Positions 1 through 64,000 of a stretch of DNA of 64,000 bases are shown piece after piece. The notes beneath the pieces were generated by a model. The model was not told where the DNA came from and made no database searches. It saw only the letters and a list, made by a program, of their open reading frames with translations. Numbering within the stretch: position 1 is the stretch's first letter; every line of letters begins with the position of its first letter. The DNA is from a virus: positions 1 through 64,000 of IMG/VR virus record IMGVR_UViG_3300042307_002096, one strand, 5' to 3'. Both the position numbers and the translations under genes were made by a program.

Positions 1-1
1 A

Positions 2-76
2 ATTGGTCTTTTTATGGTTGTTAAAGATTTAGAGAAACAGATTCAAGCAATAAGAAAAAAATATTACGGAGAATAA
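2..76 (+). CDS. 3' end of a truncated gene
   Basis: An open frame enters from the left edge and stops at TAA 74-76. The 24 visible residues end in KKYYGE and are rich in charged residues, as in a C-terminal helix. The next gene follows after 8 nt in the same direction. Function cannot be judged from this fragment. Confidence 0.5.
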   Translation: MGLFMVVKDLEKQIQAIRKKYYGE

Positions 77-84
77 ATAAACTC

Positions 85-375
85 ATGAAGTCCAAAGACC
101 AACAATTGTTAGAAGAAGCTTACGGAGAAGTAACACTCAGACAAGCAGCTTCACCACGCGTGCAATCAATACTAGACTATAGTAAAAAGGTACTAGACGA
201 AACAGCAGAGACTGGAGAAAACTATCTCGAAGCATTAGATTATATTGCTACAAATATGAAGATTAAGCCAGGAATCTTAAAAAGTTTATTGCTTTTTCAT
301 AAGCTTATAACTGTAGAACAAGGATATGAGTATCAGAAATATGTTGACGGGGAAGAGTTTGCAAACGAGCAATAA
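85..375 (+). CDS. Small leader-bearing protein 1 (putative head-targeted)
   Basis: This 96-residue protein starts MKSKDQQLLEEAYGEV. The leader is shared almost unchanged by at least eight neighbours, while the rest is unrelated to them. The leader resembles the T4 capsid-targeting sequence of internal head proteins (MKTYQEFIAEA type), and LEE|A fits the gp21 protease consensus (I/L)xE|(A/G). If that holds, residues 1-11 are removed and the mature protein begins at A12. The body is helical and acidic with no recognised domain. There is no Shine-Dalgarno; a TAAATAAA box lies 11 nt before the ATG. Existence is sure; the packaging role is inferred. Confidence 0.75.
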   Translation: MKSKDQQLLEEAYGEVTLRQAASPRVQSILDYSKKVLDETAETGENYLEALDYIATNMKIKPGILKSLLLFHKLITVEQGYEYQKYVDGEEFANEQ

Positions 376-377
376 TT

Positions 378-385
378 TATAAATA
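378..385 (+). promoter_or_regulatory. T4-late-like TATAAATA box
   Basis: This is an exact match to the T4 late promoter -10 element TATAAATA. It lies between genes, not over a stop codon, and ends 5 nt before the ATG at 391. If used as in T4, transcription would begin at or beside the start codon. Similar TAAATA boxes sit at the same distance before many genes in the window. Confidence 0.5.
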
Positions 386-390
386 AACTC

Positions 391-621
391 ATGAAGTCCA
401 AAGACCAACAATTGTTAGAAGAAGCTTATGTTAAGATCAATGAGATGCATGCTCCTGTAGCAGGCATTGATCCAGAGACCCAAGAGATGTATTGGGCTGC
501 TTTTGAGAAGTTTAAGAACGATGAGATCACTGCTCAGCAATGGTATGACATATGTGCAAAGCTTCTCGGAGACTTGATGGAGAAGAACAAGGACGTCTTT
601 GTTCGCCTTAAGCATAGATAA
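391..621 (+). CDS. Small leader-bearing protein 2 (putative head-targeted)
   Basis: A 76-residue protein opening MKSKDQQLLEEAYVKI; its first 39 nt are identical to the gene just upstream, then similarity ends abruptly. This looks like a conserved leader fused to a different body. The body is helical and acidic without a known domain. The predicted gp21-type cleavage is after E11. A perfect TATAAATA box precedes the ATG and no Shine-Dalgarno is visible. Confidence 0.75.
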   Translation: MKSKDQQLLEEAYVKINEMHAPVAGIDPETQEMYWAAFEKFKNDEITAQQWYDICAKLLGDLMEKNKDVFVRLKHR

Positions 622-629
622 ATAACATC

Positions 630-839
630 ATGAAGTCCAATGATCAGACCCTCTTAGAAGAAGCTTACGAAAAAGTCTTGTTTGATAAAGGCAAACAAAG
701 CATCGAAGAACTTACTAAAGAAATCGACAAGCTTAAAGAGAGGCTTAAGAATGCTCATGACGAGAATGATAAGAAGCAATTGAATAAGATTCTTAAAGCT
801 AAGATGGAGAAGAGAGCAGAACTGGTTGGTAACAAATAA
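630..839 (+). CDS. Small leader-bearing coiled-coil protein 3
   Basis: A 69-residue protein with leader MKSNDQTLLEEAYEKV, then a lysine/glutamate-rich heptad-like segment (about residues 22-65) likely to form a coiled coil. It belongs to the same leader family as its neighbours and begins 8 nt after the previous stop. The TAAATAACATC segment places a late-like box 11 nt before the ATG. Function is unknown; the leader suggests a head-internal or injected protein. Confidence 0.7.
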   Translation: MKSNDQTLLEEAYEKVLFDKGKQSIEELTKEIDKLKERLKNAHDENDKKQLNKILKAKMEKRAELVGNK

Positions 840-843
840 CCTT

Positions 844-1095
844 ATGAAATCAAAGTTCAATAGCATCATTAATAAGGTTTTAAACGAGTCTGCTGATCAG
901 TTTAGTATAGGAAACGAGTTGTATAATTTGTATACAAATTTGGACCCCAAAGCTAGAACAAAGTCTGGAGCGCTGGTATCAGAAGTACTCAAGAATATTT
1001 TGGATGAGTATGTTCAGATTATTGACCGAGCCAAACAAAATGCCGATCAGCCTGAAGCGATTCAATCATTGTTGCGGCAGCTGAGTTTGGATTAA
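844..1095 (+). CDS. Small protein with divergent leader
   Basis: The start at 844 is preferred over an in-frame ATG at 826 because an AAATA box lies 11 nt before 844, as in the neighbours. The 83-residue product opens MKSKFNSIINKVLNES. It keeps MKSK but replaces the LLEEAY part with VLNES, a pattern seen in other proteins here (see 33454 and 36856). VLNE|S would still fit a gp21-like cleavage site. The remainder is helical with no recognised domain. Confidence 0.65.
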   Translation: MKSKFNSIINKVLNESADQFSIGNELYNLYTNLDPKARTKSGALVSEVLKNILDEYVQIIDRAKQNADQPEAIQSLLRQLSLD

Positions 1096-1112
1096 AAAAA
1101 AAATAAAATAGC

Positions 1113-1448
1113 ATGAAAAATAAAGATACACAATTGTTAGAAGAAGCTTATGGTAAAGTTGCCAAAGGTTCGTCGATGACTCCAGTCGATTCAAAATATA
1201 TATATTTCACCAACGAAAAGGAATTCTTTCGTTTGCATCCTTATAAGTTAATCCTTCCTGAGGATCCTGAAATGAAGAACATATCCAAAGACAAGAATGA
1301 TTGGAATGATGTACATGTTGCTGTTGGAGAAGACATTAAGGAACTTGGCTATGGAGACGAATCTATTGTTAACGATCGGTGGTACATTGTAGACAATTCA
1401 TTCCCAATGGACCATAAACACAGAGCGTTTATTAGTAAGAACAAATAA
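1113..1448 (+). CDS. Small leader-bearing protein 5
   Basis: A 111-residue protein with leader MKNKDTQLLEEAYGKV. The body is mixed alpha/beta and acidic, with aromatic residues (YIYFTNEKEFFRLHPY near residues 29-44), unlike the helical bodies of genes upstream. No family is recognised. It sits in a tight co-directional series with 17 nt to the previous stop and 4 nt to the next start. Confidence 0.7.
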   Translation: MKNKDTQLLEEAYGKVAKGSSMTPVDSKYIYFTNEKEFFRLHPYKLILPEDPEMKNISKDKNDWNDVHVAVGEDIKELGYGDESIVNDRWYIVDNSFPMDHKHRAFISKNK

Positions 1449-1452
1449 ACCC

Positions 1453-1794
1453 ATGAAGTCCAAGGACCAGACACTATTAGAAGAAGCTTATGATGAGATT
1501 GCTCGCAGACAACACGATTCGGATAATCGTTTGCCTCATATTACTAAAGCTTTGGAAGACAATAAAGATTTAAAATTCGAGAGTAATAGGGAATTTTATA
1601 AATGGTCAGAGAGACATTTGCCAGGCCTTTGGAATTATAGCCAAAGTGATCTACATCCTGTACTTGGACCCGAACTTCAGAAAGCTTACGAAGCTGGTTA
1701 TAATTCAGAAGATTATACATGTCCTTTTTCTGAAAAGACTCTTTGGTGGTGGATGGCAGAAGATGCTGCGGGTCAAGGCGCGGCGGACGTTTAA
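1453..1794 (+). CDS. Small leader-bearing protein 6
   Basis: A 113-residue protein opening MKSKDQTLLEEAYDEI. The body is rich in Trp and Tyr, with a C-terminal WWWMAEDAAGQGAAD stretch, and has no recognised fold. A CAAATAAACCC segment lies at -11. It is the last gene of the first leader run; a new promoter with different sequence character follows at 1810. Confidence 0.7.
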   Translation: MKSKDQTLLEEAYDEIARRQHDSDNRLPHITKALEDNKDLKFESNREFYKWSERHLPGLWNYSQSDLHPVLGPELQKAYEAGYNSEDYTCPFSEKTLWWWMAEDAAGQGAADV

Positions 1795-1809
1795 AATAAT
1801 CCTTTTTAG

Positions 1810-1838
1810 TTGACTTGTCCATAGTCTGATATGATTAT
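1810..1838 (+). promoter_or_regulatory. Sigma70-like promoter with TGTCC element
   Basis: TTGACT (1810-1815), then TGTCC, then GATTAT (1833-1838) with a 17-nt spacer. It drives the gene at 1845. The TGTCC directly after the -35 box recurs at several other promoters in the window. Confidence 0.6.
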
Positions 1839-1844
1839 GGCAAC

Positions 1845-2075
1845 ATGAGCAATGTTATTAAAGACTACCTGGAGGCCTTGGATGAGAGGGCTAGTCAGGT
1901 AGGAGGGCTTAATCAAGGCCAGCAGTATATTATTGGATTCCTCTATGGGACATTAAAGAAACTTCAGCTACAGGGACACTATCTACATATACTTGAACGG
2001 GATACTAGACAGCTCAAGGGAATGATCCAATGGGAGAAAGACTGGAACGAGAGGAGAATGAATGACAACAACTGA
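1845..2075 (+). CDS. Hypothetical small early protein
   Basis: A 76-residue charged helical protein starting MSNVIKDYLEAL. It lies 7 nt after the -10 box of the upstream promoter and overlaps the next gene by 14 nt. This three-gene group (1845-2359) looks richer in G+C than the leader genes around it, and its later members have Shine-Dalgarno sites. That suggests a separately acquired, probably early-expressed operon. No homolog is recognised. Confidence 0.6.
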   Translation: MSNVIKDYLEALDERASQVGGLNQGQQYIIGFLYGTLKKLQLQGHYLHILERDTRQLKGMIQWEKDWNERRMNDNN

Positions 2076-2256
2076 ATACTTGGTGAATTGCCTTGACGAG
2101 GCACATGGATCTCTAGTGGCTGCTGCTAAGATTGCTCACCTTGAGAAGCATCCAGAGGCTGCAGCAATCTCTAAACTAATTGATGCACTGGAAGATATTC
2201 ATTGCAATGTATCACCTGACTGGTATAATATAAAGGAGTTAACAAATGACAAATAA
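2062..2256 (+). CDS. Hypothetical small early protein
   Basis: A 64-residue protein, MTTTEYLVNCLDEA..., overlapping the genes on both sides, which suggests translational coupling. GAGAGGAG upstream could serve as the ribosome binding site. It appears to be one helical domain and is not recognised. Confidence 0.55.
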   Translation: MTTTEYLVNCLDEAHGSLVAAAKIAHLEKHPEAAAISKLIDALEDIHCNVSPDWYNIKELTNDK

Positions 2257-2359
2257 ACAAACTAACGGCCAATTCGAGACCACAGTGAAAGATCTTCAAC
2301 AGATCTTGGAGACACTCCAGCGTGCCGACCAACAATGGCGCAATGTACATCTGCAATGA
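2246..2359 (+). CDS. 37-residue overlapping ORF
   Basis: The ATG at 2246 overlaps the end of the previous gene by 11 nt and has a good ribosome binding site, AAAGGAGTT, 7 nt upstream. The product is helical and polar and ends RNVHLQ. Tight coupling and codon character like the two genes before it support a real gene. Function unknown. Confidence 0.45.
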   Translation: MTNKQTNGQFETTVKDLQQILETLQRADQQWRNVHLQ

Positions 2360-2413
2360 GAAAAAAGAAAGGCTCAAAGAGAATTTCCTGGAAGAAGTCT
2401 TAAATAAAATAGC

Positions 2414-2896
2414 ATGAAGTCCAAAGATCAAATCCTCTTAGAAGAAGCATATCAGACTGTTGTTGAGGGCAGGTATATAGATAGTTACGGTAGATTTAAA
2501 TATCCCAGTAAATATAAAAACAGAGGAGTCACTGGCGATCCAGACTTAGACGTCCGTGAAGCTGATCGTAACGCTGGCCTAGAAGATGACTTTGTACCTT
2601 CAGAAAATCAAATGCCTGAACTTTCTGCTCCTGTTGCTTCTTCGACTCCAACAGAGCCGAATCAAACAATTGATCCTGCACTGCTGGCAGGCAAAAAAAT
2701 CTCCTTTACTGTATGGGATCCCGGCGAATATGTAATTACAATGGATGGTAAACCAACTGGTGGTACGTTTTCAAAAAACGAAGCAGAACAAGTAACTATA
2801 GCATTATCATCTGCAGAAAACAATCCGGAATCCTTAAACCATCCCCTGGTTCAAAAGTGGGTCCGTACAGCCAAAAATCTTGGCCACATAAAATAA
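2414..2896 (+). CDS. Leader-bearing protein 7
   Basis: A 160-residue protein with leader MKSKDQILLEEAYQTV, a proline/serine/threonine-rich linker (about residues 55-90), and a compact C-terminal domain with alternating beta pattern (ISFTVWDPGEYVITMDG). The layout of cleavable leader, flexible linker and folded payload fits a packaged protein, but the domain is not recognised. A TAAATA box lies 13 nt before the ATG. Confidence 0.7.
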   Translation: MKSKDQILLEEAYQTVVEGRYIDSYGRFKYPSKYKNRGVTGDPDLDVREADRNAGLEDDFVPSENQMPELSAPVASSTPTEPNQTIDPALLAGKKISFTVWDPGEYVITMDGKPTGGTFSKNEAEQVTIALSSAENNPESLNHPLVQKWVRTAKNLGHIK

Positions 2897-2929
2897 ATTA
2901 GTTACTCTGATAGCGGTTTTTAATTTTTG

Positions 2930-2958
2930 TTGGCTTGTCCTGTATAATGACCTAAACT
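2930..2958 (+). promoter_or_regulatory. Sigma70-like promoter with TGTCC element
   Basis: TTGGCT (2930-2935), TGTCC, and TAAACT (2953-2958) separated by 17 nt. It precedes the small lipoprotein gene at 2968. Confidence 0.55.
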
Positions 2959-2967
2959 GTATTCATT

Positions 2968-3117
2968 ATGAAATTATTTCATTTTGTGTTAGCAGTTTAT
3001 TCCTTACTTGTAGTGACGTTGTTGGCCTCTTGTGCGTATAAAGTTAATAATGATTTGCAGCTGCAGTCAATCAAACGTGCAGCAAAATTTGTTTTAAATA
3101 CTCCAAACTTGCAATGA
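2968..3117 (+). CDS. Small lipoprotein (49 residues)
   Basis: The product starts with a hydrophobic signal (FHFVLAVYSLLVVTLLASC) ending in a good lipobox, LASC, so the mature chain would be a short acylated peptide of about 29 residues. Such peptides include outer-membrane spanins and superinfection-exclusion lipoproteins; nothing here decides between them. The stop overlaps the next ATG (ATGA). It has its own promoter. Confidence 0.55.
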   Translation: MKLFHFVLAVYSLLVVTLLASCAYKVNNDLQLQSIKRAAKFVLNTPNLQ

Positions 3118-3281
3118 ATACAACAAAGAAAGAAATCAAAATACAAATTGGTAAGTTGTGCGATCGAATTGATTCCACGCCTGTAGGAACTCCGGCTTAT
3201 AAAAAGGCTTTATTGAAGATCAAAAATTTACAAAAGCTTTTAATTGCAACTTACACAAGACCAGCGGACTATAGTGGCTAG
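3114..3281 (+). CDS. 55-residue hypothetical protein
   Basis: This gene starts inside the stop of the lipoprotein gene (ATGA overlap), indicating coupling. The product is basic and helical (MNTTKKEIKIQIGKLC...), without a signal peptide or known domain. About 105 nt without genes follow. Confidence 0.45.
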   Translation: MNTTKKEIKIQIGKLCDRIDSTPVGTPAYKKALLKIKNLQKLLIATYTRPADYSG

Positions 3282-3349
3282 CGACAGTCAACTTCTGACT
3301 AACGCATATGCTCAATATATAATAATCCTGCAGAAATGCTTATTAAAAG

Positions 3350-3360
3350 TTGACATGTCC
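3350..3360 (+). promoter_or_regulatory. TTGACA-TGTCC motif without clear -10
   Basis: TTGACATGTCC matches the recurrent -35 plus TGTCC element, but the expected -10 position reads GAAGGT and is part of the ribosome binding site of the gene at 3388. TATATA further down gives an implausible 22-nt spacer. The motif is clear; promoter activity is doubtful. Confidence 0.35.
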
Positions 3361-3387
3361 AACAATTCACAGGAAGGTATATAAACA

Positions 3388-3675
3388 ATGAAACATTCAC
3401 TACTACTTTTGATTTCAACTACTGCTTTGGTAATGACAGGTTGCGTTGCTACTGATCCATACTATAGCGGATATCGATATATTCCTAGGAATTGCCAACC
3501 AGTTCCATATGCCCAGCGCATTCAAAGCCAAAGTTATTATCAGACTCCTCCTCAGTATTACAGAGTACGAGATTATAGTTGCAATCCTAATACTCGTTAC
3601 AGGAACTACTCAAATGCTCCTCTAATCGTTGAGCGTCCATCTGGAACAATAATTGTTCCGCGGAGCTGGGATTGA
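3388..3675 (+). CDS. Tyr/Pro-rich lipoprotein
   Basis: A 95-residue protein with an N-terminal signal ending in VMTGC (lipobox Cys at residue 19). The mature part is rich in Tyr, Pro, Gln and Asn and carries four more cysteines. It has a strong Shine-Dalgarno (AGGAAGG). It is probably exported and lipid-anchored in the envelope. Possible roles are superinfection exclusion or envelope remodelling, but no family is recognised. Confidence 0.6.
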   Translation: MKHSLLLLISTTALVMTGCVATDPYYSGYRYIPRNCQPVPYAQRIQSQSYYQTPPQYYRVRDYSCNPNTRYRNYSNAPLIVERPSGTIIVPRSWD

Positions 3676-3678
3676 TAT

Positions 3679-3951
3679 ATGACTCGCAGGAAGTTTGTAA
3701 AGCAACAGAAACAATTTTCAACAAAAATTATAATTGCCATAACCGTTGCGATCAACTTAGGACTAGCAGGAGCAATCCAGTTAACTCCTATTGTTACCAA
3801 GATGGTTGTTTCATTCTGGAACGCTCCTATAGAAATTAAAAAATCTACTGTAACAGCTCCGTACTCGGATGCACTTGAGAAAGCATTTACTGCATTAAAA
3901 TTAAGCAAAGAACCAAAACCTAACAATCTACCAAAACAAAAAAATAGTTAA
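3679..3951 (+). CDS. Single-pass membrane protein
   Basis: A 90-residue protein with a basic start (MTRRKFVKQQKQF), one membrane segment at about residues 17-40 (IIIAITVAINLGLAGAI), and a Pro/Lys-rich tail. It starts 3 nt after the lipoprotein gene, so the two are probably co-translated and may form an envelope pair. The basic-TM-G/A pattern resembles the starts of the proteins at 14083 and 14632. Confidence 0.55.
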   Translation: MTRRKFVKQQKQFSTKIIIAITVAINLGLAGAIQLTPIVTKMVVSFWNAPIEIKKSTVTAPYSDALEKAFTALKLSKEPKPNNLPKQKNS

Positions 3952-3989
3952 CATGCAACTAAATTATAACGGAGGACATTGCTAATAAT

Positions 3990-4049
3990 ATGGATATGAC
4001 TAACATTCTTCTACTGTTGATTGTAGTGATACTGATCATTAAAAAATAA
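3990..4049 (+). CDS. 19-residue membrane peptide
   Basis: A short reading frame with ribosome binding site ACGGAGG upstream encodes almost only a hydrophobic helix (ILLLLIVVILII) capped by two lysines. Single-helix peptides of this kind are common phage early products and toxins. An in-frame ATG at 3996 is an alternative start. The call rests on the hydrophobic pattern and ribosome binding site alone. Confidence 0.35.
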   Translation: MDMTNILLLLIVVILIIKK

Positions 4050-4080
4050 CTTATACCGTAATTGCCTTGGTGACCGGATA

Positions 4081-4632
4081 ATGAAAAAAACTTCAACAAA
4101 AATACACGATGCGTGGTTGTTAACTCCTACTAAGTTTGGGGACGAACGCGGGTTTTTCATGGAAACATGGAACCACCAAACATTTAGCGAGATGGGGCTT
4201 GAGTTGACCTTCGTGCAAGACAATCACAGTCGCTCGTCTAAACATGTGCTCCGCGGACTGCATTATCAATCTGGTGAAGCGGCGCAAGGCAAACTAGTTT
4301 GGGTAACTTCTGGTATTGTGTTTGATGTGTTAGTTGATCTTAGACAAAGTTCTCCCACTTACGGCGTATGGGATGGGTACATGCTCGATTGTGCAGAACA
4401 CAAACGTTTGTGGGTGCCTCCTGGATGTGCACACGGATTTCTTGTACTAAGTGATATTGCAGACTTTAATTATAAAGTTACAGCTCCGTATCGCCCACAA
4501 ACAGAGAAGGCACTATTGTGGAATGATAAAACGCTAAACATTGAATGGCCTCTAGAGGTTGGAGTTGAGCCTTTAGTTTCCCCAAAAGATGCTCAAGCTG
4601 CTACGTATATTAATTGCGAAAAGTATAACTGA
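4081..4632 (+). CDS. rfbC: dTDP-4-dehydrorhamnose 3,5-epimerase (RfbC)
   Basis: A 183-residue protein of normal family length. Family marks are DERGFFMETW near the start, the QDNHSRS and LRGLHYQ segments with the catalytic His, DLRQSSPTYG, and the PPGCAHGF cupin motif. The enzyme epimerises dTDP-4-keto-6-deoxyglucose in dTDP-rhamnose synthesis. No other rhamnose gene is in the window, so it may modify host sugar nucleotides for the glycosyltransferases at 41-50 kb or for host surface change. It lies alone among small envelope genes. Confidence 0.93.
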   Translation: MKKTSTKIHDAWLLTPTKFGDERGFFMETWNHQTFSEMGLELTFVQDNHSRSSKHVLRGLHYQSGEAAQGKLVWVTSGIVFDVLVDLRQSSPTYGVWDGYMLDCAEHKRLWVPPGCAHGFLVLSDIADFNYKVTAPYRPQTEKALLWNDKTLNIEWPLEVGVEPLVSPKDAQAATYINCEKYN

Positions 4633-4684
4633 GAATTTTATCGTTGATTATTCTAACAGTATACCGGAGAGTAATAACTCATAT

Positions 4685-5587
4685 ATGATAACTGGAGCAA
4701 CTATTAATAACGGAGACATTCAACTATGGGAAAACAATATTGTTCAACGGACAATTAATGGACCATTTACAGCTGTTGCATCAAACGGTACACACGTGTA
4801 TGGTCTACACAAGGGTGGAAATGTCCTAGTTTACGAAATAAGAGAAAAAGGCAAGTCAACCGATACCATGAAGTCGTTTCAGCCGCGACTAATTCGGACC
4901 GAATCTGTTGGCCATGGAGCAATTTCAGTCTCATGCGGAGGAGGCTCAGAATCGTTTCGAGTAGAATATAATGACGGTAGAACATATGTAAAAAATAGCT
5001 CAGGTGCTACGATGGAGGGAAGGACTAAAGCTGCATTAAATGAAGCATCTAAGAAGACGGAATCAAACAAATTAAACTCAGAGTCCACGCAATCTAAACC
5101 AACCTATGAAGTTAGCGAGGAAGCCATACAGCACTTTGATAGCAAGTTGTCTGAGGTTTGGTATATTCTCAAAAAAACATGTCGTACCAGGCAACATTGG
5201 ATTCTTACTACGCTTGCTGCATGTTTTTGTGTATCAACATTATATGGAGTTGGCAGCGTCGCGTTTGCTGTATGGAGCAGGGATAATATGTGGATCGCGT
5301 TGCTAGTCACTTCTCTTTCAGCAATATTTTTAGGGCTTACATATAACCTTATTGCGCAAATTATTAAGCGTAGCTGGTATAGTCTTCCAGCACTAATCCT
5401 GTCATTGTTTATTATGGATAAGGTACACGATGTAGCGGGATTGGTGTGTGTCGTTTTGTCGATTGGGCTGTGGTGTTGGCCTGCATGGCCATTTATAGCA
5501 TTGTTTTTTTTGATCCTAGCTAAGATTGCATGCAATTATAAAGGCGGTGATTCCCATATGTTTGGTACCAAGATGGCTGGAAGGTAA
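4685..5587 (+). CDS. Multi-pass membrane protein with N-terminal soluble domain
   Basis: The start at 4685 (MITGATINNGDIQLW) is chosen over one at 4589, which would overlap rfbC. The 300-residue product begins with a WD/propeller-like beta repeat (GDIQLW...HVYGLHKGGNVLVYE), then a polar linker. The C-terminal half has about four hydrophobic segments, from the one beginning WILTTLAACFCVS to the one ending IALFFLILAKIA. The fold is not recognised. It ends just before an intrinsic terminator. Confidence 0.6.
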   Translation: MITGATINNGDIQLWENNIVQRTINGPFTAVASNGTHVYGLHKGGNVLVYEIREKGKSTDTMKSFQPRLIRTESVGHGAISVSCGGGSESFRVEYNDGRTYVKNSSGATMEGRTKAALNEASKKTESNKLNSESTQSKPTYEVSEEAIQHFDSKLSEVWYILKKTCRTRQHWILTTLAACFCVSTLYGVGSVAFAVWSRDNMWIALLVTSLSAIFLGLTYNLIAQIIKRSWYSLPALILSLFIMDKVHDVAGLVCVVLSIGLWCWPAWPFIALFFLILAKIACNYKGGDSHMFGTKMAGR

Positions 5588-5603
5588 TTTCATTATACAA
5601 CAG

Positions 5604-5622
5604 AAAAGCCACTGGCTTTTTT
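5604..5622 (+). terminator. Intrinsic terminator
   Basis: AAAAGCC-ACT-GGCTTTT followed by more T residues forms a short stem and U-tract 17 nt after the membrane-protein stop. Confidence 0.6.
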
Positions 5623-5636
5623 GATAATTAGGTTTA

Positions 5637-5915
5637 ATGAATTTGGAGGATAATATTACTGAACTCAGCAACAATTGGTACGAATTAATTGCTGACGACC
5701 ATAAAGATAACGATTGCCATTGGTGCATAGAAGCTCGTTGGAGCTACGGATATCCTCCAGTATATACCGTAACTCATTTTGGACGCCTCTTTGATCGTAT
5801 CGAAGAAGAATGCGAAACTTATGAGGAAGCATTACGGTTGCTTGACAAGTACCTAAGGTGTGCTATTACAGAAAAGCTAGTCGACCAAGAAGCAAATAAT
5901 TCCGAAGAGTTGTAA
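5637..5915 (+). CDS. Hypothetical acidic protein
   Basis: A 92-residue acidic protein beginning MNLEDNITELSNNWYEL, with a central WCIEARWSYGYPPVYTVTHFG strand-rich patch and an acidic helical tail. It sits between a terminator and a convergent methyltransferase gene. No family is recognised. Confidence 0.55.
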   Translation: MNLEDNITELSNNWYELIADDHKDNDCHWCIEARWSYGYPPVYTVTHFGRLFDRIEEECETYEEALRLLDKYLRCAITEKLVDQEANNSEEL

Positions 5916-5929
5916 TAGGTAAATTAAAT

Positions 5930-6520
5930 TTACCAAGGATAAATTTGAATACCTTTTTCTTGAAGCGACTGTATAATTTTATTCTTTCTAGCGGCTGCAG
6001 CAGTTTTATCTTTCATTGCCCAATCATGAAATTCAACCCAGAACACCTTAAAATTTTTGAGTTTGTCTTCATTAATCATTTTTTCTAGGATATCAAACTC
6101 GCAACCTTCAATATCCATCTTGCAGTAGATTTCACAATCCGCTCCAAACTTTGATTCAACCCATTGCGGAAAATTGATACACTCAACATCAACTTGGTTT
6201 TTATATTTGTGTAGCGTTGATTCTGGAGCCCATTCATTCATGCTCAGTATTGTTGATCCCATTCCAGTTTCAACATCCTCGTACTCGTCAACGGTTTCAA
6301 TATTCATTTGAACAACTCCGTCCTTAGTGCCAACTGCTTTATTGTGAAATGTGATATTTAGTCCACTTTTAGCTGACCTTTGCTGGCCATTTAAATAATC
6401 ATATGTACGTGGATTTGCTTCAAAAGTATGAACTTCCCACGTATTATCAATTTGTAATATTTGCATGAATCTTTTTAATCCTTCTGCAAAGTGGGTGCCT
6501 AAATCCAAAAAAACTTTCAT
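5930..6520 (-). CDS. FkbM-family methyltransferase
   Basis: A 196-residue SAM-dependent methyltransferase. Seen: FLDLGTHFAEG (SAM-binding motif I), HTFEANPRTYDYL (acidic loop II), and KMDIEGCEFDIL, the typical FkbM motif. FkbM enzymes O-methylate sugars or small molecules, and phage copies are usually tied to glycan decoration. It is on the opposite strand to its neighbours, so it is probably an independently acquired cargo gene. Substrate unknown. Confidence 0.85.
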   Translation of the reverse strand: MKVFLDLGTHFAEGLKRFMQILQIDNTWEVHTFEANPRTYDYLNGQQRSAKSGLNITFHNKAVGTKDGVVQMNIETVDEYEDVETGMGSTILSMNEWAPESTLHKYKNQVDVECINFPQWVESKFGADCEIYCKMDIEGCEFDILEKMINEDKLKNFKVFWVEFHDWAMKDKTAAAARKNKIIQSLQEKGIQIYPW

Positions 6521-6561
6521 GCATAAACTTAATAAATTTTAACAATAATACAACTTGTTTA

Positions 6562-6590
6562 TTGCAATGTCCATTATATTTTCGTATAAT
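6562..6590 (+). promoter_or_regulatory. Sigma70-like promoter with TGTCC element
   Basis: TTGCAA (6562-6567), TGTCC, and a perfect TATAAT (6585-6590) with a 17-nt spacer. It is the strongest member of the recurrent promoter class and drives the gene at 6597. Confidence 0.65.
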
Positions 6591-6596
6591 ATTGGC

Positions 6597-7115
6597 ATGA
6601 TTAAACAGAAAAAAGTATCGATGAACCGCAAGAGCATTAATTCTCCATACTTTGCAATTCGAAAGCAAAAGGTTAAATGGCCAACAATTAGACATGCTTA
6701 TATGAACGATTCTAACGTAGAAGTTTTGAAAAATTTTGTTACTAAGAAAGGTCGGTCTATTATTTTTTTGGACGGGAAGTATGACACTACTCTAAATCGC
6801 TACAAGAACCTTCCTTCTGAAGAGCGAGCGGTTTGTTGGGAGTTTATGTGTAGAGAGAAAGGAGTTAAGGGAGGTATTTTTATGCTCTGTTGGCTTGGGA
6901 ACTTTCATAATGGTTGTATCTTCCATGCTTCTCCTCAGTTCCCTCAGATCCAATGTTGGTATGAAGCAATGGGATATGAACAAGCTAATTTATTTTTCGA
7001 AAGACAAGCGTTTAAGATCTATAAAGAAGTAGTATCAATTGTGCACAACGGAGAAAAGATTGTTGACAAAGAAGTAGAGGAATTTATTAATAACGGAATG
7101 AATTCTATTAAATAA
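6597..7115 (+). CDS. Hypothetical protein
   Basis: The start at 6597 is chosen because upstream in-frame ATGs lie inside the promoter. Even so, only a few nt of leader would remain, and the ATG at 6621 is an alternative. The 172-residue product (MIKQKKVSMNRKSINSPYFA...) has a Trp/Cys-rich middle (VCWEFMCREKGVKGGIFMLC) and no recognised domain. It is followed after 4 nt by the leucine-rich-repeat gene. Confidence 0.6.
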   Translation: MIKQKKVSMNRKSINSPYFAIRKQKVKWPTIRHAYMNDSNVEVLKNFVTKKGRSIIFLDGKYDTTLNRYKNLPSEERAVCWEFMCREKGVKGGIFMLCWLGNFHNGCIFHASPQFPQIQCWYEAMGYEQANLFFERQAFKIYKEVVSIVHNGEKIVDKEVEEFINNGMNSIK

Positions 7116-7119
7116 ACTT

Positions 7120-7779
7120 ATGAAATCCAAAGACCAAATTCTTCTAGAACAAGCATATTTGAAAGTGCTTATTAAAGAAGAATCTATTCTTGTTCCAAGA
7201 AGGTCTAGAGAAGAGCGAGAAAAGAACTATAAAATAGCCATTTTAAGAAAGATTCAAGAATATATTAAAAACGGCTCTACAGGAGATTTAAATTTATACA
7301 ATACTCCAATTGCTTCTCTTCCAAATAATTTAAAAGTTAGTGGAAGTTTAAATTTAAACAATACTCCAATCACCTCTCTTCCAAACAATTTAAAAGTTGG
7401 TGGAGATTTAAATTTAGCCAATACTCCAATTACCTCTCTTCCGAATGGTTTAGAAGTTGGTGGAAGTTTATATTTAATAAAAACTCCAATTGCTTCTCTT
7501 CCAAACAATTTAAAAGTTAGTGGAGATTTAGATTTAAGTAATACTAAAATTACTTCTCTTCCAAATAATTTAAAAGTTGGTGGATATTTAGATTTAAACA
7601 ATACTCCAATCACTTCTCTTCCGACTGGTTTAGAAGTTGATAGCCATTTAATTTTAAACAATACTCCAATCACTTCTCTTCCAAACAATTTAAAAGTTGG
7701 TGGAAGTTTGGATTTAATTAATACTAAAATTACTTCTCTTCCAAATAATTTAAAAGTTAGTGGAGAGATTTATAGATAA
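7120..7779 (+). CDS. Leader-bearing leucine-rich-repeat protein
   Basis: A 219-residue protein with leader MKSKDQILLEQAYLKV, a basic linker, then about eight to nine 20-residue repeats of the form NTPITSLPNNLKVxGxLxL, a solenoid beta-helix/LRR type common in phage and bacterial surface proteins. The leader has LEQ|A in place of LEE|A. The repeat is also near-perfect at the DNA level. The TAAATAAACTT box sits at -11. If packaged and injected, the solenoid could bind a host protein; this is inference. Confidence 0.8.
   Translation: MKSKDQILLEQAYLKVLIKEESILVPRRSREEREKNYKIAILRKIQEYIKNGSTGDLNLYNTPIASLPNNLKVSGSLNLNNTPITSLPNNLKVGGDLNLANTPITSLPNGLEVGGSLYLIKTPIASLPNNLKVSGDLDLSNTKITSLPNNLKVGGYLDLNNTPITSLPTGLEVDSHLILNNTPITSLPNNLKVGGSLDLINTKITSLPNNLKVSGEIYR
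7270..7770 (+). repeat. 60-bp tandem coding repeat
   Basis: The LRR gene consists here of consecutive 60-bp units, each containing CTTCCAAATAATTTAAAAGT or a close variant. Identity between units is high, so copy-number change by slippage or recombination is expected. It is coding, not a CRISPR. Confidence 0.85.
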
Positions 7780-7788
7780 ATATTTAGA

Positions 7789-8565
7789 ATGAAATCCAAA
7801 GACCAAACACTATTAGAAGAAGCTTATAACTACGTAATAGAAAAGATATCTACAGCAAAATCTCTTTTACAACAAGGAAAATTAAGTCAAGAAGACTTCG
7901 AAAATATAGTAAACTCCGACTTAACTAAACAAAAAAAATACGTTGGTTGGATGGCCAGTCAATGGGTTGCTGGTAATATTTCTGATATAGATGTTTTAAG
8001 AAATACTATAGAAGAATATGATTCTTTTGTTAACAGAAATAAAGTCAAAAACAAAGACATATATCAATATAAATCATTTAATGAATTAAAAAAAGAGATT
8101 GATCGTCTTAACGAAACTGGTGAAAACATTTCCGTAAAAGATTTAGAAAGCGATTATGATATTGTTAGAGATGATGACTCCCTTTTAATTGCTTCGCCAC
8201 ACACACACGAAGCATCTAGAAAGTTAGGTCTATCTCAATTTGCATATAGAAGCTGTGAAGGAGGAGGGAAAGATTCTGCTTGGTGCACAACATACAAAGC
8301 CCCCAACCACTTTAATGATTACTATTACACGCATAACGTAACGTTTTATTATATAAAGGTTAAGTCTTCAGAAATTTTAAAAAAATTACAACAATCTGGT
8401 TTTGGACCGGAATTTAGCGTTGCTGCTATTGCAGTTTTAGACCAAGAAACGTCTAAAAAAGCTTCTAAAAGGGGATATAAAAACATGGATGGTTATGATG
8501 GCCAAGACAAACAATTTAAAGGGGAAAAACTAAAAAAATACTTGGATATAATCGGAATTAGCTAA
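7789..8565 (+). CDS. Leader-bearing protein with WCT-motif domain
   Basis: A 258-residue protein opening MKSKDQTLLEEAYNYV, with a helical region (residues 15-110) and a C-terminal domain holding SAWCTTY, YYYTHNVTFYYI and a Lys-rich end. A similar WCTA/WCT segment followed by an aromatic YY...LYYI strand occurs in uncharacterised proteins of many large phages (recalled, not searched). The leader makes it a candidate packaged protein. It starts 9 nt after the LRR gene. Confidence 0.7.
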   Translation: MKSKDQTLLEEAYNYVIEKISTAKSLLQQGKLSQEDFENIVNSDLTKQKKYVGWMASQWVAGNISDIDVLRNTIEEYDSFVNRNKVKNKDIYQYKSFNELKKEIDRLNETGENISVKDLESDYDIVRDDDSLLIASPHTHEASRKLGLSQFAYRSCEGGGKDSAWCTTYKAPNHFNDYYYTHNVTFYYIKVKSSEILKKLQQSGFGPEFSVAAIAVLDQETSKKASKRGYKNMDGYDGQDKQFKGEKLKKYLDIIGIS

Positions 8566-8593
8566 AAGCAATTGAACATAAATTAATATTGTC

Positions 8594-8956
8594 ATGAAGT
8601 CAAAAGATCAAATTTTACTCGAAGAAGCATATAATCAAATTACTCAAAATACAATTAACCAAAATTCTTTTTTAACTGAATCTGCTATAGACAGCGAAAT
8701 TAAAGATTGCGAAGATGTTATTAAAAAGCTTGCTAGTGGAAAATTCAAAAACGAATCAGACGAGGTAATTGAACACATTAAGAAGTGCAAACATGTTTTT
8801 TCTATTACTCAAGACAGCAACGGACAATATACTATTATCATTAAAGACTCCGCTCTCCGTAATGTCGAAAAAGCCTATCCAGAACTAGTGGGCAAATTTA
8901 AATCTGCAGCTGATTGCAAAAAAGACGTAGCAAAATGCAGAAAAGATAAGCTTTAA
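8594..8956 (+). CDS. Leader-bearing protein 10
   Basis: A 120-residue, Lys/Glu-rich helical protein with leader MKSKDQILLEEAYNQI. Four cysteines lie in CEDVI, CKHVF and CKKDVAKC contexts. No domain is recognised. It is the last gene of the leader family and faces a convergent gene across about 46 nt. Confidence 0.7.
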   Translation: MKSKDQILLEEAYNQITQNTINQNSFLTESAIDSEIKDCEDVIKKLASGKFKNESDEVIEHIKKCKHVFSITQDSNGQYTIIIKDSALRNVEKAYPELVGKFKSAADCKKDVAKCRKDKL

Positions 8957-9002
8957 GCAAAAAAGCTAAGCTTTACTTAATTGAGCTTATAAAAATTAAA
9001 TT

Positions 9003-9533
9003 TTAATACCAATCCGGCTTTGAGCAATTTGTCCAAGTTGCAAACGGTTTGTCTAGCTTAATATACCATTGATATTGTTCTGTAATTGGAATGTTGTTGA
9101 AACCTGCTACTCGTGACCTACAATTCATATCATTGTTAATTGCAATTGCAAACGGAGTTAAATTTGTTTGTTTGCAGTAAAGAGTCTTATCGATATTGTC
9201 TCGGCACCATTCGATGAACGTTTTTGTAAAATGTGGAGCTGATTTTGGCCAACGTCTATCCCTTTCATTAAACATTTCTAAAGCATGTTCAACAAGCCAT
9301 TTAAAATTTTGCTTCGATTCTCGAACCCATACAGCGCAAGGGTGATTAAAATATCCCTTACCTGCTTTGCGAGGAGTACCTTTTTTTGTAAGAGGAGCAC
9401 TTAAAAGAGTTTCATTATCAAAACAATGTTGGAGAAGTATTGCTGACTCTATTTGCATCTTAGAACGGCAATGTTGATCGCAAAGTTCACGAGCTGCTAT
9501 AACCGGGTTTATATTTGTTACGAATATGTTCAC
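9003..9533 (-). CDS. Conserved phage protein of unknown function
   Basis: A 176-residue protein opening MNIFVTNINPVIAARELCDQ, followed by a CRSKMQIESAILLQ helix. This N-P...A...CD.H..KM..ESA.LL pattern is familiar from uncharacterised proteins of T4-like marine phages, sometimes linked to the pyrimidine-dimer glycosylase fold. I did not see DenV active-site features and do not assign that activity. It is separated from the next gene by a promoter region. Confidence 0.6.
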   Translation of the reverse strand: MNIFVTNINPVIAARELCDQHCRSKMQIESAILLQHCFDNETLLSAPLTKKGTPRKAGKGYFNHPCAVWVRESKQNFKWLVEHALEMFNERDRRWPKSAPHFTKTFIEWCRDNIDKTLYCKQTNLTPFAIAINNDMNCRSRVAGFNNIPITEQYQWYIKLDKPFATWTNCSKPDWY

Positions 9534-9583
9534 TAGACAATTCTAGTAGCATGCGTTGATTAAGTCAACTATTTTTTAATAAA

Positions 9584-9612
9584 TTGACATTGTTAATATT
9601 TAGTCGATTATA
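9584..9612 (+). promoter_or_regulatory. Sigma70-like promoter
   Basis: TTGACA (9584-9589) with ATTATA/TTATAT at 17-18 nt. It lacks the TGTCC element, having TTGTT there. It lies before the nucleotidase gene at 9627. Confidence 0.5.
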
Positions 9613-9626
9613 TGCTAATTACAAAC

Positions 9627-10238
9627 ATGAAAGTATTTTTGGACATGGACGGAGTGCTGGCTAATCTTTTTGACAGAGTTGCACAAGAAATTCATCATAA
9701 ACCATATAAAAATATTACTGCAGAAGAAAAAGCAGAAGCTAAAAAAATTTGGTCAAATAAAAAAGATGCAGCTAAATTTTTTAATCATCTTGGAGGAGTA
9801 GAGCATTTTTTTGCAACTCTTCCTACCTTTGGAGATAGAACTCAAGCGGTAGTCGATACAGCAATAAAGGTTGCTGGAGAATATAGGATTTGTTCACATC
9901 CAGCATCCATAGATAGAGAAGCTTCGAAAAAAGGAAAAATTACATGGATTAATAAGCATTTGAGCCCTCAGCCAATTGAGATGTTTTTTCCTCAAAATAA
10001 AGCAGATTATGCCATTGATAGAGACGGTACTCCCAACATATTAATAGATGATTTTCCTCCATATATTAATGCTTGGAGAAATGCTGGTGGGACTGCAATC
10101 GAGATGCGCACAGATAACTTCAATAATGCTCAGGAAGTTAAACTATTTTTAGAAAAAGAATTAACAAACGCAATTAAAACTCCCACCAAAGAATCATTTG
10201 ATGTAGTTATTCAACGACTACAAGAGCAATTAAATTAG
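9627..10238 (+). CDS. 5'(3')-deoxyribonucleotidase-like HAD phosphatase
   Basis: The start at 9627 is used because the upstream ATG (9612) lies in the promoter -10. The 203-residue product begins MKVFLDMDGVLANLFD, with the DxDG HAD nucleophile motif, and has ILIDDFPPYINAWRNAGG near the end, matching the C-terminal acidic motif of the NT5C family. Such enzymes dephosphorylate nucleoside monophosphates and are frequent in large phages for nucleotide balance. Confidence 0.85.
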   Translation: MKVFLDMDGVLANLFDRVAQEIHHKPYKNITAEEKAEAKKIWSNKKDAAKFFNHLGGVEHFFATLPTFGDRTQAVVDTAIKVAGEYRICSHPASIDREASKKGKITWINKHLSPQPIEMFFPQNKADYAIDRDGTPNILIDDFPPYINAWRNAGGTAIEMRTDNFNNAQEVKLFLEKELTNAIKTPTKESFDVVIQRLQEQLN

Positions 10239-10244
10239 ATTTGA

Positions 10245-10457
10245 TTAACTATTAAAACGTTCTCTTAAACGATTTTGACGAGCAATTTTTTCTTTTTTGT
10301 GATTAGATTTGAGCTTGCGCTTCTTGCGTTGTTGTGGGGTTTCGTATGAACGGAGTCTACGGAGTTCGTCCATCATACCATCCGCATCAATTTTGCCCTT
10401 CAATCGTTTGAGTGCTCTATCAATTGGTTCGTCTTTTCTTAATTTAACTTCAAACAT
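10245..10457 (-). CDS. rpsU: Ribosomal protein bS21
   Basis: A 70-residue very basic protein with the bS21 pattern: an N-terminal strand, DEPIDRALKRLKGK, then LRRLRSYETPQQRKKRK and a Lys/Arg tail. Length is typical. bS21 sits at the mRNA exit side of the 30S subunit near the anti-Shine-Dalgarno and affects initiation; phage-encoded bS21 is known from several aquatic and large phages. It could replace host bS21 and favour phage mRNAs. It converges with the nucleotidase gene, and a TAAATAAA box lies 15 nt upstream. Confidence 0.93.
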   Translation of the reverse strand: MFEVKLRKDEPIDRALKRLKGKIDADGMMDELRRLRSYETPQQRKKRKLKSNHKKEKIARQNRLRERFNS

Positions 10458-10519
10458 ATGAGCTTTTATTTATTTGTTTAAAAACAAAATTTCTCTAATA
10501 TTTTTTAAAACCGTTAGTC

Positions 10520-13009
10520 TCATTCCTTTGTTTTCTTTTTTATTTGAGTTTTCTTTGGTTTTACTTCTTTAAAGGTCAACACCTCGCCTTCCTTTTCTGC
10601 GTTTACTAAGCTTCCTGGCTTGAACGTGTCTTTAAGTATTTCTTCTGCCATGGGATCTTCGATATATTTTTCGACTGCACGTCTCATTGGTCGAGCTCCG
10701 TATGTAGGATCATATCCTTTTTCAATTAAAAGCTCTTTAGCTGAATTACTCAACACAAGTTCAATTCCTCGTTCTTTTAATCTGCTTGTAATTTTTTGAA
10801 TTTCTAAATCTACAATTTTAATAAGTTCTGGTTTATCCAGCGAACGGAACACAATCATGCTATCCAAACGATTGATCAATTCTGGTTTAAAATGCATTTT
10901 AGCTTCTGCTAGAATTTTTTCTTTCATTGATTCGTGGTCACTAGACGGTTCAGCTTTAACGCCAAAGCCGAGACTCGTTTGCTTTTTGGCCATGGTAGCT
11001 CCGACATTAGAAGTCATGATGATAATCGTATTGCGAAAATCTACTTTTCTTCCAAACGAGTCAGTTACCTTTCCCTCTTCCAATATCTGCAAAAGAAGAT
11101 GAAGTGCATCCGGATGTGCTTTTTCTACTTCATCAAATAAAACAACGGAGTACGGTTTACGTCGAATTGCTTCAGTAAGCTGTCCTCCTTCTTCATATCC
11201 AATGTATCCTGGAGGAGGTCCGATCAACCGAGATACTGAAAATTTTTCCATGTATTCGCTCATGTCGATTTGAACAATAGATTCTTTTGTTCCAAATATA
11301 AGTTCTGCAAGAGATTGAGTAAGATGTGTTTTTCCTACACCAGTTGGACCTAAAAACAAAAATGAACCAATAGGACGTCTGGGGTCTTTGAGGTCTGCGC
11401 GCGCTCGGCGCATCGCTTTACTGATAGAAGCAACTGCCTCGTCTTGGCCAATAACCTTCTCCTCTAAATCTTTTTCCATCGTCAACAGTTTTGCTGCTTC
11501 CTTTTGTTCAATTTTAGTCAAAGGGATTCCTGTCCATTTAGCAAGAACTTGCATAATTTGATCTTCTCCTACTACGACTTCTTTTTCATGTTTGTCTTTG
11601 TTCCACTGCTCAATTGCGTCTTTTAGTAAATTTTGAACATTTCGTTCTTGGTCTCTAATGTCAGCTGCTTCTTCAAATTTTTGAGAAGAAATTGCATTAA
11701 GCTTTTGTTTGTTTAACTCTGAAATAGAATTTTCAAACGCACTAAAGTTCGGAGAAGGTACGCGAGCATCTATTCGTGCTCGGGAACCAGCTTCATCCAT
11801 AAGATCGATTGCTTTATCGGGAAGAAATCTATTAGAAAGATATCGCTCTGACAGTTTCGCAGCAGCCTCTAAAGAGCTGTCAAGAAATTTGGCTTTATGG
11901 TGTTGTTCATACTTTGGTCTAATTCCTTGTAGGATCTTTATTGTTTGTTCAATCGAAGGAGCATCTACTTTAATTTGCTGAAATCTTCTTTCTAAAGCAG
12001 CATCCTTTTCAATGTATTTTCTGTATTCGTTGAGAGTAGTTGCCCCGAGTAGTTGCAATTCGCCTCTGCTTAATGCTGGCTTAAAAATGTTTGATGCATC
12101 CATCGAGCCAGAAGCAGCCCCTGCTCCGACCATAGTGTGAATCTCATCTATAAACAAAATAACATTTCCTTCTGTCTTGACCTCGGTCATTATTGATTTA
12201 ATGCGTTCTTCGAATTGTCCTCTGTACATGGTTCCAGCAACAATCAATGCTAAATCCAATGCAATAACACGTTTATTTAAAAGAAGGTCAGGTACATTTT
12301 TTGAGGCAATTGATTGAGCTAATCCTTCAGCAATAGCCGTTTTACCTACACCAGCTTCTCCTATTAATATTGGATTATTTTTAGTACGACGACAGAGAAT
12401 TTGAATTGCTCTCTCAATTTCTTCTTCTCTTCCAATCACAGGATCCAATTCATTTTTTTCTGCTAGCTCAGTCAAGTCTTTTCCGTAAGTTGCAAGAGAA
12501 GAGCTTTTCTTTTTGGATTTTTCTTTTTGCGGTTTTTCCTCACCAGCTGGAACAAGCTCATTGGGTTTATAATTGGGATCGAGTTTGTTTAAAATTTCTT
12601 CTTTTACGGAATCGTAATCCAATCCGAGTTTGTTTAAAGTAATCGCTGCAGTTCCGTTTCCTTCGACAATGATACCAAGAAGAATATGCTCAGTGCCAAC
12701 ATACGTATGACTCATTTTTTTTGACTCTTTATCTGCTAAAGCAAGAACTTTTTTTACTCTTGGAGTCATCTGGATATTGTTTTGTTGAGTAATTTTGTCG
12801 TCATTTGGTTCGAGCTCCTCAATCAATTCGTAAATATCCTCAAGCTCTATGTCAAAATTTTTTAAAACACTAGCAGCAAGTCCTTGACCAATTTTTATTA
12901 AACCAACCAAAAGATGTTCCGTGCCTATGTAATTATGTTTAAGACTTTCAGCTTCTTTTCTGGCTAATGCTAGCGCTTGCTGAGCTCGAGGCGTAAAATT
13001 GTTTGACAT
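10520..13009 (-). CDS. clpC: ClpC-type AAA+ unfoldase
   Basis: An 829-residue protein, full length for the family. It has two Clp_N repeats (about residues 1-145), first AAA domain with Walker A GEAGVGKT (217-224) and [10 protein letters not shown], and a short middle domain with a UVR-like motif ([11 protein letters not shown], about 440), marking ClpC rather than ClpB. The second AAA domain has GPTGVGKT and [18 protein letters not shown] near residue 680 matches the loop that docks ClpP. It probably feeds host ClpP. No clpP is seen here. It may act on LAA-tagged chains made with the tmRNA at 17288, which is inference. Confidence 0.94.
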
Positions 13010-13154
13010 CTAGAAAAATTTATATGATTTAAATATTTTTTCAAGGATCAAATTAGTTTTCCTTGTCTTTCAATGACTTCTCTGCGTTTAAAAAATTGCT
13101 CATGAACTTATTTAATAAACTAATAAATAACCGCAATAATTTAATAAGCTTATT

Positions 13155-13231
13155 GGAGCTGTAGCTCAATTGGTTAGAGCGTCGCCCTGTCACGGCGAAG
13201 GTTGCGGGTTCGAACCCCGTCAGCTCCGCCA
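13155..13231 (+). tRNA. tRNA-Asp (GTC)
   Basis: Full cloverleaf with acceptor GGAGCTG/CAGCTCC, anticodon loop CTGTCAC, T-loop TTCGAAC and encoded CCA. First of the tRNA cluster. Confidence 0.95.
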
Positions 13232-13271
13232 GTTCCATTAAATAATATTAAGTATATGCGAATAAATTTAC

Positions 13272-13358
13272 GGAGGAGTGTCTGAGCGGCTTAAAGAGTC
13301 AGTCTTGAAAACTGAAGAGGTATAAAAGCCTCCGTGGGTTCGAATCCCACCTCCTCTT
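13272..13358 (+). tRNA. tRNA-Ser (TGA)
   Basis: A type II tRNA with anticodon stem TCAGT/ACTGA, loop CTTGAAA (anticodon TGA), long variable arm and T-arm GTGGG-TTCGAAT-CCCAC. The acceptor closes with a G-T first pair, and no CCA is encoded. The exact 3' end is uncertain by 1 nt. Confidence 0.9.
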
Positions 13359-13409
13359 GATCTTCCACGTGGAATAAACAACCTGTGCCTTTTGTTTGCG
13401 GTCATATTG

Positions 13410-13589
13410 ATGGCAATCCAACAAACAACAATTATAGCAACTTTTGAATTGTTTGTTGCAATTGTGATGCTCAGCTACCAACATATAAGTCCAAAAATTG
13501 TGGTAAAGGTAGACAATACGACAGAGAAAGATATGATATTTTCAATAAATAAACATATCATTGCAAACGAGACGGGGGTGTGGTGCTAA
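13410..13589 (+). CDS. Possible 59-residue membrane peptide
   Basis: ATG at 13410 opens a frame with an N-terminal hydrophobic segment (IIATFELFVAIVML) that ends inside the first 16 nt of tRNA-Ala. The segment fills the otherwise empty 210 nt between two tRNAs. No clear ribosome binding site, and the overlap with a tRNA weakens the call. Confidence 0.3.
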   Translation: MAIQQTTIIATFELFVAIVMLSYQHISPKIVVKVDNTTEKDMIFSINKHIIANETGVWC

Positions 13590-13645
13590 TGGTAACACAT
13601 GGCCTTTGCAAGGCTGAGTTAAGAGTTCGATTCTCTTCACCTCCA
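13574..13645 (+). tRNA. tRNA-Ala (TGC)
   Basis: Acceptor GGGGGTG/CACCTCC, anticodon loop TTTGCAA (TGC), T-loop TTCGATT. CCA is not encoded. The anticodon stem has two G-T pairs. A Cys reading (GCA) was considered, but the stem would not pair in that register. Confidence 0.88.
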
Positions 13646-13699
13646 CATTTTAACAGGGTTTAACAAGATTTACAGCAAGGTTTTTTGATAAGTAATATC

Positions 13700-14041
13700 A
13701 TGAACTTCAACTCTGCAACTTATAATGCAATTATTACTTTTAATACTGCATCGAAAGCTGGCAAAGGATTTGGCTTGTTTAATCAATGGGTTAAAAAAGC
13801 TTTGTATGGAACTTTGTTAAAAAAGGAAGGAGAGAACGGAGAGTATTCTATATACGGGCTAAATTATCAAGATGGTAAAGATTATGTTACATTTAATATA
13901 GAATCTGCTTCTTCAGAAAATATTTACTGGCAGCTAAACAATATTAAAAATTTTGTGAAAACTCTTTCAGGAGCATTAGAATTTCATGCTGATGTGCTCA
14001 TTAAATCCAAAAAAGTCTTTTGGTCTGCAGGAGAAGAATAA
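13700..14041 (+). CDS. Hypothetical protein
   Basis: ATG at 13700 (MNFNSATYNAIITFNTASK) is preferred to an upstream TTG. The 113-residue product is alpha/beta with no recognised domain. It sits directly after tRNA-Ala and before the LysM gene. Confidence 0.55.
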   Translation: MNFNSATYNAIITFNTASKAGKGFGLFNQWVKKALYGTLLKKEGENGEYSIYGLNYQDGKDYVTFNIESASSENIYWQLNNIKNFVKTLSGALEFHADVLIKSKKVFWSAGEE

Positions 14042-14082
14042 TTTGTGTTGACTTATATTTTATATAAATTAACATCAACGGT

Positions 14083-14622
14083 GTGAATCAAGAACCATTA
14101 TATCATATCGATACAACTCCCGAAGAAGACAAGTTGTTTCAAGACATGCCGACAACCAAGTCTGACGCTCCTAAAAAAGGTGCATTTGCAAAAATATTTT
14201 GCATTGTTCTTAGCTTGCATGTTGCAGTAGCTGGCATCATAGGAATGAGCGCAACTAGCGCTAGCGCAAATGCAGCTTCAGAAAAATCTCAAAATTTGTC
14301 TTCTGTCACAGAGACGTTTGAGTCAACCAACTCAACTACATCAAAAATTGCTACTGTAGAGCCAACACCAAAACCAACGCCATTAAACACTCCTGCGCCT
14401 TTAAAAAAAGAACAGGCTACTACGAGCGCAAAAAAGTTACCAACAGCAACTCCACCAAAGTCAACTAACCTATTGTATACAAAAGAATATGTGGTCAAGC
14501 AAGGAGACACCATTTACAGCATTTCTAAAAAATACAAACTTAGTGTGGACCGATTAATCAAAATAAATAACATCAAAGATGTCAATAAAATACAAATTGG
14601 ACAAACTTTGAAGTTTATGTAA
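14083..14622 (+). CDS. Membrane-anchored LysM protein
   Basis: GTG start. The 179-residue product has an acidic cytoplasmic start, a membrane segment (about residues 48-66, IFCIVLSLHVAVAGIIG), and a long Ser/Thr/Pro/Ala-rich linker. A C-terminal LysM domain follows (YVVKQGDTIYSISKKYKL...LIKINNI...IQIGQTLKF, about 130-179). LysM binds peptidoglycan, so the protein likely spans the periplasm from the inner membrane to the wall. The next gene shares its TM pattern. Confidence 0.85.
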   Translation: MNQEPLYHIDTTPEEDKLFQDMPTTKSDAPKKGAFAKIFCIVLSLHVAVAGIIGMSATSASANAASEKSQNLSSVTETFESTNSTTSKIATVEPTPKPTPLNTPAPLKKEQATTSAKKLPTATPPKSTNLLYTKEYVVKQGDTIYSISKKYKLSVDRLIKINNIKDVNKIQIGQTLKFM

Positions 14623-14631
14623 TTTGAAGCA

Positions 14632-15438
14632 ATGATCTTTAAAAATTTCTTGTCCACACTGACAAAGCACAAAATATTTAACGACAAGGGACTAACGTTT
14701 AAAGGAGCTCTTACTGCTGTAATTATGTTGCATCTAGTTGGTGCGGGATTTATTTATGGATATGTAAAGTACCAATCTTATAGATATCAAATCGTAAAAC
14801 AAAAATACAACGAACGACTACAACAAGTAGATCCTAATAAAATAGATTGGAATAACGATAAGTTAAAATTAAAAATAGTGGCTGTGCCTAGCCCAAAGCC
14901 AGCTATTAAAAAAACTAATGACACTAAATTTAACTATGCTTTACCTATTAAAGCACTATCAGATGCTACATTGAATTTTTTTATTACAGTACAATCGACA
15001 TTTAATGCAACTGTTGCTTTTGTTAATAAAGAAATCAATGACTTAACAATAAAACAACAAAGGCCGCAAACAACAATTCCGACAAAGAAACAACAAAAAG
15101 AGACGCCGTGGAAATTAGCAGCAGATAATCGTCAAACAAAACATACACAAGTAAAAAAAGTTGAACTTTCTGAAGCAGAAAAGCGATTAGCCAAGGTGCT
15201 GGAGCACGACAAGAAAAAAGCTAAAACTGAAACTATTACTATTACAGTACCACCTTCTGTATCTAGATCTATTCCGCCTATAAAAATAAAAAACCCAGTG
15301 AATACAAGACCTTTAAACAATGACTGTTTGACAGAAAAACAAATAATAAACTCAAACGAAATTAGCAGTCCTTTGAGGTATACCAGCGAAATTAATCAGC
15401 AAACAAGCGAGATAATACATACTTTTTACTCTTATTAA
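14632..15438 (+). CDS. Membrane-anchored protein with periplasmic domain
   Basis: A 268-residue protein with an N-terminal anchor (about residues 25-46, ALTAVIMLHLVGAGFIYGYV), then a long basic, Lys/Thr/Gln/Pro-rich region without a recognised domain. The membrane segment resembles that of the LysM protein upstream (HxxVAGxIxG pattern), so the two may be paralogous or act together. It starts 9 nt after that gene. Confidence 0.6.
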   Translation: MIFKNFLSTLTKHKIFNDKGLTFKGALTAVIMLHLVGAGFIYGYVKYQSYRYQIVKQKYNERLQQVDPNKIDWNNDKLKLKIVAVPSPKPAIKKTNDTKFNYALPIKALSDATLNFFITVQSTFNATVAFVNKEINDLTIKQQRPQTTIPTKKQQKETPWKLAADNRQTKHTQVKKVELSEAEKRLAKVLEHDKKKAKTETITITVPPSVSRSIPPIKIKNPVNTRPLNNDCLTEKQIINSNEISSPLRYTSEINQQTSEIIHTFYSY

Positions 15439-15441
15439 AAT

Positions 15442-15699
15442 ATGAAAAATAATACACATCAACATAACTTCTTTAAATCGCAAATTACAGCAACCTTGGT
15501 TTCTATTTGGGCATTATTGCTACTAGTGGTAGCAATACTTTGGCCTCTTGGAGTAATTTGGGCAATGAATACACTTTTTGGTCTCGGTATTGCATACACA
15601 TTTTGGAATTGGCTAGCGGCTACGGTTTTGATTTTTACCATTCAAGGAGCTCTACGTATTTCTAAAAAAACAATTGATACTAGCAATTATGGAAAATAA
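15442..15699 (+). CDS. Two-span membrane protein
   Basis: An 85-residue protein with two hydrophobic segments, about 17-41 (LVSIWALLLLVVAILWPLG) and 45-70 (FGLGIAYTFWNWLAATVLIF). It overlaps the phosphoribosyltransferase gene by 11 nt. Size and topology are compatible with a holin or membrane accessory factor, without positive evidence. Confidence 0.6.
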   Translation: MKNNTHQHNFFKSQITATLVSIWALLLLVVAILWPLGVIWAMNTLFGLGIAYTFWNWLAATVLIFTIQGALRISKKTIDTSNYGK

Positions 15700-16213
15700 C
15701 ATTGACAGGATTCTATACAGCGAACAAACTATTTTATCAAGACTGGACAGTCTTGGCTCACAAATTAGCAATGATTATCAAGGAAAAGATCTTACGGTAA
15801 TAGCCATTATGAATGGCAGTATTATGTTTATGTCAGATTTGCTTAAACGAGTAAACATTCCTCTACAAATTGACTGTTGGAGCATTTCGAGTTATCATGG
15901 CTGTAAGTCGACAGGAACTATTAATTTTCGACAGCACGAAATAGTCGATGTCACCAACAGACACGTGTTACTTTTAGATGATATCTTAGATTCTGGATTA
16001 ACGCTACATACAATTAAAAATAAAATTTTTAATGAAACGCAAGCTTTGTCCATAAAATCTTGTGTGTTACTGTCTAAAAAAATTACACGAGCAGAAAATA
16101 TTGAAGCAGATTATATTGGATTTAAAATAGACAACGAATTTGTTGTTGGCTATGGTTTAGATTACAATGAACATTATAGAAATTTACCATATATAGGGGT
16201 CTTAAAAAACTAG
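15689..16213 (+). CDS. Purine (hypoxanthine-type) phosphoribosyltransferase
   Basis: ATG at 15689 is chosen (MENNIDRILYSEQTILSRLD). The 174-residue product shows VIAIMNGSIMFMSDLL, the SSYHG region, and the PRPP-binding loop LLLDDILDSGLTL, all typical of HPRT enzymes. It would convert hypoxanthine or guanine plus PRPP to IMP or GMP, a salvage role fitting the nucleotidase at 9627. It is the last gene before the promoter of the RNA ligase. Confidence 0.88.
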   Translation: MENNIDRILYSEQTILSRLDSLGSQISNDYQGKDLTVIAIMNGSIMFMSDLLKRVNIPLQIDCWSISSYHGCKSTGTINFRQHEIVDVTNRHVLLLDDILDSGLTLHTIKNKIFNETQALSIKSCVLLSKKITRAENIEADYIGFKIDNEFVVGYGLDYNEHYRNLPYIGVLKN

Positions 16214-16241
16214 TTGACTGTCCGTTTTATTGAGTGATAAT
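16214..16241 (+). promoter_or_regulatory. Sigma70-like promoter with TGTCC element
   Basis: TTGACTGTCC (16214-16223; here TGTCC overlaps the last base of the -35) and GATAAT/TAATAT around 16236-16243. It serves the RNA ligase gene and possibly the tmRNA beyond. Confidence 0.6.
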
Positions 16242-16248
16242 ATTAGCT

Positions 16249-17253
16249 ATGAAACTAGCAACAATTGAAACAATCAAATCGCTAAAGAAGCATCCAAACG
16301 CTGACAAGCTTGAAATTGCTCAGATTCTTGGCTGGCAATCAGTTGTCCAATCTGGGATACACAAAGAGGGAGATAAAGTCGTCTTTATTGTAATTGACTC
16401 GATTGTTCCTCGTTGTCAATGGTCCGAATTTTTAGTCGATCAAAAAAATCCAGACAAACCAATTCGTTTGAAGATGATCAAGCTCAGAGGAGAACACTCT
16501 GCTGGTATTGTTATTCCGCTTAGTCAGCTTCCAGCTTCTTTTGAGTTGTATGATACTGGAACAGACGTTACTGAATTACTTGGCGTGCAAAAATATATTA
16601 AAGAACTTCCTGCTAGTCTTGGTGGAGAAAATGTTGGAAACTTTCCTACACACATTGCTTCCAAAACAGACGAAGATAACGGATTGTCTGATCCTAAACT
16701 CGTAGAGGAAGTTATTAAACAACATTTAACCATTACTCAAAAATTGGATGGATCAAGCTGTACGGTTGTTGTAGAAGACGGAGTCATTACACAAGTTTGT
16801 TCTCGTAATTTATCAAAGAAAGAAACTGATAAGAGTGCATTCTGGAATGCTGCAAAAAAACTTTCTATTTTGCCTGGATTTACTGGAGTTATCCAAGGAG
16901 AGCTTTGTGGACCTGGTATTCAGCAAAATACTCTTCGTCTTTCTGAGCCGGAACTTTTTGTATTTCAAGTTAAAAAACAAGACGGCAATTATATGAACTA
17001 CCAAGAGATGAAAGGGTTCTGTAATGTGGAATTAAAATGCAATGTCGTGCCTCTTATTGTTGAAACGTCATTTGTTGGATGTGATACTGACGTGGCTATC
17101 TCAAAGCTTCAAGATCTGGCTGACCAACAATTACTTCCAAACAAGAATCCAGCAGAAGGAATTGTAGTTCGCCCTACGGCTTATCCTAGGTCGTACGAGA
17201 GCCGGAGGCCACTGGGATTTAAAATTATTAACAGAAATTATAAAGATACCTGA
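16249..17253 (+). CDS. RNA ligase, DRB0094/Rnl5-like family
   Basis: ATG at 16249 is chosen because an upstream start lies in the promoter. The 334-residue product has the N-terminal domain typical of this family (KSLKKHPNADKLEIAQI), then the nucleotidyltransferase motif I ITQKLDGSSCTVVV with the adenylated Lys. Downstream are GVIQGELCGPG, EGIVVRP and GFKIINRNY, matching motifs III-V. It should seal nicked or broken RNA. Its place beside the tmRNA and tRNA cluster suggests tRNA repair, or sealing after processing. Confidence 0.88.
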   Translation: MKLATIETIKSLKKHPNADKLEIAQILGWQSVVQSGIHKEGDKVVFIVIDSIVPRCQWSEFLVDQKNPDKPIRLKMIKLRGEHSAGIVIPLSQLPASFELYDTGTDVTELLGVQKYIKELPASLGGENVGNFPTHIASKTDEDNGLSDPKLVEEVIKQHLTITQKLDGSSCTVVVEDGVITQVCSRNLSKKETDKSAFWNAAKKLSILPGFTGVIQGELCGPGIQQNTLRLSEPELFVFQVKKQDGNYMNYQEMKGFCNVELKCNVVPLIVETSFVGCDTDVAISKLQDLADQQLLPNKNPAEGIVVRPTAYPRSYESRRPLGFKIINRNYKDT

Positions 17254-17287
17254 TAAATAGGTACGAAACTTTGATCTTTGAAATTAT

Positions 17288-17751
17288 GGGGGTGTACTGG
17301 TTTCGACAAATGGTTGAAATTAAAAGTGCATGTAGAGGTTGATCGATGGCCTCTTTAAAAATCGATTAAAAAAACTAAACGCAGAATCTAATAATTCTGA
17401 TCTCCTAACTGAAGCTGAATATATCTTCAACAACGCCGACGAAATTCTCGCTGGTGCTGAAGAGTTTTCACTAGCAGCCTAAGAGCCTTATACTGGATCC
17501 TCTAAAAGTATTTGGAAAATGCAGAGGGGTTGCAGTGAGTAGGTGTCTAGCAACAGAAAAGCAACAAGACCTATCGGCAATGGATGTACGATAATATCCA
17601 TAGGTAGACATAAAATACGCGGTTAGTACAACCAAACGACCTAGTGTCCGTGTTACCGCAAGGTGATTGAAACGTTGAATGTACTCAAGCATGTGAAGAT
17701 CTTTTAACGTAAGTTATTTGGACAGGGGTTCGATTCCCCTCACCTCCACCA
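17288..17751 (+). ncRNA. ssrA: tmRNA (one-piece, SsrA)
   Basis: The 5' end GGGGGTGTACTGGTTTCGAC and 3' end GGGGTTCGATTCCCC-T-CACCTCCACCA form the tRNA-like domain (7-bp acceptor, T-arm, encoded CCA). The tag frame begins at GCA 17381, 94 nt from the 5' end as in E. coli, and runs 33 codons to TAA 17480-17482. The tag is acidic and ends EEFSLAA, keeping the LAA degron. Many known tags are 8-15 residues. The rest (17483-17700) holds the pseudoknot region. A partner ClpC is encoded at 10520. Confidence 0.93.
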
Positions 17752-17777
17752 ATTTCAAATGATTAAATAAAATAAAA

Positions 17778-17868
17778 GGACAGATGGCAGAGTTGGTCTA
17801 TTGCATCTGACTAGAAATCAGAAGTGCTCGAAAGGGCACCGTGGGTTCGAATCCTACTCTGTCCGCCA
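17778..17868 (+). tRNA. tRNA-Ser (AGA)
   Basis: Type II tRNA with acceptor GGACAGA/TCTGTCC, anticodon stem TCTGA/TCAGA, loop CTAGAAA (AGA), long variable arm, encoded CCA. An A34 anticodon for Ser is uncommon in bacteria. Confidence 0.9.
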
Positions 17869-17869
17869 C

Positions 17870-17968
17870 TTATTTCTTTTTTTTATTAGCTCCTTTTTGA
17901 GAAGATTTGGAACCTGGTTGTTTTGGTTTCTTTTTTTCTTTTTTTTGTGAGAGATTTCCTTTAGCCAT
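17870..17968 (-). CDS. 32-residue lysine-rich peptide
   Basis: On the minus strand ATG at 17968 opens a short frame starting MAKGNLSQKK; about 15 of 32 residues are Lys. No ribosome binding site is visible. The DNA is mostly A/T homopolymer runs, so it may be chance. A similar Lys-rich short ORF lies at 19146. Confidence 0.3.
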   Translation of the reverse strand: MAKGNLSQKKEKKKPKQPGSKSSQKGANKKKK

Positions 17969-17990
17969 AGTAATATTACTTATTTTTTTC

Positions 17991-18021
17991 TTGACAATTT
18001 TTTTAATTCAACTAGTATATA
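17991..18021 (+). promoter_or_regulatory. Sigma70-like promoter
   Basis: TTGACA (17991-17996) and TATATA (18016-18021), spacer 19 nt, or AGTATA at 17 nt. It lies just before the gene at 18026. Confidence 0.4.
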
Positions 18022-18025
18022 AATC

Positions 18026-18337
18026 ATGCAACCAACCATCAAAACATTAAGGCAAAGTGGATATAAAGTGCGAGTGATTCATACTCGAAATTATAAGATC
18101 GTTAAAAAAATAAGCGGAGATCATTGTGAAATTTTGGCGCGAGGAGGAAGCACAACAATTCAAATTACAACTCCTGACAAAAAATACGATGCACAAGGAG
18201 TTGCTGAATGCTCCGACAAAGACAATTTTAGCAAAAAAACCGGAAACTTTATTGCTGTTGGACGAGCACTAAAAGAACTAAAAGAAATGATGGAAAACGA
18301 TTGCATTTCCAATGAAGATTTTAATAATATTGGTTGA
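18026..18337 (+). CDS. Hypothetical protein within the tRNA cluster
   Basis: A 103-residue basic protein beginning MQPTIKTLRQSGYKVRVIHT. The middle has GGSTTIQITTPDKKYDAQGVAECSDKDNFSKKTGN, a strand-rich section resembling small single-domain phage proteins, and an acidic helical end follows. Its stop codon lies inside the next promoter. No family recognised. Confidence 0.6.
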   Translation: MQPTIKTLRQSGYKVRVIHTRNYKIVKKISGDHCEILARGGSTTIQITTPDKKYDAQGVAECSDKDNFSKKTGNFIAVGRALKELKEMMENDCISNEDFNNIG

Positions 18338-18362
18338 TCTGTCCACTATTTAATAGTAGAGT
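18334..18362 (+). promoter_or_regulatory. Sigma70-like promoter with TGTCC element, for tRNAs
   Basis: TTGATC (18334-18339), TGTCC, and TAGAGT (18357-18362) with a 17-nt spacer. Expected start near 18369, where a tRNA-like 5' half begins. Confidence 0.55.
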
Positions 18363-18370
18363 ATAAAAAC

Positions 18371-18597
18371 GCTCGAGTGGAGTAGAGCAGTTAAAGAAGA
18401 CCTAGCTTCTATAAAATTCTAGAAAGATTTTTGAAAAATTAATTTTTACGCCTCCATGATGAAATTGGTAAACATTGTCGACTTAAAATCGACTGCTCTT
18501 GAGCTTCCCGGTTCGAATCCGGGTGGAGGTACCATTTTTTTTGTCAATTATTTATACAAAAAAAAAAAATTAAATTTCGAGTCCCTTCTCGAGTACC
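18371..18597 (+). pseudogene. Remnant of a tRNA split around tRNA-Leu
   Basis: GCTCGAG at 18371-18377 can pair fully (one G-T) with CTCGAGT at 18587-18593, which is preceded by a T-loop TTCGAGT (18575-18581) with CCCTT and followed by A-CCA (18594-18597). These are the 5' acceptor strand and the 3' end of a tRNA. The middle is absent, replaced by tRNA-Leu and a T/A-run inverted repeat (18535-18565). This looks like a broken tRNA gene with another tRNA inside it. Confidence 0.45.
18450..18534 (+). tRNA. tRNA-Leu (TAA)
   Basis: Type II cloverleaf with acceptor GCCTCCA/TGGAGGT, anticodon stem GTCGA/TCGAC, loop CTTAAAA, variable arm, T-loop TTCGAAT and encoded CCA. Confidence 0.93.
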
Positions 18598-18608
18598 AAT
18601 TTAACAAA

Positions 18609-18695
18609 GGGTTACTATACCGTTAAAGAGACGGTCCGGACTGTAAATCCGGCATGCATCGCATTCGCTAGGAGCATTACCTAGGTGGCCCACCA
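18609..18695 (+). tRNA. tRNA-Tyr (GTA) with aberrant elbow
   Basis: Acceptor GGGTTAC/GTGGCCC, anticodon stem CCGGA/TCCGG, loop CTGTAAA, variable arm ATGC-ATC-GCAT, perfect 5-bp T-stem CTAGG/CCTAG, A73 and CCA. The T-loop reads AGCATTA instead of TTCnAnn, and the D-loop (TAAAGAG) has no GG. Both halves of the D-loop/T-loop contact are therefore missing. Confidence 0.85.
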
Positions 18696-18698
18696 TAC

Positions 18699-18772
18699 GC
18701 GGGATTAGTTTAATGATAAAACAGGAGTTTTCCAAACTTCGGTTGGGAGTTTGATTCTCCCATCCCGCACCA
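18699..18772 (+). tRNA. tRNA-Gly (TCC)
   Basis: Acceptor GCGGGAT/ATCCCGC, anticodon loop TTTCCAA, T-arm GGGAG-TTTGATT-CTCCC, encoded CCA. It begins 3 nt after the tRNA-Tyr CCA. Confidence 0.92.
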
Positions 18773-18792
18773 TTTTACACAAACACACAATT

Positions 18793-18969
18793 ATGACACA
18801 AACAGAAAACACAACCGAAGGAAAAGTATATCAACTATGCCAGGAGCTAGATGATATCAAGAAGCGCAAAAAAGCTTTTGTTAAAGCCTATAACGTCGAA
18901 ATTAGGCGCATTCAAGACGAAATTCAAGATATTCTTAATCCGGAAGAAGCTGTAGTAGAACTTCCATAA
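18793..18969 (+). CDS. 58-residue coiled-coil protein
   Basis: The start at 18793 (MTQTENTTEGKVYQLCQ) is used because upstream in-frame starts lie in the tRNA-Gly. The product is an acidic/basic heptad-rich helix ending with NPEEAVVELP. It lies between tRNA-Gly and tRNA-Ile. No family recognised. Confidence 0.5.
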   Translation: MTQTENTTEGKVYQLCQELDDIKKRKKAFVKAYNVEIRRIQDEIQDILNPEEAVVELP

Positions 18970-18980
18970 ATAAACTAAAT

Positions 18981-19057
18981 AGACTTGTAGCTCAGTTGGT
19001 TAGAGCATCTCGTTGATAACGAGAGGGTCGTAGGTTCAAGTCCTACCAGGTCTACCA
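18981..19057 (+). tRNA. tRNA-Ile (GAT)
   Basis: Acceptor AGACTTG/CAGGTCT, anticodon stem TCTCG/CGAGA, loop TTGATAA, T-loop TTCAAGT, encoded CCA. Confidence 0.93.
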
Positions 19058-19062
19058 AGATT

Positions 19063-19137
19063 GCTCCCATAGTGTAACGGTTAGCACACCACCCTCTCAC
19101 GGTGGTAGTAGGGGTTCGAATCCCCTTGGGAGTGCCA
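19063..19137 (+). tRNA. tRNA-Glu (CTC)
   Basis: Acceptor GCTCCCA/TGGGAGT, anticodon stem CCACC/GGTGG, loop CTCTCAC, T-loop TTCGAAT, encoded CCA. Confidence 0.93.
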
Positions 19138-19145
19138 TACTATAT

Positions 19146-19292
19146 ATGAAGGTACAAAAAACAACTTCTGCCCAAATGCCCTTCAAAGACCACTTTAAAA
19201 AAGAACAACAAAAGAAAAAAGAGCAAGAAAAGAAAAAAGCTGTTGATAAGTCCGACAAAAAGACAGATAGTAATTTTATTGGATGGGCATAA
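19146..19292 (+). CDS. 48-residue lysine-rich peptide
   Basis: Frame MKVQKTTSAQMPFKDHFKKE, then a run of Lys/Glu/Gln, ending SNFIGWA. It lies between tRNA-Glu and tRNA-Met and fills the gap exactly. The C-terminal FIGWA motif recurs in short phage proteins in my memory, so a real gene is plausible. No strong ribosome binding site. Confidence 0.45.
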   Translation: MKVQKTTSAQMPFKDHFKKEQQKKKEQEKKKAVDKSDKKTDSNFIGWA

Positions 19293-19304
19293 GTAATTTC
19301 ATAA

Positions 19305-19391
19305 CCCGGAGTGTGAGAAGTCTGGTATCTCAGTGCGCTCATAACGCACCGCCTACGTGCCTCGCAGGTTCAAATCCTGCCTCCGGAACCA
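19305..19391 (+). tRNA. tRNA-Met (CAT), initiator-like
   Basis: Anticodon stem GTGCG/CGCAC, loop CTCATAA. Position 1-72 is a C-A mismatch (CCCGGAG/CTCCGGA), a hallmark of bacterial initiator tRNA. The D-loop AGTCTGGTA and T-loop TTCAAAT nearly match E. coli tRNA-fMet, and A73-CCA is encoded. Odd points: the variable region is 14 nt (19350-19363) instead of 5, one extra base precedes the D-stem, and the three inner stem pairs are G-C, C-G, G-C rather than three G-C in a row. Confidence 0.8.
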
Positions 19392-20130
19392 TTTGACAAA
19401 ATTTGTTAAATTCTTGTTCAACAAATTTTTTATTAAATTTTCCTAAATCTTTTATAATGTACGGAACGTAACCGTTTTTTACAATTGCTAGTTGTTTTAA
19501 ACGGTCTCGATTTTGAACTTGTAATAAAGAATGTCGTTTAGTTATTTGTTTATAATGCCAAGCACCGTTCCACAAAATTGCAATTTTAAAATCTGGTATT
19601 ATAACATCAGCGTCCCATCCCTCAAACAAAGGCTCATTGTGAAGTACGTTTGCAAATTTGGCTTTACAAAGTTCATAAAAATATATTTCATTTTTGCTCC
19701 GTTTAATTTGTCTGGATGCGGAAACCAACCCTCCAATTCTAGCTCCTTCTTTTTTTCTTTGGGTCGAGCAACCTTCAGAACATGTTTTTCTTTTATGCAA
19801 AGATTCAATTTTCGTCTTACAAACAACGCACTCATACGTCTTCAATGTTTTTGCTTTATATTTTTTATATACTTTTTTTGTTGAAAAAGGAGTTGTCTTT
19901 GTTCGTTGTTTGTTATTAAAAGTTGCAGCACAAGAACGAGAGCAAAATTTTGTATTTTTTCCGTTATTTCTTAATTGCTGATAAGACAATATGCTGTTGC
20001 AGTTTAAGCAGCTTTTAGGATTAGATTTGTACTCTTCTACTCTTTTTTGGTATTGTTCTTTTTGATACTTGCCGGCTCCATTGATATATCTATGGTCCGG
20101 TTTGTTGTTTAACTCTAATCTGTTTTTCAT
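19339..20130 (-). CDS. Vsr/PD-(D/E)XK-type endonuclease with zinc fingers
   Basis: A 263-residue protein with two zinc-binding units (CLNCNS...CSRSC and CVVCKT...CSEGC). A C-terminal nuclease-like domain follows: NEIYFYELCKAKF, DADVIIPDFKIAILWNGAWHY, RDRLKQLAIVKNGY, as in Vsr-like homing endonucleases (EDxHD type). The last ~17 residues (EAGFEPARH...) are the antisense of the tRNA-Met T-arm, so the original stop seems lost or the gene overlaps the tRNA. Probably a free-standing homing endonuclease beside a tRNA. Confidence 0.75.
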   Translation of the reverse strand: MKNRLELNNKPDHRYINGAGKYQKEQYQKRVEEYKSNPKSCLNCNSILSYQQLRNNGKNTKFCSRSCAATFNNKQRTKTTPFSTKKVYKKYKAKTLKTYECVVCKTKIESLHKRKTCSEGCSTQRKKEGARIGGLVSASRQIKRSKNEIYFYELCKAKFANVLHNEPLFEGWDADVIIPDFKIAILWNGAWHYKQITKRHSLLQVQNRDRLKQLAIVKNGYVPYIIKDLGKFNKKFVEQEFNKFCQMVPEAGFEPARHVGGAL

Positions 20131-20150
20131 AATTATATTCGAGAGGACAG

Positions 20151-20205
20151 CTAGTTCTTAATCTGTCTAGTTTCTTTAAAGTTCGTACCTTTAAAGATTA
20201 CTCTC
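20151..20205 (+). other. Three-way-junction RNA-like element
   Basis: GAGAG (20151-20155) pairs with CTCTC (20201-20205). Inside are GACAG/CTGTC with a 2-nt gap to its 12-nt loop region, and a perfect 9-bp stem TCTTTAAAG/CTTTAAAGA closing a 7-nt loop TTCGTAC that looks like a T-loop. It resembles a reduced tRNA. It lies in the 140-nt gap between the endonuclease start and tRNA-Thr. Confidence 0.35.
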
Positions 20206-20269
20206 ATAAATTATTTATCTTTTTGTGTTGCAATTACAAGAATGTGTAAATAATTATATTCAATTAAAC

Positions 20270-20376
20270 GCCCTGTTAGCTCAGAGGTAGAGCAACGGTT
20301 TTGTGAGTTGTCAGCCTTTTGTCGGACAATTCTCATAAACCGTCGGTCATCCGTTCAAATCGGATACGGGGCTCCA
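20270..20376 (+). tRNA. tRNA-Thr (TGT) with 32-nt anticodon-loop insert
   Basis: Everything outside the insert is canonical: acceptor GCCCTGT/ACGGGGC, D-arm, anticodon stem ACGGT/ACCGT, variable CGGTC, T-arm ATCCG-TTCAAAT-CGGAT, T73 and CCA. The loop reads TTTGT then 32 nt (20305-20336) then AA, so an intron-like hairpin lies directly after anticodon TGT (20302-20304). The insert pairs TGAG/CTCA and TTGTC/GACAA, extending the anticodon arm. Boundaries are ambiguous by one or two bases. Confidence 0.85.
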
Positions 20377-20382
20377 ATTTAA

Positions 20383-20457
20383 TCCTAGGTAGCTCAGCGG
20401 AAGAGTCGTCGGCTGTTAACCGATTGGTCGTAGGTTCGAATCCTACCCTAGGAGCCA
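20383..20457 (+). tRNA. tRNA-Asn (GTT)
   Basis: Acceptor TCCTAGG/CCTAGGA, anticodon stem GTCGG/CCGAT (one G-T), loop CTGTTAA, T-arm GTAGG-TTCGAAT-CCTAC, encoded CCA. Confidence 0.93.
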
Positions 20458-20479
20458 CGTCTGTTCGTCAGTTACTCAG

Positions 20480-20508
20480 TTGACTTGTCCGTCATTCAAT
20501 AGTATCCT
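20480..20508 (+). promoter_or_regulatory. Sigma70-like promoter with TGTCC element
   Basis: TTGACT (20480-20485), TGTCC, TATCCT (20503-20508), 17-nt spacer. It lies before tRNA-Arg and the DNA ligase gene. Confidence 0.55.
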
Positions 20509-20524
20509 TATCTCATAATAAAAA

Positions 20525-20599
20525 GTCTCGATCGTTCAACGGATAGGACAGAGCTCTTCTAAAGCCCTAATGTAGGTTCGATTCCTACTCGAGACACCA
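20525..20599 (+). tRNA. tRNA-Arg (TCT)
   Basis: Acceptor GTCTCGA/TCGAGAC, anticodon loop CTTCTAA, T-loop TTCGATT, encoded CCA. The anticodon stem GAGCT/AGCCC has one A-C mismatch. Confidence 0.88.
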
Positions 20600-20613
20600 C
20601 TTTCTAAACACAC

Positions 20614-21714
20614 ATGACACTACCTACACTATACGCAAGAACAAATACAGGAGCTATCCAACAATGGACTATTGAAGCTCATAATAACTCATACCGAACA
20701 ACTTTTGGTCAAGTTGACGGTAAGCTTCAAACAACTAATTGGACAGAGTGCTATGAAACTAATACCGGGCGTTCTAATCAAAGAACACCAGAACAGCAAG
20801 CACTGTTTGAAGCTAAGGCTCTTTGGAAAAAGAAAAAGGACTCAGGATATTTTGAAAGCGTTGATGAAATCGATAAGCCAACTTTTGTTGAGCCGATGTT
20901 AGCTAAAAATTACGAAGATTATAAAGACGCCATCAAATTTCCTGTTTTTAGTCAACCAAAGTTGGATGGCATTAGGTGTATTGTAACAAAGAATGGAATG
21001 TTCACGAGAAACGGAAAGTGTATAGAATCTTGTCCTCACATCTTCAACGATCTGCAGAAATTTTTTGTTAATCAACCAACACTAGTGTTTGACGGAGAGC
21101 TCTACAATCACGATCTTAAGCATGACTTTAATAAAATTGCATCTTTGGTAAAAAAGACCAAACCAACAATTGAAGATATTAAAGAATCTTTACAATTAGT
21201 TCAATATTGGATATATGATATAGTCGATACAAATAAATCGTTTAAGGAGCGAATTAAATGGATTATTGACAACATTCAAGGCAGTCATGATTTATCTTTA
21301 ATTGCTGTTCCAACTGCTTTTCCTTCCGACCAACAACAATTGGATAACTTTTACGAAGATTACACTAAACACGGTTTTGAAGGACAGATGATTCGTTTGG
21401 ATACGAGATATGAAAACAAACGTTCAAAGAATCTTCTTAAGCGCAAAGAGTTTCAAGATAGAGAATACGTAATTCTTGATATTATTGAAGGGGAAGGAAA
21501 CAAAGCCGGCATGGCCGGAGCCATGGTATTTCAAAACGAGCTCGGAATTAATTTTAATAGCAATATTAAGGGGTCTCGAGACTTTTTAAAAGAAATTTGG
21601 AAAAACAAAAACCAGTTGATCGGACAACAAGCTACTGTTAAATTCTTTAACTTAACTCCAGATAATAAAGTTCCAAGATTTCCTTATGTCATGTCTATCA
21701 GAAATTATGAATAA
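20614..21714 (+). CDS. ATP-dependent DNA ligase with N-terminal WGR-like domain
   Basis: A 366-residue protein. Residues 1-80 look like a WGR domain (QWTIEAHNNSYRTTFGQVDG, then FEAKALWKKKKDSGY). The ligase core begins near 90 with adenylation motif I FSQPKLDGIRCI, then LVFDGELYNH, GFEGQMIRLD and QATVKFFNLTPDN-type OB-fold sequences. It should seal nicks during replication and repair, as T4 gp30 does. WGR-ligase fusions are known in some phages. It follows tRNA-Arg in one transcription unit. Confidence 0.9.
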   Translation: MTLPTLYARTNTGAIQQWTIEAHNNSYRTTFGQVDGKLQTTNWTECYETNTGRSNQRTPEQQALFEAKALWKKKKDSGYFESVDEIDKPTFVEPMLAKNYEDYKDAIKFPVFSQPKLDGIRCIVTKNGMFTRNGKCIESCPHIFNDLQKFFVNQPTLVFDGELYNHDLKHDFNKIASLVKKTKPTIEDIKESLQLVQYWIYDIVDTNKSFKERIKWIIDNIQGSHDLSLIAVPTAFPSDQQQLDNFYEDYTKHGFEGQMIRLDTRYENKRSKNLLKRKEFQDREYVILDIIEGEGNKAGMAGAMVFQNELGINFNSNIKGSRDFLKEIWKNKNQLIGQQATVKFFNLTPDNKVPRFPYVMSIRNYE

Positions 21715-21901
21715 ACCTATGTATAAAGTCGAACGAACAACTGGGAAAGGTTGGTATGAAGTAATGCTATCTCCGTTTAAAACGCCAGAAGACACAGCAA
21801 GTTATATTAGCAAATATAAATGCTACTATCCAAAAGAAGATCGGAAATATAAAATTACCAATCTTTTAACTGGCATTACAACGTTTTTTGACGCAAATTA
21901 A
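21707..21901 (+). CDS. Hypothetical protein
   Basis: A 64-residue basic protein whose ATG overlaps the ligase stop (ATGAATAA). It starts MNKPMYKVERTTGKGWYEVM; a second ATG at 21719 is possible. It is strand-rich with a Tyr/Lys middle (YKCYYPKEDRKYKI). Its end overlaps the convergent Ig-like gene by 4 nt. Confidence 0.55.
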   Translation: MNKPMYKVERTTGKGWYEVMLSPFKTPEDTASYISKYKCYYPKEDRKYKITNLLTGITTFFDAN

Positions 21902-22281
21902 ACGTAACCAAGATTGCGTAATCTTAAGAAGCGTTGTTTTCCTGTTTCAGGATAGATTGCAAAATTGCTGAACGGAATAGTTTCGGCAGTAACGGTTAAA
22001 GTGGCAGCGTTTGATGTTACGGTTGCTTGTGAAAAAGTACCTGCAGCAGTTGCTGACAAAGCTGACACAGCCACAGTAAATGATTTGCCGTTATCTCCAA
22101 TAACCGGATCAATAAAATAACTAGAGCTTGTGGCTCCTGCAATATTGACAGTATTGAGCTTCCATTGATAAGCATATGTAGCTGAAGCAAAGTCTGCTGA
22201 AGGAGTTACAGAAAAAGTGGAGTTTTGTCCAGGAATTGCTGATAGTGATACCGGTTGTGTGGAAATAATAACTGTTGCCAT
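21898..22281 (-). CDS. Ig-like domain protein (virion decoration candidate)
   Basis: The start at 22281 (MATVIISTQPVSLSAIPGQ) is chosen because a TAAATA box lies exactly 11 nt upstream (22287-22292 on this strand); the longer frame would cross it. The 127-residue product contains one Ig-like beta-sandwich: PGQNSTFSVTPS, YAYQWKLNTVNI, GDNGKSFTVAVS. Such domains occur on capsid (Hoc-like) and tail proteins. Late-type promoter and fold support a virion role; which structure is unknown. Confidence 0.7.
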   Translation of the reverse strand: MATVIISTQPVSLSAIPGQNSTFSVTPSADFASATYAYQWKLNTVNIAGATSSSYFIDPVIGDNGKSFTVAVSALSATAAGTFSQATVTSNAATLTVTAETIPFSNFAIYPETGKQRFLRLRNLGYV

Positions 22282-22317
22282 ATTTTTATTTATCAAAAAC
22301 GGACAATTTTTTTGTAG

Positions 22318-22346
22318 TTGAGCTGTCCAACTAGTTGGTATATGAT
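22318..22346 (+). promoter_or_regulatory. Sigma70-like promoter with TGTCC element
   Basis: TTGAGC (22318-22323), TGTCC, TATGAT (22341-22346), 17-nt spacer, 10 nt before the gene at 22356. Confidence 0.6.
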
Positions 22347-22355
22347 TATTACACA

Positions 22356-22904
22356 ATGAAGACAAAACAACGATTGGTCAAAGGAAACAAAGCAGCAATG
22401 ATTAAAATTCAATCAAAACCTCTTACTGAGGAGCAAATTCAAGAATTTGTGAATTACTATAATAAAAACAAATCGTTTCCTGGCTCTAAAATTCCTTGTA
22501 CTGTAACCGGAAAATTGACTACGTGCGTTGGACCGTGGATGGTGAAAAAAATTAAAGAATTTGGTAGTCCTGAGAAGCTGCTCCGCAATTATAAATGCCG
22601 TGGAGCGCTAAAGACAGAAAGGCAAATAATTAAACCAGTGTGTACTAAAACTAAACGCAAAACTAAAATTCGTGAACTTAAAGACGAACAAAAAAATTGG
22701 AATATTCCAAAAGTTAAATTTGCTCCACCACGACCGTTGACAGCACTAGAGCTTACCGAGACTTCAAAAACTTCATGTCTCCGTCCTGACATATTTCTCA
22801 CAAACGGCCGACACTGCGAAGGTTGCAAATATTACGATATTTGCGTCAATCGACTCAAATGTCTTCCAAAGTGGATTAATGAGGACAAAAAAAAGAAAAA
22901 ATAA
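22356..22904 (+). CDS. Basic Cys-rich hypothetical protein
   Basis: The start at 22356 follows the promoter. The 182-residue product is very basic. Its end holds a cysteine cluster (HCEGCKYYDICVNRLKC) that may bind zinc or an iron-sulfur centre, and the middle part (PGSKIPCTVTGKLTTCVGPW) adds two more Cys. A nucleic-acid-binding role is plausible. No family recognised. Confidence 0.6.
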   Translation: MKTKQRLVKGNKAAMIKIQSKPLTEEQIQEFVNYYNKNKSFPGSKIPCTVTGKLTTCVGPWMVKKIKEFGSPEKLLRNYKCRGALKTERQIIKPVCTKTKRKTKIRELKDEQKNWNIPKVKFAPPRPLTALELTETSKTSCLRPDIFLTNGRHCEGCKYYDICVNRLKCLPKWINEDKKKKK

Positions 22905-22942
22905 CGTTGCAAAATAATTTAGCAGATTTAGAATATACACAA

Positions 22943-23137
22943 ATGAATAATACATACGAACAACCAATGCTGTTTCCTGATATGAGTCCTATTAATGGAT
23001 ATCAAAAATATCAAATTAAAAACTATGATGATCCAACATTTGGCATTACACTAAACATTAATGAGGATCAAGATCCCGAAACGTTGGCTCTAGAGAGTCT
23101 TGGATATTTTGTGGTATCTGAAAATTTTATTGACTGA
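22943..23137 (+). CDS. Hypothetical acidic protein
   Basis: ATG at 22943 (MNNTYEQPMLFPDMSPING) is chosen over a TTG at 22907. The 64-residue product is acidic and ends ESLGYFVVSENFID. It lies between two unrecognised small genes in one orientation. Confidence 0.5.
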   Translation: MNNTYEQPMLFPDMSPINGYQKYQIKNYDDPTFGITLNINEDQDPETLALESLGYFVVSENFID

Positions 23138-23142
23138 ACGAC

Positions 23143-23355
23143 ATGTTAAATTCTATTGCTTCGTTTTTGCTCGATCATCCTCCTCTTGATGAAATAGGAG
23201 GACCTGTAACAGAAGTTATAGAAAATTATCGATATGGTTTGATATCAAAAGAAGAAGCTTGTTACATGCTCAATACTAAATTTAAATTTTTTTTAGAAAA
23301 ATGTTATAAACAACAGGAAGAAATTCAGCAGTTGAGTTTTGAATATGATTCATAA
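23143..23355 (+). CDS. Hypothetical protein
   Basis: A 70-residue helical acidic protein (MLNSIASFLLDHPPLDEIGG...) 5 nt after the preceding gene. No domain is recognised. A 65-nt non-coding gap separates it from the lysis-like cassette. Confidence 0.5.
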   Translation: MLNSIASFLLDHPPLDEIGGPVTEVIENYRYGLISKEEACYMLNTKFKFFLEKCYKQQEEIQQLSFEYDS

Positions 23356-23420
23356 ATAGTGCACACTCTCGACGAAAGCCAAATAGCTTAGCATTAAAAA
23401 ATAAACCAATTTGCCTAAGT

Positions 23421-24032
23421 ATGATTATGCACGACATAATCAAGGTTTTTTTGGTTTTAAGTTTGGTTTTATTTACAACTTCTTGTACTGTATATACAGA
23501 AAAACAATCAGAAGCATTGTCGAGCTCAATATATGCAGCTAAGGACTCCATGGATGTGGCTAGAATTGATTTAGCTGACAAATATGTTGCTGAATCAACA
23601 AGACTTGTTAAACCACCCAAAAAAAGAATTGACATTCAATCCGTATATAAAAAAAGCGTAGATATTTCGTCTAATGGCAAATTAAATCAAGCGAGTGTTG
23701 TTAAGCAAAGAGTAGTAGTTATTCCCGAAAAATATAGAACTGATGCAGTAATTGTTGTTAGTTCTGCTGAATATCAAAAGTTATTAGAAGACAAAGAAAC
23801 GTACGAACAAATTAAAAAAGACAATTTGAGTTTAGTTGAGGTTAAAGCAGCAGTCGACAGCGAACTAATTCGACAAACGGACAATAGAGATAAGATGGTT
23901 AATGATCTCAATATAATGCAAAAAAAATTAATTGAGAAAGATTTGGCTATACTTCGTCGCAATATTTTTATTGTTGCGTTGATTGGAACAATTGGTGCAG
24001 GTGCTTATTTAAGATTGAAAGGAATATTATAA
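23421..24032 (+). CDS. Spanin-like lipoprotein with C-terminal membrane segment
   Basis: A 203-residue protein with an N-terminal signal and Cys (FLVLSLVLFTTSC, lipobox weak at -3), a long coiled-coil middle, and a C-terminal hydrophobic segment (IFIVALIGTIGAGAYL, about 182-197). An outer-membrane lipid anchor plus inner-membrane span is the topology of unimolecular spanins, which fuse the two membranes in Gram-negative lysis. It abuts the holin-like and endolysin genes. Function is inferred from topology and context. Confidence 0.6.
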   Translation: MIMHDIIKVFLVLSLVLFTTSCTVYTEKQSEALSSSIYAAKDSMDVARIDLADKYVAESTRLVKPPKKRIDIQSVYKKSVDISSNGKLNQASVVKQRVVVIPEKYRTDAVIVVSSAEYQKLLEDKETYEQIKKDNLSLVEVKAAVDSELIRQTDNRDKMVNDLNIMQKKLIEKDLAILRRNIFIVALIGTIGAGAYLRLKGIL

Positions 24033-24463
24033 TGTTTCCATTTATAAAAAACATAACATTGTCAGCTATTGCTTTTTTAAGCAGTAACAAAGTTCCTCCA
24101 AACACACCGCCAGAGGATTGTGATAGGTTAAAATCAATAAATCACATGGAATCTAAAAAATTCTTTATTGTGTTAACATCTGTTTTTATTCTTGCTTTTT
24201 TTTATTTTGTTAGCGTTGGTGTGCTATTCATGTTACCTCATAATGCACCTGAATTTGTTAGTGGTTTTGTAACGCTGTTTTCAAAAACAATTGAAATTTT
24301 AGCTGTTGTTATAGCTTCGTATGTTGGAGCACAAGCTGTTGTTGATTTAAAATACGCTAGCAATTCTAGTGCTTCTTTAGCAGGGGATACGCACACAGAA
24401 AACACACAAAATGTTACTGTGATACAAACAAACATGAAAGAGGATGATTATGAACTCGTCTAA
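24032..24463 (+). CDS. Holin-like two-span membrane protein
   Basis: A 143-residue protein overlapping the previous stop by 1 nt. It has hydrophobic segments at about residues 45-70 (FFIVLTSVFILAFFYFVSVG) and 85-108 (IEILAVVIASYVGAQAVV) and a polar acidic tail. Its position directly before the endolysin supports a holin, or a membrane partner of it. Holins are too diverse for a sequence-only call. Confidence 0.5.
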   Translation: MFPFIKNITLSAIAFLSSNKVPPNTPPEDCDRLKSINHMESKKFFIVLTSVFILAFFYFVSVGVLFMLPHNAPEFVSGFVTLFSKTIEILAVVIASYVGAQAVVDLKYASNSSASLAGDTHTENTQNVTVIQTNMKEDDYELV

Positions 24464-25067
24464 GCCTTCTGAAAAAACATTAGAATTACTACTCCGGTAT
24501 GAAGTTGGTGGAGGTAAGCCATATTATGAAAAATATCTTTCAAAATTTACTTGGCCTGGCGGAGCATCAGGACCAACAATTGCTATTGGAGTAGATTGTG
24601 CTTATTATTCAGAAAGTGAATTATTTAAAATATTTTCATTTCTTCCAAAAAATCAATTAATTCAAGTTCAAGGAGCTTCGGGAAAATCTGGAGAAAAGGG
24701 AAGGTTGTATACGGTTAAATTAAGAGCTGCAGGAATTACTGTAACTTGGGATAAAGCTCTTGAAATTTTTGAGCAACTTACGTGGCCAAAATTCACAAAA
24801 TTAGCAGAAAAAACGTTTCCTGGATTGGAAAATTTGCACCCAGATGCTTACGGAGCCATTATATCTTTGGTGTTTAATAGAGGCACAAGTCTTGTTGGAG
24901 AAAAGCGAAAGGAAATGGCTAACATTAAAAATTTGATTTCTACAAAAAAATACAAACAAATTGCACAAGAGGTTCGTAACATGAAACGTATTTGGGTTGG
25001 AAAGGGTTTGGACGGTTTGATAGAAAGAAGAGAATCTGAGGCAAGATTAATTGAATCAGTCATATGA
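24450..25067 (+). CDS. Endolysin-like muramidase
   Basis: ATG at 24450 has AAAGAGG 6 nt upstream and is preferred to 24444. The 205-residue product has LLLRYEVGGGKPYYEKY with a possible catalytic Glu near the start. ASGPTIAIGVDCAY and YGAIISLVFNRGTS follow, as in lysozyme-fold phage muramidases of the GH24/pesticin-like type. It lacks a signal peptide, so export would need the holin. It overlaps the PAS-LOV gene by 4 nt (ATGA). Confidence 0.75.
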   Translation: MNSSKPSEKTLELLLRYEVGGGKPYYEKYLSKFTWPGGASGPTIAIGVDCAYYSESELFKIFSFLPKNQLIQVQGASGKSGEKGRLYTVKLRAAGITVTWDKALEIFEQLTWPKFTKLAEKTFPGLENLHPDAYGAIISLVFNRGTSLVGEKRKEMANIKNLISTKKYKQIAQEVRNMKRIWVGKGLDGLIERRESEARLIESVI

Positions 25068-25981
25068 ATAAAACGCCTAAAAAAAAGTTGACTTCGTGCG
25101 AAAATGAAGAAATTTTAAAAAGCATCGAAACTAGACAAAATTCTTTGAATAGCTTGTCTAAATATTTGTCAGAATTAGAAAGTCAGCTTGCTTTGGTGTT
25201 TGCTTCGTCACCTGATATAATCGTGTTCTTAGATCAAGATTCTACGATATTAAAAATAAGTGATGCAGCTTTTACTATATTGGGTTATACACGATCAGAT
25301 TTAGTTGGTAGGCCAATATGGGATTTTATTGATTCAGAAGATGCTATAGAAACTCGTAAAAAATTTTTAGAATTAAGAGAAAAAAAAGTAATGTACTTTG
25401 ATGGGCAAAAAGCACTCGTCAATCATTGGATATCTAAAAGCGGAAACAAAGTAAAGTTAGTATGGAGATTTTCTTTGTGTGACGAGAGAGAAAATCAAAC
25501 AATTGGTATTGCATCTGACATTACTCAGTTTAGTCCAAATAATGCTTATAGCTATAAATTGCTAGAAAAAGCAGTAGAGTCTTCAACAGACGGAATTGTG
25601 ATTACAGATGCACAACACCCGGACAATGTAATGGTGTATGTTAATAGCGCTTTTGAGAAAATTACGGGATATACGAGTAACGAATTAATAGGCAACAACT
25701 GCAGAATGCTGCAGACGGACGACACAAAAAGTTCCAGAGCACTTAAAACTCTGAGATCTTGTATTAAATCCGGAAAAAATTGCGACGTATTGCTGCAAAA
25801 TAAAAGAAAAAACGGAGAAGTATTTTATTCTAGATTAGCAATATCGGCTGTTATTGAACACGGAGTAGTTGTTAACTTTATTGGAGTAGTCAGGGATATA
25901 ACAGATAAAATTGACGTAAAATATGAGTGGTCTCCAAACGCAGAAAGCGGATTTATACATTTAAGCAATCGCCATGAATAA
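25064..25981 (+). CDS. Tandem PAS protein with LOV-like second domain
   Basis: A 305-residue protein with a short N-terminal helix, PAS1 (about 42-155, no Cys signature), and PAS2 (about 166-283). PAS2 contains ITDAQHPDN, VNSAFEKITGY and GNNCRMLQ, the flavin-adduct motif of LOV blue-light receptors (GxNCRFLQ), with Cys213. NKRKNG keeps one flavin-contacting Asn. FYS replaces FWN, and NFIGVVRDIT has Val where LOV usually has Gln. No kinase or output domain follows. The gene overlaps the endolysin and the next gene, so it belongs to the lysis operon. Flavin binding is inferred. Confidence 0.8.
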   Translation: MNKTPKKKLTSCENEEILKSIETRQNSLNSLSKYLSELESQLALVFASSPDIIVFLDQDSTILKISDAAFTILGYTRSDLVGRPIWDFIDSEDAIETRKKFLELREKKVMYFDGQKALVNHWISKSGNKVKLVWRFSLCDERENQTIGIASDITQFSPNNAYSYKLLEKAVESSTDGIVITDAQHPDNVMVYVNSAFEKITGYTSNELIGNNCRMLQTDDTKSSRALKTLRSCIKSGKNCDVLLQNKRKNGEVFYSRLAISAVIEHGVVVNFIGVVRDITDKIDVKYEWSPNAESGFIHLSNRHE

Positions 25982-26378
25982 CAAATTTGAACAAAGCAAC
26001 ATAAATCATTATGAAGGGAACGGCTGGTCTAAATATCAGCTGATGGTGTTGCAACAATTAGAAGACCATCACAGATTGTTGCAAAATCTAAACAAAGATA
26101 TTAATGAGTTAAGACAAGCAAACGCAGTGTCAGATACAGAGCTAAAAATGTGGAGATCTCAAACAATGATTACCGTTCAAAAGTTGGAAGAGGAAGTTGA
26201 TGAAATACTGTATGATGAAAAAGGACTAAACTCTAAAGTATCAACAATTGAGAGAGAGCTGAATATAGAAGAACAAGCAAGTACTAAATGGAAGGCCACA
26301 TTGGCTCTTTATGGTTCTATAGCAGTATTTTTACTAAATACCATTGTGCAAATAGTTACAGCATATATTAAAAAGTAA
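25974..26378 (+). CDS. Coiled-coil protein with C-terminal membrane anchor
   Basis: A 134-residue protein overlapping the PAS-LOV gene by 8 nt. It has a long heptad-rich helix (about 25-100) and a C-terminal membrane segment (LALYGSIAVFLLNTIVQIVTAYI, about 109-131) ending KK. This resembles antiholin- or hemolysin-XhlA-like tail-anchored proteins. Tight linkage makes it a candidate partner for the PAS-LOV protein at the membrane. Confidence 0.6.
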   Translation: MNNKFEQSNINHYEGNGWSKYQLMVLQQLEDHHRLLQNLNKDINELRQANAVSDTELKMWRSQTMITVQKLEEEVDEILYDEKGLNSKVSTIERELNIEEQASTKWKATLALYGSIAVFLLNTIVQIVTAYIKK

Positions 26379-26379
26379 T

Positions 26380-26568
26380 ATGTTTTTTATTGGCAATCAA
26401 GGGCCTGTAATTGAAAGGGATCCAACCATTCAACAGCTTAAACAAAATGTTGCTGATAGATTGTGGGATATTGTTAAAGAAGAACCAGTAAGTACACAAG
26501 AAAATAAAATAAAATTTGTGTCTTTCGAAGATGCTTTAAACGAATTAATTGCTGTAAATAGTCTTTGA
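26380..26568 (+). CDS. Hypothetical protein ending the lysis operon
   Basis: A 62-residue acidic helical protein (MFFIGNQGPVIERDPTIQQL...) 1 nt after the previous stop. No membrane segment or family is seen. A promoter for the next gene follows. Confidence 0.5.
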   Translation: MFFIGNQGPVIERDPTIQQLKQNVADRLWDIVKEEPVSTQENKIKFVSFEDALNELIAVNSL

Positions 26569-26588
26569 TTGTTTAATTTTTTTTTTTG

Positions 26589-26617
26589 TTGCCTTGTTTG
26601 TTTAATTGCCGTATAGT
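26589..26617 (+). promoter_or_regulatory. Sigma70-like promoter
   Basis: TTGCCT (26589-26594), TGTTT in place of TGTCC, and TATAGT (26612-26617) with a 17-nt spacer, 22 nt before the DUF932 start. Confidence 0.55.
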
Positions 26618-26639
26618 GGTCCTTGTAACAATCAAACAT

Positions 26640-27488
26640 ATGACTACACTAACACTTGAACAAGCCACGACAATAGTCCCAGCAATTGGAGCAAATTCCC
26701 CATCCGACCGCGTATCCAATCGCTATCAATTTGTGTCGACCCGAGACATTCTTGAACGTGTACAGCAAGACGGGTGGACAATTACGAACGCAACCGCTCA
26801 AAACCGTTCTCCTTATGCTCAACACCGAATCACTTTGGTACACCAAAATGATCTCAGTACAGCAAATGATTCTAATTCAGAGGGTATTCCTCGTATTGAA
26901 ATGTTTAACTCTCATGACCGAAGCAAACGGTTGATGTTTGCAATTGGTTTTTTTCGTTTTGTTTGTTCAAACGGTCTTATTGTAGCTTCCGGTCCTGCTG
27001 AAACAATTCGAATTAAGCATCGTTTTTCAGGAGACCGTTTGTCTGAAATTATGGAGCAAGTTTCTCAAATTTCTAGTCGTTTTCCTACAATTCAAAATAC
27101 AATTAATAATTTTAAGTCCCGCGAGATGGCTGAAGATGAGCAAGTTTTGTTTGCTCAATACGCAATTAAGGGTCGTTTTAATTATCGACCAGCAATGCCT
27201 AAACGTTTTCAAGATACAGAACGTACCGTAGAACGGCTTTTGCAATCACGTCGAGATGCTGATTCTGGTAATTCCGTTTGGCAGGTATACAACCGCGTTC
27301 AAGAAAACCTTATTAGTGGCATGGAGGGTTTCTCCCGTCCTATCCGAGGATATTTTGACAACGTTCGAGTAAACCAACTTTTGTGGAAAGGTGCTGAAAC
27401 CACGCTTCGGTTTGACAAACAACAACTCCGCTCTGCATTAATGGATCTTATTACTAAAGACGGCAAAAAAAATAAAATATCTGCTTGA
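26640..27488 (+). CDS. DUF932-family protein
   Basis: ATG at 26640 follows the promoter. The 282-residue product matches the phage/plasmid DUF932 family: SNRYQFVSTRDILE, HRITLVH, FFRFVCSNGLIVAS, IRIKHRFSGD, and a helical C-terminal half ending with a short Lys-rich tail. Family members are common on phages and conjugative plasmids; the function is not established. Codon choice (CGT, CCT) differs slightly from neighbours, which suggests an early, well-expressed gene. Confidence 0.8.
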   Translation: MTTLTLEQATTIVPAIGANSPSDRVSNRYQFVSTRDILERVQQDGWTITNATAQNRSPYAQHRITLVHQNDLSTANDSNSEGIPRIEMFNSHDRSKRLMFAIGFFRFVCSNGLIVASGPAETIRIKHRFSGDRLSEIMEQVSQISSRFPTIQNTINNFKSREMAEDEQVLFAQYAIKGRFNYRPAMPKRFQDTERTVERLLQSRRDADSGNSVWQVYNRVQENLISGMEGFSRPIRGYFDNVRVNQLLWKGAETTLRFDKQQLRSALMDLITKDGKKNKISA

Positions 27489-27522
27489 TAAAAATAAAAG
27501 AATAATTCTTAAGCTTCTGAAT

Positions 27523-27738
27523 ATGACTAGAGGAAAGATTCAATATTATTTTAAAGGAATAAAAATGAAAGAAGAGCCAGGAATTGTAGTTAACTCTACT
27601 TGTTGTGAAGTAACTGTTTCTAGGGATATTGATGGACAAATAATAAATTTTGTTCATCAAGAAGGTAAGTGGTTGTTGTCAGGCAATACAACTTCTAATA
27701 GTCTTCTATTTGGCACTCAGTTTATTTTTAATCATTAA
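27523..27738 (+). CDS. Hypothetical protein
   Basis: A 71-residue protein, MTRGKIQYYFKGIKMKEEPG..., with strand-rich middle (GIVVNSTCCEVTVSRDIDGQ). It ends 0 nt before the metallopeptidase start. A start at 27565 (MKEEPG) is possible. Not recognised. Confidence 0.5.
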   Translation: MTRGKIQYYFKGIKMKEEPGIVVNSTCCEVTVSRDIDGQIINFVHQEGKWLLSGNTTSNSLLFGTQFIFNH

Positions 27739-28167
27739 ATGAAATTTTTTAACCAGAAGCTTACCAAAAAACAGCTTAGAGTGACAATTTGCAAGTTTGC
27801 TAAACAAATAGGTGTAAAAAAAGTAATTTTTAATAATAACGGAAAAAATGTTAACGGTACATACAATTCGAAAACGCAAGTATTGTACCTCAACAACAAA
27901 CAGATTAAATCCAGAATGTTGTGTACGTTTTTTCATGAACTTGGACATCATACAGCAGTTGAGCAAAATAAATGGAAAAAATATCACCATTGCTTAGTTC
28001 CGTTTATGACAGTGGATGCAATTTTTAATATTGAAAATAAAATAGATCAAATTGGTAAAAAACTTTGGCACAAACACGTTGACATCAAACAGTGGGGGAT
28101 GTATAAATACGGGTATCCAAAATCACAAAAAAATAATATTATAAAAAATTTTATCAGCAAACAATAA
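27739..28167 (+). CDS. Zinc metallopeptidase-like protein
   Basis: A 142-residue basic protein with TFFHELGHH (residues 63-71), an HExxH zinc motif as in IrrE/ImmA- or SprT-like peptidases. No helix-turn-helix or zinc ribbon is visible. ImmA-type proteases cleave repressors; SprT-type act on crosslinked proteins. Its target is unknown. It overlaps the next start by 1 nt. Confidence 0.6.
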   Translation: MKFFNQKLTKKQLRVTICKFAKQIGVKKVIFNNNGKNVNGTYNSKTQVLYLNNKQIKSRMLCTFFHELGHHTAVEQNKWKKYHHCLVPFMTVDAIFNIENKIDQIGKKLWHKHVDIKQWGMYKYGYPKSQKNNIIKNFISKQ

Positions 28168-28382
28168 TGAGTAACCTAACAGCATACGTATACAAAGATG
28201 GAGACAAATTTTATTTTGACTCCGAAAACTACAACGATAATGGACTAAGTCTGTCAATTGATTACGAAGACGGAGACATGATTAAGTGGACTTGGGAAGG
28301 CAAAAAAATGACGGGAATTTTGAGAGAAGAAGGTCGAAATCTAGGTCTCTTTGCCATTGAAAATACGATGGTTCACGGATGA
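28167..28382 (+). CDS. Hypothetical acidic protein
   Basis: A 71-residue acidic, strand-rich protein (MSNLTAYVYKDGDKFYFDSE...) overlapping genes on both sides by 1-4 nt. It is in the same unit as the metallopeptidase and the nuclease. Not recognised. Confidence 0.5.
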   Translation: MSNLTAYVYKDGDKFYFDSENYNDNGLSLSIDYEDGDMIKWTWEGKKMTGILREEGRNLGLFAIENTMVHG

Positions 28383-29173
28383 GAGTATTTACAGAACTAT
28401 CAATTTTTAACAGAATCACATTTGTTGAAAAAACACATTCTTACTTGATAGACGGACAACCAGCAAATAAATTGTCTGTCACGAGGTTGTTAAAAAAATT
28501 TAAAAAAGAATTTGATAAACAGGGTTCTGCAGAGCGAGTTGCTAAAAGGACAAGAACAACAGTGCAAGCCGTATTGGCTGATTGGGAGCTTGGTAATCTT
28601 TATTCAACTACGTTGGGATCAATGCTGCACAAATATATTGAAAATTATTATTGCAACAAGCGTGTAGAATTCGAGGGAAATTTTAATGGGCTGGGGTTTG
28701 ATGAAAAAAAGAAAATTGGTGAAACTCTACCAACACTAATTGGTTATTTTCAAAATTTTTATAACGACAACAAACATTTAATTTGCGTTAAAACCGAAAT
28801 TGTGCTCGGTGACATCAATGACACTAAGGTTTGTGGTATGTCAGATCTTCTTTGTTATAACACAGAAACAGATCAATTAGAGATATTAGACTTTAAGACG
28901 AACAAACGAATGGAAAAAAAGAGTCCATATGGAGATTTATTTTATCCATTTGATGATATGTCCGAAGGCGAAATTAATGAATATACAATACAGTTAAACA
29001 CATACAAATATTTTGTAGAAAAATACACAAATTTAAAAATCGATAAACTAAAAATTGTTTGGTTTAATGTCGTGAACGACAATTATAAAATTTTCGAGCT
29101 AGAGGATATTCAGCCAAAAATTAAATTAATGTTTGATAAATTCAAAGCAGCTTCTTTATTTGAAGAACAATAA
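28379..29173 (+). CDS. PD-(D/E)XK exonuclease (RecB/Cas4-like)
   Basis: A 264-residue protein. FVEKTHSYLIDG and SVTRLLKKFKKEFD near the start, then VKTEIVLGD, VCGMSDLLCYN and LEILDFKTNK form the E...GxxDLL...DxK catalytic core. INEYTIQLNTYKYFVEK follows as the conserved Q-x-x-x-Y motif. Related phage nucleases resemble T4 Dda-associated or RecB-family exonucleases for DNA degradation or repair. Specific role unknown. Confidence 0.85.
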   Translation: MRVFTELSIFNRITFVEKTHSYLIDGQPANKLSVTRLLKKFKKEFDKQGSAERVAKRTRTTVQAVLADWELGNLYSTTLGSMLHKYIENYYCNKRVEFEGNFNGLGFDEKKKIGETLPTLIGYFQNFYNDNKHLICVKTEIVLGDINDTKVCGMSDLLCYNTETDQLEILDFKTNKRMEKKSPYGDLFYPFDDMSEGEINEYTIQLNTYKYFVEKYTNLKIDKLKIVWFNVVNDNYKIFELEDIQPKIKLMFDKFKAASLFEEQ

Positions 29174-29504
29174 ACAACGATAATATATACACTGGTGCTG
29201 CTATAATAATATTAGAACACACTAGAGCAGACATAACAGATAACCAAAATATTAAACAAAGTGGGCAACTAACCATCTTTAATATAAACTTGAAATATCT
29301 ATTATTTGAGCCCAATGAAAGATCGTATAAAAAATCAGGAAAATATTTAGTCGGGTCATTTTTAATAAAAGAAGTGTATTTTAGTCTAACATTTTCAGCA
29401 ATTTTTAATAGCTGACTGTAGTGAATAAACCAATCCGTATAAAACCAAATAATTGATATTGCAGAAATCCAAAATGTGCAGTAAAAAATTTCTACAATTA
29501 GCAT
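29142..29504 (-). CDS. Membrane protein
   Basis: The start at 29504 (MLIVEIFYCTFWISAIS) is chosen so that it does not overlap the divergent gene at 29524; the frame extends to 29546. The 120-residue product has about three hydrophobic segments and an SCPLC motif before the last pair. It converges with the nuclease gene, overlapping by 32 nt. Not recognised. Confidence 0.45.
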   Translation of the reverse strand: MLIVEIFYCTFWISAISIIWFYTDWFIHYSQLLKIAENVRLKYTSFIKNDPTKYFPDFLYDLSLGSNNRYFKFILKMVSCPLCLIFWLSVMSALVCSNIIIAAPVYILSLFIVLQIKKLL

Positions 29505-29523
29505 AAATAAATATAACTTAATT

Positions 29524-29916
29524 ATGAAATTTGATGATCTATACAACAGAGTGGTTTTTGTCGAGCAAGAAAATACAGAGGTTGCTCATCCGGATGATTT
29601 TAATGACGTCGAGCCAATGCCTCTTGCTGAGCCATCTTTAGAGTCAGACGAACCTGCTCTAGCAGCCGACACTCAAGCAACTTCAGGACTTACTGATTAT
29701 ATCAAATTAACGTTAGATTTTGTTAAAAAGTTACAAGACTCGGATGGAGGAGAGTCTTTACAAACATTAGTAAAGCGTTTGGATTTTCCTGGTTCTGGGT
29801 TTGATGGTATTAGTTCAGGAATGAGTTCAAAAATTTTAGCCGCAGTCAAAGCTGTCCAAGACGTTACAGCTGAACTAGTTTCTCGCAACATTCACGCTGC
29901 TAAAAACAACTCTTGA
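29524..29916 (+). CDS. Small protein with leader-like N-terminus
   Basis: A 130-residue acidic protein starting MKFDDLYNRVVFVEQENTE, similar in pattern to MxFxxLxxxVLxE starts elsewhere in the window. Middle and end are Ala/Ser/Gly-rich helices (FDGISSGMSSKILAAVKAVQ). An ATAAATAAATAT box lies about 20 nt upstream. Possibly a virion core or scaffold protein; this rests on the N-terminus and promoter only. Confidence 0.55.
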   Translation: MKFDDLYNRVVFVEQENTEVAHPDDFNDVEPMPLAEPSLESDEPALAADTQATSGLTDYIKLTLDFVKKLQDSDGGESLQTLVKRLDFPGSGFDGISSGMSSKILAAVKAVQDVTAELVSRNIHAAKNNS

Positions 29917-29946
29917 TTAATTTAGGTATTCACGTATCTTAAAAAC

Positions 29947-30963
29947 GTGGAGCTAAATCAAGAATTTCTTATAGAGACGTTTTATTCTTATTGCAAAAGA
30001 CCTTTGCATAGGAAGTATCAGAACGTTTTTAATGCAGAATGTCCCGTTTGTAAGGAAGGAAAGTCCGCCGGTAGATCTAGGCGTTTATTTTATTTTCCTC
30101 ATAAGCAGTATTTCTTTTGTCATAATTGTTCTAAGTCCTGGAAACCTTTTGAATGGGTCAAAGAAGTAACTACTCTTACTGTTCCAGAAATTATAAAAAG
30201 AAATAACGAAAAATCCGGAGAGATTACAAAATACACAAAACTCAACAAAGTTACTCCTTTAAGTGCTAACTTTGTTATACCTGATCTTCCAGAAAGTAGT
30301 ATTGAGCTCACAGACCCAACTCAAGTAGAGTTTTATAAAGACAATAAGTTTATTAAATTAGCTTTAGAGTATTGTCAAAACAGACGATTGTTGACAGCTG
30401 TTAATACATGCAAACGGTTTTTCTTGTCATTAGAAGACAAAGTACATAAAAACCGTTTGGTTATTCCTTTTTATGATAATTCAAATAAGGTAGTATGTTA
30501 CCAAACCCGATCTTTAACTAAACACCAATTTCCTAAATACCTGACAAAGTTTGGAGAAAAAGAATTATTTGGAACTAATAACATTGATTCAGAAATTCCT
30601 TATGTTTTTGTTTTCGAAGGTCCAATTGATTCTATGTTCGTAAAAAATGGAGTAGCAATGGCTTCTTTAGCACCTACTGAAAAGCAAATGCAGCAGTTAA
30701 GCAATTTGTTTGGTTATGAGCAAATTTATGTTTTTGATAACGACAAAAATAATAAACAGACAGCTAAGAAAATTGAAAAGTATATTAAAGAAGGAAAAAG
30801 GATCTTTATTTGGCCAAAAGAATTTTCCAAGTTTAAAGACTTCAATGAAGTTTGTTGCAATTTAGGATTAGATGAAATTCCGTGGAAGTTTGTTTTGAAG
30901 AATTCTGCAGAAGGACCAGAAGCATTAATAAAGCAAAAACTTCTTAGGTCCCAGCCATTTTAG
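29947..30963 (+). CDS. 61: DnaG-type DNA primase (T4 gp61-like)
   Basis: GTG start. The 338-residue product has an N-terminal zinc finger (CPVC near residue 34 and CHNC near 58), a linker, and a TOPRIM core (YVFVFEGPIDSMFVKNG, IYVFDNDKNN, KFKDFNEV). Length matches T4 gp61 (342). It makes RNA primers for lagging-strand synthesis with the gp41 helicase encoded at 55528. It overlaps a convergent gene by 20 nt. Confidence 0.9.
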   Translation: MELNQEFLIETFYSYCKRPLHRKYQNVFNAECPVCKEGKSAGRSRRLFYFPHKQYFFCHNCSKSWKPFEWVKEVTTLTVPEIIKRNNEKSGEITKYTKLNKVTPLSANFVIPDLPESSIELTDPTQVEFYKDNKFIKLALEYCQNRRLLTAVNTCKRFFLSLEDKVHKNRLVIPFYDNSNKVVCYQTRSLTKHQFPKYLTKFGEKELFGTNNIDSEIPYVFVFEGPIDSMFVKNGVAMASLAPTEKQMQQLSNLFGYEQIYVFDNDKNNKQTAKKIEKYIKEGKRIFIWPKEFSKFKDFNEVCCNLGLDEIPWKFVLKNSAEGPEALIKQKLLRSQPF

Positions 30964-32494
30964 TTCCAAGCATACCAGCTTGAGCTATTTGAGTTGCTGC
31001 TCCAAGTTTTCCTGACCAATCCGTTGGTTCTCCTTCTCGAATATAATTTCCTAAGTCTCGAATTTTGTTTATTAAGTCTTCAGCTGAATCGTTTCCGGAT
31101 TTGGATTGAACGTCGATATTAGCTAACGTATACCCTCCTTTAGGTATTGACATGTTTTGTTCGCTCGAAGAAAGAGATGAGTCTGTAGTATTAATAGGGG
31201 TATCGGTTTGTGTTTGTTCGCTCGAAGAAAGAGATGAGTCTGTAGTATTACTGGGGGTATCAGTTTGTGTTTGTTTGCTTTTTGAAGAAGCCTGAGTAGC
31301 AGCGTTTTGCAATAAAGAATTAAACGAATCGTTCTTGTTGCTCGAAAGAGATAGTACAGAAGCTGAAGGACTTGACATTCCTGTCAATTTTAATAATTCT
31401 TCCTCAGAAATTTTAGCTATTTCTTGGTTCTGTGTTTGGTTTATTACTGTAATAGTTTTATTAATTTTATCATGAATAATTTGTGTTTTTTCGTCCCCAA
31501 TATTAGGGCCGGCCATGATGGATTTAGTAGCTGTCGCTTCTGTTAAAATTTTGCAGTAGTTTAATACAGATCTATTAAAATTTGACAAACGTTTTTCAAA
31601 AACAAAATTACCATCTTTAAGTGTATTTTTTACAAATATTTCTAAATTATTTGGTTTAATTGTGTCAGAAGCAAATTGTGCGACTTGATTGTTATAATAT
31701 TTGCGAATAGCATTTCCGAGTTCCAACAATTTTTCGACTGAAGCCTTATCGTAAAGTCTTGCGTATTTTCCTTTTATGAGTTGGCCTCCTCCTGCATAAG
31801 AGTTAATATTTCCATATAAAATGTCGTTTATAAATGAATTTGCGGCTGGTACCGTGTTCATTGGATCTCTAACTTTTTTGCGAGCCGACAGCAATCCTAG
31901 TACTGTTGTGTAAATACTTGCTTTTGGATCTTTTAAATATTTTTCTAAAGCTAATTCTCCTATAACGTTTTCGGTTAATTTTTTGCGAAGACCTGATTCC
32001 AGCATGCGAGCTTGAACAGTCAATGATGAGTAATCTAATGGCCATCCATTTTCTTTGGCTTGTTTATTAAAATATTCTATATATTCGTTAATACTTTCGG
32101 TTTGCTGCTCAATATTTATTACGCTTAAATTTTTTTCAAAATCATTAAACAGCGCTTTGTTTTTGCCGCTTAATTTTTGCACAATGTACAAAATAAAATC
32201 CACGAGAGGAAATGCCTCAACATACCGTGTAAACGGCGCAATTGTAAGTTGGTTTTTGTCAGCAGATTGTCTTATTGTTGATATAAGTGTTTTTAAATCA
32301 TTCGTGCTTTGGAGAACTGGTTTTTTATAAATTTTTTGATACGCAGAATTAAATAGTTCATACGGTGTTTGATTATTATTAATTTTTGTTTCGGCAAAAA
32401 ACCCATAACTAAGATCAGAAGAGCTACTGGTGGTCTGAATCACTTCCTCAACCTCGTTCAACAAACTTTCAACAATGCTTTCAAAATCAATCAT
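30944..32494 (-). CDS. Large protein with leader-like N-terminus
   Basis: The start at 32494 (MIDFESIVESLLNEVEEV) is preferred to one at 32530 because the N-terminus then fits the MxFxxIVxxLLNE pattern shared with neighbours. The 516-residue product is helical with a Ser/Thr/Gln-rich low-complexity region holding two near-identical 18-residue repeats (TDSSLSSSEQTQTDTP). The end reads GAATQIAQAGMLGTKMAGT. Possibly a virion or prohead protein; no family recognised. Confidence 0.6.
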   Translation of the reverse strand: MIDFESIVESLLNEVEEVIQTTSSSSDLSYGFFAETKINNNQTPYELFNSAYQKIYKKPVLQSTNDLKTLISTIRQSADKNQLTIAPFTRYVEAFPLVDFILYIVQKLSGKNKALFNDFEKNLSVINIEQQTESINEYIEYFNKQAKENGWPLDYSSLTVQARMLESGLRKKLTENVIGELALEKYLKDPKASIYTTVLGLLSARKKVRDPMNTVPAANSFINDILYGNINSYAGGGQLIKGKYARLYDKASVEKLLELGNAIRKYYNNQVAQFASDTIKPNNLEIFVKNTLKDGNFVFEKRLSNFNRSVLNYCKILTEATATKSIMAGPNIGDEKTQIIHDKINKTITVINQTQNQEIAKISEEELLKLTGMSSPSASVLSLSSNKNDSFNSLLQNAATQASSKSKQTQTDTPSNTTDSSLSSSEQTQTDTPINTTDSSLSSSEQNMSIPKGGYTLANIDVQSKSGNDSAEDLINKIRDLGNYIREGEPTDWSGKLGAATQIAQAGMLGTKMAGT

Positions 32495-32548
32495 TATGTT
32501 AATTATCATTTTGAGGTGAAAATTGCACACAAACTATTAAATAAGAAT

Positions 32549-32848
32549 ATGACAAAGACGTTCGATCAAATTTGCAAAGGAATTCTTGGAGAGATGGTGA
32601 CTACTCCCACGACACCTACAGTGACTCCGGGACAGACTCCAAAGCCAGGAACGCCAGCTCCTAGTCAACTAACTACACAAAATCAGCAAAATTCTTCTCA
32701 TGACCTTCCAGAAGAAGTTACTAAATTGTTCATCGCTGCTAAAACTCCACAAGAAGTCAATGCTGCTTATTTAAAGCTTCAAGAGCTAAACAAAACAAAA
32801 CCAACTCAGCCTGCACCACAACCAAATGCAGCCAACCAACAAGCCTAA
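32549..32848 (+). CDS. Pro/Thr-rich protein with leader-like N-terminus
   Basis: ATG at 32549 (MTKTFDQICKGILGEM) has a TAAATA box at -11 and removes an unlikely N-terminal extension. The 99-residue product has a Thr/Pro-rich linker and a short helical part (LPEEVTKLFIAAKTPQEVNA), then a Pro/Gln end. ILGE|M would be the gp21-like site. It overlaps the next gene by 23 nt. Confidence 0.55.
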   Translation: MTKTFDQICKGILGEMVTTPTTPTVTPGQTPKPGTPAPSQLTTQNQQNSSHDLPEEVTKLFIAAKTPQEVNAAYLKLQELNKTKPTQPAPQPNAANQQA

Positions 32849-33443
32849 GACTCAAAGAAGTCGTTGCACTTTTTGCGGATCTACGGATCGAGGCAAAGGA
32901 TGTCGATTTGGTCCTCATGGAGTACATTTTCATCCAGATGATACAACAAAATGTGCATATTGCGGGTCATCGGATTACGGAAAAGGTTGTAGAATAAATC
33001 CAACAAGCAATTTGCATATTCACGGTTCGGTTTATAATAATATGTACAAAGAAACAGTTCAAAGCTTCTTAGATAACAATATATTGCTGAAAGAACTTAA
33101 AAAAAATTACAAAGAATTTCAATGTTACGCTTTAGGTATTATTGATGAAAACGGAAACAAGATTAAAAATCCTGTAACAGAGTCAGAACAACTTTCGTAT
33201 ACCCCATTTACTAAAACTGTTTTAAAACTTAAAAAGTACCTTGGTTCTAAAATAGAATTAATGGAAGCAAGTGAGTGTTTGGATACAGCAATCAATCTTA
33301 ATGAAAACATTGAACATTATAAAAAAGTTTTGATGTATCAAGATAAAGTGGAATCTATTGTTAACGAATTATATAAAACATTAGATGAAGCTCAGCAGGA
33401 TGGATTACCTTTAGAAGATATTAAAAAGTTAGTAAAAGCTTAA
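32826..33443 (+). CDS. Protein with two tandem zinc ribbons
   Basis: A 205-residue protein. Residues 12-70 hold two similar units, CTFCGSTDRGKGCRFGPHGVHFH and CAYCGSSDYGKGCR...HIHG, each a CxxC-GKGC-H.H zinc unit. The rest is helical with LGIIDENGNKIKNP and TPFTKTVLKLKKYLG, a segment I recall from uncharacterised T4-like structural-region proteins. Possibly a DNA-binding virion or packaging factor; uncertain. Confidence 0.6.
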   Translation: MQPTNKPKTQRSRCTFCGSTDRGKGCRFGPHGVHFHPDDTTKCAYCGSSDYGKGCRINPTSNLHIHGSVYNNMYKETVQSFLDNNILLKELKKNYKEFQCYALGIIDENGNKIKNPVTESEQLSYTPFTKTVLKLKKYLGSKIELMEASECLDTAINLNENIEHYKKVLMYQDKVESIVNELYKTLDEAQQDGLPLEDIKKLVKA

Positions 33444-33453
33444 ATAAAATTAT

Positions 33454-33762
33454 ATGAAATTCCAATTTGATCAATTAGTATTAGAGTTATTAAAGGAAAA
33501 CAAAAATTATGATCCAGGAGCTGATGGGTATTTAGAATCAAAAAATTTCAATTTAACTAAAGAAATTAAAGAAACCGTAGCAAGTATGCTCAAAGGAGAG
33601 TTTTCCTTACATGGAGTATATAACACGGACATAATTCAAAATCTCAGATTTGAAGAAGGAGTTATTAAAGGTACGCACTTTACTGGCGGCAATTTTGCTT
33701 GTAAGCTTAATAATATTAAGCCACAAAACGTATCCGTAGCAGTTAAAAATAAAACAAAGTAA
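33454..33762 (+). CDS. Small protein with leader-like N-terminus
   Basis: A 102-residue protein starting MKFQFDQLVLELLKEN, with LLKE|N as a possible cleavage site. The body is mixed with a Gly/Phe turn (GTHFTGGNFACKLNNI). A TAAATAAAA box lies 13 nt upstream, 10 nt after the previous stop. Not recognised. Confidence 0.6.
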   Translation: MKFQFDQLVLELLKENKNYDPGADGYLESKNFNLTKEIKETVASMLKGEFSLHGVYNTDIIQNLRFEEGVIKGTHFTGGNFACKLNNIKPQNVSVAVKNKTK

Positions 33763-33776
33763 GGGTTAGTAAAAGC

Positions 33777-33804
33777 TTGACATAAACAAGAAGTATTGTA
33801 AACT
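33777..33804 (+). promoter_or_regulatory. Sigma70-like promoter
   Basis: TTGACA (33777-33782) and TAAACT (33799-33804), spacer 16 nt, before the gene at 33811. No TGTCC element. Confidence 0.5.
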
Positions 33805-33810
33805 TCTTAC

Positions 33811-34092
33811 ATGTCTAAAGAAACATTAAACATCACACTCACAGAAGAAGGTCTTGCTTCAGTAATTTCCGCTTTGCTTTTTTCTTGTTCCGTCAACGTC
33901 ACTTCAAATACAAACGAAGAATATCAGCAAGAATTGTTTGCTGTAGCTAAACAACTCAAAAAAGTTAAGCCAGATATCAAGCTTGACAATATCCAATTTT
34001 TGAAGGAAGATGATTATGAGGACTCACTTTCTGCTGATCTTTTGAAAGAATTTAAAAATAATTTAGAAGTGACTTCGTTTGATAATATTTGA
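33811..34092 (+). CDS. Hypothetical acidic protein
   Basis: A 93-residue acidic helical protein (MSKETLNITLTEEGLASVIS...) and first gene of the unit with queD and queE. Not recognised; a role in the deazaguanine pathway cannot be claimed. Confidence 0.55.
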   Translation: MSKETLNITLTEEGLASVISALLFSCSVNVTSNTNEEYQQELFAVAKQLKKVKPDIKLDNIQFLKEDDYEDSLSADLLKEFKNNLEVTSFDNI

Positions 34093-34093
34093 T

Positions 34094-34540
34094 ATGGGAA
34101 ATTATACTTCTACTAAAATTATTGAATTGGGTTCTTGTGCTTTTAGGCAATGGAAAGCTGACGGAACTCATTGTCGGTTCTTGCATGGGTATCGCTTGAT
34201 GGCTAAGTTTTGGTTTGAATGTTCTGAATTAGATCACCGCAATTGGGGAGTCAATTTTGGAGGACTGAAAGAACTCAAACAAATCCTTCAAAAGCAATTT
34301 GATCATACTTTATGTATATCTGCTGATGATCCTCTTCTTGCTATATTTAAAATGTTGGACGGACAAGGTGGGTGCGAACTCCGAATTATGGATGGTGTAG
34401 GAATTGAAAAAACAGCAGAGTGGTGTTTTAATGCAGCTCAATTATTTTTAGAATCAAACGAAGAAACCCGCAATCGTTGCTGGGTTTCAAAAGTAGAAGT
34501 TTGGGAACATGAACAAAACAGTGCAATTTATACAAAATAA
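34094..34540 (+). CDS. queD: 6-carboxytetrahydropterin synthase (QueD)-like
   Basis: ATG at 34094 follows the previous stop. The 148-residue product aligns with QueD/PTPS: CRFLHGYRLMAKFWFE, WGVNFGGLKELKQIL, DHTLC, and a C-terminal VEVWEHEQNSAIY. Two usual zinc His are not seen: AAH is replaced by CAF and HGH by HGY, and DFxxLK reads NFGGLK. It may use altered metal binding or have diverged activity. Its neighbour is queE, and folE lies at 59753, so a preQ0-type route is likely. Confidence 0.8.
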   Translation: MGNYTSTKIIELGSCAFRQWKADGTHCRFLHGYRLMAKFWFECSELDHRNWGVNFGGLKELKQILQKQFDHTLCISADDPLLAIFKMLDGQGGCELRIMDGVGIEKTAEWCFNAAQLFLESNEETRNRCWVSKVEVWEHEQNSAIYTK

Positions 34541-34547
34541 AAAAAAT

Positions 34548-35312
34548 ATGGATAACAACACAGAAGAAAATTATTTGCTGATTAGTGACGATGGACCTGG
34601 TTTTTTTACAATTGAGGGAGAAGGCGAGTACGTAGGACAACCGAGCGTTTTTATGAGATTGTTTGGTTGCAATCTTTCTTGCAAAGCATTCGTTTCAGAG
34701 AGTTCCCCTTATGGGTGTGATTCTTTTATTTCTTGGTCAAAAAAGAACAAATATTCGTTTGAAGAAATTTTTAATTTTTACGAAGAAAAGAATTTTATTG
34801 AACATCTTAGAAATAGAGCTATTTTTAAAATTACAGGAGGAGAACCTACACTCAGACAAGAACCGTTACTCAAATTTATTGACGCTTTTGTCATCCGTTA
34901 CGGTTTTATTCCAAGAATTGATTTTGAAACCAATGCTACCATTCAACCTGATGAACGTTGGGTTACTAAGTTTGGAGCAACCTTCACAACATCTCCAAAA
35001 TTAACTACAAACGGAGATCCAGAAGAAAAAACATACAAACCAGAAGTTCTCAAATGGCATGTTGATCACAATTCGGGTTTTAAATTTGTCATTACTTCAG
35101 ATCGGGACATTGAAGAAATTTGGAGAAAGTATGTAGAGGATTTTGAGGGTATCAACGTACCATTACAACGCATTTGGTTTATGCCTTGTTGCGGTTCAAG
35201 AGAAGAACACATTGAAAGAGCACAAGCTGTAGTAGAATATGCAAAAGCAATGCATGTCAATTTTAGTCCTCGTCTTCACTTACTCGTTTATGACATGGCA
35301 CTCAAGGTTTGA
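34548..35312 (+). CDS. queE: 7-carboxy-7-deazaguanine synthase (QueE), radical SAM
   Basis: ATG at 34548 is chosen. The 254-residue product begins with GPGFFTIEGEGEYVGQPSVFMR, and FGCNLSCKAF...YGCDS gives three Cys with an enlarged gap before the third, as I recall for phage QueE. KITGGEPTLRQ and FETNAT follow, matching the family's SAM and substrate motifs. The enzyme makes CDG, the precursor of preQ0, used by some phages to modify DNA or tRNA. No QueC or transglycosylase is in the window. Confidence 0.88.
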   Translation: MDNNTEENYLLISDDGPGFFTIEGEGEYVGQPSVFMRLFGCNLSCKAFVSESSPYGCDSFISWSKKNKYSFEEIFNFYEEKNFIEHLRNRAIFKITGGEPTLRQEPLLKFIDAFVIRYGFIPRIDFETNATIQPDERWVTKFGATFTTSPKLTTNGDPEEKTYKPEVLKWHVDHNSGFKFVITSDRDIEEIWRKYVEDFEGINVPLQRIWFMPCCGSREEHIERAQAVVEYAKAMHVNFSPRLHLLVYDMALKV

Positions 35313-35342
35313 TTTAATTTAAAACATCTTTAAATAAACTTT

Positions 35343-36014
35343 ATGAAAATCGCATTGATGGGTGCTCACTGTGTAGGGAAATCTACATTAATTGAAGAAT
35401 TTATTAAACATTGGCCAATGTACAAAAAGCCAGAAAAAACTTACAGAGACATTATTAAGGAAAAAAATCTTAATATTAATATGCAAGGAGACAAAGAGTC
35501 ACAAAGAGCAATTCTTAATGCCTTAGTTGATGAAGCTCAGCTTGCGAGTACGTCTGACGACAAACATATTATTTTTGATAGATGCCCAGTAGACAACATT
35601 GCTTATACACTCTGGCATTACGCAAAAGGGACGGAAGGATTTACTCCGGAGTTTGTAATGACTTGCAAGGACATTGCGGCTCTTTCCTTGAAACATATTG
35701 ATCTTATTTTTTATGTTCCAGCTCGTAAAGAAATTCCTATTACTCCGAGAGAAGGAAGAGAAACAAACGAAGCATTTCGAGAAGAAATTGACAATATTTT
35801 TGACTCATTGGTAGAGTCTTACGAAAAAAATACTGGAGCATTTTTTCCTTCAGAAGATTGTCCTGCTGTGATTCGTCTTGAAGGTCCACCAGATATGAGA
35901 ATTCCTCAGATCAAGCTTTATATTAAAGACAATGGTAACTGCTTTGGAGAAGAAGATGGTTCTTTAATTGACGCTTCTAAGGTTGTATTAGACGCAGAAA
36001 AACAACCTTTTTAA
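35343..36014 (+). CDS. P-loop kinase/ATPase (AAA_28, NadR-like)
   Basis: A 223-residue protein with Walker A GAHCVGKST (residues 7-15), IIFDRCPVDNIAY as a Walker-B/DRx lid region, and DLIFYVPARKEIPITPREGRE. This matches the small AAA_28 P-loop kinases related to NadR and nucleotide kinases. The substrate cannot be told. A TAAATA box is 12 nt upstream. It converges with the next gene, overlapping by 4 nt. Confidence 0.75.
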   Translation: MKIALMGAHCVGKSTLIEEFIKHWPMYKKPEKTYRDIIKEKNLNINMQGDKESQRAILNALVDEAQLASTSDDKHIIFDRCPVDNIAYTLWHYAKGTEGFTPEFVMTCKDIAALSLKHIDLIFYVPARKEIPITPREGRETNEAFREEIDNIFDSLVESYEKNTGAFFPSEDCPAVIRLEGPPDMRIPQIKLYIKDNGNCFGEEDGSLIDASKVVLDAEKQPF

Positions 36015-36433
36015 GTAGTAGGTTTTAACTTTAACCTCAAAGCAAAGTCATTAAACTTCCTTTGAGGTTTTTGTCGTTTAAGGCTGTTTTCAGCAGCGCT
36101 TTCAAGGTCTGGAGAATTAAGATCAAACTTACCACAATATGGTATTGGAAGCTGGCTCATCATTCCGTCAAAATAACTATCTACAAAGTTGCCAATCCTT
36201 TTTGTAATAGCTTTTTTAGAAATACACAACACTTTTGGAAACGGACTTTGGGTTGTTTTATAAGTGGATTCAATACTCTTAAAACAAAATCCTAGAATAA
36301 TACGTCTTCCATCTGCACTGTTAAGTTGAATGTTATTTTTACGAGCAAAATCAGTAGCAAATCTCAATCCTTGTTCAAAAGAAGGATAAATATCAATTAC
36401 ACAAATTCTGGATTTTGGAAATGTTTTGATCAT
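36011..36433 (-). CDS. Hypothetical basic protein
   Basis: A 140-residue basic protein (MIKTFPKSRICVIDIYPSFE...) that overlaps the upstream GIY-YIG gene by 4 nt. It has no recognised domain, though CVIDIYPSFEQGLRFATDFA suggests an alpha/beta N-terminal fold. Confidence 0.5.
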   Translation of the reverse strand: MIKTFPKSRICVIDIYPSFEQGLRFATDFARKNNIQLNSADGRRIILGFCFKSIESTYKTTQSPFPKVLCISKKAITKRIGNFVDSYFDGMMSQLPIPYCGKFDLNSPDLESAAENSLKRQKPQRKFNDFALRLKLKPTT

Positions 36434-36849
36434 AGCTTAAAGTTTTTAGGTGGCTTACCAATACGCACGTTTAATATACCATTATAGAAATGCTCACTTA
36501 ATATTACGTCTTGTTCAATTTGACGCTTTATTTCTTTATATCCCAATTCCCATTTAGATCCACCCCACTCTAAAATAGTAAATGTAAATTTGTCTTTGCC
36601 ATACTTAGCAATATCTTCGTTTAGCTCTTTTGACGAGCCAGTATAAGTCTTCCAATCGCTTTCCTTATGGTCAATACGGTTTCTTGTCTTTCCTTTCAAT
36701 GGTTTTCTTTTAACTCGAGAAATGCATTGTTTTTTGCCAATGTATTTTTTGGGTTCCGTCAACGCGTTGTTGCTGATTTCGTAAATGAAACCAAAAGCCT
36801 CTTGATTATAGTTCAATCCTTCAGCAAGTTGCCAGTGTCCTAAATCCAT
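36430..36849 (-). CDS. GIY-YIG-type endonuclease
   Basis: A 139-residue protein with FGFIYEI (GIY-like strand), KYIGKKQC (YIG strand) and SDWKTYTGSSKELN with a probable catalytic Arg/Lys region, then ILEWGGSKWELGYKEIKRQ. Such short enzymes are found as phage homing (Seg-like) or repair nucleases. It shares a minus-strand unit with its neighbours. A CAAATAAA segment lies upstream. Confidence 0.7.
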   Translation of the reverse strand: MDLGHWQLAEGLNYNQEAFGFIYEISNNALTEPKKYIGKKQCISRVKRKPLKGKTRNRIDHKESDWKTYTGSSKELNEDIAKYGKDKFTFTILEWGGSKWELGYKEIKRQIEQDVILSEHFYNGILNVRIGKPPKNFKL

Positions 36850-36855
36850 AAAAAT

Positions 36856-37083
36856 TTATTTGGATTTCTTTTTGTTTTTGGATTTTTTCTTGCGCTTGTT
36901 CATACCGGAGCGTGTAATAACCCCACCAAATAAACTTTTGGGAGTGCGAGCATCTCCGGGAGCATAATTATCCCCGCTAAATTCAGTGGCAGTAGCTCCA
37001 ACGTTTGGTCCAAAAGCGGATCCAGCTCCACCAGCAACTACGTCTTCGTTAAGGACTTCTTCAACTATTTTTTGAAATTCCAT
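36856..37083 (-). CDS. Small basic protein with leader-like N-terminus
   Basis: A 75-residue protein starting MEFQKIVEEVLNEDVVAGG, with the MxFxxIVxxVLNE pattern, a Gly/Ala/Ser-rich middle and a Lys-rich tail (RKKKSKNKKKSK). It may be a small DNA-binding head protein of prohead-core type, processed after VLNE. No homolog is identified. Confidence 0.55.
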   Translation of the reverse strand: MEFQKIVEEVLNEDVVAGGAGSAFGPNVGATATEFSGDNYAPGDARTPKSLFGGVITRSGMNKRKKKSKNKKKSK

Positions 37084-37104
37084 AAAAGTAATTAAGAAAA
37101 ATAG

Positions 37105-37133
37105 TTGACAATTATACTAAGTAAACGATATTA
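37105..37133 (+). promoter_or_regulatory. Promoter of putative ncRNA
   Basis: TTGACA (37105-37110) and GATATT/ATATTA about 37127-37133, spacer 16-17 nt. It faces the non-coding stretch and is divergent from the minus-strand gene. Confidence 0.5.
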
Positions 37134-37480
37134 ACTACATCACTGTTAGTGCCACCCAAAGCGTAATAGCGGGGCTTAGTAGTAAGATAAACAAACAGGA
37201 GTCAGTGATTAATAAATTAAAAACACATCTCGAAGTGCGCTAATTGCGTGACCGTTGTTTAGCATTTTTGCTAGGACCGCTCAAGCCAGCCCTTATAGGA
37301 CAACCGAGGGGGCATACTAATCACAAGATTTTTTGAAGCTTGTTACACCCGACTGAGACTCGTTTTATACGGAGTATTAAAGATTGGAGGTTTTCCCTAA
37401 TAACGGGGGACCTCCCTCCTTCAATCTGAATTGCCGGAATATAAAGATATATTATAAAAGGGCGGGAGAAAGAAAAGTAG
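37134..37480 (+). ncRNA. Putative structured non-coding RNA
   Basis: The 430-nt gap 37084-37516 has no gene on either strand, yet is richer in G+C than its surroundings. It holds strong hairpins: GGAGGT-TTTCCC/GGGGGA-CCTCC (37386-37415, nested in GATT/AATC) and AGCA-TTTTT-GCT near 37264-37275. It ends near a T-rich run (37484-37499). It is not tmRNA or tRNA, and no RNase P, 6S or group I core was recognised. Family unknown; ends are approximate. Confidence 0.5.
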
Positions 37481-37516
37481 ATTTTTTATTTTTTTGGTTT
37501 ATTGTTTATAAATTAA

Positions 37517-37930
37517 ATGGAAGAAAATACCTCTAAAGATTTGTTTATTGAATACCATCAAAAGATAGAAGAATTTCTTAAAATTGATGAATTGAATATG
37601 AAAGACGCACAAATGGCTCTTCCTTCAGTTAGGCATTATTGGGTTGGACGTTTAATGTTCCATAAACAACAAATCAACAAACTCAAAAAGGCTAAAGAAA
37701 AAGCTACAAAAACCCTTCGTGTAAAATTAGAAAATGAATCTCCTATTGGGTTGAGTCCAAAAACAATTGCTGAATCTATTTCTAAGCATGAAATAATGCA
37801 AAAAATTGATGATCAAATTATTGACAATGAATTGCTCGTGGAGTATTTGACCAAAGTAGAATCTAATTTTAGAGATGCTCAATACGGAATGAACAATCTT
37901 ACAAAAATTATCACGCTAGAAACAACATAA
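37517..37930 (+). CDS. uvsY: UvsY-like recombination mediator
   Basis: A 137-residue helical protein equal in length to T4 UvsY (137). It has charged helices with YWVGRLMFHKQQINKLKKA and SKHEIMQKIDDQIIDNELLVEYLTKVE, comparable to UvsY's K-W-x-x-x-Y region and C-terminal helices. It lies directly before a UvsW-like helicase, as uvsY and uvsW are neighbours in T4. It would load UvsX onto gp32-covered ssDNA. The call rests on size, pattern and linkage. Confidence 0.7.
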   Translation: MEENTSKDLFIEYHQKIEEFLKIDELNMKDAQMALPSVRHYWVGRLMFHKQQINKLKKAKEKATKTLRVKLENESPIGLSPKTIAESISKHEIMQKIDDQIIDNELLVEYLTKVESNFRDAQYGMNNLTKIITLETT

Positions 37931-39369
37931 TGGAAGTAATTTTTGATTTTGATACGGTTGCTAGAAAACCTAAAATCATTTCCGAATATCTTGATCAGAT
38001 CAGGGAACATTTTTCAATTGAAGATAAAGCTCTAGTATTCCTAAGAAAAAGAACAGGCCGAAATATGCCAGTCAGAAAATACGCAATATCCAACAAAGGA
38101 TATTTCGACCTTCCTTTTTTTGATGAAATTTGTAATGAAATTAAAATAAACTTTCCGTCATTGCAAATAAAAGTTACTTCTAAACTTACAGAAAAAATTA
38201 ACGCAAACCCTATAGCTGATCAGCACGTACCTCTTAATTTAACCCCTAGAGATTATCAAACAGAATCAGCAAACGAGGCTTTGCGTAAAGGTAAGGGCAT
38301 AATTGTGCTTCCAACATCTGCAGGAAAGACACTTGTAATTGCTCTCATTGCTTCAACAATCCTTAAAGAAAAGGATTATAATATACTTGTCCTTGTTCCA
38401 GATATTCAATTGGTTCAACAAACGTATCAGGATTTTTTAGATTACGGTATTTCAAAAGACTTAATTTCTAAATGGACAGGAAATTATGAATTTTCCCCAA
38501 CTAAAATTGTTGTTGCTAACAATCAAATATTGCTTTCAAAAAAACAAAATACCGATATTTTGGAAAGATTTCAAACAATTATATGCGATGAGTGCCATAA
38601 AATTTCCACGGCACATAAAATTTCAAATCTTGTTAAATCTTTAAAAGCGGAACATATGTTTGCGTTTACGGGTTCGTTGCCAGAAAGTAAATTTGATGTG
38701 TGGACAATTAATAGAATTTTTGGATCTGTGATTTATTATAAAAAATCAATTGAATTAAGACAAGATAAGTTTATTTCAAAAGTAAGAGTTGTTGCTCTTG
38801 AATTAAATTACAAAAACATTCCGCAATTCACAAAGCCTTCAATGTCAGAACCCACAGCTGGATACGAAGAAGAAACTACATGGTTGCACACAAATGAATA
38901 TAGAAATTCTGTTATCGCAAAACTTATAAACAAGCTTGAAACAAACACACTTGTTCTTGTTGATCGTATTGTACATGGAGAACATTTGCTGGAATTTTTG
39001 AAAACTACAACAAACAAACAAATATTTTTTATTCAAGGTTCTGTTGAGGTAGAAGAGCGAGAAAAAATGAGAGCTTTAATGGAAGAAACCTCTGGTGTTG
39101 TATGTATTGCTATTTCTAAAATATTTTCTACTGGTATTTCAATTAAAAATTTGCATAATATAATTTTTGCATCTATCGGAAAAGCTCGTATTAAAATTAT
39201 TCAATCAATTGGAAGAAGTTTGCGTTTGCATCACACTAAACAAATTGCTACTATTTTTGACATAGCAGATGTGTGTTTAAAATACGGATACACTCATTTT
39301 GAGGAAAGAAAGCGTTTATATGAAACGGAAAATATTCCATTAATTTCTTCTGAGCTTGTTGAAAAATAA
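37930..39369 (+). CDS. uvsW: UvsW-like superfamily 2 helicase
   Basis: A 479-residue helicase (T4 UvsW about 503). Motifs: Q-motif NLTPRDYQTES, Walker A LPTSAGKT, DECHKIS (DExH), FTGSLPE, and the C-terminal ISKIFSTGISIKN and QSIGRSLR (motif VI). UvsW unwinds branched DNA and R-loops, moving replication from origin- to recombination-dependent mode. Its start overlaps the UvsY stop by 1 nt. Confidence 0.9.
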   Translation: MEVIFDFDTVARKPKIISEYLDQIREHFSIEDKALVFLRKRTGRNMPVRKYAISNKGYFDLPFFDEICNEIKINFPSLQIKVTSKLTEKINANPIADQHVPLNLTPRDYQTESANEALRKGKGIIVLPTSAGKTLVIALIASTILKEKDYNILVLVPDIQLVQQTYQDFLDYGISKDLISKWTGNYEFSPTKIVVANNQILLSKKQNTDILERFQTIICDECHKISTAHKISNLVKSLKAEHMFAFTGSLPESKFDVWTINRIFGSVIYYKKSIELRQDKFISKVRVVALELNYKNIPQFTKPSMSEPTAGYEEETTWLHTNEYRNSVIAKLINKLETNTLVLVDRIVHGEHLLEFLKTTTNKQIFFIQGSVEVEEREKMRALMEETSGVVCIAISKIFSTGISIKNLHNIIFASIGKARIKIIQSIGRSLRLHHTKQIATIFDIADVCLKYGYTHFEERKRLYETENIPLISSELVEK

Positions 39370-39396
39370 TACAATACATATATAATCCACTTTTAC

Positions 39397-39885
39397 ATGA
39401 ATCCAGCCATACCGCAAAAAAGAGTCCGAAGAACAAAAGAGGAATTGAAAGATGTTTATATTGATCCGACTGAAATGGAAACATTAATAGAGCAATATTA
39501 TGCTTCTGAGGAAGATATTATTTCCGAACGTCTTGCTGAAATGATTCAAATGATTGCAGTACGCTTAGGTCTTGCGCGTAATTTTTATTCGTATAGTTTC
39601 AAAACCGAGATGCAAGGAGATGCCATTGTCAAAATGATGACTGCGCTAAGGCGCAAGCGGTTCAAGTGTAATTCTGGGTACAATCCATTTTCTTATTTTA
39701 CTAAAGTTGCTTATCACGCTTTTCAAAATTGCATTAAGAAAAACAAAAAAGATTTTGAAACGCTTAAACGATACCAAGAAGAAATATACGAAAATCATGT
39801 TTGTAGTGGGTATATTCCCTCTAGAAAAAATACACACAATATTTCTAGCGACGATTATACACAAAACGGTCACTATGAAGGTTAA
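39397..39885 (+). CDS. 55: Late-transcription sigma factor (T4 gp55-like)
   Basis: A 162-residue protein. Residues 48-115 (ERLAEMIQMIAVRLGLARNF, YSFKTEMQGDAIVKMMTAL, FKCNSGYNPFSYFTKVAYHA) match the sigma region-2-like core of gp55. The protein recognises the TATAAATA late promoter and works with gp33 and the sliding clamp in T4. Many TAAATA boxes in the window fit this. Its end overlaps gene 47 by 11 nt. Confidence 0.9.
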   Translation: MNPAIPQKRVRRTKEELKDVYIDPTEMETLIEQYYASEEDIISERLAEMIQMIAVRLGLARNFYSYSFKTEMQGDAIVKMMTALRRKRFKCNSGYNPFSYFTKVAYHAFQNCIKKNKKDFETLKRYQEEIYENHVCSGYIPSRKNTHNISSDDYTQNGHYEG

Positions 39886-40933
39886 TCCTAAAAACAATAA
39901 AGTTCTTTTTTTCTCAGATTTGCATTTGGGGGTGCATCAAAATTCCCAAACCTGGCACAAGATTTGTTTAGATCTTGCTGAGTGGATTAATGTAGTAATG
40001 AAAGAACAAAAGCTAGATACTATATTTTTTGCTGGTGACGTATTTCATGATCGACATGAAATTGGTGTTAACACTCTTCATACTGCAAAAAAATTCTTTG
40101 ATACGCTAAAAGAATATCAAATTCACATTGTTCCTGGTAACCATGATGCGTTTTTGTCATCAACAGTTGAAGTCAATTCGGTAGAAATTCTTGAACAAAC
40201 AAACATCCATGTTTACACTAATCCAACCACTATAGAAGTTAATGATAAACTTGTCACGTTTTGCCCGTGGAAAACAGTTGTAAAAGATCTTGAAAAGGTT
40301 GATATGTTAGTTGGTCATTTTGAAATTGCTAACTTTAAAATGAATGCCACAAAAATTTGTGATCACGGAGATTCATCTACGGATCTTTTAGAAAAAGCAA
40401 ATGCTGTAATAACGGGACATTTTCACTATAAAGAAACCAGAAATTATGAAGGGAATAAATACGTAATGTATTTGGGTTCTCCATATGAAATGGATTTTGG
40501 AGATCGAGATCAACAAAAAGGAGTCACTGTTATTGATTTTGATGATTTAACTAAATTTGAATTTATTGAGAACAATATTACTCCAAAACATTTTCGATTA
40601 AAAATTTCAGAGCTAGTTCAGAAAAAATATCAAGATTTGCCAGCTCTTATTAAGGGTAATATTATTAGTGTGTATGTTGATATTAAAATAGACACATTAA
40701 CTCTTGATTTGCTAATATCTAAATTAACTCAATACGGACCATTGCAATTTAGAACTGAGTTTAATATTTTAGATACTGCTCAAATTGATACTAAAGATGT
40801 TAAAAAGTTATCTATCGATATTGAAACAGCTTTTCATGAATTTGTAGATCATGTTGACACTAGAGCTACCAAAAAAGAAGTACTTGATAAATGTCTAGAG
40901 TTGTATAAATTATGTCAAACATCTCATGAGTAA
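39875..40933 (+). CDS. 47: Gp47-like nuclease subunit (SbcD/Mre11 family)
   Basis: ATG at 39875 (MKVNPKNNKVLFFSDLHLG) is used; the frame upstream overlaps gene 55. The 352-residue product carries the phosphodiesterase motifs SDLHLG, GDVFHDRH, GNHDA and GHFHYKE. With gp46 it forms the end-processing nuclease for recombination. T4 has 47 and 46 adjacent; here they are separated by about 6 kb of glycan genes. Confidence 0.92.
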   Translation: MKVNPKNNKVLFFSDLHLGVHQNSQTWHKICLDLAEWINVVMKEQKLDTIFFAGDVFHDRHEIGVNTLHTAKKFFDTLKEYQIHIVPGNHDAFLSSTVEVNSVEILEQTNIHVYTNPTTIEVNDKLVTFCPWKTVVKDLEKVDMLVGHFEIANFKMNATKICDHGDSSTDLLEKANAVITGHFHYKETRNYEGNKYVMYLGSPYEMDFGDRDQQKGVTVIDFDDLTKFEFIENNITPKHFRLKISELVQKKYQDLPALIKGNIISVYVDIKIDTLTLDLLISKLTQYGPLQFRTEFNILDTAQIDTKDVKKLSIDIETAFHEFVDHVDTRATKKEVLDKCLELYKLCQTSHE

Positions 40934-41777
40934 TACAAAAGAAAAAATTGGGGTCGGTATCGTGACTCATGAAAGGTTAAATTATTTAAAAACTTTGTTG
41001 GAATCGTTGCTTCCTTGCAGAGATGTCATTGACGAACTTGTGGTAGTTAATGACGGAAAACCAATTGATAACTTTAAATTAAAATTTGGAGAATGGCTAC
41101 AAAATGAAACCAATCAAGGTGTTGCTAAGTCCAAAAACAGAGCAATGAAGCATCTTTTTGATAAAGATTGTGATTATATTTTTATCATCGAAGATGACAT
41201 GATAATTAAAGATAATTCAATTTTTCAAAAATATGTGGAAGCTCATAAGGTTAGCGGTATACATCACTTCAATTACGGCCCTGGTTCTCCATTTAACCGC
41301 AAACAAACTATTAAAGACTTTGATTTGCACAATAGACACTTGCTTGACGAGAAAACTGAACCAAACCCAAAACTAATTGTAGATTATAAAGTGTGCAAAA
41401 TTGCACTATACGAGCACACTGTTGCTATGTTCTCATTTTTTACAAAAACCTTGTTAAAGCAAGGTTTAGGTTATATGTGTGAGGATTTTGATAATTGTTG
41501 GGAACATGTGTCAAGTACAAACTACATTATTAGAGCAGGATATCATCCTCCGTTTTGGTGGTTTGCTGATTTAGCTAATAGCCACGATTTAATTACAGAG
41601 GCTCCTGGAGCAATTGAAAACTCGTCAATTGCTAAAGATAAATCCGAATGGATGAAGAAAGTAATGGCTGGCAGAGAAATTTACAAAACCAAGCATGGGT
41701 ACTATCCAAATCAACCTCCTTTGTATACTGAAGAGCAAGTTATAGAAGTTTTAAAACAATTAAAGAAAAATAAATGA
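40926..41777 (+). CDS. Glycosyltransferase family 2-like
   Basis: A 283-residue GT-A protein: VGIVTHERLNYLKTLLESLL, LVVVNDGKP, NQGVAKSKNRAMKHL, YIFIIEDDMII with the metal-binding DD, and a C-terminal catalytic region. It overlaps gene 47 by 8 nt and starts the glycan cassette. Donor and acceptor are unknown. Confidence 0.85.
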   Translation: MSNTKEKIGVGIVTHERLNYLKTLLESLLPCRDVIDELVVVNDGKPIDNFKLKFGEWLQNETNQGVAKSKNRAMKHLFDKDCDYIFIIEDDMIIKDNSIFQKYVEAHKVSGIHHFNYGPGSPFNRKQTIKDFDLHNRHLLDEKTEPNPKLIVDYKVCKIALYEHTVAMFSFFTKTLLKQGLGYMCEDFDNCWEHVSSTNYIIRAGYHPPFWWFADLANSHDLITEAPGAIENSSIAKDKSEWMKKVMAGREIYKTKHGYYPNQPPLYTEEQVIEVLKQLKKNK

Positions 41778-42550
41778 ACGAAATTATTACATTTGGAAAA
41801 GGATATAATCTAAGTCCAGGCATTAAAGTATTTGTAAAAAGTGCAAAACAATTTTGCAATAAGCTAACAATTATCTGCTCGAGTTTAACTTCCGAATTAA
41901 TGGAATTTTTAAAACAAAATGAAGTTAATATTGTAAGCGCTGACGATATTGCTAAAACTCACAACGTACAAATTAATATTTCTCCTTATACACTAAAGGT
42001 TATTTTCTTTTACTTGTATTGCAAACATTATTGTACTAGTAGTAATGTGTATTTGTGCGATTTTACTGATGTTTGTTTTCAAAAAAATTTATTTGAAATA
42101 ATTGCAAACGAAAAGCCCTATGTGACAAGTGAAAACTATTTGATTGCAAATTGCCAAACCAATACTACTTGGATTAATCTTTGTTATAATGCAGATATTT
42201 ATAATCTTCTTAAAAAATACGAAATTGTTAATGGTGGGAGCATTCTCGGAAAACTGCCTTTAACTATCGATTTGCTTAAAGAAATGTGTATAGACATGAC
42301 ACAAATTATTTCGAGAATCGGGAACTATCAAAACATTGATCAGGCTTCGTTAAACAAAGTAGTTTATTTTGATCAAGCTCGTTATAATATTTTAAACAAC
42401 TTAGAAATAGCAAATCTAGCTCATTTTGGAAATGCTGATACAGTATTAGAAAAAAATAAAGTATGTATTAATAAAAAACAACCATACGTACTTCATCAAT
42501 ACGATGTTATTAAACCTTTAGAAAATTTTTTATATGAGCAATTTAACTAA
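41774..42550 (+). CDS. Glycosyltransferase-like protein
   Basis: A 258-residue protein (MNEIITFGKGYNLSPGIKVF...). VYLCDFTDVCFQKNLFEII resembles the DxD site of GT-A enzymes, and NGGSILGKLP a nucleotide-sugar contact region. It overlaps genes on both sides by 4 and 17 nt within the cassette. The family is not firmly recognised. Confidence 0.6.
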   Translation: MNEIITFGKGYNLSPGIKVFVKSAKQFCNKLTIICSSLTSELMEFLKQNEVNIVSADDIAKTHNVQINISPYTLKVIFFYLYCKHYCTSSNVYLCDFTDVCFQKNLFEIIANEKPYVTSENYLIANCQTNTTWINLCYNADIYNLLKKYEIVNGGSILGKLPLTIDLLKEMCIDMTQIISRIGNYQNIDQASLNKVVYFDQARYNILNNLEIANLAHFGNADTVLEKNKVCINKKQPYVLHQYDVIKPLENFLYEQFN

Positions 42551-43283
42551 TAAGTTTGATGTAATTGTTTTGTCATTAGCTGTTGACAAACAAACATTCG
42601 AAACCACTAAAACTTGTGTAGATTCGTATATTAGCACAGCTGATGAGCTTATTAATAAAATTTATGTCGTTGAAACTAATCAGGAATTTGATGAAGATTA
42701 CAATCAACCAAAAGTTGAAGTAATAAAGCCAGGGGAGCAATTTAATTACAACAAATTTTATAATATTGCGTTGGAAAAATGCGAGGCTGAATTTATTATC
42801 GGTCCAAATAACGACTTAATAATTCAACCAAATTGCTTGCAAACAATTGTTAAGGAATTTAATAATACCAATGCAATTCAGTCAATTTCGCCAATTGATA
42901 GAAACTGGCACAGACATACAAAAATGTATTTGCCGTCTGAAAATAAAATTTACTATGGAACAGAGGTGTCTTTACATATGTATGGTTGTATTTTTTGTTG
43001 CAGAAGATCTGTTTTTGAAAAAATTGGTTATCTGGATGAAACATTTTACTTCTTTTACCAAGACAACGACTATGTCATGTCACTGGAAAGGTGCGGCTTG
43101 CTTCACGGGGTTCATACAGGTGCAAGAGTAACTCATCAATCAGGTCATTCGAACAAATATGCTGAAGAGCGACTCCAGTACACTCCAAAAAATATGAACG
43201 ATCAAGGCAATCTTTTGGCTAACAAATGGAATAGCGAACCGTTTAAATCCGGAGGTTATAAACAATTTAGACAATACAAATGA
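42534..43283 (+). CDS. Glycosyltransferase family 2-like
   Basis: A 249-residue GT-A protein: FDVIVLSLAVDKQTFETTKTC, NKFYNIALEKCEAEFIIGPNND and FCCRRSVFEKIGYLDETFYFFYQDNDYVMSLERCG, a classic GT2 acceptor/ED segment. Fourth member by position of the glycan operon counted from gene 47. Target unknown. Confidence 0.85.
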   Translation: MSNLTNKFDVIVLSLAVDKQTFETTKTCVDSYISTADELINKIYVVETNQEFDEDYNQPKVEVIKPGEQFNYNKFYNIALEKCEAEFIIGPNNDLIIQPNCLQTIVKEFNNTNAIQSISPIDRNWHRHTKMYLPSENKIYYGTEVSLHMYGCIFCCRRSVFEKIGYLDETFYFFYQDNDYVMSLERCGLLHGVHTGARVTHQSGHSNKYAEERLQYTPKNMNDQGNLLANKWNSEPFKSGGYKQFRQYK

Positions 43284-44230
43284 AAACAATTGCATTTCAT
43301 TCTAATCAATTAGGCATTAGAGGGACGGAAGTTGCTTTATATGATTATGCTCTTTATAATGAAGAAATTTTAAACAATAAATCATACATTATTTCTTGCG
43401 CAAAAGCAGATCTTGCTACTTTAAAAAAATTTCAAAATAAATTTGAAGTATTTTTGTACGATCAATTTCATGATTGTTTTGATTTTGTTAAAGACAAAAA
43501 TATTGAATATGTGTATTATATTAAAGCTGGAGATAACGACGGAAAAATAATTCCTAAGGTTAAAAATTTAATTCATGTTGTATTTCAAAACAAAGACGTG
43601 CATGGAGACAAATACGCATATATTTCAAATTGGTTAGCCAACAAAATGAATATGGAAAGCAGTTATGTACCTCATATTGTTTCTTTACCGGAACCAGAAA
43701 CAAATTACAGAAAACAATTAGGTATTTCCAAAAAAAATATCGTTATTGGAAGATACGGAGGATACGATGAATTTGATCTTCCGTTTGTTCATAAAGAAAT
43801 TTATAATATATTGCAATTAAGAAGCGATATTAAATTTTTGTTTATGAATACAAGACCGTTTGGACCAGAACATTCAAATATTATTTACATCAACGGAACT
43901 CACAACATTCAAAACAAGTCTAATTTTATTAATACATGTGATTATATGATTCACGGAAGAAATCATGGAGAAAGTTTTGGTTTAGCAATTTGTGAATTTT
44001 TGTATGGCGGAAAACCTGTTATTAGTTGGAAAGACGGATTAGATAGACACCACATTGAATTGTTAAAAAACAAAGGAATATGGTACGAGAATTCAATTCA
44101 ATTATATAATATTCTTATTAACCTTGATAAACAATACAAAGATATTACATCAAGTGATTGTAAAATGTTAGTTAAACAATTTTCCCCAAAAAACGTTATG
44201 GACCGTTTTAATAAAATATTTTTGCAATGA
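43280..44230 (+). CDS. GT-B-type glycosyltransferase
   Basis: A 316-residue protein, MKTIAFHSNQLGIRGTEVAL with the GT4 N-terminal G-G-x-E-like loop, IGRYGGYDEFDLPFVHK, and HGRNHGESFGLAICEFLYGGKPVISWK, the E-x7-E donor-binding region of GT4 enzymes. It overlaps neighbours by 4 nt. Confidence 0.8.
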   Translation: MKTIAFHSNQLGIRGTEVALYDYALYNEEILNNKSYIISCAKADLATLKKFQNKFEVFLYDQFHDCFDFVKDKNIEYVYYIKAGDNDGKIIPKVKNLIHVVFQNKDVHGDKYAYISNWLANKMNMESSYVPHIVSLPEPETNYRKQLGISKKNIVIGRYGGYDEFDLPFVHKEIYNILQLRSDIKFLFMNTRPFGPEHSNIIYINGTHNIQNKSNFINTCDYMIHGRNHGESFGLAICEFLYGGKPVISWKDGLDRHHIELLKNKGIWYENSIQLYNILINLDKQYKDITSSDCKMLVKQFSPKNVMDRFNKIFLQ

Positions 44231-45084
44231 AAATTTTATATTTGACTAAAGGAGATCACGTAGATTATCAAAATGATTGTTTGCTTATCGGATTTAAAGA
44301 ATTATTTGGATCAGATGTAGTGGATTACAATAAGCAATCTCACAATTACGTTACATATGATGAGCAAGCAGCTAAAAGTTTGTACGGAATGGGAATGTCC
44401 GTTACAAGAATACTACCGGATTTAGAAGTAGATAGAACAGACATTACTGCTAAAATTAAAAATAAATATTTTGATTATATTGTATACGGCTCGATTTGGA
44501 GATGTAACGACTACATTCAAACAATTCTTGAATATTACCCAAAACATAAGGTTATTGTTGTTGATGGAGAAGACGAATCCAATATTCACAAAATTTTTGA
44601 TTTAGGAATTTTATACTTTAAAAGAGAATTGCAATATAAGCATGAAAGATTGTTTCCAATATCTTTTGCTATACCTACCTCTAAAGTAAATTTTATCAAA
44701 AATAAAACAAGAGATATTGCTATCTGTAATCCTGCAGACCGCTCAACTTACATTTATAAAAATGAAAAAGATTATTATGAAGGTTATCAAGAGTCTCGTA
44801 TTGGTATTACTATGAAAAAAGCCGGCTGGGATTGTATGCGGCATTATGAAATTTTGGCTAATGGTTGTTTACCATATTTCATTAATATTGATAAGTGTCC
44901 TAATTTTACGATGACGTCTTTTCCAAAACAATTATGCATAGATTTAATCAATAATGCAAAAAATGTTAATGCTCAAACATTATATGATCAATTTGCTGAC
45001 AAATTCGAGAATCATTTGTTAACGCACAATACCACGAATGCTTTAGCAAAATACGTAACTAATTGTTTGTTAACTAACATATGA
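44227..45084 (+). CDS. Glycosyltransferase-like protein
   Basis: A 285-residue protein with KAGWDCMRHYEILANGCLPYF, similar to the conserved C-terminal acidic/Cys segment in exostosin- or GT4-like phage transferases. The N-terminal half has a Rossmann-like FDYIVYGSIWR. It overlaps both neighbours by 4 nt. The family is a judgement, not certain. Confidence 0.6.
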   Translation: MKILYLTKGDHVDYQNDCLLIGFKELFGSDVVDYNKQSHNYVTYDEQAAKSLYGMGMSVTRILPDLEVDRTDITAKIKNKYFDYIVYGSIWRCNDYIQTILEYYPKHKVIVVDGEDESNIHKIFDLGILYFKRELQYKHERLFPISFAIPTSKVNFIKNKTRDIAICNPADRSTYIYKNEKDYYEGYQESRIGITMKKAGWDCMRHYEILANGCLPYFINIDKCPNFTMTSFPKQLCIDLINNAKNVNAQTLYDQFADKFENHLLTHNTTNALAKYVTNCLLTNI

Positions 45085-45695
45085 CAACAAACGTATTTTA
45101 TCATTTATCTTCTTTAAATGATTACAAAGCGCGGTTTTGCTCTACTTACGAAAAGATCATGAAGAGTGGATTACTTGACAAGATTAATAACTTCTTTGTT
45201 ATTACAGACTCTACTTCTGCTCATTTTTTAAATATGTTAAACGTCAATGTTATTAAGGTTGACAGCTTAATGGCGAGCGAGCGCCCAACGTTAATGTTTT
45301 TAAAAAATTTTGCTTTAGAGAATGAAGGATACAGTTTATATTTGCATTGTAAAGGTTCGTCTCGACCATACGATCAACGTATTCAGGATTGGATAAATAT
45401 GCTTGAGTATTTTTGCATTGAGCAATTTGAACGATGTATTGAAGAGTTAAAAAACAATTATAATGTTGTAGGATGCAATTTTAAAAAAGATGCTGATGAG
45501 CCACATTTTTCTGGTAATTTTTGGTGGGCCAATAACAATTATCTTGCTACACTACCAGAATTAAATTCTGACGATAGAATAAGATGCGAAATGTGGATAG
45601 GTAAAGGAGTAAATTTAAAAGCTAAAACCTTACACGATTCACCAATAAACCACTATAACAAAACATATCCAGCCAGTAAATATACAACAAATTAA
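45081..45695 (+). CDS. Putative glycosyltransferase-related protein
   Basis: A 204-residue protein with EGYSLYLHCKGSSRPYDQRI and HFSGNFWWANNNYLATLP, segments found in uncharacterised capsule/glycan transferases (recalled). It lies in the glycan operon. No catalytic DxD was identified. Confidence 0.55.
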   Translation: MTTNVFYHLSSLNDYKARFCSTYEKIMKSGLLDKINNFFVITDSTSAHFLNMLNVNVIKVDSLMASERPTLMFLKNFALENEGYSLYLHCKGSSRPYDQRIQDWINMLEYFCIEQFERCIEELKNNYNVVGCNFKKDADEPHFSGNFWWANNNYLATLPELNSDDRIRCEMWIGKGVNLKAKTLHDSPINHYNKTYPASKYTTN

Positions 45696-45699
45696 CATT

Positions 45700-46293
45700 A
45701 TGGAAAGAACAGAAATTATTAATCGTCTTATTGCAAAACACAACTACAAAAATTATCTTGAAATAGGAGTTCAATACGGTCACAATTTTAGAGACATAAA
45801 TTTACCAAGAAAATGCAAAACCGCTGTTGATATTAAAAAGCAAATTCTAGATTTTGAATATTTTCTAGACCACGAGACCACGAGTGACGAATTTTTCAAA
45901 CAAAATACAAAAAAATACGACATTATTTTTATTGACGGGGACCATAGCTTCGAACAATCATATTTAGACGTAACAAATGCTTTGCAGTGTTTAAATCTTG
46001 AAGGAACTATTGTTTGCCACGATTGCTATCCAACAACAGAAGAGCTTGCTAGCTTTAGTTTTATGGGAACGGTATACAAGACCATTTTAAAGTTGCGGAT
46101 GACAAGAACTGATTTAAATATTTTTGTTGTAAATACTGATTGTGGTTGCGGAGTAATACAACGTTGTGCTCCGCAAGAAAAACCACCCGTTCAACATGAT
46201 GAATCATTATATGTTTACAAAAATTTTATAACAAGAGCAAAAGAATATTTAAATTTAAAAGAAACCAGCGAGTTTATTTCAACGTTAAATTAA
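45700..46293 (+). CDS. Class I SAM methyltransferase (Methyltransf_24-like)
   Basis: A 197-residue protein: YLEIGVQYGHNFRD (motif I), IIFIDGDHSFEQSYLDV and EGTIVCHDCYPTTEE, typical of class I methyltransferases in glycan clusters. Likely O-methylates a sugar made by the neighbouring transferases. Confidence 0.8.
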   Translation: MERTEIINRLIAKHNYKNYLEIGVQYGHNFRDINLPRKCKTAVDIKKQILDFEYFLDHETTSDEFFKQNTKKYDIIFIDGDHSFEQSYLDVTNALQCLNLEGTIVCHDCYPTTEELASFSFMGTVYKTILKLRMTRTDLNIFVVNTDCGCGVIQRCAPQEKPPVQHDESLYVYKNFITRAKEYLNLKETSEFISTLN

Positions 46294-46299
46294 TAAATT

Positions 46300-46848
46300 A
46301 TGATTAATAAAGAAAAATGGACCTTGAAAAGAAGAGATGGCGTATCTTCAGCATGGAAAGGTTTGGAAGATTACATCAATCCAATTATTAAGAATTTTAA
46401 CATACAACCCAACACTGCCTTAGAATTTGGAGTAGATCTTGGTTACAGTGCTGATATTTTTTCACAAGTATTTAATAAAGTTGTTGGGGTTGATTCGTTT
46501 ATTGGAGACGTTCACATTAGACACGAGCAAGGAGATGGTTTTTATCACTCTGTTAAAAATTCTTTTATTGACACAAACGTAGAAATCATTAGATCCTCTT
46601 TTGAAGACTTTATTGCGAATAACAAAAATCAATATGATTTAGTTCATATAGATATTGTTCATGAATATGCTCCAACTTTTGCATGTGCTGACTGGGCTAT
46701 TCAACACAGTAATGTAGTTATTTTACATGACACTGTTTCATTTCCGGAAATTTATAAAGTCTGTGAAGATATTTCCTGTAAACACAACGCTAAATTTTAC
46801 AACATAACTGATCATTTTGGTTTGGGAATTCTATACAAAAATAGTTGA
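46300..46848 (+). CDS. Methyltransferase-like protein
   Basis: A 182-residue protein with ALEFGVDLGYSADIFSQVF, VVGVDSFIG, YDLVHIDIVHEY and VVILHDTVSFPE, a class I methyltransferase pattern similar to the gene before it. Last of the glycan cassette; a promoter for gene 46 overlaps its end. Confidence 0.75.
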   Translation: MINKEKWTLKRRDGVSSAWKGLEDYINPIIKNFNIQPNTALEFGVDLGYSADIFSQVFNKVVGVDSFIGDVHIRHEQGDGFYHSVKNSFIDTNVEIIRSSFEDFIANNKNQYDLVHIDIVHEYAPTFACADWAIQHSNVVILHDTVSFPEIYKVCEDISCKHNAKFYNITDHFGLGILYKNS

Positions 46849-46872
46849 AAAATAAAATAGCTACTGTACTCT
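46845..46872 (+). promoter_or_regulatory. Sigma70-like promoter
   Basis: TTGAAA (46845-46850) and TACTCT (46867-46872), 16-nt spacer, before gene 46. Confidence 0.4.
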
Positions 46873-46880
46873 AGTAACAG

Positions 46881-48677
46881 ATGCGATTTATTACGTTTAA
46901 AACCCTCGAAGGTAGAAATTTTTTATCTTTTGGAGACAGTCTTGTTCATGTTGATTTAAGGCCAGGCGTTAACGCTATTATTGGTACCAATTACGACAAA
47001 GAAGATTCTAAAAACGGAGCTGGTAAATCTAGTATTACCGAATTACTTTACTATTCGTTGTATGGCAATACGCTTCGAGAAATTTCTAAAGATCATATTC
47101 AAAATAGTTTAACTAAAAAACGTTGTGAAGTATCATTAGAATTTGACGTCACCTCAAATAGTGTGACTGATTCTTATAAAATTGTAAGGATGCTTAATCC
47201 AACAAAATGTTTGCTTCTTAAAAACGGACAAGATGTAACTAGATCAACTCTTGCTAAAACAAATGCTTTAATTCAAGAATTAATTCATACTCCAGCTACA
47301 GTTTTTCAAAACTCAGTTATTATGTCAGTAAATACTGCATTGCCGTTTATGGCTCTGCCAAAAACAGACAAAAGAAAGTTTATTGAAAGCGTTCTTGGAC
47401 TTGAAGTATTTACTCAAATGGTTCTTAAAGCCAGAGATGATTATAGTATCGCCAAAAAAGATTATGAAATAGCTTATACAAAATTTGAACAAACTCAAAC
47501 AGAACTTGCTTTTAATCAATCTCAATTTGATAACTATAAAACGTTAAAAACAGAACGTCTAAATAAATTAAACGATAAAAAAACTACTCTCTTAGGTGAT
47601 ATCCAAAATCTTAAATCTAAAATTGCTAAATTTGACACTCTAACAACAGAAGAGGATAAAAATAAAATTGTACATTTTGAAGAACAACTTTGTGAGTTAA
47701 GTGAAAAGAAAAGCAATTTACAATCTAAAATTAACGTAATTCAAACTGAAATTAATTCCGAAAACAAACAAATAAAAAATTTACAAACAAATAAAGATAC
47801 ATGTCCAACATGCTCAAGAGAATATTCCGAAGAGCATGTAGTGCACGTATCCAATTTAATTGCTAACCATAATCTTAATATTGAAAAATTTTCCAAAGCA
47901 GAAGGTAAGGTCAAAGAGTCGTTATTAAAAATTGAAAACGACATTACTAATATTCAAGCTACTAAAAAAATTTGTGCAGAAAATATAGATCAAATTAAAC
48001 AACTCATTAGCAACAATAAATCATTTGAATTAAGCATTAATCATTTAGAGTCAAATTTAAAGGACGTAGAAGAAGATATTGAGGTTGTTGCTAAGGAGCA
48101 AAACAATGAACTTAAAGGAAAAATTACTACTTTAAAAACAACAACTGATGAACTTCAACAAAAAGTAGATAAGCTAAATAACGACTTAAATGTGTTAGAA
48201 ACCGTAAAGTTTGTTATTTCAGAAGAAGGAATTAAATCATTTATTGTAAAAAAAATTCTTAAAGTATTAAATTCGAGACTGGCATTTTATCTTAAAAAGC
48301 TTGAAGCAAATTGTCTTTGCCAATTTAACGAATTTTTTGACGAAGAAATTATTGATGAAAGCTCAAACCAAAAATCATATTTTAATTTTTCTGGTGGAGA
48401 GCGCAAACGAATTGATTTAGCTTGTTTATTTGCTTTTGCTGACATTCGCAGACTTCAAGGAGATGTTAATTTTAGTACCGTATTTTATGACGAACTTCTT
48501 GATTCGTCTTTGGACGATAAAGGCGTCTCATTAACTCTTAAAGTTCTTCGGGAACGTTTTAATGAAAATAACGAATCTTGTTATATTATTACTCACAGAG
48601 GACCTGAAGTAACAACAAAAGCAGAGCATACGATCCATGTAATAAAACGCAATGGTATCTCAGCTGTTTCGTGCTAG
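46881..48677 (+). CDS. 46: Gp46-like ATPase subunit (SbcC/Rad50 family)
   Basis: A 598-residue protein (T4 gp46 560): Walker A NGAGKSS near residue 52, long coiled coils, zinc-hook CPTC near 306, signature FSGGERKRIDLA near 507, and Walker B TVFYDELLDSSLDD. It pairs with gp47. Its normal partner lies 6 kb upstream beyond the glycan cassette. Confidence 0.93.
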   Translation: MRFITFKTLEGRNFLSFGDSLVHVDLRPGVNAIIGTNYDKEDSKNGAGKSSITELLYYSLYGNTLREISKDHIQNSLTKKRCEVSLEFDVTSNSVTDSYKIVRMLNPTKCLLLKNGQDVTRSTLAKTNALIQELIHTPATVFQNSVIMSVNTALPFMALPKTDKRKFIESVLGLEVFTQMVLKARDDYSIAKKDYEIAYTKFEQTQTELAFNQSQFDNYKTLKTERLNKLNDKKTTLLGDIQNLKSKIAKFDTLTTEEDKNKIVHFEEQLCELSEKKSNLQSKINVIQTEINSENKQIKNLQTNKDTCPTCSREYSEEHVVHVSNLIANHNLNIEKFSKAEGKVKESLLKIENDITNIQATKKICAENIDQIKQLISNNKSFELSINHLESNLKDVEEDIEVVAKEQNNELKGKITTLKTTTDELQQKVDKLNNDLNVLETVKFVISEEGIKSFIVKKILKVLNSRLAFYLKKLEANCLCQFNEFFDEEIIDESSNQKSYFNFSGGERKRIDLACLFAFADIRRLQGDVNFSTVFYDELLDSSLDDKGVSLTLKVLRERFNENNESCYIITHRGPEVTTKAEHTIHVIKRNGISAVSC

Positions 48678-48708
48678 ATTAAAATCAACACACCTTTTAA
48701 ATAACACT

Positions 48709-49938
48709 ATGACCACACCTGTTCAACTAGGCATTCAAAATCTTCCTGGAGCTCCAATGGGCATTCCTCTTGGCGTGCCAACTCAAACTTACTTAAACTC
48801 AACTCCAGCACCAAAATCTGAGTTGCCTCCTCCAGAAGTACCATCTCAAGGACTAAAAAGAGCGTTGAACTATCTAGCTGATTATGGTGGATGTGGTTAT
48901 TATCGCTGCATTGCTCCAAATCTTTTATTGAATTTGCACGAAAAGGCTGTCGTGATAGAATCGACGGCAATGATTTTAGATCCTAAATTTTACGGAACAG
49001 TAGAAGCAGTTAAACTTCAAAGACAGGCTACTCCTAACCAAAGAGACTTTGTTAAAATGTTAAAACAAATATCATCACACAAACCGCTTAAATTGATATA
49101 TGAAGTAGATGATGTAATTTTTGCTGAAGATATTCCATTATATAATCGCAATAGATCCGCATTTACTGCTCCAGAAATTCAAAATTCCATTAAAGAAATT
49201 TTGTCTATGATGGATGAAATTGTCGTTACTTGTGATTATTTTAAAGATTATATGATTGAAAAATCAGGTAATAAAAACGTAACTGTTGTTCCTAATTATT
49301 TAATGAAATGGTGGTTTGATCGCTATTACAACCTTGGTGACCTGGTTAAAAAATACGACAAAAATAAGAAGAAGCCAATTGTTGCTATTTTTGCATCAGG
49401 GACTCATTGCGATGTAGCAAATCAAGCAAATCAACAAGACGATTTTGCTCACGTCGTACAGCATATTATTAAAACAAGAACCGAATTTAACTGGCATTTT
49501 TACGGATCATTTCCTTTAACGCTAAAACCGTACATTGATAACGGGCAGATAAAATTTTTTCCGTGGACCAAATTGCCTGATTTTCCGCAAGCTGTAGCTA
49601 ATTCCGGAGCACAAATTACGTTTGCAGCGCTGCAAGAAAATAATTTTAATTTATGTAAAAGCAATATCAAGCTTATTGAGTCTGGAGCTATAGGATTACC
49701 TTGCGTATGTCCTGACATGGCTACATATAAAGACGCATTTTTAAAATACAAAACGGGAGATGAATTTATAGATTGCTTAAAAACAGCTCTAAAAAATCAA
49801 ACAGTATATGCAGATTTTTGCAAAAAATCTCGAGCTTACGCTGAAAAATTTTGGCTAGATGATGAGAAAAATTTAATGAAACATCATGAAATTTATTTTA
49901 CTCCTCATGGGTCACCGGAACGCAAATATATAGCTTGA
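48709..49938 (+). CDS. GT-B glycosyltransferase
   Basis: ATG at 48709 (MTTPVQLGIQNLPGAPMG) avoids a long overlap with gene 46. The 409-residue product has a Pro-rich start, NYLADYGGCGYYRCIAPNLLL, KLIYEVDDVIFAEDIPLYN, VTVVPNYLMKWWF, FASGTHCDVAN and SNIKLIESGAIGLPCVCPD, all typical for phage group-1 transferases that decorate virion or DNA. Substrate unknown. Confidence 0.8.
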   Translation: MTTPVQLGIQNLPGAPMGIPLGVPTQTYLNSTPAPKSELPPPEVPSQGLKRALNYLADYGGCGYYRCIAPNLLLNLHEKAVVIESTAMILDPKFYGTVEAVKLQRQATPNQRDFVKMLKQISSHKPLKLIYEVDDVIFAEDIPLYNRNRSAFTAPEIQNSIKEILSMMDEIVVTCDYFKDYMIEKSGNKNVTVVPNYLMKWWFDRYYNLGDLVKKYDKNKKKPIVAIFASGTHCDVANQANQQDDFAHVVQHIIKTRTEFNWHFYGSFPLTLKPYIDNGQIKFFPWTKLPDFPQAVANSGAQITFAALQENNFNLCKSNIKLIESGAIGLPCVCPDMATYKDAFLKYKTGDEFIDCLKTALKNQTVYADFCKKSRAYAEKFWLDDEKNLMKHHEIYFTPHGSPERKYIA

Positions 49939-49962
49939 TTTTGTTAATTTTTTTGGTATTAT
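49935..49962 (+). promoter_or_regulatory. Sigma70-like promoter
   Basis: TTGATT (49935-49940) and TATTAT (49957-49962), 16-nt spacer, 7 nt before the polymerase start. Confidence 0.5.
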
Positions 49963-49969
49963 AAAACGC

Positions 49970-52522
49970 ATGTATAGAGCTGCATGCTATAACCCTTTTA
50001 ATGAATCTGTGTTTCTCCGAACATGGTCCGAAGAAGGAGTTCGAATTGATACGGAAATTTCTTTTCGTCCTTATTTGTATTTGGAAAAAGATGGAGCTGA
50101 AGATGCAATGTCCATCTTTAAGACTTCTTTAACAAAAAAATCTTTTAGAAATAGTATTGAACGCAGAAAATTTGTAGACAATACATCCAATAAAAGAATA
50201 TTTCACAATCTTGGCCCAGAGCAGCAATTTTTAATTGAAATGTATAAGGATCAAAACGGAGATCCTTCATTTTCACAATTTCCTTTAAAAGTGTTCTTAT
50301 TGGATATTGAAGTCGATACAACACTTGATTCGTCCTTTCCTACTCCAGAACGAGCAGCAGTGCCAATTAATTTAATTACTATTTACGATACTCTTACTAA
50401 ATCTACTCACACATGGGGGTTGGAAAAGCAATATACTCCAACATTACCCGATTGCATATATCACCGTTGCAAGAATGAACAAGATTTAATTCTACAATTT
50501 GTCGACTTTTGGAAAAGCGATTATCCAGACATTGCATCTGGTTGGAATAGCAGTGGCTTTGATTTTCCGTATATTATTAACAGATTTATGAAATTATTTG
50601 GAGAGGATTTTATAAATCAACTTTCTCCTGTTGGAGTTGTAAGAGGCAGAAAGGTATTTACCGACATGGGTAAAGAGGTAACAGTGTGGTCAATTGGTGG
50701 AGTATCGTTGATTGACTATATGGATTTGTATAAAACGTTTTCGCCTGGAGAAAAAGAATCTTTTAGCTTAAATTATATTTCAGAACTTGAGTTGGGAGAA
50801 GGTAAAATTGCATTCAATGCAGTTAGTTTAGGAGAGCTAGCTCATACGGACTGGAAATTGTTTGTTGACTACAACATACAAGACGTACACTTGCTTGTTA
50901 AGTTGGAAGAAAAGCTTAAATTTTTGGAAATTGCTCGAATGCTTTCTTACAAAGGATGTACTAACTTTGAATCAGCTTTAGGAAAAGTTTCAATAGTAAC
51001 AGGAGCTGTTGCTATACAAGCACATAAACAAGGATTTATTATTCCAACATTTTCTAATAAACAAGAAAGAGAATCTTATGAGGGTGGATTTGTCAGAGAC
51101 CCAGAAAAAGGAATACAAAAATCTATTGTCAGTTTTGACGTGAACTCACTTTACCCAAACACTATCATTACTCTCAATATTTCTCCGGAAACTAAAATTG
51201 GCAAAGTTGTTACAGGAGAGGTTGGAATAACTCCAGAAGTCACCATACGGCTAGTAAACGGAAAACTTCATACGCTAACCTCAGATAAATTTAAGTCATT
51301 TTTAATAAAGGAGCAAATTTCGTTATCTAAAGCTGGTGTAATGTATTCACAAAAAACAAAAGGAGTAATTCCAAATTTGATTGATCAAATTTACGAGGAA
51401 CGCGTTAATACAAAAAAACAATTAACTAAACTTAAAAAAACAGGAAAAAAAGACAAGGATAGTTTGTTGAAGCTCACATATTATGATACGTTACAATATA
51501 CGCTAAAAATTCTTTTAAATTCAATTTACGGTACATTTGCAAACAAACATTCTTCGTTAATGGACATTGATCACGCAATGTCTATTACCGTTACTGGGCA
51601 AAATGTATCAAAAGCTGGCGGTCATATTTTGGATGATTTTGTAAAACAAAAATACAATGTAAACGAATCAATTACTAAATATGGAGATACGGATTCAGTT
51701 TATATATCCATAGACTCAATTCTCAAAAAACAAAATATTGAGTTAGTTGTTAATGGTATTATTAATCCAAAAGTTCATGAAATTGTTGACGAGTTAGATA
51801 GGCATGTTAATACAGAAATTTTGAATTGGGCTCGAAATGAATTGTTTTCGATAGATCCGCGATTTGTATTTAAACGAGAAGTTATTTCAGATGTAGGAAT
51901 TTTTCTTCAAAAAAAGCGATACATTCTTCATATATTGGACGAGGAAGGTGTTGCGGTAAATAAATTTAAGTATACTGGAATTGAATTAGTTCGTTCTACA
52001 ACTCCAAAAAAAGTTAAAAAATTTATCGAGAATATTATTCAAACTGCTCTTCTTACACAAAATTTAAAACAAACAAATGAAGTGTATAGACAAGGATATT
52101 CTGATTTTTTGAATTTAGATCCTAATGATGTTGCTGCAAGAACTTCAATTAACAATTTACAAAAATATTCAGAAGGAGCTTCTTTATATAAATTTAAAAA
52201 CGCCACACCTTCCCATGTTAAAGGAGCTATTGCTTATAATATTCTTATTAAAGAATTAAAAATTGACGATAAATTTGAAGAGATTCAAACAGGACAAAAA
52301 GTCAAAAAATTATATTGTGCAAAAAACAAGTACGGATTGGATGCCATTACATATGTGTCGTCATTGCCTACAGAGTTTGGGATTACTATTGATTGGGATA
52401 AAATGTTTATGAAATTGGTTACTCAACCAACGGAGCGTTTGTACGAAGCAATTGGTTGGTCGTTACCGGAAATAGGAAAAGAAGTTCAAACTGATTTATT
52501 TGAAATGTTTGGTATGAGTTAA
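49970..52522 (+). CDS. 43: Family B DNA polymerase (T4 gp43-like)
   Basis: An 850-residue enzyme (T4 898). Exonuclease motifs: FLLDIEVDT, GWNSSGFDFPYI and YNIQDVHLLVKLE. Polymerase motifs: DVNSLYPN (A), LKILLNSIYGTFANK (B), KYGDTDSVYIS (C), with FLQKKRYI beyond. It is the replicative polymerase with 3'-5' proofreading. The C-terminal EVQTDLFEMFG probably binds the sliding clamp. Confidence 0.96.
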   Translation: MYRAACYNPFNESVFLRTWSEEGVRIDTEISFRPYLYLEKDGAEDAMSIFKTSLTKKSFRNSIERRKFVDNTSNKRIFHNLGPEQQFLIEMYKDQNGDPSFSQFPLKVFLLDIEVDTTLDSSFPTPERAAVPINLITIYDTLTKSTHTWGLEKQYTPTLPDCIYHRCKNEQDLILQFVDFWKSDYPDIASGWNSSGFDFPYIINRFMKLFGEDFINQLSPVGVVRGRKVFTDMGKEVTVWSIGGVSLIDYMDLYKTFSPGEKESFSLNYISELELGEGKIAFNAVSLGELAHTDWKLFVDYNIQDVHLLVKLEEKLKFLEIARMLSYKGCTNFESALGKVSIVTGAVAIQAHKQGFIIPTFSNKQERESYEGGFVRDPEKGIQKSIVSFDVNSLYPNTIITLNISPETKIGKVVTGEVGITPEVTIRLVNGKLHTLTSDKFKSFLIKEQISLSKAGVMYSQKTKGVIPNLIDQIYEERVNTKKQLTKLKKTGKKDKDSLLKLTYYDTLQYTLKILLNSIYGTFANKHSSLMDIDHAMSITVTGQNVSKAGGHILDDFVKQKYNVNESITKYGDTDSVYISIDSILKKQNIELVVNGIINPKVHEIVDELDRHVNTEILNWARNELFSIDPRFVFKREVISDVGIFLQKKRYILHILDEEGVAVNKFKYTGIELVRSTTPKKVKKFIENIIQTALLTQNLKQTNEVYRQGYSDFLNLDPNDVAARTSINNLQKYSEGASLYKFKNATPSHVKGAIAYNILIKELKIDDKFEEIQTGQKVKKLYCAKNKYGLDAITYVSSLPTEFGITIDWDKMFMKLVTQPTERLYEAIGWSLPEIGKEVQTDLFEMFGMS

Positions 52523-52530
52523 ATAACATT

Positions 52531-52809
52531 ATGTATGCTGCTGAACAACTTTTTCAGGCGCTTTCATACGAAGAGCTCTATTACACTCTTCGAAGCATTG
52601 CTGATGAAGATTCGTATTTTGATGATTTTTTAGACAATAAAATTTTAGAAGATTTTTTGTACATGCTGGAAATTTATGATATATTATTTTTATCTTCAGA
52701 TGGCAGAGTATTGCTTACGCAAAAAGGAGAAAAGGTTTTGCAGTATGTCGGGCGCATTGTTGATTTAGATAAAATTAATAATAAGGTAAAAAGGAAAAAA
52801 TATGAGTAA
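52531..52809 (+). CDS. Hypothetical acidic protein
   Basis: A 92-residue acidic helical protein (MYAAEQLFQALSYEELYYTLR...) with a small winged-helix-like tail (LFLSSDGRVLLTQKGEKVLQY). A TAAATA box is 11 nt upstream. Its stop overlaps the next gene by 8 nt. Not recognised. Confidence 0.6.
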   Translation: MYAAEQLFQALSYEELYYTLRSIADEDSYFDDFLDNKILEDFLYMLEIYDILFLSSDGRVLLTQKGEKVLQYVGRIVDLDKINNKVKRKKYE

Positions 52810-53158
52810 CACTAACAAAGAGCTTACGGTCTTCCTGGACAATATTGGAAGAACAATTATTGGAAAAATTACAAAACAAGATGGCACTACATTGTCTATT
52901 GAGAATCCAGCATTGGTTCACATTCAAGCCAATTCTCAAACAAGCCAACTTCAACTTCAAATTCTTCCTTTGTTTTTCAAAGAATTCCAATCAGATAGAA
53001 ATCAACCAACAGTTTGGAATTTTAAAAAAGCAAATATTACAACATCCGAGTCTATTCCTTTTGCACCACAGTTTGCTGCGCAATATGAACAGTTGTTTGC
53101 TGCTGCTCAACCGGCTCAAAATGAACCTAAAGTAGTCCGATTATTTGATGACGAATAA
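52802..53158 (+). CDS. Conserved hypothetical protein
   Basis: A 118-residue protein, strand-rich first half (RTIIGKITKQDGTTLSIENPALVHI), Gln/Ala-rich second half and acidic C-terminus. I recall similar proteins near polymerase or uvsX in T4-like marine phages, of unknown function. It is followed by an intrinsic terminator. Confidence 0.6.
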   Translation: MSNTNKELTVFLDNIGRTIIGKITKQDGTTLSIENPALVHIQANSQTSQLQLQILPLFFKEFQSDRNQPTVWNFKKANITTSESIPFAPQFAAQYEQLFAAAQPAQNEPKVVRLFDDE

Positions 53159-53180
53159 TTTAGTTTAAGAGTCAACTGCG

Positions 53181-53212
53181 AAAAAAAGACCTCTTCAGGG
53201 GTCTTTTTTTTT
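53181..53212 (+). terminator. Intrinsic terminator
   Basis: AAAAAAAGACC - loop TCTTCAGG - GGTCTTTTTTTTT, a strong stem with U-tract ending the polymerase-region transcript. Confidence 0.85.
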
Positions 53213-53213
53213 G

Positions 53214-53243
53214 TTGAAAAGAAAAATAAAGAAGGGATAGTAT
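53214..53243 (+). promoter_or_regulatory. Sigma70-like promoter
   Basis: TTGAAA (53214-53219) and TAGTAT (53238-53243), 18-nt spacer, directly after the terminator and before uvsX. Confidence 0.4.
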
Positions 53244-53250
53244 CAATTGT

Positions 53251-54405
53251 ATGGCTAAAATTAAAAAAAATAACAATGACGACGACTTAAAAGACTCCGT
53301 TACTAATTCAATTCAAGATGCTTTTAAAATATTGGACAAACTTAATTCTAATGCAGCTTTTTTGGACAACAATAGTTTGTCCACTGTCAACGAATGGATT
53401 GATACGGGTTCATATGCCCTTAATGCAATTATTTCCGGATCCCTTTTTGGAGGAGTGCCAATGGGCAGACTTACTGCGTTTATTGGAGCAGAAAGCTGTG
53501 GAAAAACTTTAATGGCCAACAAAATTATGGCCAATGCTCAAAAGAAAGGAATGTATGTTGCTTATTTTGATACAGAAGGAGCACTAGATGAAGCAACAGC
53601 TAAAAGATTGGGTTGTGATACATCAAAAATTAAGCATGTTCCCTCAGAAATCACAGAGCAATGTCGAAATGAAATTGTGCAATTTTTAGATTCAATTTTA
53701 ACAAACAATCTACAAGGAAAAGTTTTAATTGTTATTGACTCTCTTGGAAATTTAATTACATCTCAAGAAAAAAAGAAAATCGAGGAGGGGTCAGAAACAT
53801 TGGATATGGGAAATAGAAGCAAACAGTTAAAAAGCTTGATGCGTGCCGTAACTCACGCTGCAGCGAAAGCAAATTGTCCTGTAATTTTTACGAACCACGT
53901 TTATGAAGATCCTTCGCAACTTCACCCTTCCGCAATTAAAAAGCAAGCAGGAGGATCTGGACCTCTTTATATGTCTTCTGTAATTGTTCAAATGGCAAAG
54001 AAAACAGAACGAGCTGAAGATTCAAAAAACAAAGATGCTAATACGGAAACTACTCTTATTTCCAAAGGAATTAACGGCGTTACTTTAAGAGCACTTACTA
54101 CCAAAAACCGCTTTGTGACCCCATTTTTGGAAATTGAAATGTATTTAAATTTTCGTACTGGTTTAAATAAATTTTCCGGTCTTCTTGAAATGGCCGAAGG
54201 ATATGGAGTTATAGAGCGCCGCGGCCACCAATTTGCGTTTCAAGGAGAGCTACTTGGTTATTACAAAGATTGGAAAGAAGACGAAACAGTTTGGGATAAA
54301 ATTCTTCCAGTATTAGAAAAAAAGCTTCAAACTGAATTGTGCTTTAAAAACGAATCTCAAATTGAGGAAGAAGAAAACGAAGCCCAATGCGAAGTTTGTG
54401 ATTAA
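53251..54405 (+). CDS. uvsX: UvsX recombinase (RecA family)
   Basis: A 384-residue protein (T4 UvsX 391). Walker A GAESCGKT near residue 77, VLIVIDSLGNLI (Walker B) near 157, and NHVYEDPSQ, KQAGGSGPLYMSS for the L2/ATP-sensing region. The acidic end (EEEENEA) fits SSB/UvsY partner contacts. It drives strand invasion. It stands alone between a terminator and a homing-endonuclease-like gene. Confidence 0.95.
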   Translation: MAKIKKNNNDDDLKDSVTNSIQDAFKILDKLNSNAAFLDNNSLSTVNEWIDTGSYALNAIISGSLFGGVPMGRLTAFIGAESCGKTLMANKIMANAQKKGMYVAYFDTEGALDEATAKRLGCDTSKIKHVPSEITEQCRNEIVQFLDSILTNNLQGKVLIVIDSLGNLITSQEKKKIEEGSETLDMGNRSKQLKSLMRAVTHAAAKANCPVIFTNHVYEDPSQLHPSAIKKQAGGSGPLYMSSVIVQMAKKTERAEDSKNKDANTETTLISKGINGVTLRALTTKNRFVTPFLEIEMYLNFRTGLNKFSGLLEMAEGYGVIERRGHQFAFQGELLGYYKDWKEDETVWDKILPVLEKKLQTELCFKNESQIEEEENEAQCEVCD

Positions 54406-54410
54406 ATATT

Positions 54411-54446
54411 TAAGGCTAAAGCAATTATTTTAATGCTAAAGCCTTA
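54411..54446. repeat. Imperfect inverted repeat
   Basis: TAAGGCTAAAGCA (54411-54423) and TGCTAAAGCCTTA (54434-54446) pair with two central mismatches around a 10-nt loop. It fills the uvsX/endonuclease gap; it could terminate transcription or mark an insertion edge. Confidence 0.45.
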
Positions 54447-54455
54447 AATAAAAGC

Positions 54456-55553
54456 ATGAATCTCATCGAAGCTAAATTTATTGAATCAGGATTGAAATAC
54501 AAATCCAATTTTGAAGTGTCAAAATTAACCAATATTGTTGCGCACGAGCAACAAAAAAATTGCAATCAATACTACAAATGGTATGCAACGTATGAAAATA
54601 TAGTATACCCAATTAATTTAACTAGAAACAAAACATTTTTAATTGATGTTTTTTGTAACGAGTGCGACAAAATAATTAAAAAGGATGCTAGATTAAGCTC
54701 AATGTTCACGTTTTCTATTTGCTGTGAGAGCAATTTAAAGTATTCAGAGTCTTTTTCTGTCCGATGCAAAAAATGTTCTAGCAGGAAAAACGGGTCAGAA
54801 ACCGTGCAAAAAGGAGTTAATACTCGTCTACAACGTTATGGGTGTGCATATACGTTTCAAATGCCAAATTATGCTAGAGACGCTCACATAACTAAAACGT
54901 TGAAATACGGAGTTGATTATAAAAAAATTTGTTCAAAAAAGGGACAAAAGAGGTATTTCGATAAAACAGGTTATAATCACAACATGAAAAACCCTGAATG
55001 TGTAAATGTTCACAAACAAAAAAGAAAACAGACTATTTTAAATTGGACACCAGAACGTAAAACAGAAATAAATACAAAAAGGTTATTATCATATCAAAAA
55101 GAAAGTTCGGATGGTCTTTTTGGAAAAAAAAGTAAAAATCCTAGAAGCAAAATATCTATAGATTTTTACGAACAATTTTACAAAGCAACCGACTATTCGA
55201 TATGCATTGAAGAACAAATTGGTAGATATATTGTAGATTTTTTAATACCAAATATGTGTATTATTGAATTTTATGGTACATTTTGGCATGCAGATCCAAG
55301 AAAATACAAAGCTGGTGACATCCTTAAGCGAGGAAATAGTGAAAAATATCATGTAACAGCTCAAGAAGTATGGCAAAAAGATTACGAAAGAATCACAGAA
55401 TTAGTGGAAAACACTAAACTTCCTTGTATAATTGTTTGGGAGAATGATTATAGAAAAAACAAAGGAGCGACAATCCAAACCGTTTTGCAAAAAATAATAA
55501 AATTTAAAAACATCCACTTAGCACAGAATGAGCAAAGAACCAATTCCATCTAA
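54456..55553 (+). CDS. Vsr-like homing endonuclease candidate
   Basis: A 365-residue protein: zinc-binding Cys pairs (CNECDK, CCES, CKKC) in the first third, a middle with DNA-binding NUMOD-like repeats (TRLQRYGCAYTFQ, KTLKYGVDYKKI), and a C-terminal Vsr/EDxHD-type domain (GRYIVDFLIPNMCIIEFYGTFWHADP, CIIVWENDYRKN). Absent from this position in T4; it sits between uvsX and gene 41 and overlaps the helicase start by 26 nt. Likely a mobile free-standing homing gene. Confidence 0.75.
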   Translation: MNLIEAKFIESGLKYKSNFEVSKLTNIVAHEQQKNCNQYYKWYATYENIVYPINLTRNKTFLIDVFCNECDKIIKKDARLSSMFTFSICCESNLKYSESFSVRCKKCSSRKNGSETVQKGVNTRLQRYGCAYTFQMPNYARDAHITKTLKYGVDYKKICSKKGQKRYFDKTGYNHNMKNPECVNVHKQKRKQTILNWTPERKTEINTKRLLSYQKESSDGLFGKKSKNPRSKISIDFYEQFYKATDYSICIEEQIGRYIVDFLIPNMCIIEFYGTFWHADPRKYKAGDILKRGNSEKYHVTAQEVWQKDYERITELVENTKLPCIIVWENDYRKNKGATIQTVLQKIIKFKNIHLAQNEQRTNSI

Positions 55554-56886
55554 ACTAGATTTAGATTTTTTCGAAAATATATTACTATTCAATGCTCTTA
55601 CAGATCAAGAATATTTGAGTTCTATTATTGGTTATATAGATCCGTCTTTTTTTACTGATAAGAGTATTGGAAAAGTAATTGGGGGAATTAGTAAATTTTT
55701 CACAGAAAGAGGAACTGTTCCAACTATTACGGAAATTAAAGCCAGATTAACTTCAGAAGAAGACAAAAAAGCTCTAGCTGACGTTAAGCCAAAAATAGCA
55801 CAACTCGAAGGACCGTTCAACAAAGAAGAGCTTATTGAAAACACAGAGAAGTTTCTTAAAGAACGGTGTGTTTACAAAACAATTCTTAATGTAGCGGAGA
55901 AGTTTTCGGATCAATCTTTTTCTATTGAAGAAGTACTAGTAGATTTTGAAAAAGCTTATAACATCACTCTAAAAGAAAATCTTGGGCATTGGTATTTCGA
56001 AGATGTAGACAAGCACATTAAAGACCTAATAACCGTTTATAATCCAATTCCAACAGGATGGGATTTTTTTGATAACAAAACCGAAGGAGGGTTGTTTCCA
56101 AAAACTTTGACTGTGTTTGCAGGACAAGTTAATGTCGGCAAATCAATTGTTCTCGGAAACATTGCGACGAATATGCTTCTTGCTGATAAGAATGTTTTGT
56201 TAATATCTTTGGAAATGTCGGAGTTTATGTACTCTAAACGTATTAGTACTCAACTTACTCAAATTCCTCATAACGATCTTAAAACATTTACTGACGAGCT
56301 TAAAGAACAATTGTTGCATATTAAGAAAAATATTAACAGCAAATTGGTTGTAAAGGAATATCCACCAAAAACTGTTACTGTTCGTCATATTGATTCATTT
56401 ATGACAAAGTTGAAGCATAAGGGATTTAGTCCTGATATTGTGGTGATTGATTATATTAATCTTATTCATCCAATTGCTAAGAATCTTAATTCATATGAAT
56501 CGGTTAAGGAAATTGCTGAACATTTGAGAGCATTATCATTCAAGTACAACATACCAATTGTTTCAGCAACTCAGTTGAATAGAGGCAGCTTTAATACAGC
56601 GTCTCCAGGAATGGAAGGTATTTCTGAGAGCATTGGCCTTGCTGCTACCTGTGATGTGATATGCTCGCTTTGGCAAGAAGAAGAAGACAGAGAGCTGGGA
56701 GTTATTAACATGGGAATGCAGAAAAATAGGTTTGGTCCTAATTTTGGTAGTGCAGCATTTAAGTGCAATTATAACACACTGACACTTAAAGAAACAAATT
56801 CTGATTATTTTGAAGCAGATGGAGACTCAACAGAAGACACTGTAAAAAATGCTGATAGAGCACTAAATAGTCTAATCGATGAATAA
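55528..56886 (+). CDS. 41: Replicative DnaB-type helicase (T4 gp41-like)
   Basis: A 452-residue protein (T4 gp41 475): N-terminal helical domain, Walker A AGQVNVGKS near 192, VVIDYINLI (Walker B), SATQLNRGSF and the C-terminal arginine-finger region. It unwinds the fork and pairs with the primase at 29947 and the loader at 58078. The start lies inside the endonuclease gene, so the insertion altered its upstream context. Confidence 0.94.
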   Translation: MSKEPIPSKLDLDFFENILLFNALTDQEYLSSIIGYIDPSFFTDKSIGKVIGGISKFFTERGTVPTITEIKARLTSEEDKKALADVKPKIAQLEGPFNKEELIENTEKFLKERCVYKTILNVAEKFSDQSFSIEEVLVDFEKAYNITLKENLGHWYFEDVDKHIKDLITVYNPIPTGWDFFDNKTEGGLFPKTLTVFAGQVNVGKSIVLGNIATNMLLADKNVLLISLEMSEFMYSKRISTQLTQIPHNDLKTFTDELKEQLLHIKKNINSKLVVKEYPPKTVTVRHIDSFMTKLKHKGFSPDIVVIDYINLIHPIAKNLNSYESVKEIAEHLRALSFKYNIPIVSATQLNRGSFNTASPGMEGISESIGLAATCDVICSLWQEEEDRELGVINMGMQKNRFGPNFGSAAFKCNYNTLTLKETNSDYFEADGDSTEDTVKNADRALNSLIDE

Positions 56887-57763
56887 CCAAAAAATACAAG
56901 TTTTTACTCATTTAGATTTGGATGGTGTGGTGAGTTATCTAGTTCTTTGCTGGCTTTATGGGAAAAAATTAGATGTAATCGGAACTACTCCAATGAAGCT
57001 TGAACAAGATTATGACAAGCTTATTGCATCAGGAAAAACTTGGGACAAATTATATTTTTTAGATTTAGATGTTTCTAAAATTGGGGAAAAGGTTGACCAG
57101 AAAACTACTGTAATTCTTGATCATCACAAAACAAATGTATATCAATTTAAAAATGCAATTGCTAGAATTTATAATGAGACTAGCTGCGCAAAATTAATTT
57201 ATGATACGTTTTTTAAAGCCGCAGGAAAAACAATCAATTCTGCTCAAAAAACTCTTATTGCTTTGGCAGATGATTGGGATTCTAATACAAAAGCTACTCC
57301 TTTGTCAGAAAGCTTAAACATTGTATATCATTCAATGTCAGATAAATTTAATTCGTTTGTTGAAGATTATTACGAAGGATTCAAGCCTTTTGATAAATTT
57401 AAAGAAAACACAATTCTTCTTTATAAAAAACACCGCAAAGAATATATTGACACCCTAAACCCATTTTTTGGCAATATCGAATTCGAAGGACAAAAAAATA
57501 TAAAAGTCGGTGCTGTATTTTGCAATAAGTTTGTGCAAGAATGCTGCGATTGGTTGTTTAGGAGATTTGAAGTGGATGTCGCAATTGCTGTTTTGATTGA
57601 TCAAAAAAGAATTGCTGTTCGCCGAAGCTCTAACAACACAACAGTGGATGTTTCTAAATTTGTTCAACGAATTGCCTCTGGTGGCGGACATGAAGCCGCT
57701 GCTGGTGGAAATCTTACTGACGAATTTATTGAATTCACAAAAATGTTGAAGCCTTTAAATTAA
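56879..57763 (+). CDS. DHH-family phosphoesterase
   Basis: A 294-residue protein with FTHLDLDGVVSYL (first DHH-type motif), YFLDLDVS, ILDHHKTN (the DHH motif), ADDWDS, and a C-terminal DHHA1 motif GGGHEAAAGG. Related enzymes are RecJ-like nucleases, nanoRNases (NrnA) and cyclic-dinucleotide phosphodiesterases. The short length favours the NrnA/GdpP group. A role in degrading signalling nucleotides such as c-di-AMP or pGpG is possible. It overlaps gene 41 by 8 nt. Confidence 0.85.
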   Translation: MNNQKIQVFTHLDLDGVVSYLVLCWLYGKKLDVIGTTPMKLEQDYDKLIASGKTWDKLYFLDLDVSKIGEKVDQKTTVILDHHKTNVYQFKNAIARIYNETSCAKLIYDTFFKAAGKTINSAQKTLIALADDWDSNTKATPLSESLNIVYHSMSDKFNSFVEDYYEGFKPFDKFKENTILLYKKHRKEYIDTLNPFFGNIEFEGQKNIKVGAVFCNKFVQECCDWLFRRFEVDVAIAVLIDQKRIAVRRSSNNTTVDVSKFVQRIASGGGHEAAAGGNLTDEFIEFTKMLKPLN

Positions 57764-57779
57764 CGCCTAAGTAGCTTAA

Positions 57780-58160
57780 ATGCCACAGGATAACATTACC
57801 GGGTTGGAACATTCTAATGCGTCTCCTGTCGATCAAATTCTCATGAGAGAGTTTGTAGACGGAGCTTTAAAAGCAGGATCATTAATATCAATGATCGAAA
57901 ATAAAAAAATTAACACTACTATGTTATTTTCATTGCTTTTAGAAAAATCTGAATATCAAGAATTTTTTACTGAGATTACTTCTTCTGATTCTTTCAAAGA
58001 ATCAATATTTACACTGTTGCTTTTATATCCAAATTTAGTAAAATCAAAGATTACAAAATCTGTAGTAAGAAAATTAAATGGCAAACCAAAGTCAAATTAC
58101 CGAGCTGGAAAAGCACCTATTCAACAAACACTTAGCGGTATCAAGAAGCGAAAAAAATAA
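57780..58160 (+). CDS. Candidate late co-activator gp33 (by position)
   Basis: A 126-residue protein (T4 gp33 is 112) lying directly before the gp59-like and gp32 genes, which is the T4 order 33-59-32. It is helical with a basic C-terminus (RAGKAPIQQTLSGIKKRKK). The usual C-terminal clamp-binding acidic/hydrophobic tail is not evident. It overlaps the next gene by 83 nt. Position and size are the only evidence for gp33. Confidence 0.45.
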   Translation: MPQDNITGLEHSNASPVDQILMREFVDGALKAGSLISMIENKKINTTMLFSLLLEKSEYQEFFTEITSSDSFKESIFTLLLLYPNLVKSKITKSVVRKLNGKPKSNYRAGKAPIQQTLSGIKKRKK

Positions 58161-58755
58161 ACCGTTTAAACTCAAAAAGGATTTTTCCAATATCGTAGAT
58201 ACCGACAAACACAAATTTTTAAAAAGAATTTCTACTCTATTCGAAAAGCACCCGGAAATTAATCCGGATTTATTTTTTAAAGCACCATATAAATTGTACC
58301 CAGATGTAGAATATTTTGGTTTAGATTACTTTTCTACAATGCGAGCAGTCAAGTCGTATACGACCTATAAAAAACAAATATTTTTACAGGATCCAGACAG
58401 TCAATTAGAACAAATTAAAGAATCGTTGACGTTTATTACAAAGTTTTGTATTGAAAATAACATATATTTTCACCAATACCCACAACACCGTTCTTCTGAT
58501 TTATTTACGTGGATGCAACATTACAAACAAAATAAAATTAACATTTACAGCGTTATGGGGTTTCCTAATATATTTTCTTCTGCTAAGAGCTTGGCAGAAG
58601 ATGTTCAAAAATTCTTTGTTAGCGAATTTATAGATCAATTTCAAAATCTTTATATTTTGTATAACAAATCAGCAGAGCTCAAACCATACATCCAAAAAAT
58701 AACACCTGTTCTTTCAAATTTTGTTGAAAAACAGTTGACCAAACCAACAAACTAG
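58078..58755 (+). CDS. 59: Helicase loader (T4 gp59-like)
   Basis: A 225-residue basic protein (T4 gp59 is 217), helical throughout with LFNKHLAVSRSEKNKPFKLK and TFITKFCIENNIYFHQYP. The location directly before gp32 and after a gp33-like gene matches T4. It would load gp41 on gp32-coated DNA. Sequence resemblance is judged by pattern and length only. Confidence 0.7.
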   Translation: MANQSQITELEKHLFNKHLAVSRSEKNKPFKLKKDFSNIVDTDKHKFLKRISTLFEKHPEINPDLFFKAPYKLYPDVEYFGLDYFSTMRAVKSYTTYKKQIFLQDPDSQLEQIKESLTFITKFCIENNIYFHQYPQHRSSDLFTWMQHYKQNKINIYSVMGFPNIFSSAKSLAEDVQKFFVSEFIDQFQNLYILYNKSAELKPYIQKITPVLSNFVEKQLTKPTN

Positions 58756-58763
58756 TCTATTAT
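58735..58763 (+). promoter_or_regulatory. Sigma70-like promoter
   Basis: TTGACC (58735-58740) and TATTAT (58758-58763), 17-nt spacer, 13 nt before the gp32 start. It lacks the TGTCC element. Confidence 0.6.
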
Positions 58764-58776
58764 TAAAAACGAAATT

Positions 58777-59730
58777 ATGAGTATTAACACTAAATCAATG
58801 TTCGAAGCAATCAAGCAATCTCTTTCCTCAGATAAGAAGGAAGGTAACGGAAACGGTCTTTATAAAGAAATTATGAAGTTTTCCGCTGGTAATACATATC
58901 AGGTCCGCTTGGTACCAAATCCAAATTCTCCTAAAGAGACAATCTTTCATTATTACAATCACGGCTGGAATTCTAACGCGACAGGCAAGTATGTGACAGC
59001 ACTTTGTCCAACTACATTTGGAGATACGTGCCCAATTGATGCTTATTATCTAAAAACATACCGTACTGGTACCGAATCAGAAAAAGAAGCAGCTCGTGTT
59101 TTGTCGCGAAAAGAAGCCTGGATGGTTAACGTATATGTTATTTCAGATCCAGAAAATCCCGAGAACGAAGGAAAGGTTAAAATTCTTCGTTACGGAAAAG
59201 AGCTAGCTAAAATTATTGACTCTGCTCTTGAAGGAGATGATGCTGCAGAATTTGGAGTCGAGAAGGTATTTGACACTGCTAATGGGAGTACACTTCGTAT
59301 TAAGTGCGAAAGCCGTACTGGTGCTGGCCGTGGAAACAAGCAAATGGTTACGTATGCTTCCTCTAAGTTCTTGGCGCCAACTGCACTGGATCTAGATGAA
59401 ACTGCTATCGAACAAATTTACGGCACAGTACATGACCTTAAAGCTGTAAACAAGCAAACTACTCCAGCTGAAATGCAACGCTTGCTTGACGAACATTTCT
59501 TTAATTTGACTACAGGTTCTGTAGTTGAAGATGATTCTGACGATGAATATGCTCCAATTCGTAACGAAAAGCCCTCGTCAGTTAAGAAAACAGCAGAAGT
59601 AATTGAGAGCGTTTTTGAAGATGTTGAAACACCATTTAAACCTGCTGCTAAAATTTCCGCAAAAGAAGAAATTAATGAAACAGACGAGTCCACTGATGAA
59701 GCTTTGAAAAAATTGCTTGCTGATCTGTAA
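58777..59730 (+). CDS. 32: Single-stranded DNA-binding protein (T4 gp32-like)
   Basis: A 317-residue protein (T4 301). The N-terminal basic segment, an OB-fold core with GNTYQVRLVPNPNSPK and YYNHGWNSNATGKYVTALCPTTFGDTCPIDAYY (with the zinc-type Cys/His), and a Glu/Asp-rich C-tail (DESTDEALKKLLADL) match gp32. It coats ssDNA and binds gp59, UvsY and polymerase. It has its own promoter, as expected for a highly made protein. Confidence 0.93.
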   Translation: MSINTKSMFEAIKQSLSSDKKEGNGNGLYKEIMKFSAGNTYQVRLVPNPNSPKETIFHYYNHGWNSNATGKYVTALCPTTFGDTCPIDAYYLKTYRTGTESEKEAARVLSRKEAWMVNVYVISDPENPENEGKVKILRYGKELAKIIDSALEGDDAAEFGVEKVFDTANGSTLRIKCESRTGAGRGNKQMVTYASSKFLAPTALDLDETAIEQIYGTVHDLKAVNKQTTPAEMQRLLDEHFFNLTTGSVVEDDSDDEYAPIRNEKPSSVKKTAEVIESVFEDVETPFKPAAKISAKEEINETDESTDEALKKLLADL

Positions 59731-59752
59731 TATTAGATTAATCTTTAAAAAT

Positions 59753-60400
59753 ATGGAACTACTTAAAAAAGCTAACGGTAATATTGTTCGTACAGCAGAA
59801 GAAAAAGCTCATATGATTGAGCAAGCTGCTGAATATTATGGAAAATTTTTGACCTCTTTGGGTTTTGATTGGGCAGCTGATCCTCATTCTGCAAACACTC
59901 CTCGCAGAGTTGCTAAAGCATGGGTGAATGATTTAATTTCCGGGTCAATCAGCCCAGAACCAGAAGTTACTGCATTTCCCAACGATGAAGGTTATACCGG
60001 TTTGATTTGTCAGACTCGCATTCCAGTAGTTAGTATGTGTGCTCATCACAATTTGATGTTTTCGGGAGTTTGTCACGCGGCTTACATCCCTGGTAAAAGC
60101 ATAACTGATATGGTTATTGGTTTGAGTAAACTTAATCGTATTGTAGACTTTTACTCCAGACGGCCAAACATTCAAGAGAGTTTGACAAAGCAGATTCACG
60201 ATCATATTAACCGGCTGTGTATAGGTAATAGAGGAACAGCTGTTGTAATTGAGAGTCAACACAATTGTGTAAAGTGCCGAGGAATCAAGCATGACAGCGT
60301 CATGAAAACTAGCCAAATGTCTGGCTACTTTTTTTCCAACGAAATTGGTACAAGGCAAGAGTTCTTTAATTTGATTGATCACAGCAGATTTGGATCATAA
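59753..60400 (+). CDS. folE: GTP cyclohydrolase I (FolE)
   Basis: ATG at 59753 is used. The 215-residue enzyme shows NTPRRVAKAWVND, SMCAHHNLMFSGVCHAAYIPG with the zinc Cys/His, GLSKLNRIVDFYSRRPN, and HNCVKCRGIKH. It converts GTP to dihydroneopterin triphosphate, feeding the QueD/QueE route to 7-deazaguanines encoded at 34094-35312. Here it sits between replication genes, away from queD and queE. Confidence 0.93.
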   Translation: MELLKKANGNIVRTAEEKAHMIEQAAEYYGKFLTSLGFDWAADPHSANTPRRVAKAWVNDLISGSISPEPEVTAFPNDEGYTGLICQTRIPVVSMCAHHNLMFSGVCHAAYIPGKSITDMVIGLSKLNRIVDFYSRRPNIQESLTKQIHDHINRLCIGNRGTAVVIESQHNCVKCRGIKHDSVMKTSQMSGYFFSNEIGTRQEFFNLIDHSRFGS

Positions 60401-60427
60401 ATTAGTCTAGATCACAAATGCCCTTTA

Positions 60428-60940
60428 ATGACCAACAATATCATTGACTTATTTAAAAATTCATTTAAACTTATCCGCAATATGTTTACAGAAGACAACC
60501 TCGCCACAGCTCAAATAGCTCAATTATTTGGCTCTGAACTACTCAAAGTGCAACAAAACGCTACTACTGATTCAGGTTCTCAGCCCAATATTGTCAACAT
60601 CGATCCAAAGCAATTTCTTGTAAATGCTCCTCAATATCAGTCTGCAAAGAAAATAGAAGAGCAGCGTCTTATTCAGATGTTGCAAAGAGAAGCTGAACTG
60701 GCGTGCCCGTTGCCTGATTCTGGTTCTTCTCCTTTGCTCTCTGTTGATCCAGTGCCAGTAGTTCCTGTCAGCACAATTAACTCTCCACTCACAAATCGAA
60801 CAATAACTCCTATTGGTGCGGATAATTCAACTGGGGAAGTTTGGGAAAAAATTAACAAAAATCTTGAACGTATTGCAAACCGACTGGAAAATGTTGACAT
60901 AACTATCAAGAAAAAAAGGGCAAAACGTACCACCAAATGA
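60428..60940 (+). CDS. Hypothetical protein
   Basis: A 170-residue protein with an amphipathic helical start (NIIDLFKNSFKLIRNMFTE), a Pro/Ser-rich linker, and a helical coiled-coil end with a basic tail (KKKRAKRTTK). It overlaps the sliding-clamp gene by 4 nt. Function unknown. Confidence 0.55.
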   Translation: MTNNIIDLFKNSFKLIRNMFTEDNLATAQIAQLFGSELLKVQQNATTDSGSQPNIVNIDPKQFLVNAPQYQSAKKIEEQRLIQMLQREAELACPLPDSGSSPLLSVDPVPVVPVSTINSPLTNRTITPIGADNSTGEVWEKINKNLERIANRLENVDITIKKKRAKRTTK

Positions 60941-61653
60941 AGCTAACTATTAATAAAAACGATTTTGTTAATAACGTTCTAGGACCTGTTTCTAAGCTTG
61001 CTGACAATCTTTTGTTGGAGTTTGTGCAAGACACAAAAGCCAAGACGATGGTTAATTCGTCAGACAATTCTGTAATTCTTCTTGGAAGTGTTCCTTGTCA
61101 AGTTAAGGAACCATTTAAATGTGTAATTCCTGATTGCAAAACTTTTTTAAGATTGTTTTCAGGAATTGAGAAAGAAACGATCACTTTAGAAGTGGAGTCA
61201 AACGTAATTAAATACCAAGACATTTCCTTTTCTTTCAAGTATCATTTACTTGACGAGAGTTATATTGTAAATAAAAAATCAATTAGTGAAGAAAAACTCA
61301 ATCAGTTAGTATACGATACTGTTTTTGTGATGACCAAACAAAAGCTTTCTGAAATTATTAAATTCAACAGTATAGTTCCGGATGCAGAAAAGCTTTATTT
61401 TATTTCTGAAAACAACAAAATTTTAGCAAAACTAGGAGACGAACAAAAAGCTAATACAAACGAAATCGTTACAGAAATTAGTAGCGAATTTAGTGGAAAA
61501 CATTTGACCGAAAAGTTTCCGATTAATATTCAAAATATTCTTTTGTTTTCTTTTAGTTCAGAAGAAATTAAAATTAGTATTAACCATCAACTTAAAGTCT
61601 TTAAGTTTGAGAGTCCTCTTTTAAGTTATATTGTATCTGGACTTGTAAAGTAA
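60937..61653 (+). CDS. 45: Sliding clamp (T4 gp45-like)
   Basis: A 238-residue protein close to T4 gp45 (228). The start (KLTINKNDFVNNVLGPVSKLAD) and strand-helix alternation fit the two-domain clamp, and the FKFESPLLSYIV C-terminus is a typical last strand. It would tether the polymerase and, in T4, activate late transcription with gp55 and gp33. Called on fold pattern and context. Confidence 0.72.
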   Translation: MKLTINKNDFVNNVLGPVSKLADNLLLEFVQDTKAKTMVNSSDNSVILLGSVPCQVKEPFKCVIPDCKTFLRLFSGIEKETITLEVESNVIKYQDISFSFKYHLLDESYIVNKKSISEEKLNQLVYDTVFVMTKQKLSEIIKFNSIVPDAEKLYFISENNKILAKLGDEQKANTNEIVTEISSEFSGKHLTEKFPINIQNILLFSFSSEEIKISINHQLKVFKFESPLLSYIVSGLVK

Positions 61654-61671
61654 ACAGCCTAAATAAATTTT

Positions 61672-62013
61672 ATGGCTAATAAACTAACAACTCTTGGATA
61701 TACACTTAAACGTTTTCGTGATTCTGGGTACATGGCAAATAAATTATTTGCTGAATACAGAGACTTAGATCCAAGAGCTTGGACAATAATGATCGAACCA
61801 AACGTGGCTTCTGTTTTTTGTACATGTTACATAAACGACCCATATATTGGTGAAACATTTTTTGAGCTCTATGATGGAAATCAATACATTCCCGGTAGAC
61901 TTAAGATTCAAACATCATCATTCGAGGTTATTGTTGAACATCTAGTAAAATACGGCATTATTGGTAGCAAAGCTTCTCAAAAAGAAGAGCCATTGAAAAA
62001 CTCAACCTTCTAG
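61672..62013 (+). CDS. Conserved hypothetical protein
   Basis: A 113-residue protein (MANKLTTLGYTLKRFRDSGY...) with DLDPRAWTIMIEP and CYINDPYIGETFFELYDG. I recall similar small proteins near terminase genes of T4-like marine phages, function unknown. A TAAATAAA box lies about 12 nt upstream, so it is probably a late gene. Confidence 0.6.
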   Translation: MANKLTTLGYTLKRFRDSGYMANKLFAEYRDLDPRAWTIMIEPNVASVFCTCYINDPYIGETFFELYDGNQYIPGRLKIQTSSFEVIVEHLVKYGIIGSKASQKEEPLKNSTF

Positions 62014-62025
62014 CTAAATAGGTCT

Positions 62026-62361
62026 ATGGCAACGCCCAAAAAGAAAACTGTAAAGAAGACACTACACCCATCTTCTGAATCAAACATTCCAAAAGCAGAA
62101 AAAATTAATATAGAACAACTGTTTGAGCAAGCCGTACTAAGACACAAAAAAGACGAGCTATTAGATAAAAAAGTTAAACACAAGGAAATAGCTCATCTTT
62201 CTTTAATTGCTGAAGAATATTTAAGCAGCTTTGCCTTAATTGGATTTTCCTTGCAAGATGAAGAGGTTGTAGTATTTAACGTGCCAACCCGAAAAGACGA
62301 AGCAGCACTAGCTGATTTATTAAGAGCCACGTTTATTGACATGGCTAGTAATCGTCCCTAA
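62026..62361 (+). CDS. Hypothetical protein before terminase
   Basis: A 111-residue protein with a Lys-rich start (PKKKTVKKTLHPSS), a helical middle and a strand-rich end. It precedes the terminase large subunit by 8 nt, where a small terminase (gp16) might lie, but length and sequence give no support beyond position. A TAAATA box sits at -11. Confidence 0.55.
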   Translation: MATPKKKTVKKTLHPSSESNIPKAEKINIEQLFEQAVLRHKKDELLDKKVKHKEIAHLSLIAEEYLSSFALIGFSLQDEEVVVFNVPTRKDEAALADLLRATFIDMASNRP

Positions 62362-62369
62362 TTACTTCC

Positions 62370-64000
62370 ATGCTGGAAGATAACGCAGAAGAACAAAAAG
62401 GACGTAGAGGCCGTCCTAAGGGATCAAAAAATAAACCTAAAAGAGGCCGTCCTAAAGGATCAACAATTTCCAAAAAACCAACTCTGAGTCTCAAAAAAGA
62501 GACAAAGCTCAATAAAATTGGGGTTGCAGAAAACTCAACAACGTACAAATCAGAAGAAGATGCATTAAATTCGGTTTTAGACGAAAATAAATTTACGGAA
62601 GCTGGGTACAATACCGACACAAATAAAATAATTAACCAAGAGCCTGTTGATTCTTCTTACTATTACAGAGGATCCAAGCACGTTCCTGTAGCCGGAGCTC
62701 AATATGAGTTTACAGCGGACATGGTTGAAGAGCTAAGAAGATGCAAAAACAGCGTCGTGTATTTTGCTGAAAATTTCTTTTATATTGTTAGTTTAGATAG
62801 AGGCAAGGAAAAAATTAAATTATATAATGCCCAAAAACAAATGCTGGAAAATATGGTATCTCATAGATTTACAGCAAATTTAGCATCCAGACAAAGTGGT
62901 AAAACTTCTCTTTTAACTATATTTGCTTTATGGATGGTTTGCTTTAACGACGACCATAGAGCAGCAATTGTTGCTAACAAAGAAGCAACAGCCATTAATA
63001 TTTTTAAACGCGTGAGGATGGCATACGAACAGCTTCCAAATTATATTAAGCCTGGTGTTAAAGATTATGGAAAGACTGGAATGACTCTTGGCAACGATTC
63101 AAGTATTATAGTTTCTACAACTACTGCTACATCGATCCGCGGTGACAGTCTTAATACCATTTGTTTGGATGAAGCGGCGTTTATTGAACCTCATTTGCTT
63201 GAAGAGTTTTGGGCATCAGTTATTCCAGCAATTTCTTCTGGTAAAAATTCTAAAATTTTAATGGTGTCTACACCAAATGGCGTAGGTAATAAATTTTATG
63301 AAATATTTTCCGGAGCCGAAAGCGGCAAGCTACCTCAATGGAAAGCATCAAGAATTGATTGGTGGGATAGACCAGAAAGAGATGAAAATTGGAAGCAAGA
63401 CATGATTGCTGTACTTGGTTCAGAAGAAAAATTTCAACAAGAATTTGGCAATATGTTTTTAGATGATGCCGCCGCTGCAGTTGGAGCATCTATTATTGAA
63501 CGATTTAAAACGCAAAAAATAAATCCTATTTGGTCATCAGATGATGGAGAGTATGTAGTATTTGAATATCCAGATAGTAACAGATTATATGTAGTTGGCG
63601 TTGATGTTGGAGAAGGTATCGGCAGAGCTTCGTCTGTAGCTCAAATTTTAGACGTAACAGACCTCCAAAATATTAAACAAGTAGCTGTGTACGGTTCTGC
63701 TAAAATTGAACCATATCACTTTGCTAATAAACTGTCGGTTATTGGTCAATCATGGGGATTGCCTCCAATTTTAATCGAAAGAAATAATTGTGGAGCTCAA
63801 GTCATTGATGCATTACATCACAATCACAATTACGAAAAAATTGTATCATATTCTAAGATTTCAGAGCAAGACAAATATAATAAAACAAGAAACATGGGTG
63901 TTCTTTCCCATACAAATATTCGTTTTGATGGTATCCAAAATATGAGGTATTGGATTAACCATCTCCAAACTGTACACATAAATGATCCTCAAACAATTTC
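62370..64000 (+). CDS. 17: Terminase large subunit (T4 gp17-like), 5' part
   Basis: ATG at 62370; the frame is open at the window edge (543 codons seen). The start carries two AT-hook-like units (RRGRPKGSK and KRGRPKGST, about residues 12-32), unusual for this family. The ATPase has Walker A SRQSGKTS, ICLDEAAF (Walker B/catalytic Glu) and MVSTPNGVGNKFYE. The nuclease starts with VVGVDVGEG. It packages DNA into the prohead. Confidence 0.93.
   Translation, partial: MLEDNAEEQKGRRGRPKGSKNKPKRGRPKGSTISKKPTLSLKKETKLNKIGVAENSTTYKSEEDALNSVLDENKFTEAGYNTDTNKIINQEPVDSSYYYRGSKHVPVAGAQYEFTADMVEELRRCKNSVVYFAENFFYIVSLDRGKEKIKLYNAQKQMLENMVSHRFTANLASRQSGKTSLLTIFALWMVCFNDDHRAAIVANKEATAINIFKRVRMAYEQLPNYIKPGVKDYGKTGMTLGNDSSIIVSTTTATSIRGDSLNTICLDEAAFIEPHLLEEFWASVIPAISSGKNSKILMVSTPNGVGNKFYEIFSGAESGKLPQWKASRIDWWDRPERDENWKQDMIAVLGSEEKFQQEFGNMFLDDAAAAVGASIIERFKTQKINPIWSSDDGEYVVFEYPDSNRLYVVGVDVGEGIGRASSVAQILDVTDLQNIKQVAVYGSAKIEPYHFANKLSVIGQSWGLPPILIERNNCGAQVIDALHHNHNYEKIVSYSKISEQDKYNKTRNMGVLSHTNIRFDGIQNMRYWINHLQTVHINDPQTI

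Follow-up and report, generated by a model that had tools for sequence, protein, structure and literature searches.

A tRNA-Thr gene interrupted behind its anticodon

The window, that is, the whole stretch of DNA analysed here, comprises 64,000 nt (positions 1 to 64,000) of IMG/VR virus record IMGVR_UViG_3300042307_002096, a 78-kb phage record. The anticodon loop of its tRNA-Thr(UGU) gene is interrupted by a 32-nt hairpin. The features concerned are as follows; L002 and L004 denote two syntenic relatives.

20270-20376, plus strand: whole tRNA-Thr(UGU) gene, matched by the Rfam tRNA model
20270..20304, plus strand: 5′ half of tRNA-Thr(UGU) with the anticodon (20302-20304) at its end, delimited by alignment to the insert-free tRNA-Thr of L002 and L004
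20305..20336, plus strand: 32-nt hairpin insert (putative intron) at 36/37 of tRNA-Thr, delimited by the alignment gap against the insert-free relatives and by its fold
20337..20376, plus strand: 3′ half of the gene, whose CCA is encoded, from the sequence and the Rfam tRNA match
19339..20130, minus strand: ORF resembling an HNH endonuclease, placed between the tRNA-Met and tRNA-Thr genes in a gap that measures about 4 bp in L002 and L004
16234/16252-17253, plus strand: ATP-dependent RNA ligase, candidate exon ligase (PF09414 with PHA02142 OB fold; phrog_968)

The original prediction described the tRNA as perfect outside the loop, which is borne out by complete pairing of the acceptor (7/7), D (4/4), anticodon (5/5) and T (5/5) stems; U33, A37 and an encoded CCA are also present. 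Anticodon TGT (20302-20304) is followed by the insert (20305-20336), AA (20337-20338) and ACCGT. The Rfam tRNA score was 52.3 bits with the insert treated as an insertion. ARAGORN in its default run did not call the tRNA-Thr at 20270-20376, and its intron mode called the gene, wrongly, as His.

L002 and L004 share the gene order Met-Thr-Asn-Arg-ligase with the window, their DNA ligases being 77-79% identical, and their tRNA-Thr genes display the empty site, TTTTGTAAACCGT. Alignment to these genes showed one clean insertion in the window gene, and the earlier placement of 32 nt directly after anticodon TGT agrees with both the sequence and the insert-free relatives. The junction has a 1-nt ambiguity (TTTTGT/GAG..CAT/AA or TTTTG/TGAG..CTCA/TAA), within which the insertion site lies between positions 36 and 37 and leaves YTNNNAA behind; excision of the insert in silico gave an exact standard 7-nt anticodon loop. 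The acceptor and T stems differ from those of L002 and L004 by double, pair-keeping (compensatory) changes, indicating that the tRNA body was kept as a tRNA or swapped for another intact one.

The Rfam search of the window returned tRNA and tmRNA matches only and no group I ribozyme core, which fits the earlier remark that the insert is too short for a group I or II intron. A group I intron was rejected on its 32-nt length and its lack of a ribozyme core, a terminal G and an Rfam match. The tmRNA of the phage (17288-17751) is identical over 33 nt of its 3′ end (17717-17749) to that of Synechococcus phage S-CAM1, and beyond this match no close named relative of the window phage was found. A CAT-anticodon tRNA with a long variable arm lies at 19305-19391, is absent from the Rfam matches above the gathering score, and is overlapped on the other strand by the HNH-like ORF.

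This ORF is possibly a freestanding homing endonuclease, and the insert might be a scar that shields the adjoining tRNA-Thr gene from it. The location of the ORF between tRNA-Met and tRNA-Thr, where the relatives have about 4 bp, speaks for such a scar; the hairpin, the exact restoration of the loop and the recurrence of such inserts in other phages would all be left unexplained, and we regard it as very improbable.

Folding of the pre-tRNA placed the insert in a hairpin. The fold of the whole pre-tRNA was more stable than those of shuffled sequences (z -4.0, 0/200), and shuffling of the insert only gave z -2.7 (6/300), so that the hairpin is real, with moderate support. The best fold (-18.4 kcal/mol) has 8 bp, a region of 12 nt and a 3′ tail of 4 nt, and an alternative contains a 1-nt bulge, 5 bp, a 2-nt bulge and 5 bp (-15.6 kcal/mol). 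The hairpin first predicted was confirmed, with details slightly other than those originally drawn (7 bp, a 2x1 internal loop, 4 bp, a 2-nt bulge, 5 bp and a 12-nt loop). The favoured register has an offset of 4, while offset 2, at a probability of about 0.2, is confined to the outer 3 bp of the alternative fold. The last two bases of the insert could pair with the anticodon (U36-A and G35-U), also with a probability of about 0.2.

The hairpin had been said to recall loosely the archaeal bulge-helix-bulge (BHB) signal. Archaeal BHB splice sites lie in the bulges. The motif consists of a 4-bp helix between two 3-nt bulges (PMC4090602), whereas the bulges of the window fold measure 1 and 2 nt and the junctions given by the empty site, at 36/37, fall outside them, so the likeness did not hold. 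Removal as an archaeal or eukaryotic-type BHB intron by a tRNA splicing endonuclease would agree with the possible anticodon-intron pairing and with a position near 37. In addition to the geometry, the absence of the splicing endonuclease domain PF01974 from 15 phage records (0/15), with archaeal controls positive, makes this hardly credible.

Considering the intact and compensated stems, the earlier suggestion that the gene is dead has been weakened. A young pseudogene, in which a recent disabling insertion struck a tRNA body that is still undecayed, is kept alive by the absence of the insert from L002 and L004, by its lack of a sequence homologue and by the moderate, off-register hairpin support. 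Against it stand the exact standard 7-nt loop after excision, the ability of the last two bases of the insert to pair with anticodon positions 35-36, and a site identical to that of a class conserved elsewhere. On balance, we consider a pseudogene unlikely.

Hairpins at the 36/37 junction of other phage tRNAs

IMG/VR was scanned for tRNAs with extra sequence between the D and T arms, which yielded many tRNA-like elements as well as clean anticodon-loop inserts. tRNA-like elements without an anticodon arm from the first broad scan were set aside. After filtering, a TTTGT-anchored scan gave no further member among the matches listed, and two narrower scans gave known members only, plus L223, which looks like neighbouring tRNA segments and was left out of the counts. 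A scan of genome contigs found mostly archaeal introns and served as a control.

Clean 36/37 hairpins were found in tRNA-Thr(UGU) (L211 and L217), tRNA-Gly(GCC) (L033, L057, L215 and L225, the junction being 1-nt ambiguous in the last two), tRNA-Arg(UCU) (L187 and Aeromonas phage PX29) and tRNA-Thr(GGU) (L533, on the same 543-kb phage as L215). Other candidate inserts had junctions from 33/34 to 35/36 or other registers, demonstrating that anticodon-loop inserts are heterogeneous overall. The strict class was chosen from the candidates for clean 36/37 hairpins, so its uniformity is partly selected and the following counts are descriptive and biased as a test: the outermost insert-insert pair lay at offset 2 in 11/11 hairpins folded beside that of the window, and also in L533 (tRNA-Thr(GGU) of genome G004), compared with 3/71 of the matched, mostly archaeal tRNA introns used as a control, whose offset mode was 3. 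Where the junction is paired, the partner of the first insert nucleotide is the one third from the 3′ end, and the final two are usually matched to anticodon positions 36 and 35; exceptions are the inserts of L215 and L225 (Gly) and L533 (Thr), which fold with their last base against base 34.

Among 136 insert pairs compared with structure-keeping shuffles, homology between isotypes was detected for L217 (Thr) and Aeh1 (Arg) (0/1000), for L217 (Thr) and L057 (Gly) (1/1000), and for the two inserts of G004 (Gly and Thr; 0/1000). For the window insert, the same comparison with other inserts found no sequence homology, the best value being 42/1000.

The inserts of G004 lie in a Thr(GGU) and a Gly(GCC) gene about 1 kb apart on the minus strand of the 543-kb phage (L533, 80120-80280; L534, 79160-79310), both at 36/37. 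Some anticodon-loop inserts look like nested mini-tRNAs (L118, 4269-4358, minus strand; L234, 4667-4763, minus strand; L245, 327-424, minus strand; L100, 22-90, plus strand), with an acceptor-like stem, a T arm and a CCA end that coincides with the 3′ junction or lies close to it, and these could be freed by RNase P together with tRNA 3′-end processing. Viral contigs also carry tRNA-like families (L024, L025, L045, L046, L059 and L082; L054, L062 and L088; L013, L049, L065 and L075) in which the D arm of a tRNA and well-formed acceptor and T stems are present and a normal anticodon arm is missing.

T4-like phages of Aeromonas carry the interrupted tRNA at a shared syntenic position behind gene 57B. 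The insert is present in PX29, AsFcp_2, avDM12, Ah1, Aeh1, AsFcp_4, phiWae14 and Ahp1, and phiAS5 has the empty site. Across the six distinct inserts, 55/60 cells were paired with 9 extra pair types in the register of offset 2, compared with 20-29 cells and 0-4 extra pair types in other registers; the hairpin is thus kept with compensatory changes across these phages. This covariation, together with the empty site of phiAS5, indicates that such inserts are under selection. The gene of PX29 was annotated as a two-piece tRNA-Lys and that of Aeh1 as a tRNA-Glu, and with the insert left out each of them reads as Arg(UCU) (L370, 805-904; L374, 804-908). The original prediction had named conservation of the insert in relatives among its checks: the insert is absent from the two close relatives, L002 and L004, and comparable hairpins covary in Aeromonas phages.

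The isolate genomes also bear on an error in the metagenomic assembly, which might be suspected since the window insert was seen in one record only. Inserts of this kind also occur in isolates, the tRNA regains an exact loop on excision, and pairing between insert and anticodon is possible; an artefact is accordingly a barely tenable explanation.

The window insert shares with the class the site, the restoration of the loop, the RNA ligases and possible pairing with 35-36, and its favoured stem at offset 4 (8 bp, compared with about 10 bp at offset 2) makes it a looser fit. Its absence from the two closest relatives, its lack of a sequence homologue and its register count against reading it as a spliced intron of this kind. 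It lies outside the strict class and yet probably works like it.

RNA ligases and a possible splicing route

An RNA ligase gene had been noted 4 kb away; the gene is present, at a distance of 3.0 kb upstream. A second ligase of the T4 Rnl1 type is encoded outside the window, at 73.8 kb, so that the 78-kb record matches both families, PF09414 and PF09511. Neither family was found in the 217-kb record of L004, and the L002, L003 and L004 records yielded nothing that matched the window ligase. Among records of at least 70 kb, PF09414 or PF09511 was above the cut-off in 14/17 insert-bearing records, counting inserts of every junction and not the strict class alone, versus 6/23 tRNA-array controls (Fisher p = 0.001), a count that includes a marginal match in G018 and two carriers with an identical insert, G020 and G021. 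For the strict class, a ligase was present in 7/8 records (p = 0.004). The first controls, contigs listed in the TTTGT scan, gave 4/15, and the tRNA-array contigs are the fairer control. The association may reflect phage lineage, and RNA ligases have other purposes too.

On the nuclease side, RNase III (PF00636) was found in none of 15 phage records, and a phage-encoded RNase III was rejected as the common partner, meaning that a host enzyme would have to act. RtcB was likewise rejected, as it occurred in 1/24 records, that of G004 only.

Of the three options originally left open, namely splicing by an unknown route, an anticodon-nuclease decoy and a dead gene, splicing has become the best, given the recurrent site, the covariation in Aeromonas phages and the ligase association. 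We therefore hold it reasonably probable, on grounds of sequence, that these 32 nt form a short intron, spliced by proteins, at 36/37 of a functional phage tRNA-Thr. Intact stems, the empty site, the repeated use of 36/37, covariation and homology between isotypes elsewhere, and the ligase association all argue for this reading, and the window hairpin is probably cut out and the tRNA ends rejoined.

In the transcript, the insert would continue the anticodon stem as an extended hairpin, the 3′ end of which could pair with anticodon positions 35-36. A dsRNA-specific endonuclease, with host RNase III as the leading candidate, would then cut both junctions and leave 5′-P and 3′-OH ends, and the phage ATP-dependent RNA ligase would join the 3′-OH of U36 to the 5′-P of A37. 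RNase III products carry a 2-nt 3′ overhang. In the strict class, the offset-2 stem implies that the hairpin released by precise cleavage would end in just such an overhang, and RNase III is proposed on account of this geometry and of its excision of intervening sequences (IVSs) from 23S rRNA. More broadly, we tentatively propose, as a possibility, a family of tiny introns that moves between phage tRNA isotypes, has last bases that fit the anticodon and is removed by an RNase III-type nuclease and a phage RNA ligase, unlike group I and BHB introns.

IVSs of 23S rRNA are cut out by RNase III and their ends left unligated (PMC4990558), one of 428 nt being known in Coxiella. The hairpin form of the window insert resembles these elements, and excision could similarly leave a tRNA in two pieces that its structure keeps together. 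A nicked anticodon loop should decode poorly, and RNA ligases are enriched in the insert carriers; such unligated excision is quite improbable. The decoy, a tRNA that stays unspliced and resists anticodon nucleases because the insert conceals or imitates the anticodon loop, turned out to have no evidence behind it. Decoding would not be expected from a 39-nt anticodon loop, the normal loop returns on excision and no sign of a nuclease target was seen, so that we deem it improbable.

Comparison with known intervening sequences

Bacterial tRNA group I introns have the anticodon-loop site in common with the window insert and differ in size and core. The pre-tRNA introns of archaea and eukaryotes resemble the model proposed here in their location in the anticodon loop, their removal by proteins and their anticodon-intron pairing. 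Their canonical position is 37/38 and those of archaea also have the BHB motif, whereas neither applies to the window tRNA. The 23S rRNA IVS is likewise a hairpin insert in a structured RNA, with RNase III shown there and proposed here; it is much longer and stays unligated, whereas the window insert resides in a tRNA for which ligation is proposed.

Closer parallels come from phages. In Lak megaphages, Devoto et al. (2019) reported tRNA introns, including one in tRNA-Thr(TGT), which were called enigmatic and had a one-nucleotide offset from the predicted site, and the intron of the Lak tRNA-Thr may itself encode a tRNA (PMC6784885). As in the window, these are phage tRNAs with inserts, tRNA-Thr(TGT) among them, whereas the two long Lak-A1 tRNA matches, L528 and L529, look unlike the strict hairpin class. 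A search of a library of open-access papers found no account of a removal mechanism for such introns. Phage tRNA introns were thus reported in 2019 without a mechanism; the present comparison delimits a class of inserts that is marked by its precise junction, by covariation, by a specific geometry of the product and by its link to an enzyme, and the recurrence of hairpins at the same spot in several phages points to uncharacterised tRNA splicing in bacteria. If true, this would be an extra protein-dependent route of bacterial tRNA splicing, distinct from group I and BHB, and phage RNA ligases would have a splicing job besides repair.

The tRNAs of the Aeromonas T4-like phages PX29, Aeh1, Ah1, AsFcp_4, phiWae14 and Ahp1 share with the window gene the 36/37 hairpin, the AA behind it and last bases that pair with the anticodon. 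Their inserts are 26-28 nt long, reside in tRNA-Arg(UCU), obey the strict offset of 2 and are kept across genera, in contrast to the 32-nt insert of the window tRNA-Thr with its looser register. Since these isolated phages carry the class, the splicing question is directly testable in them.
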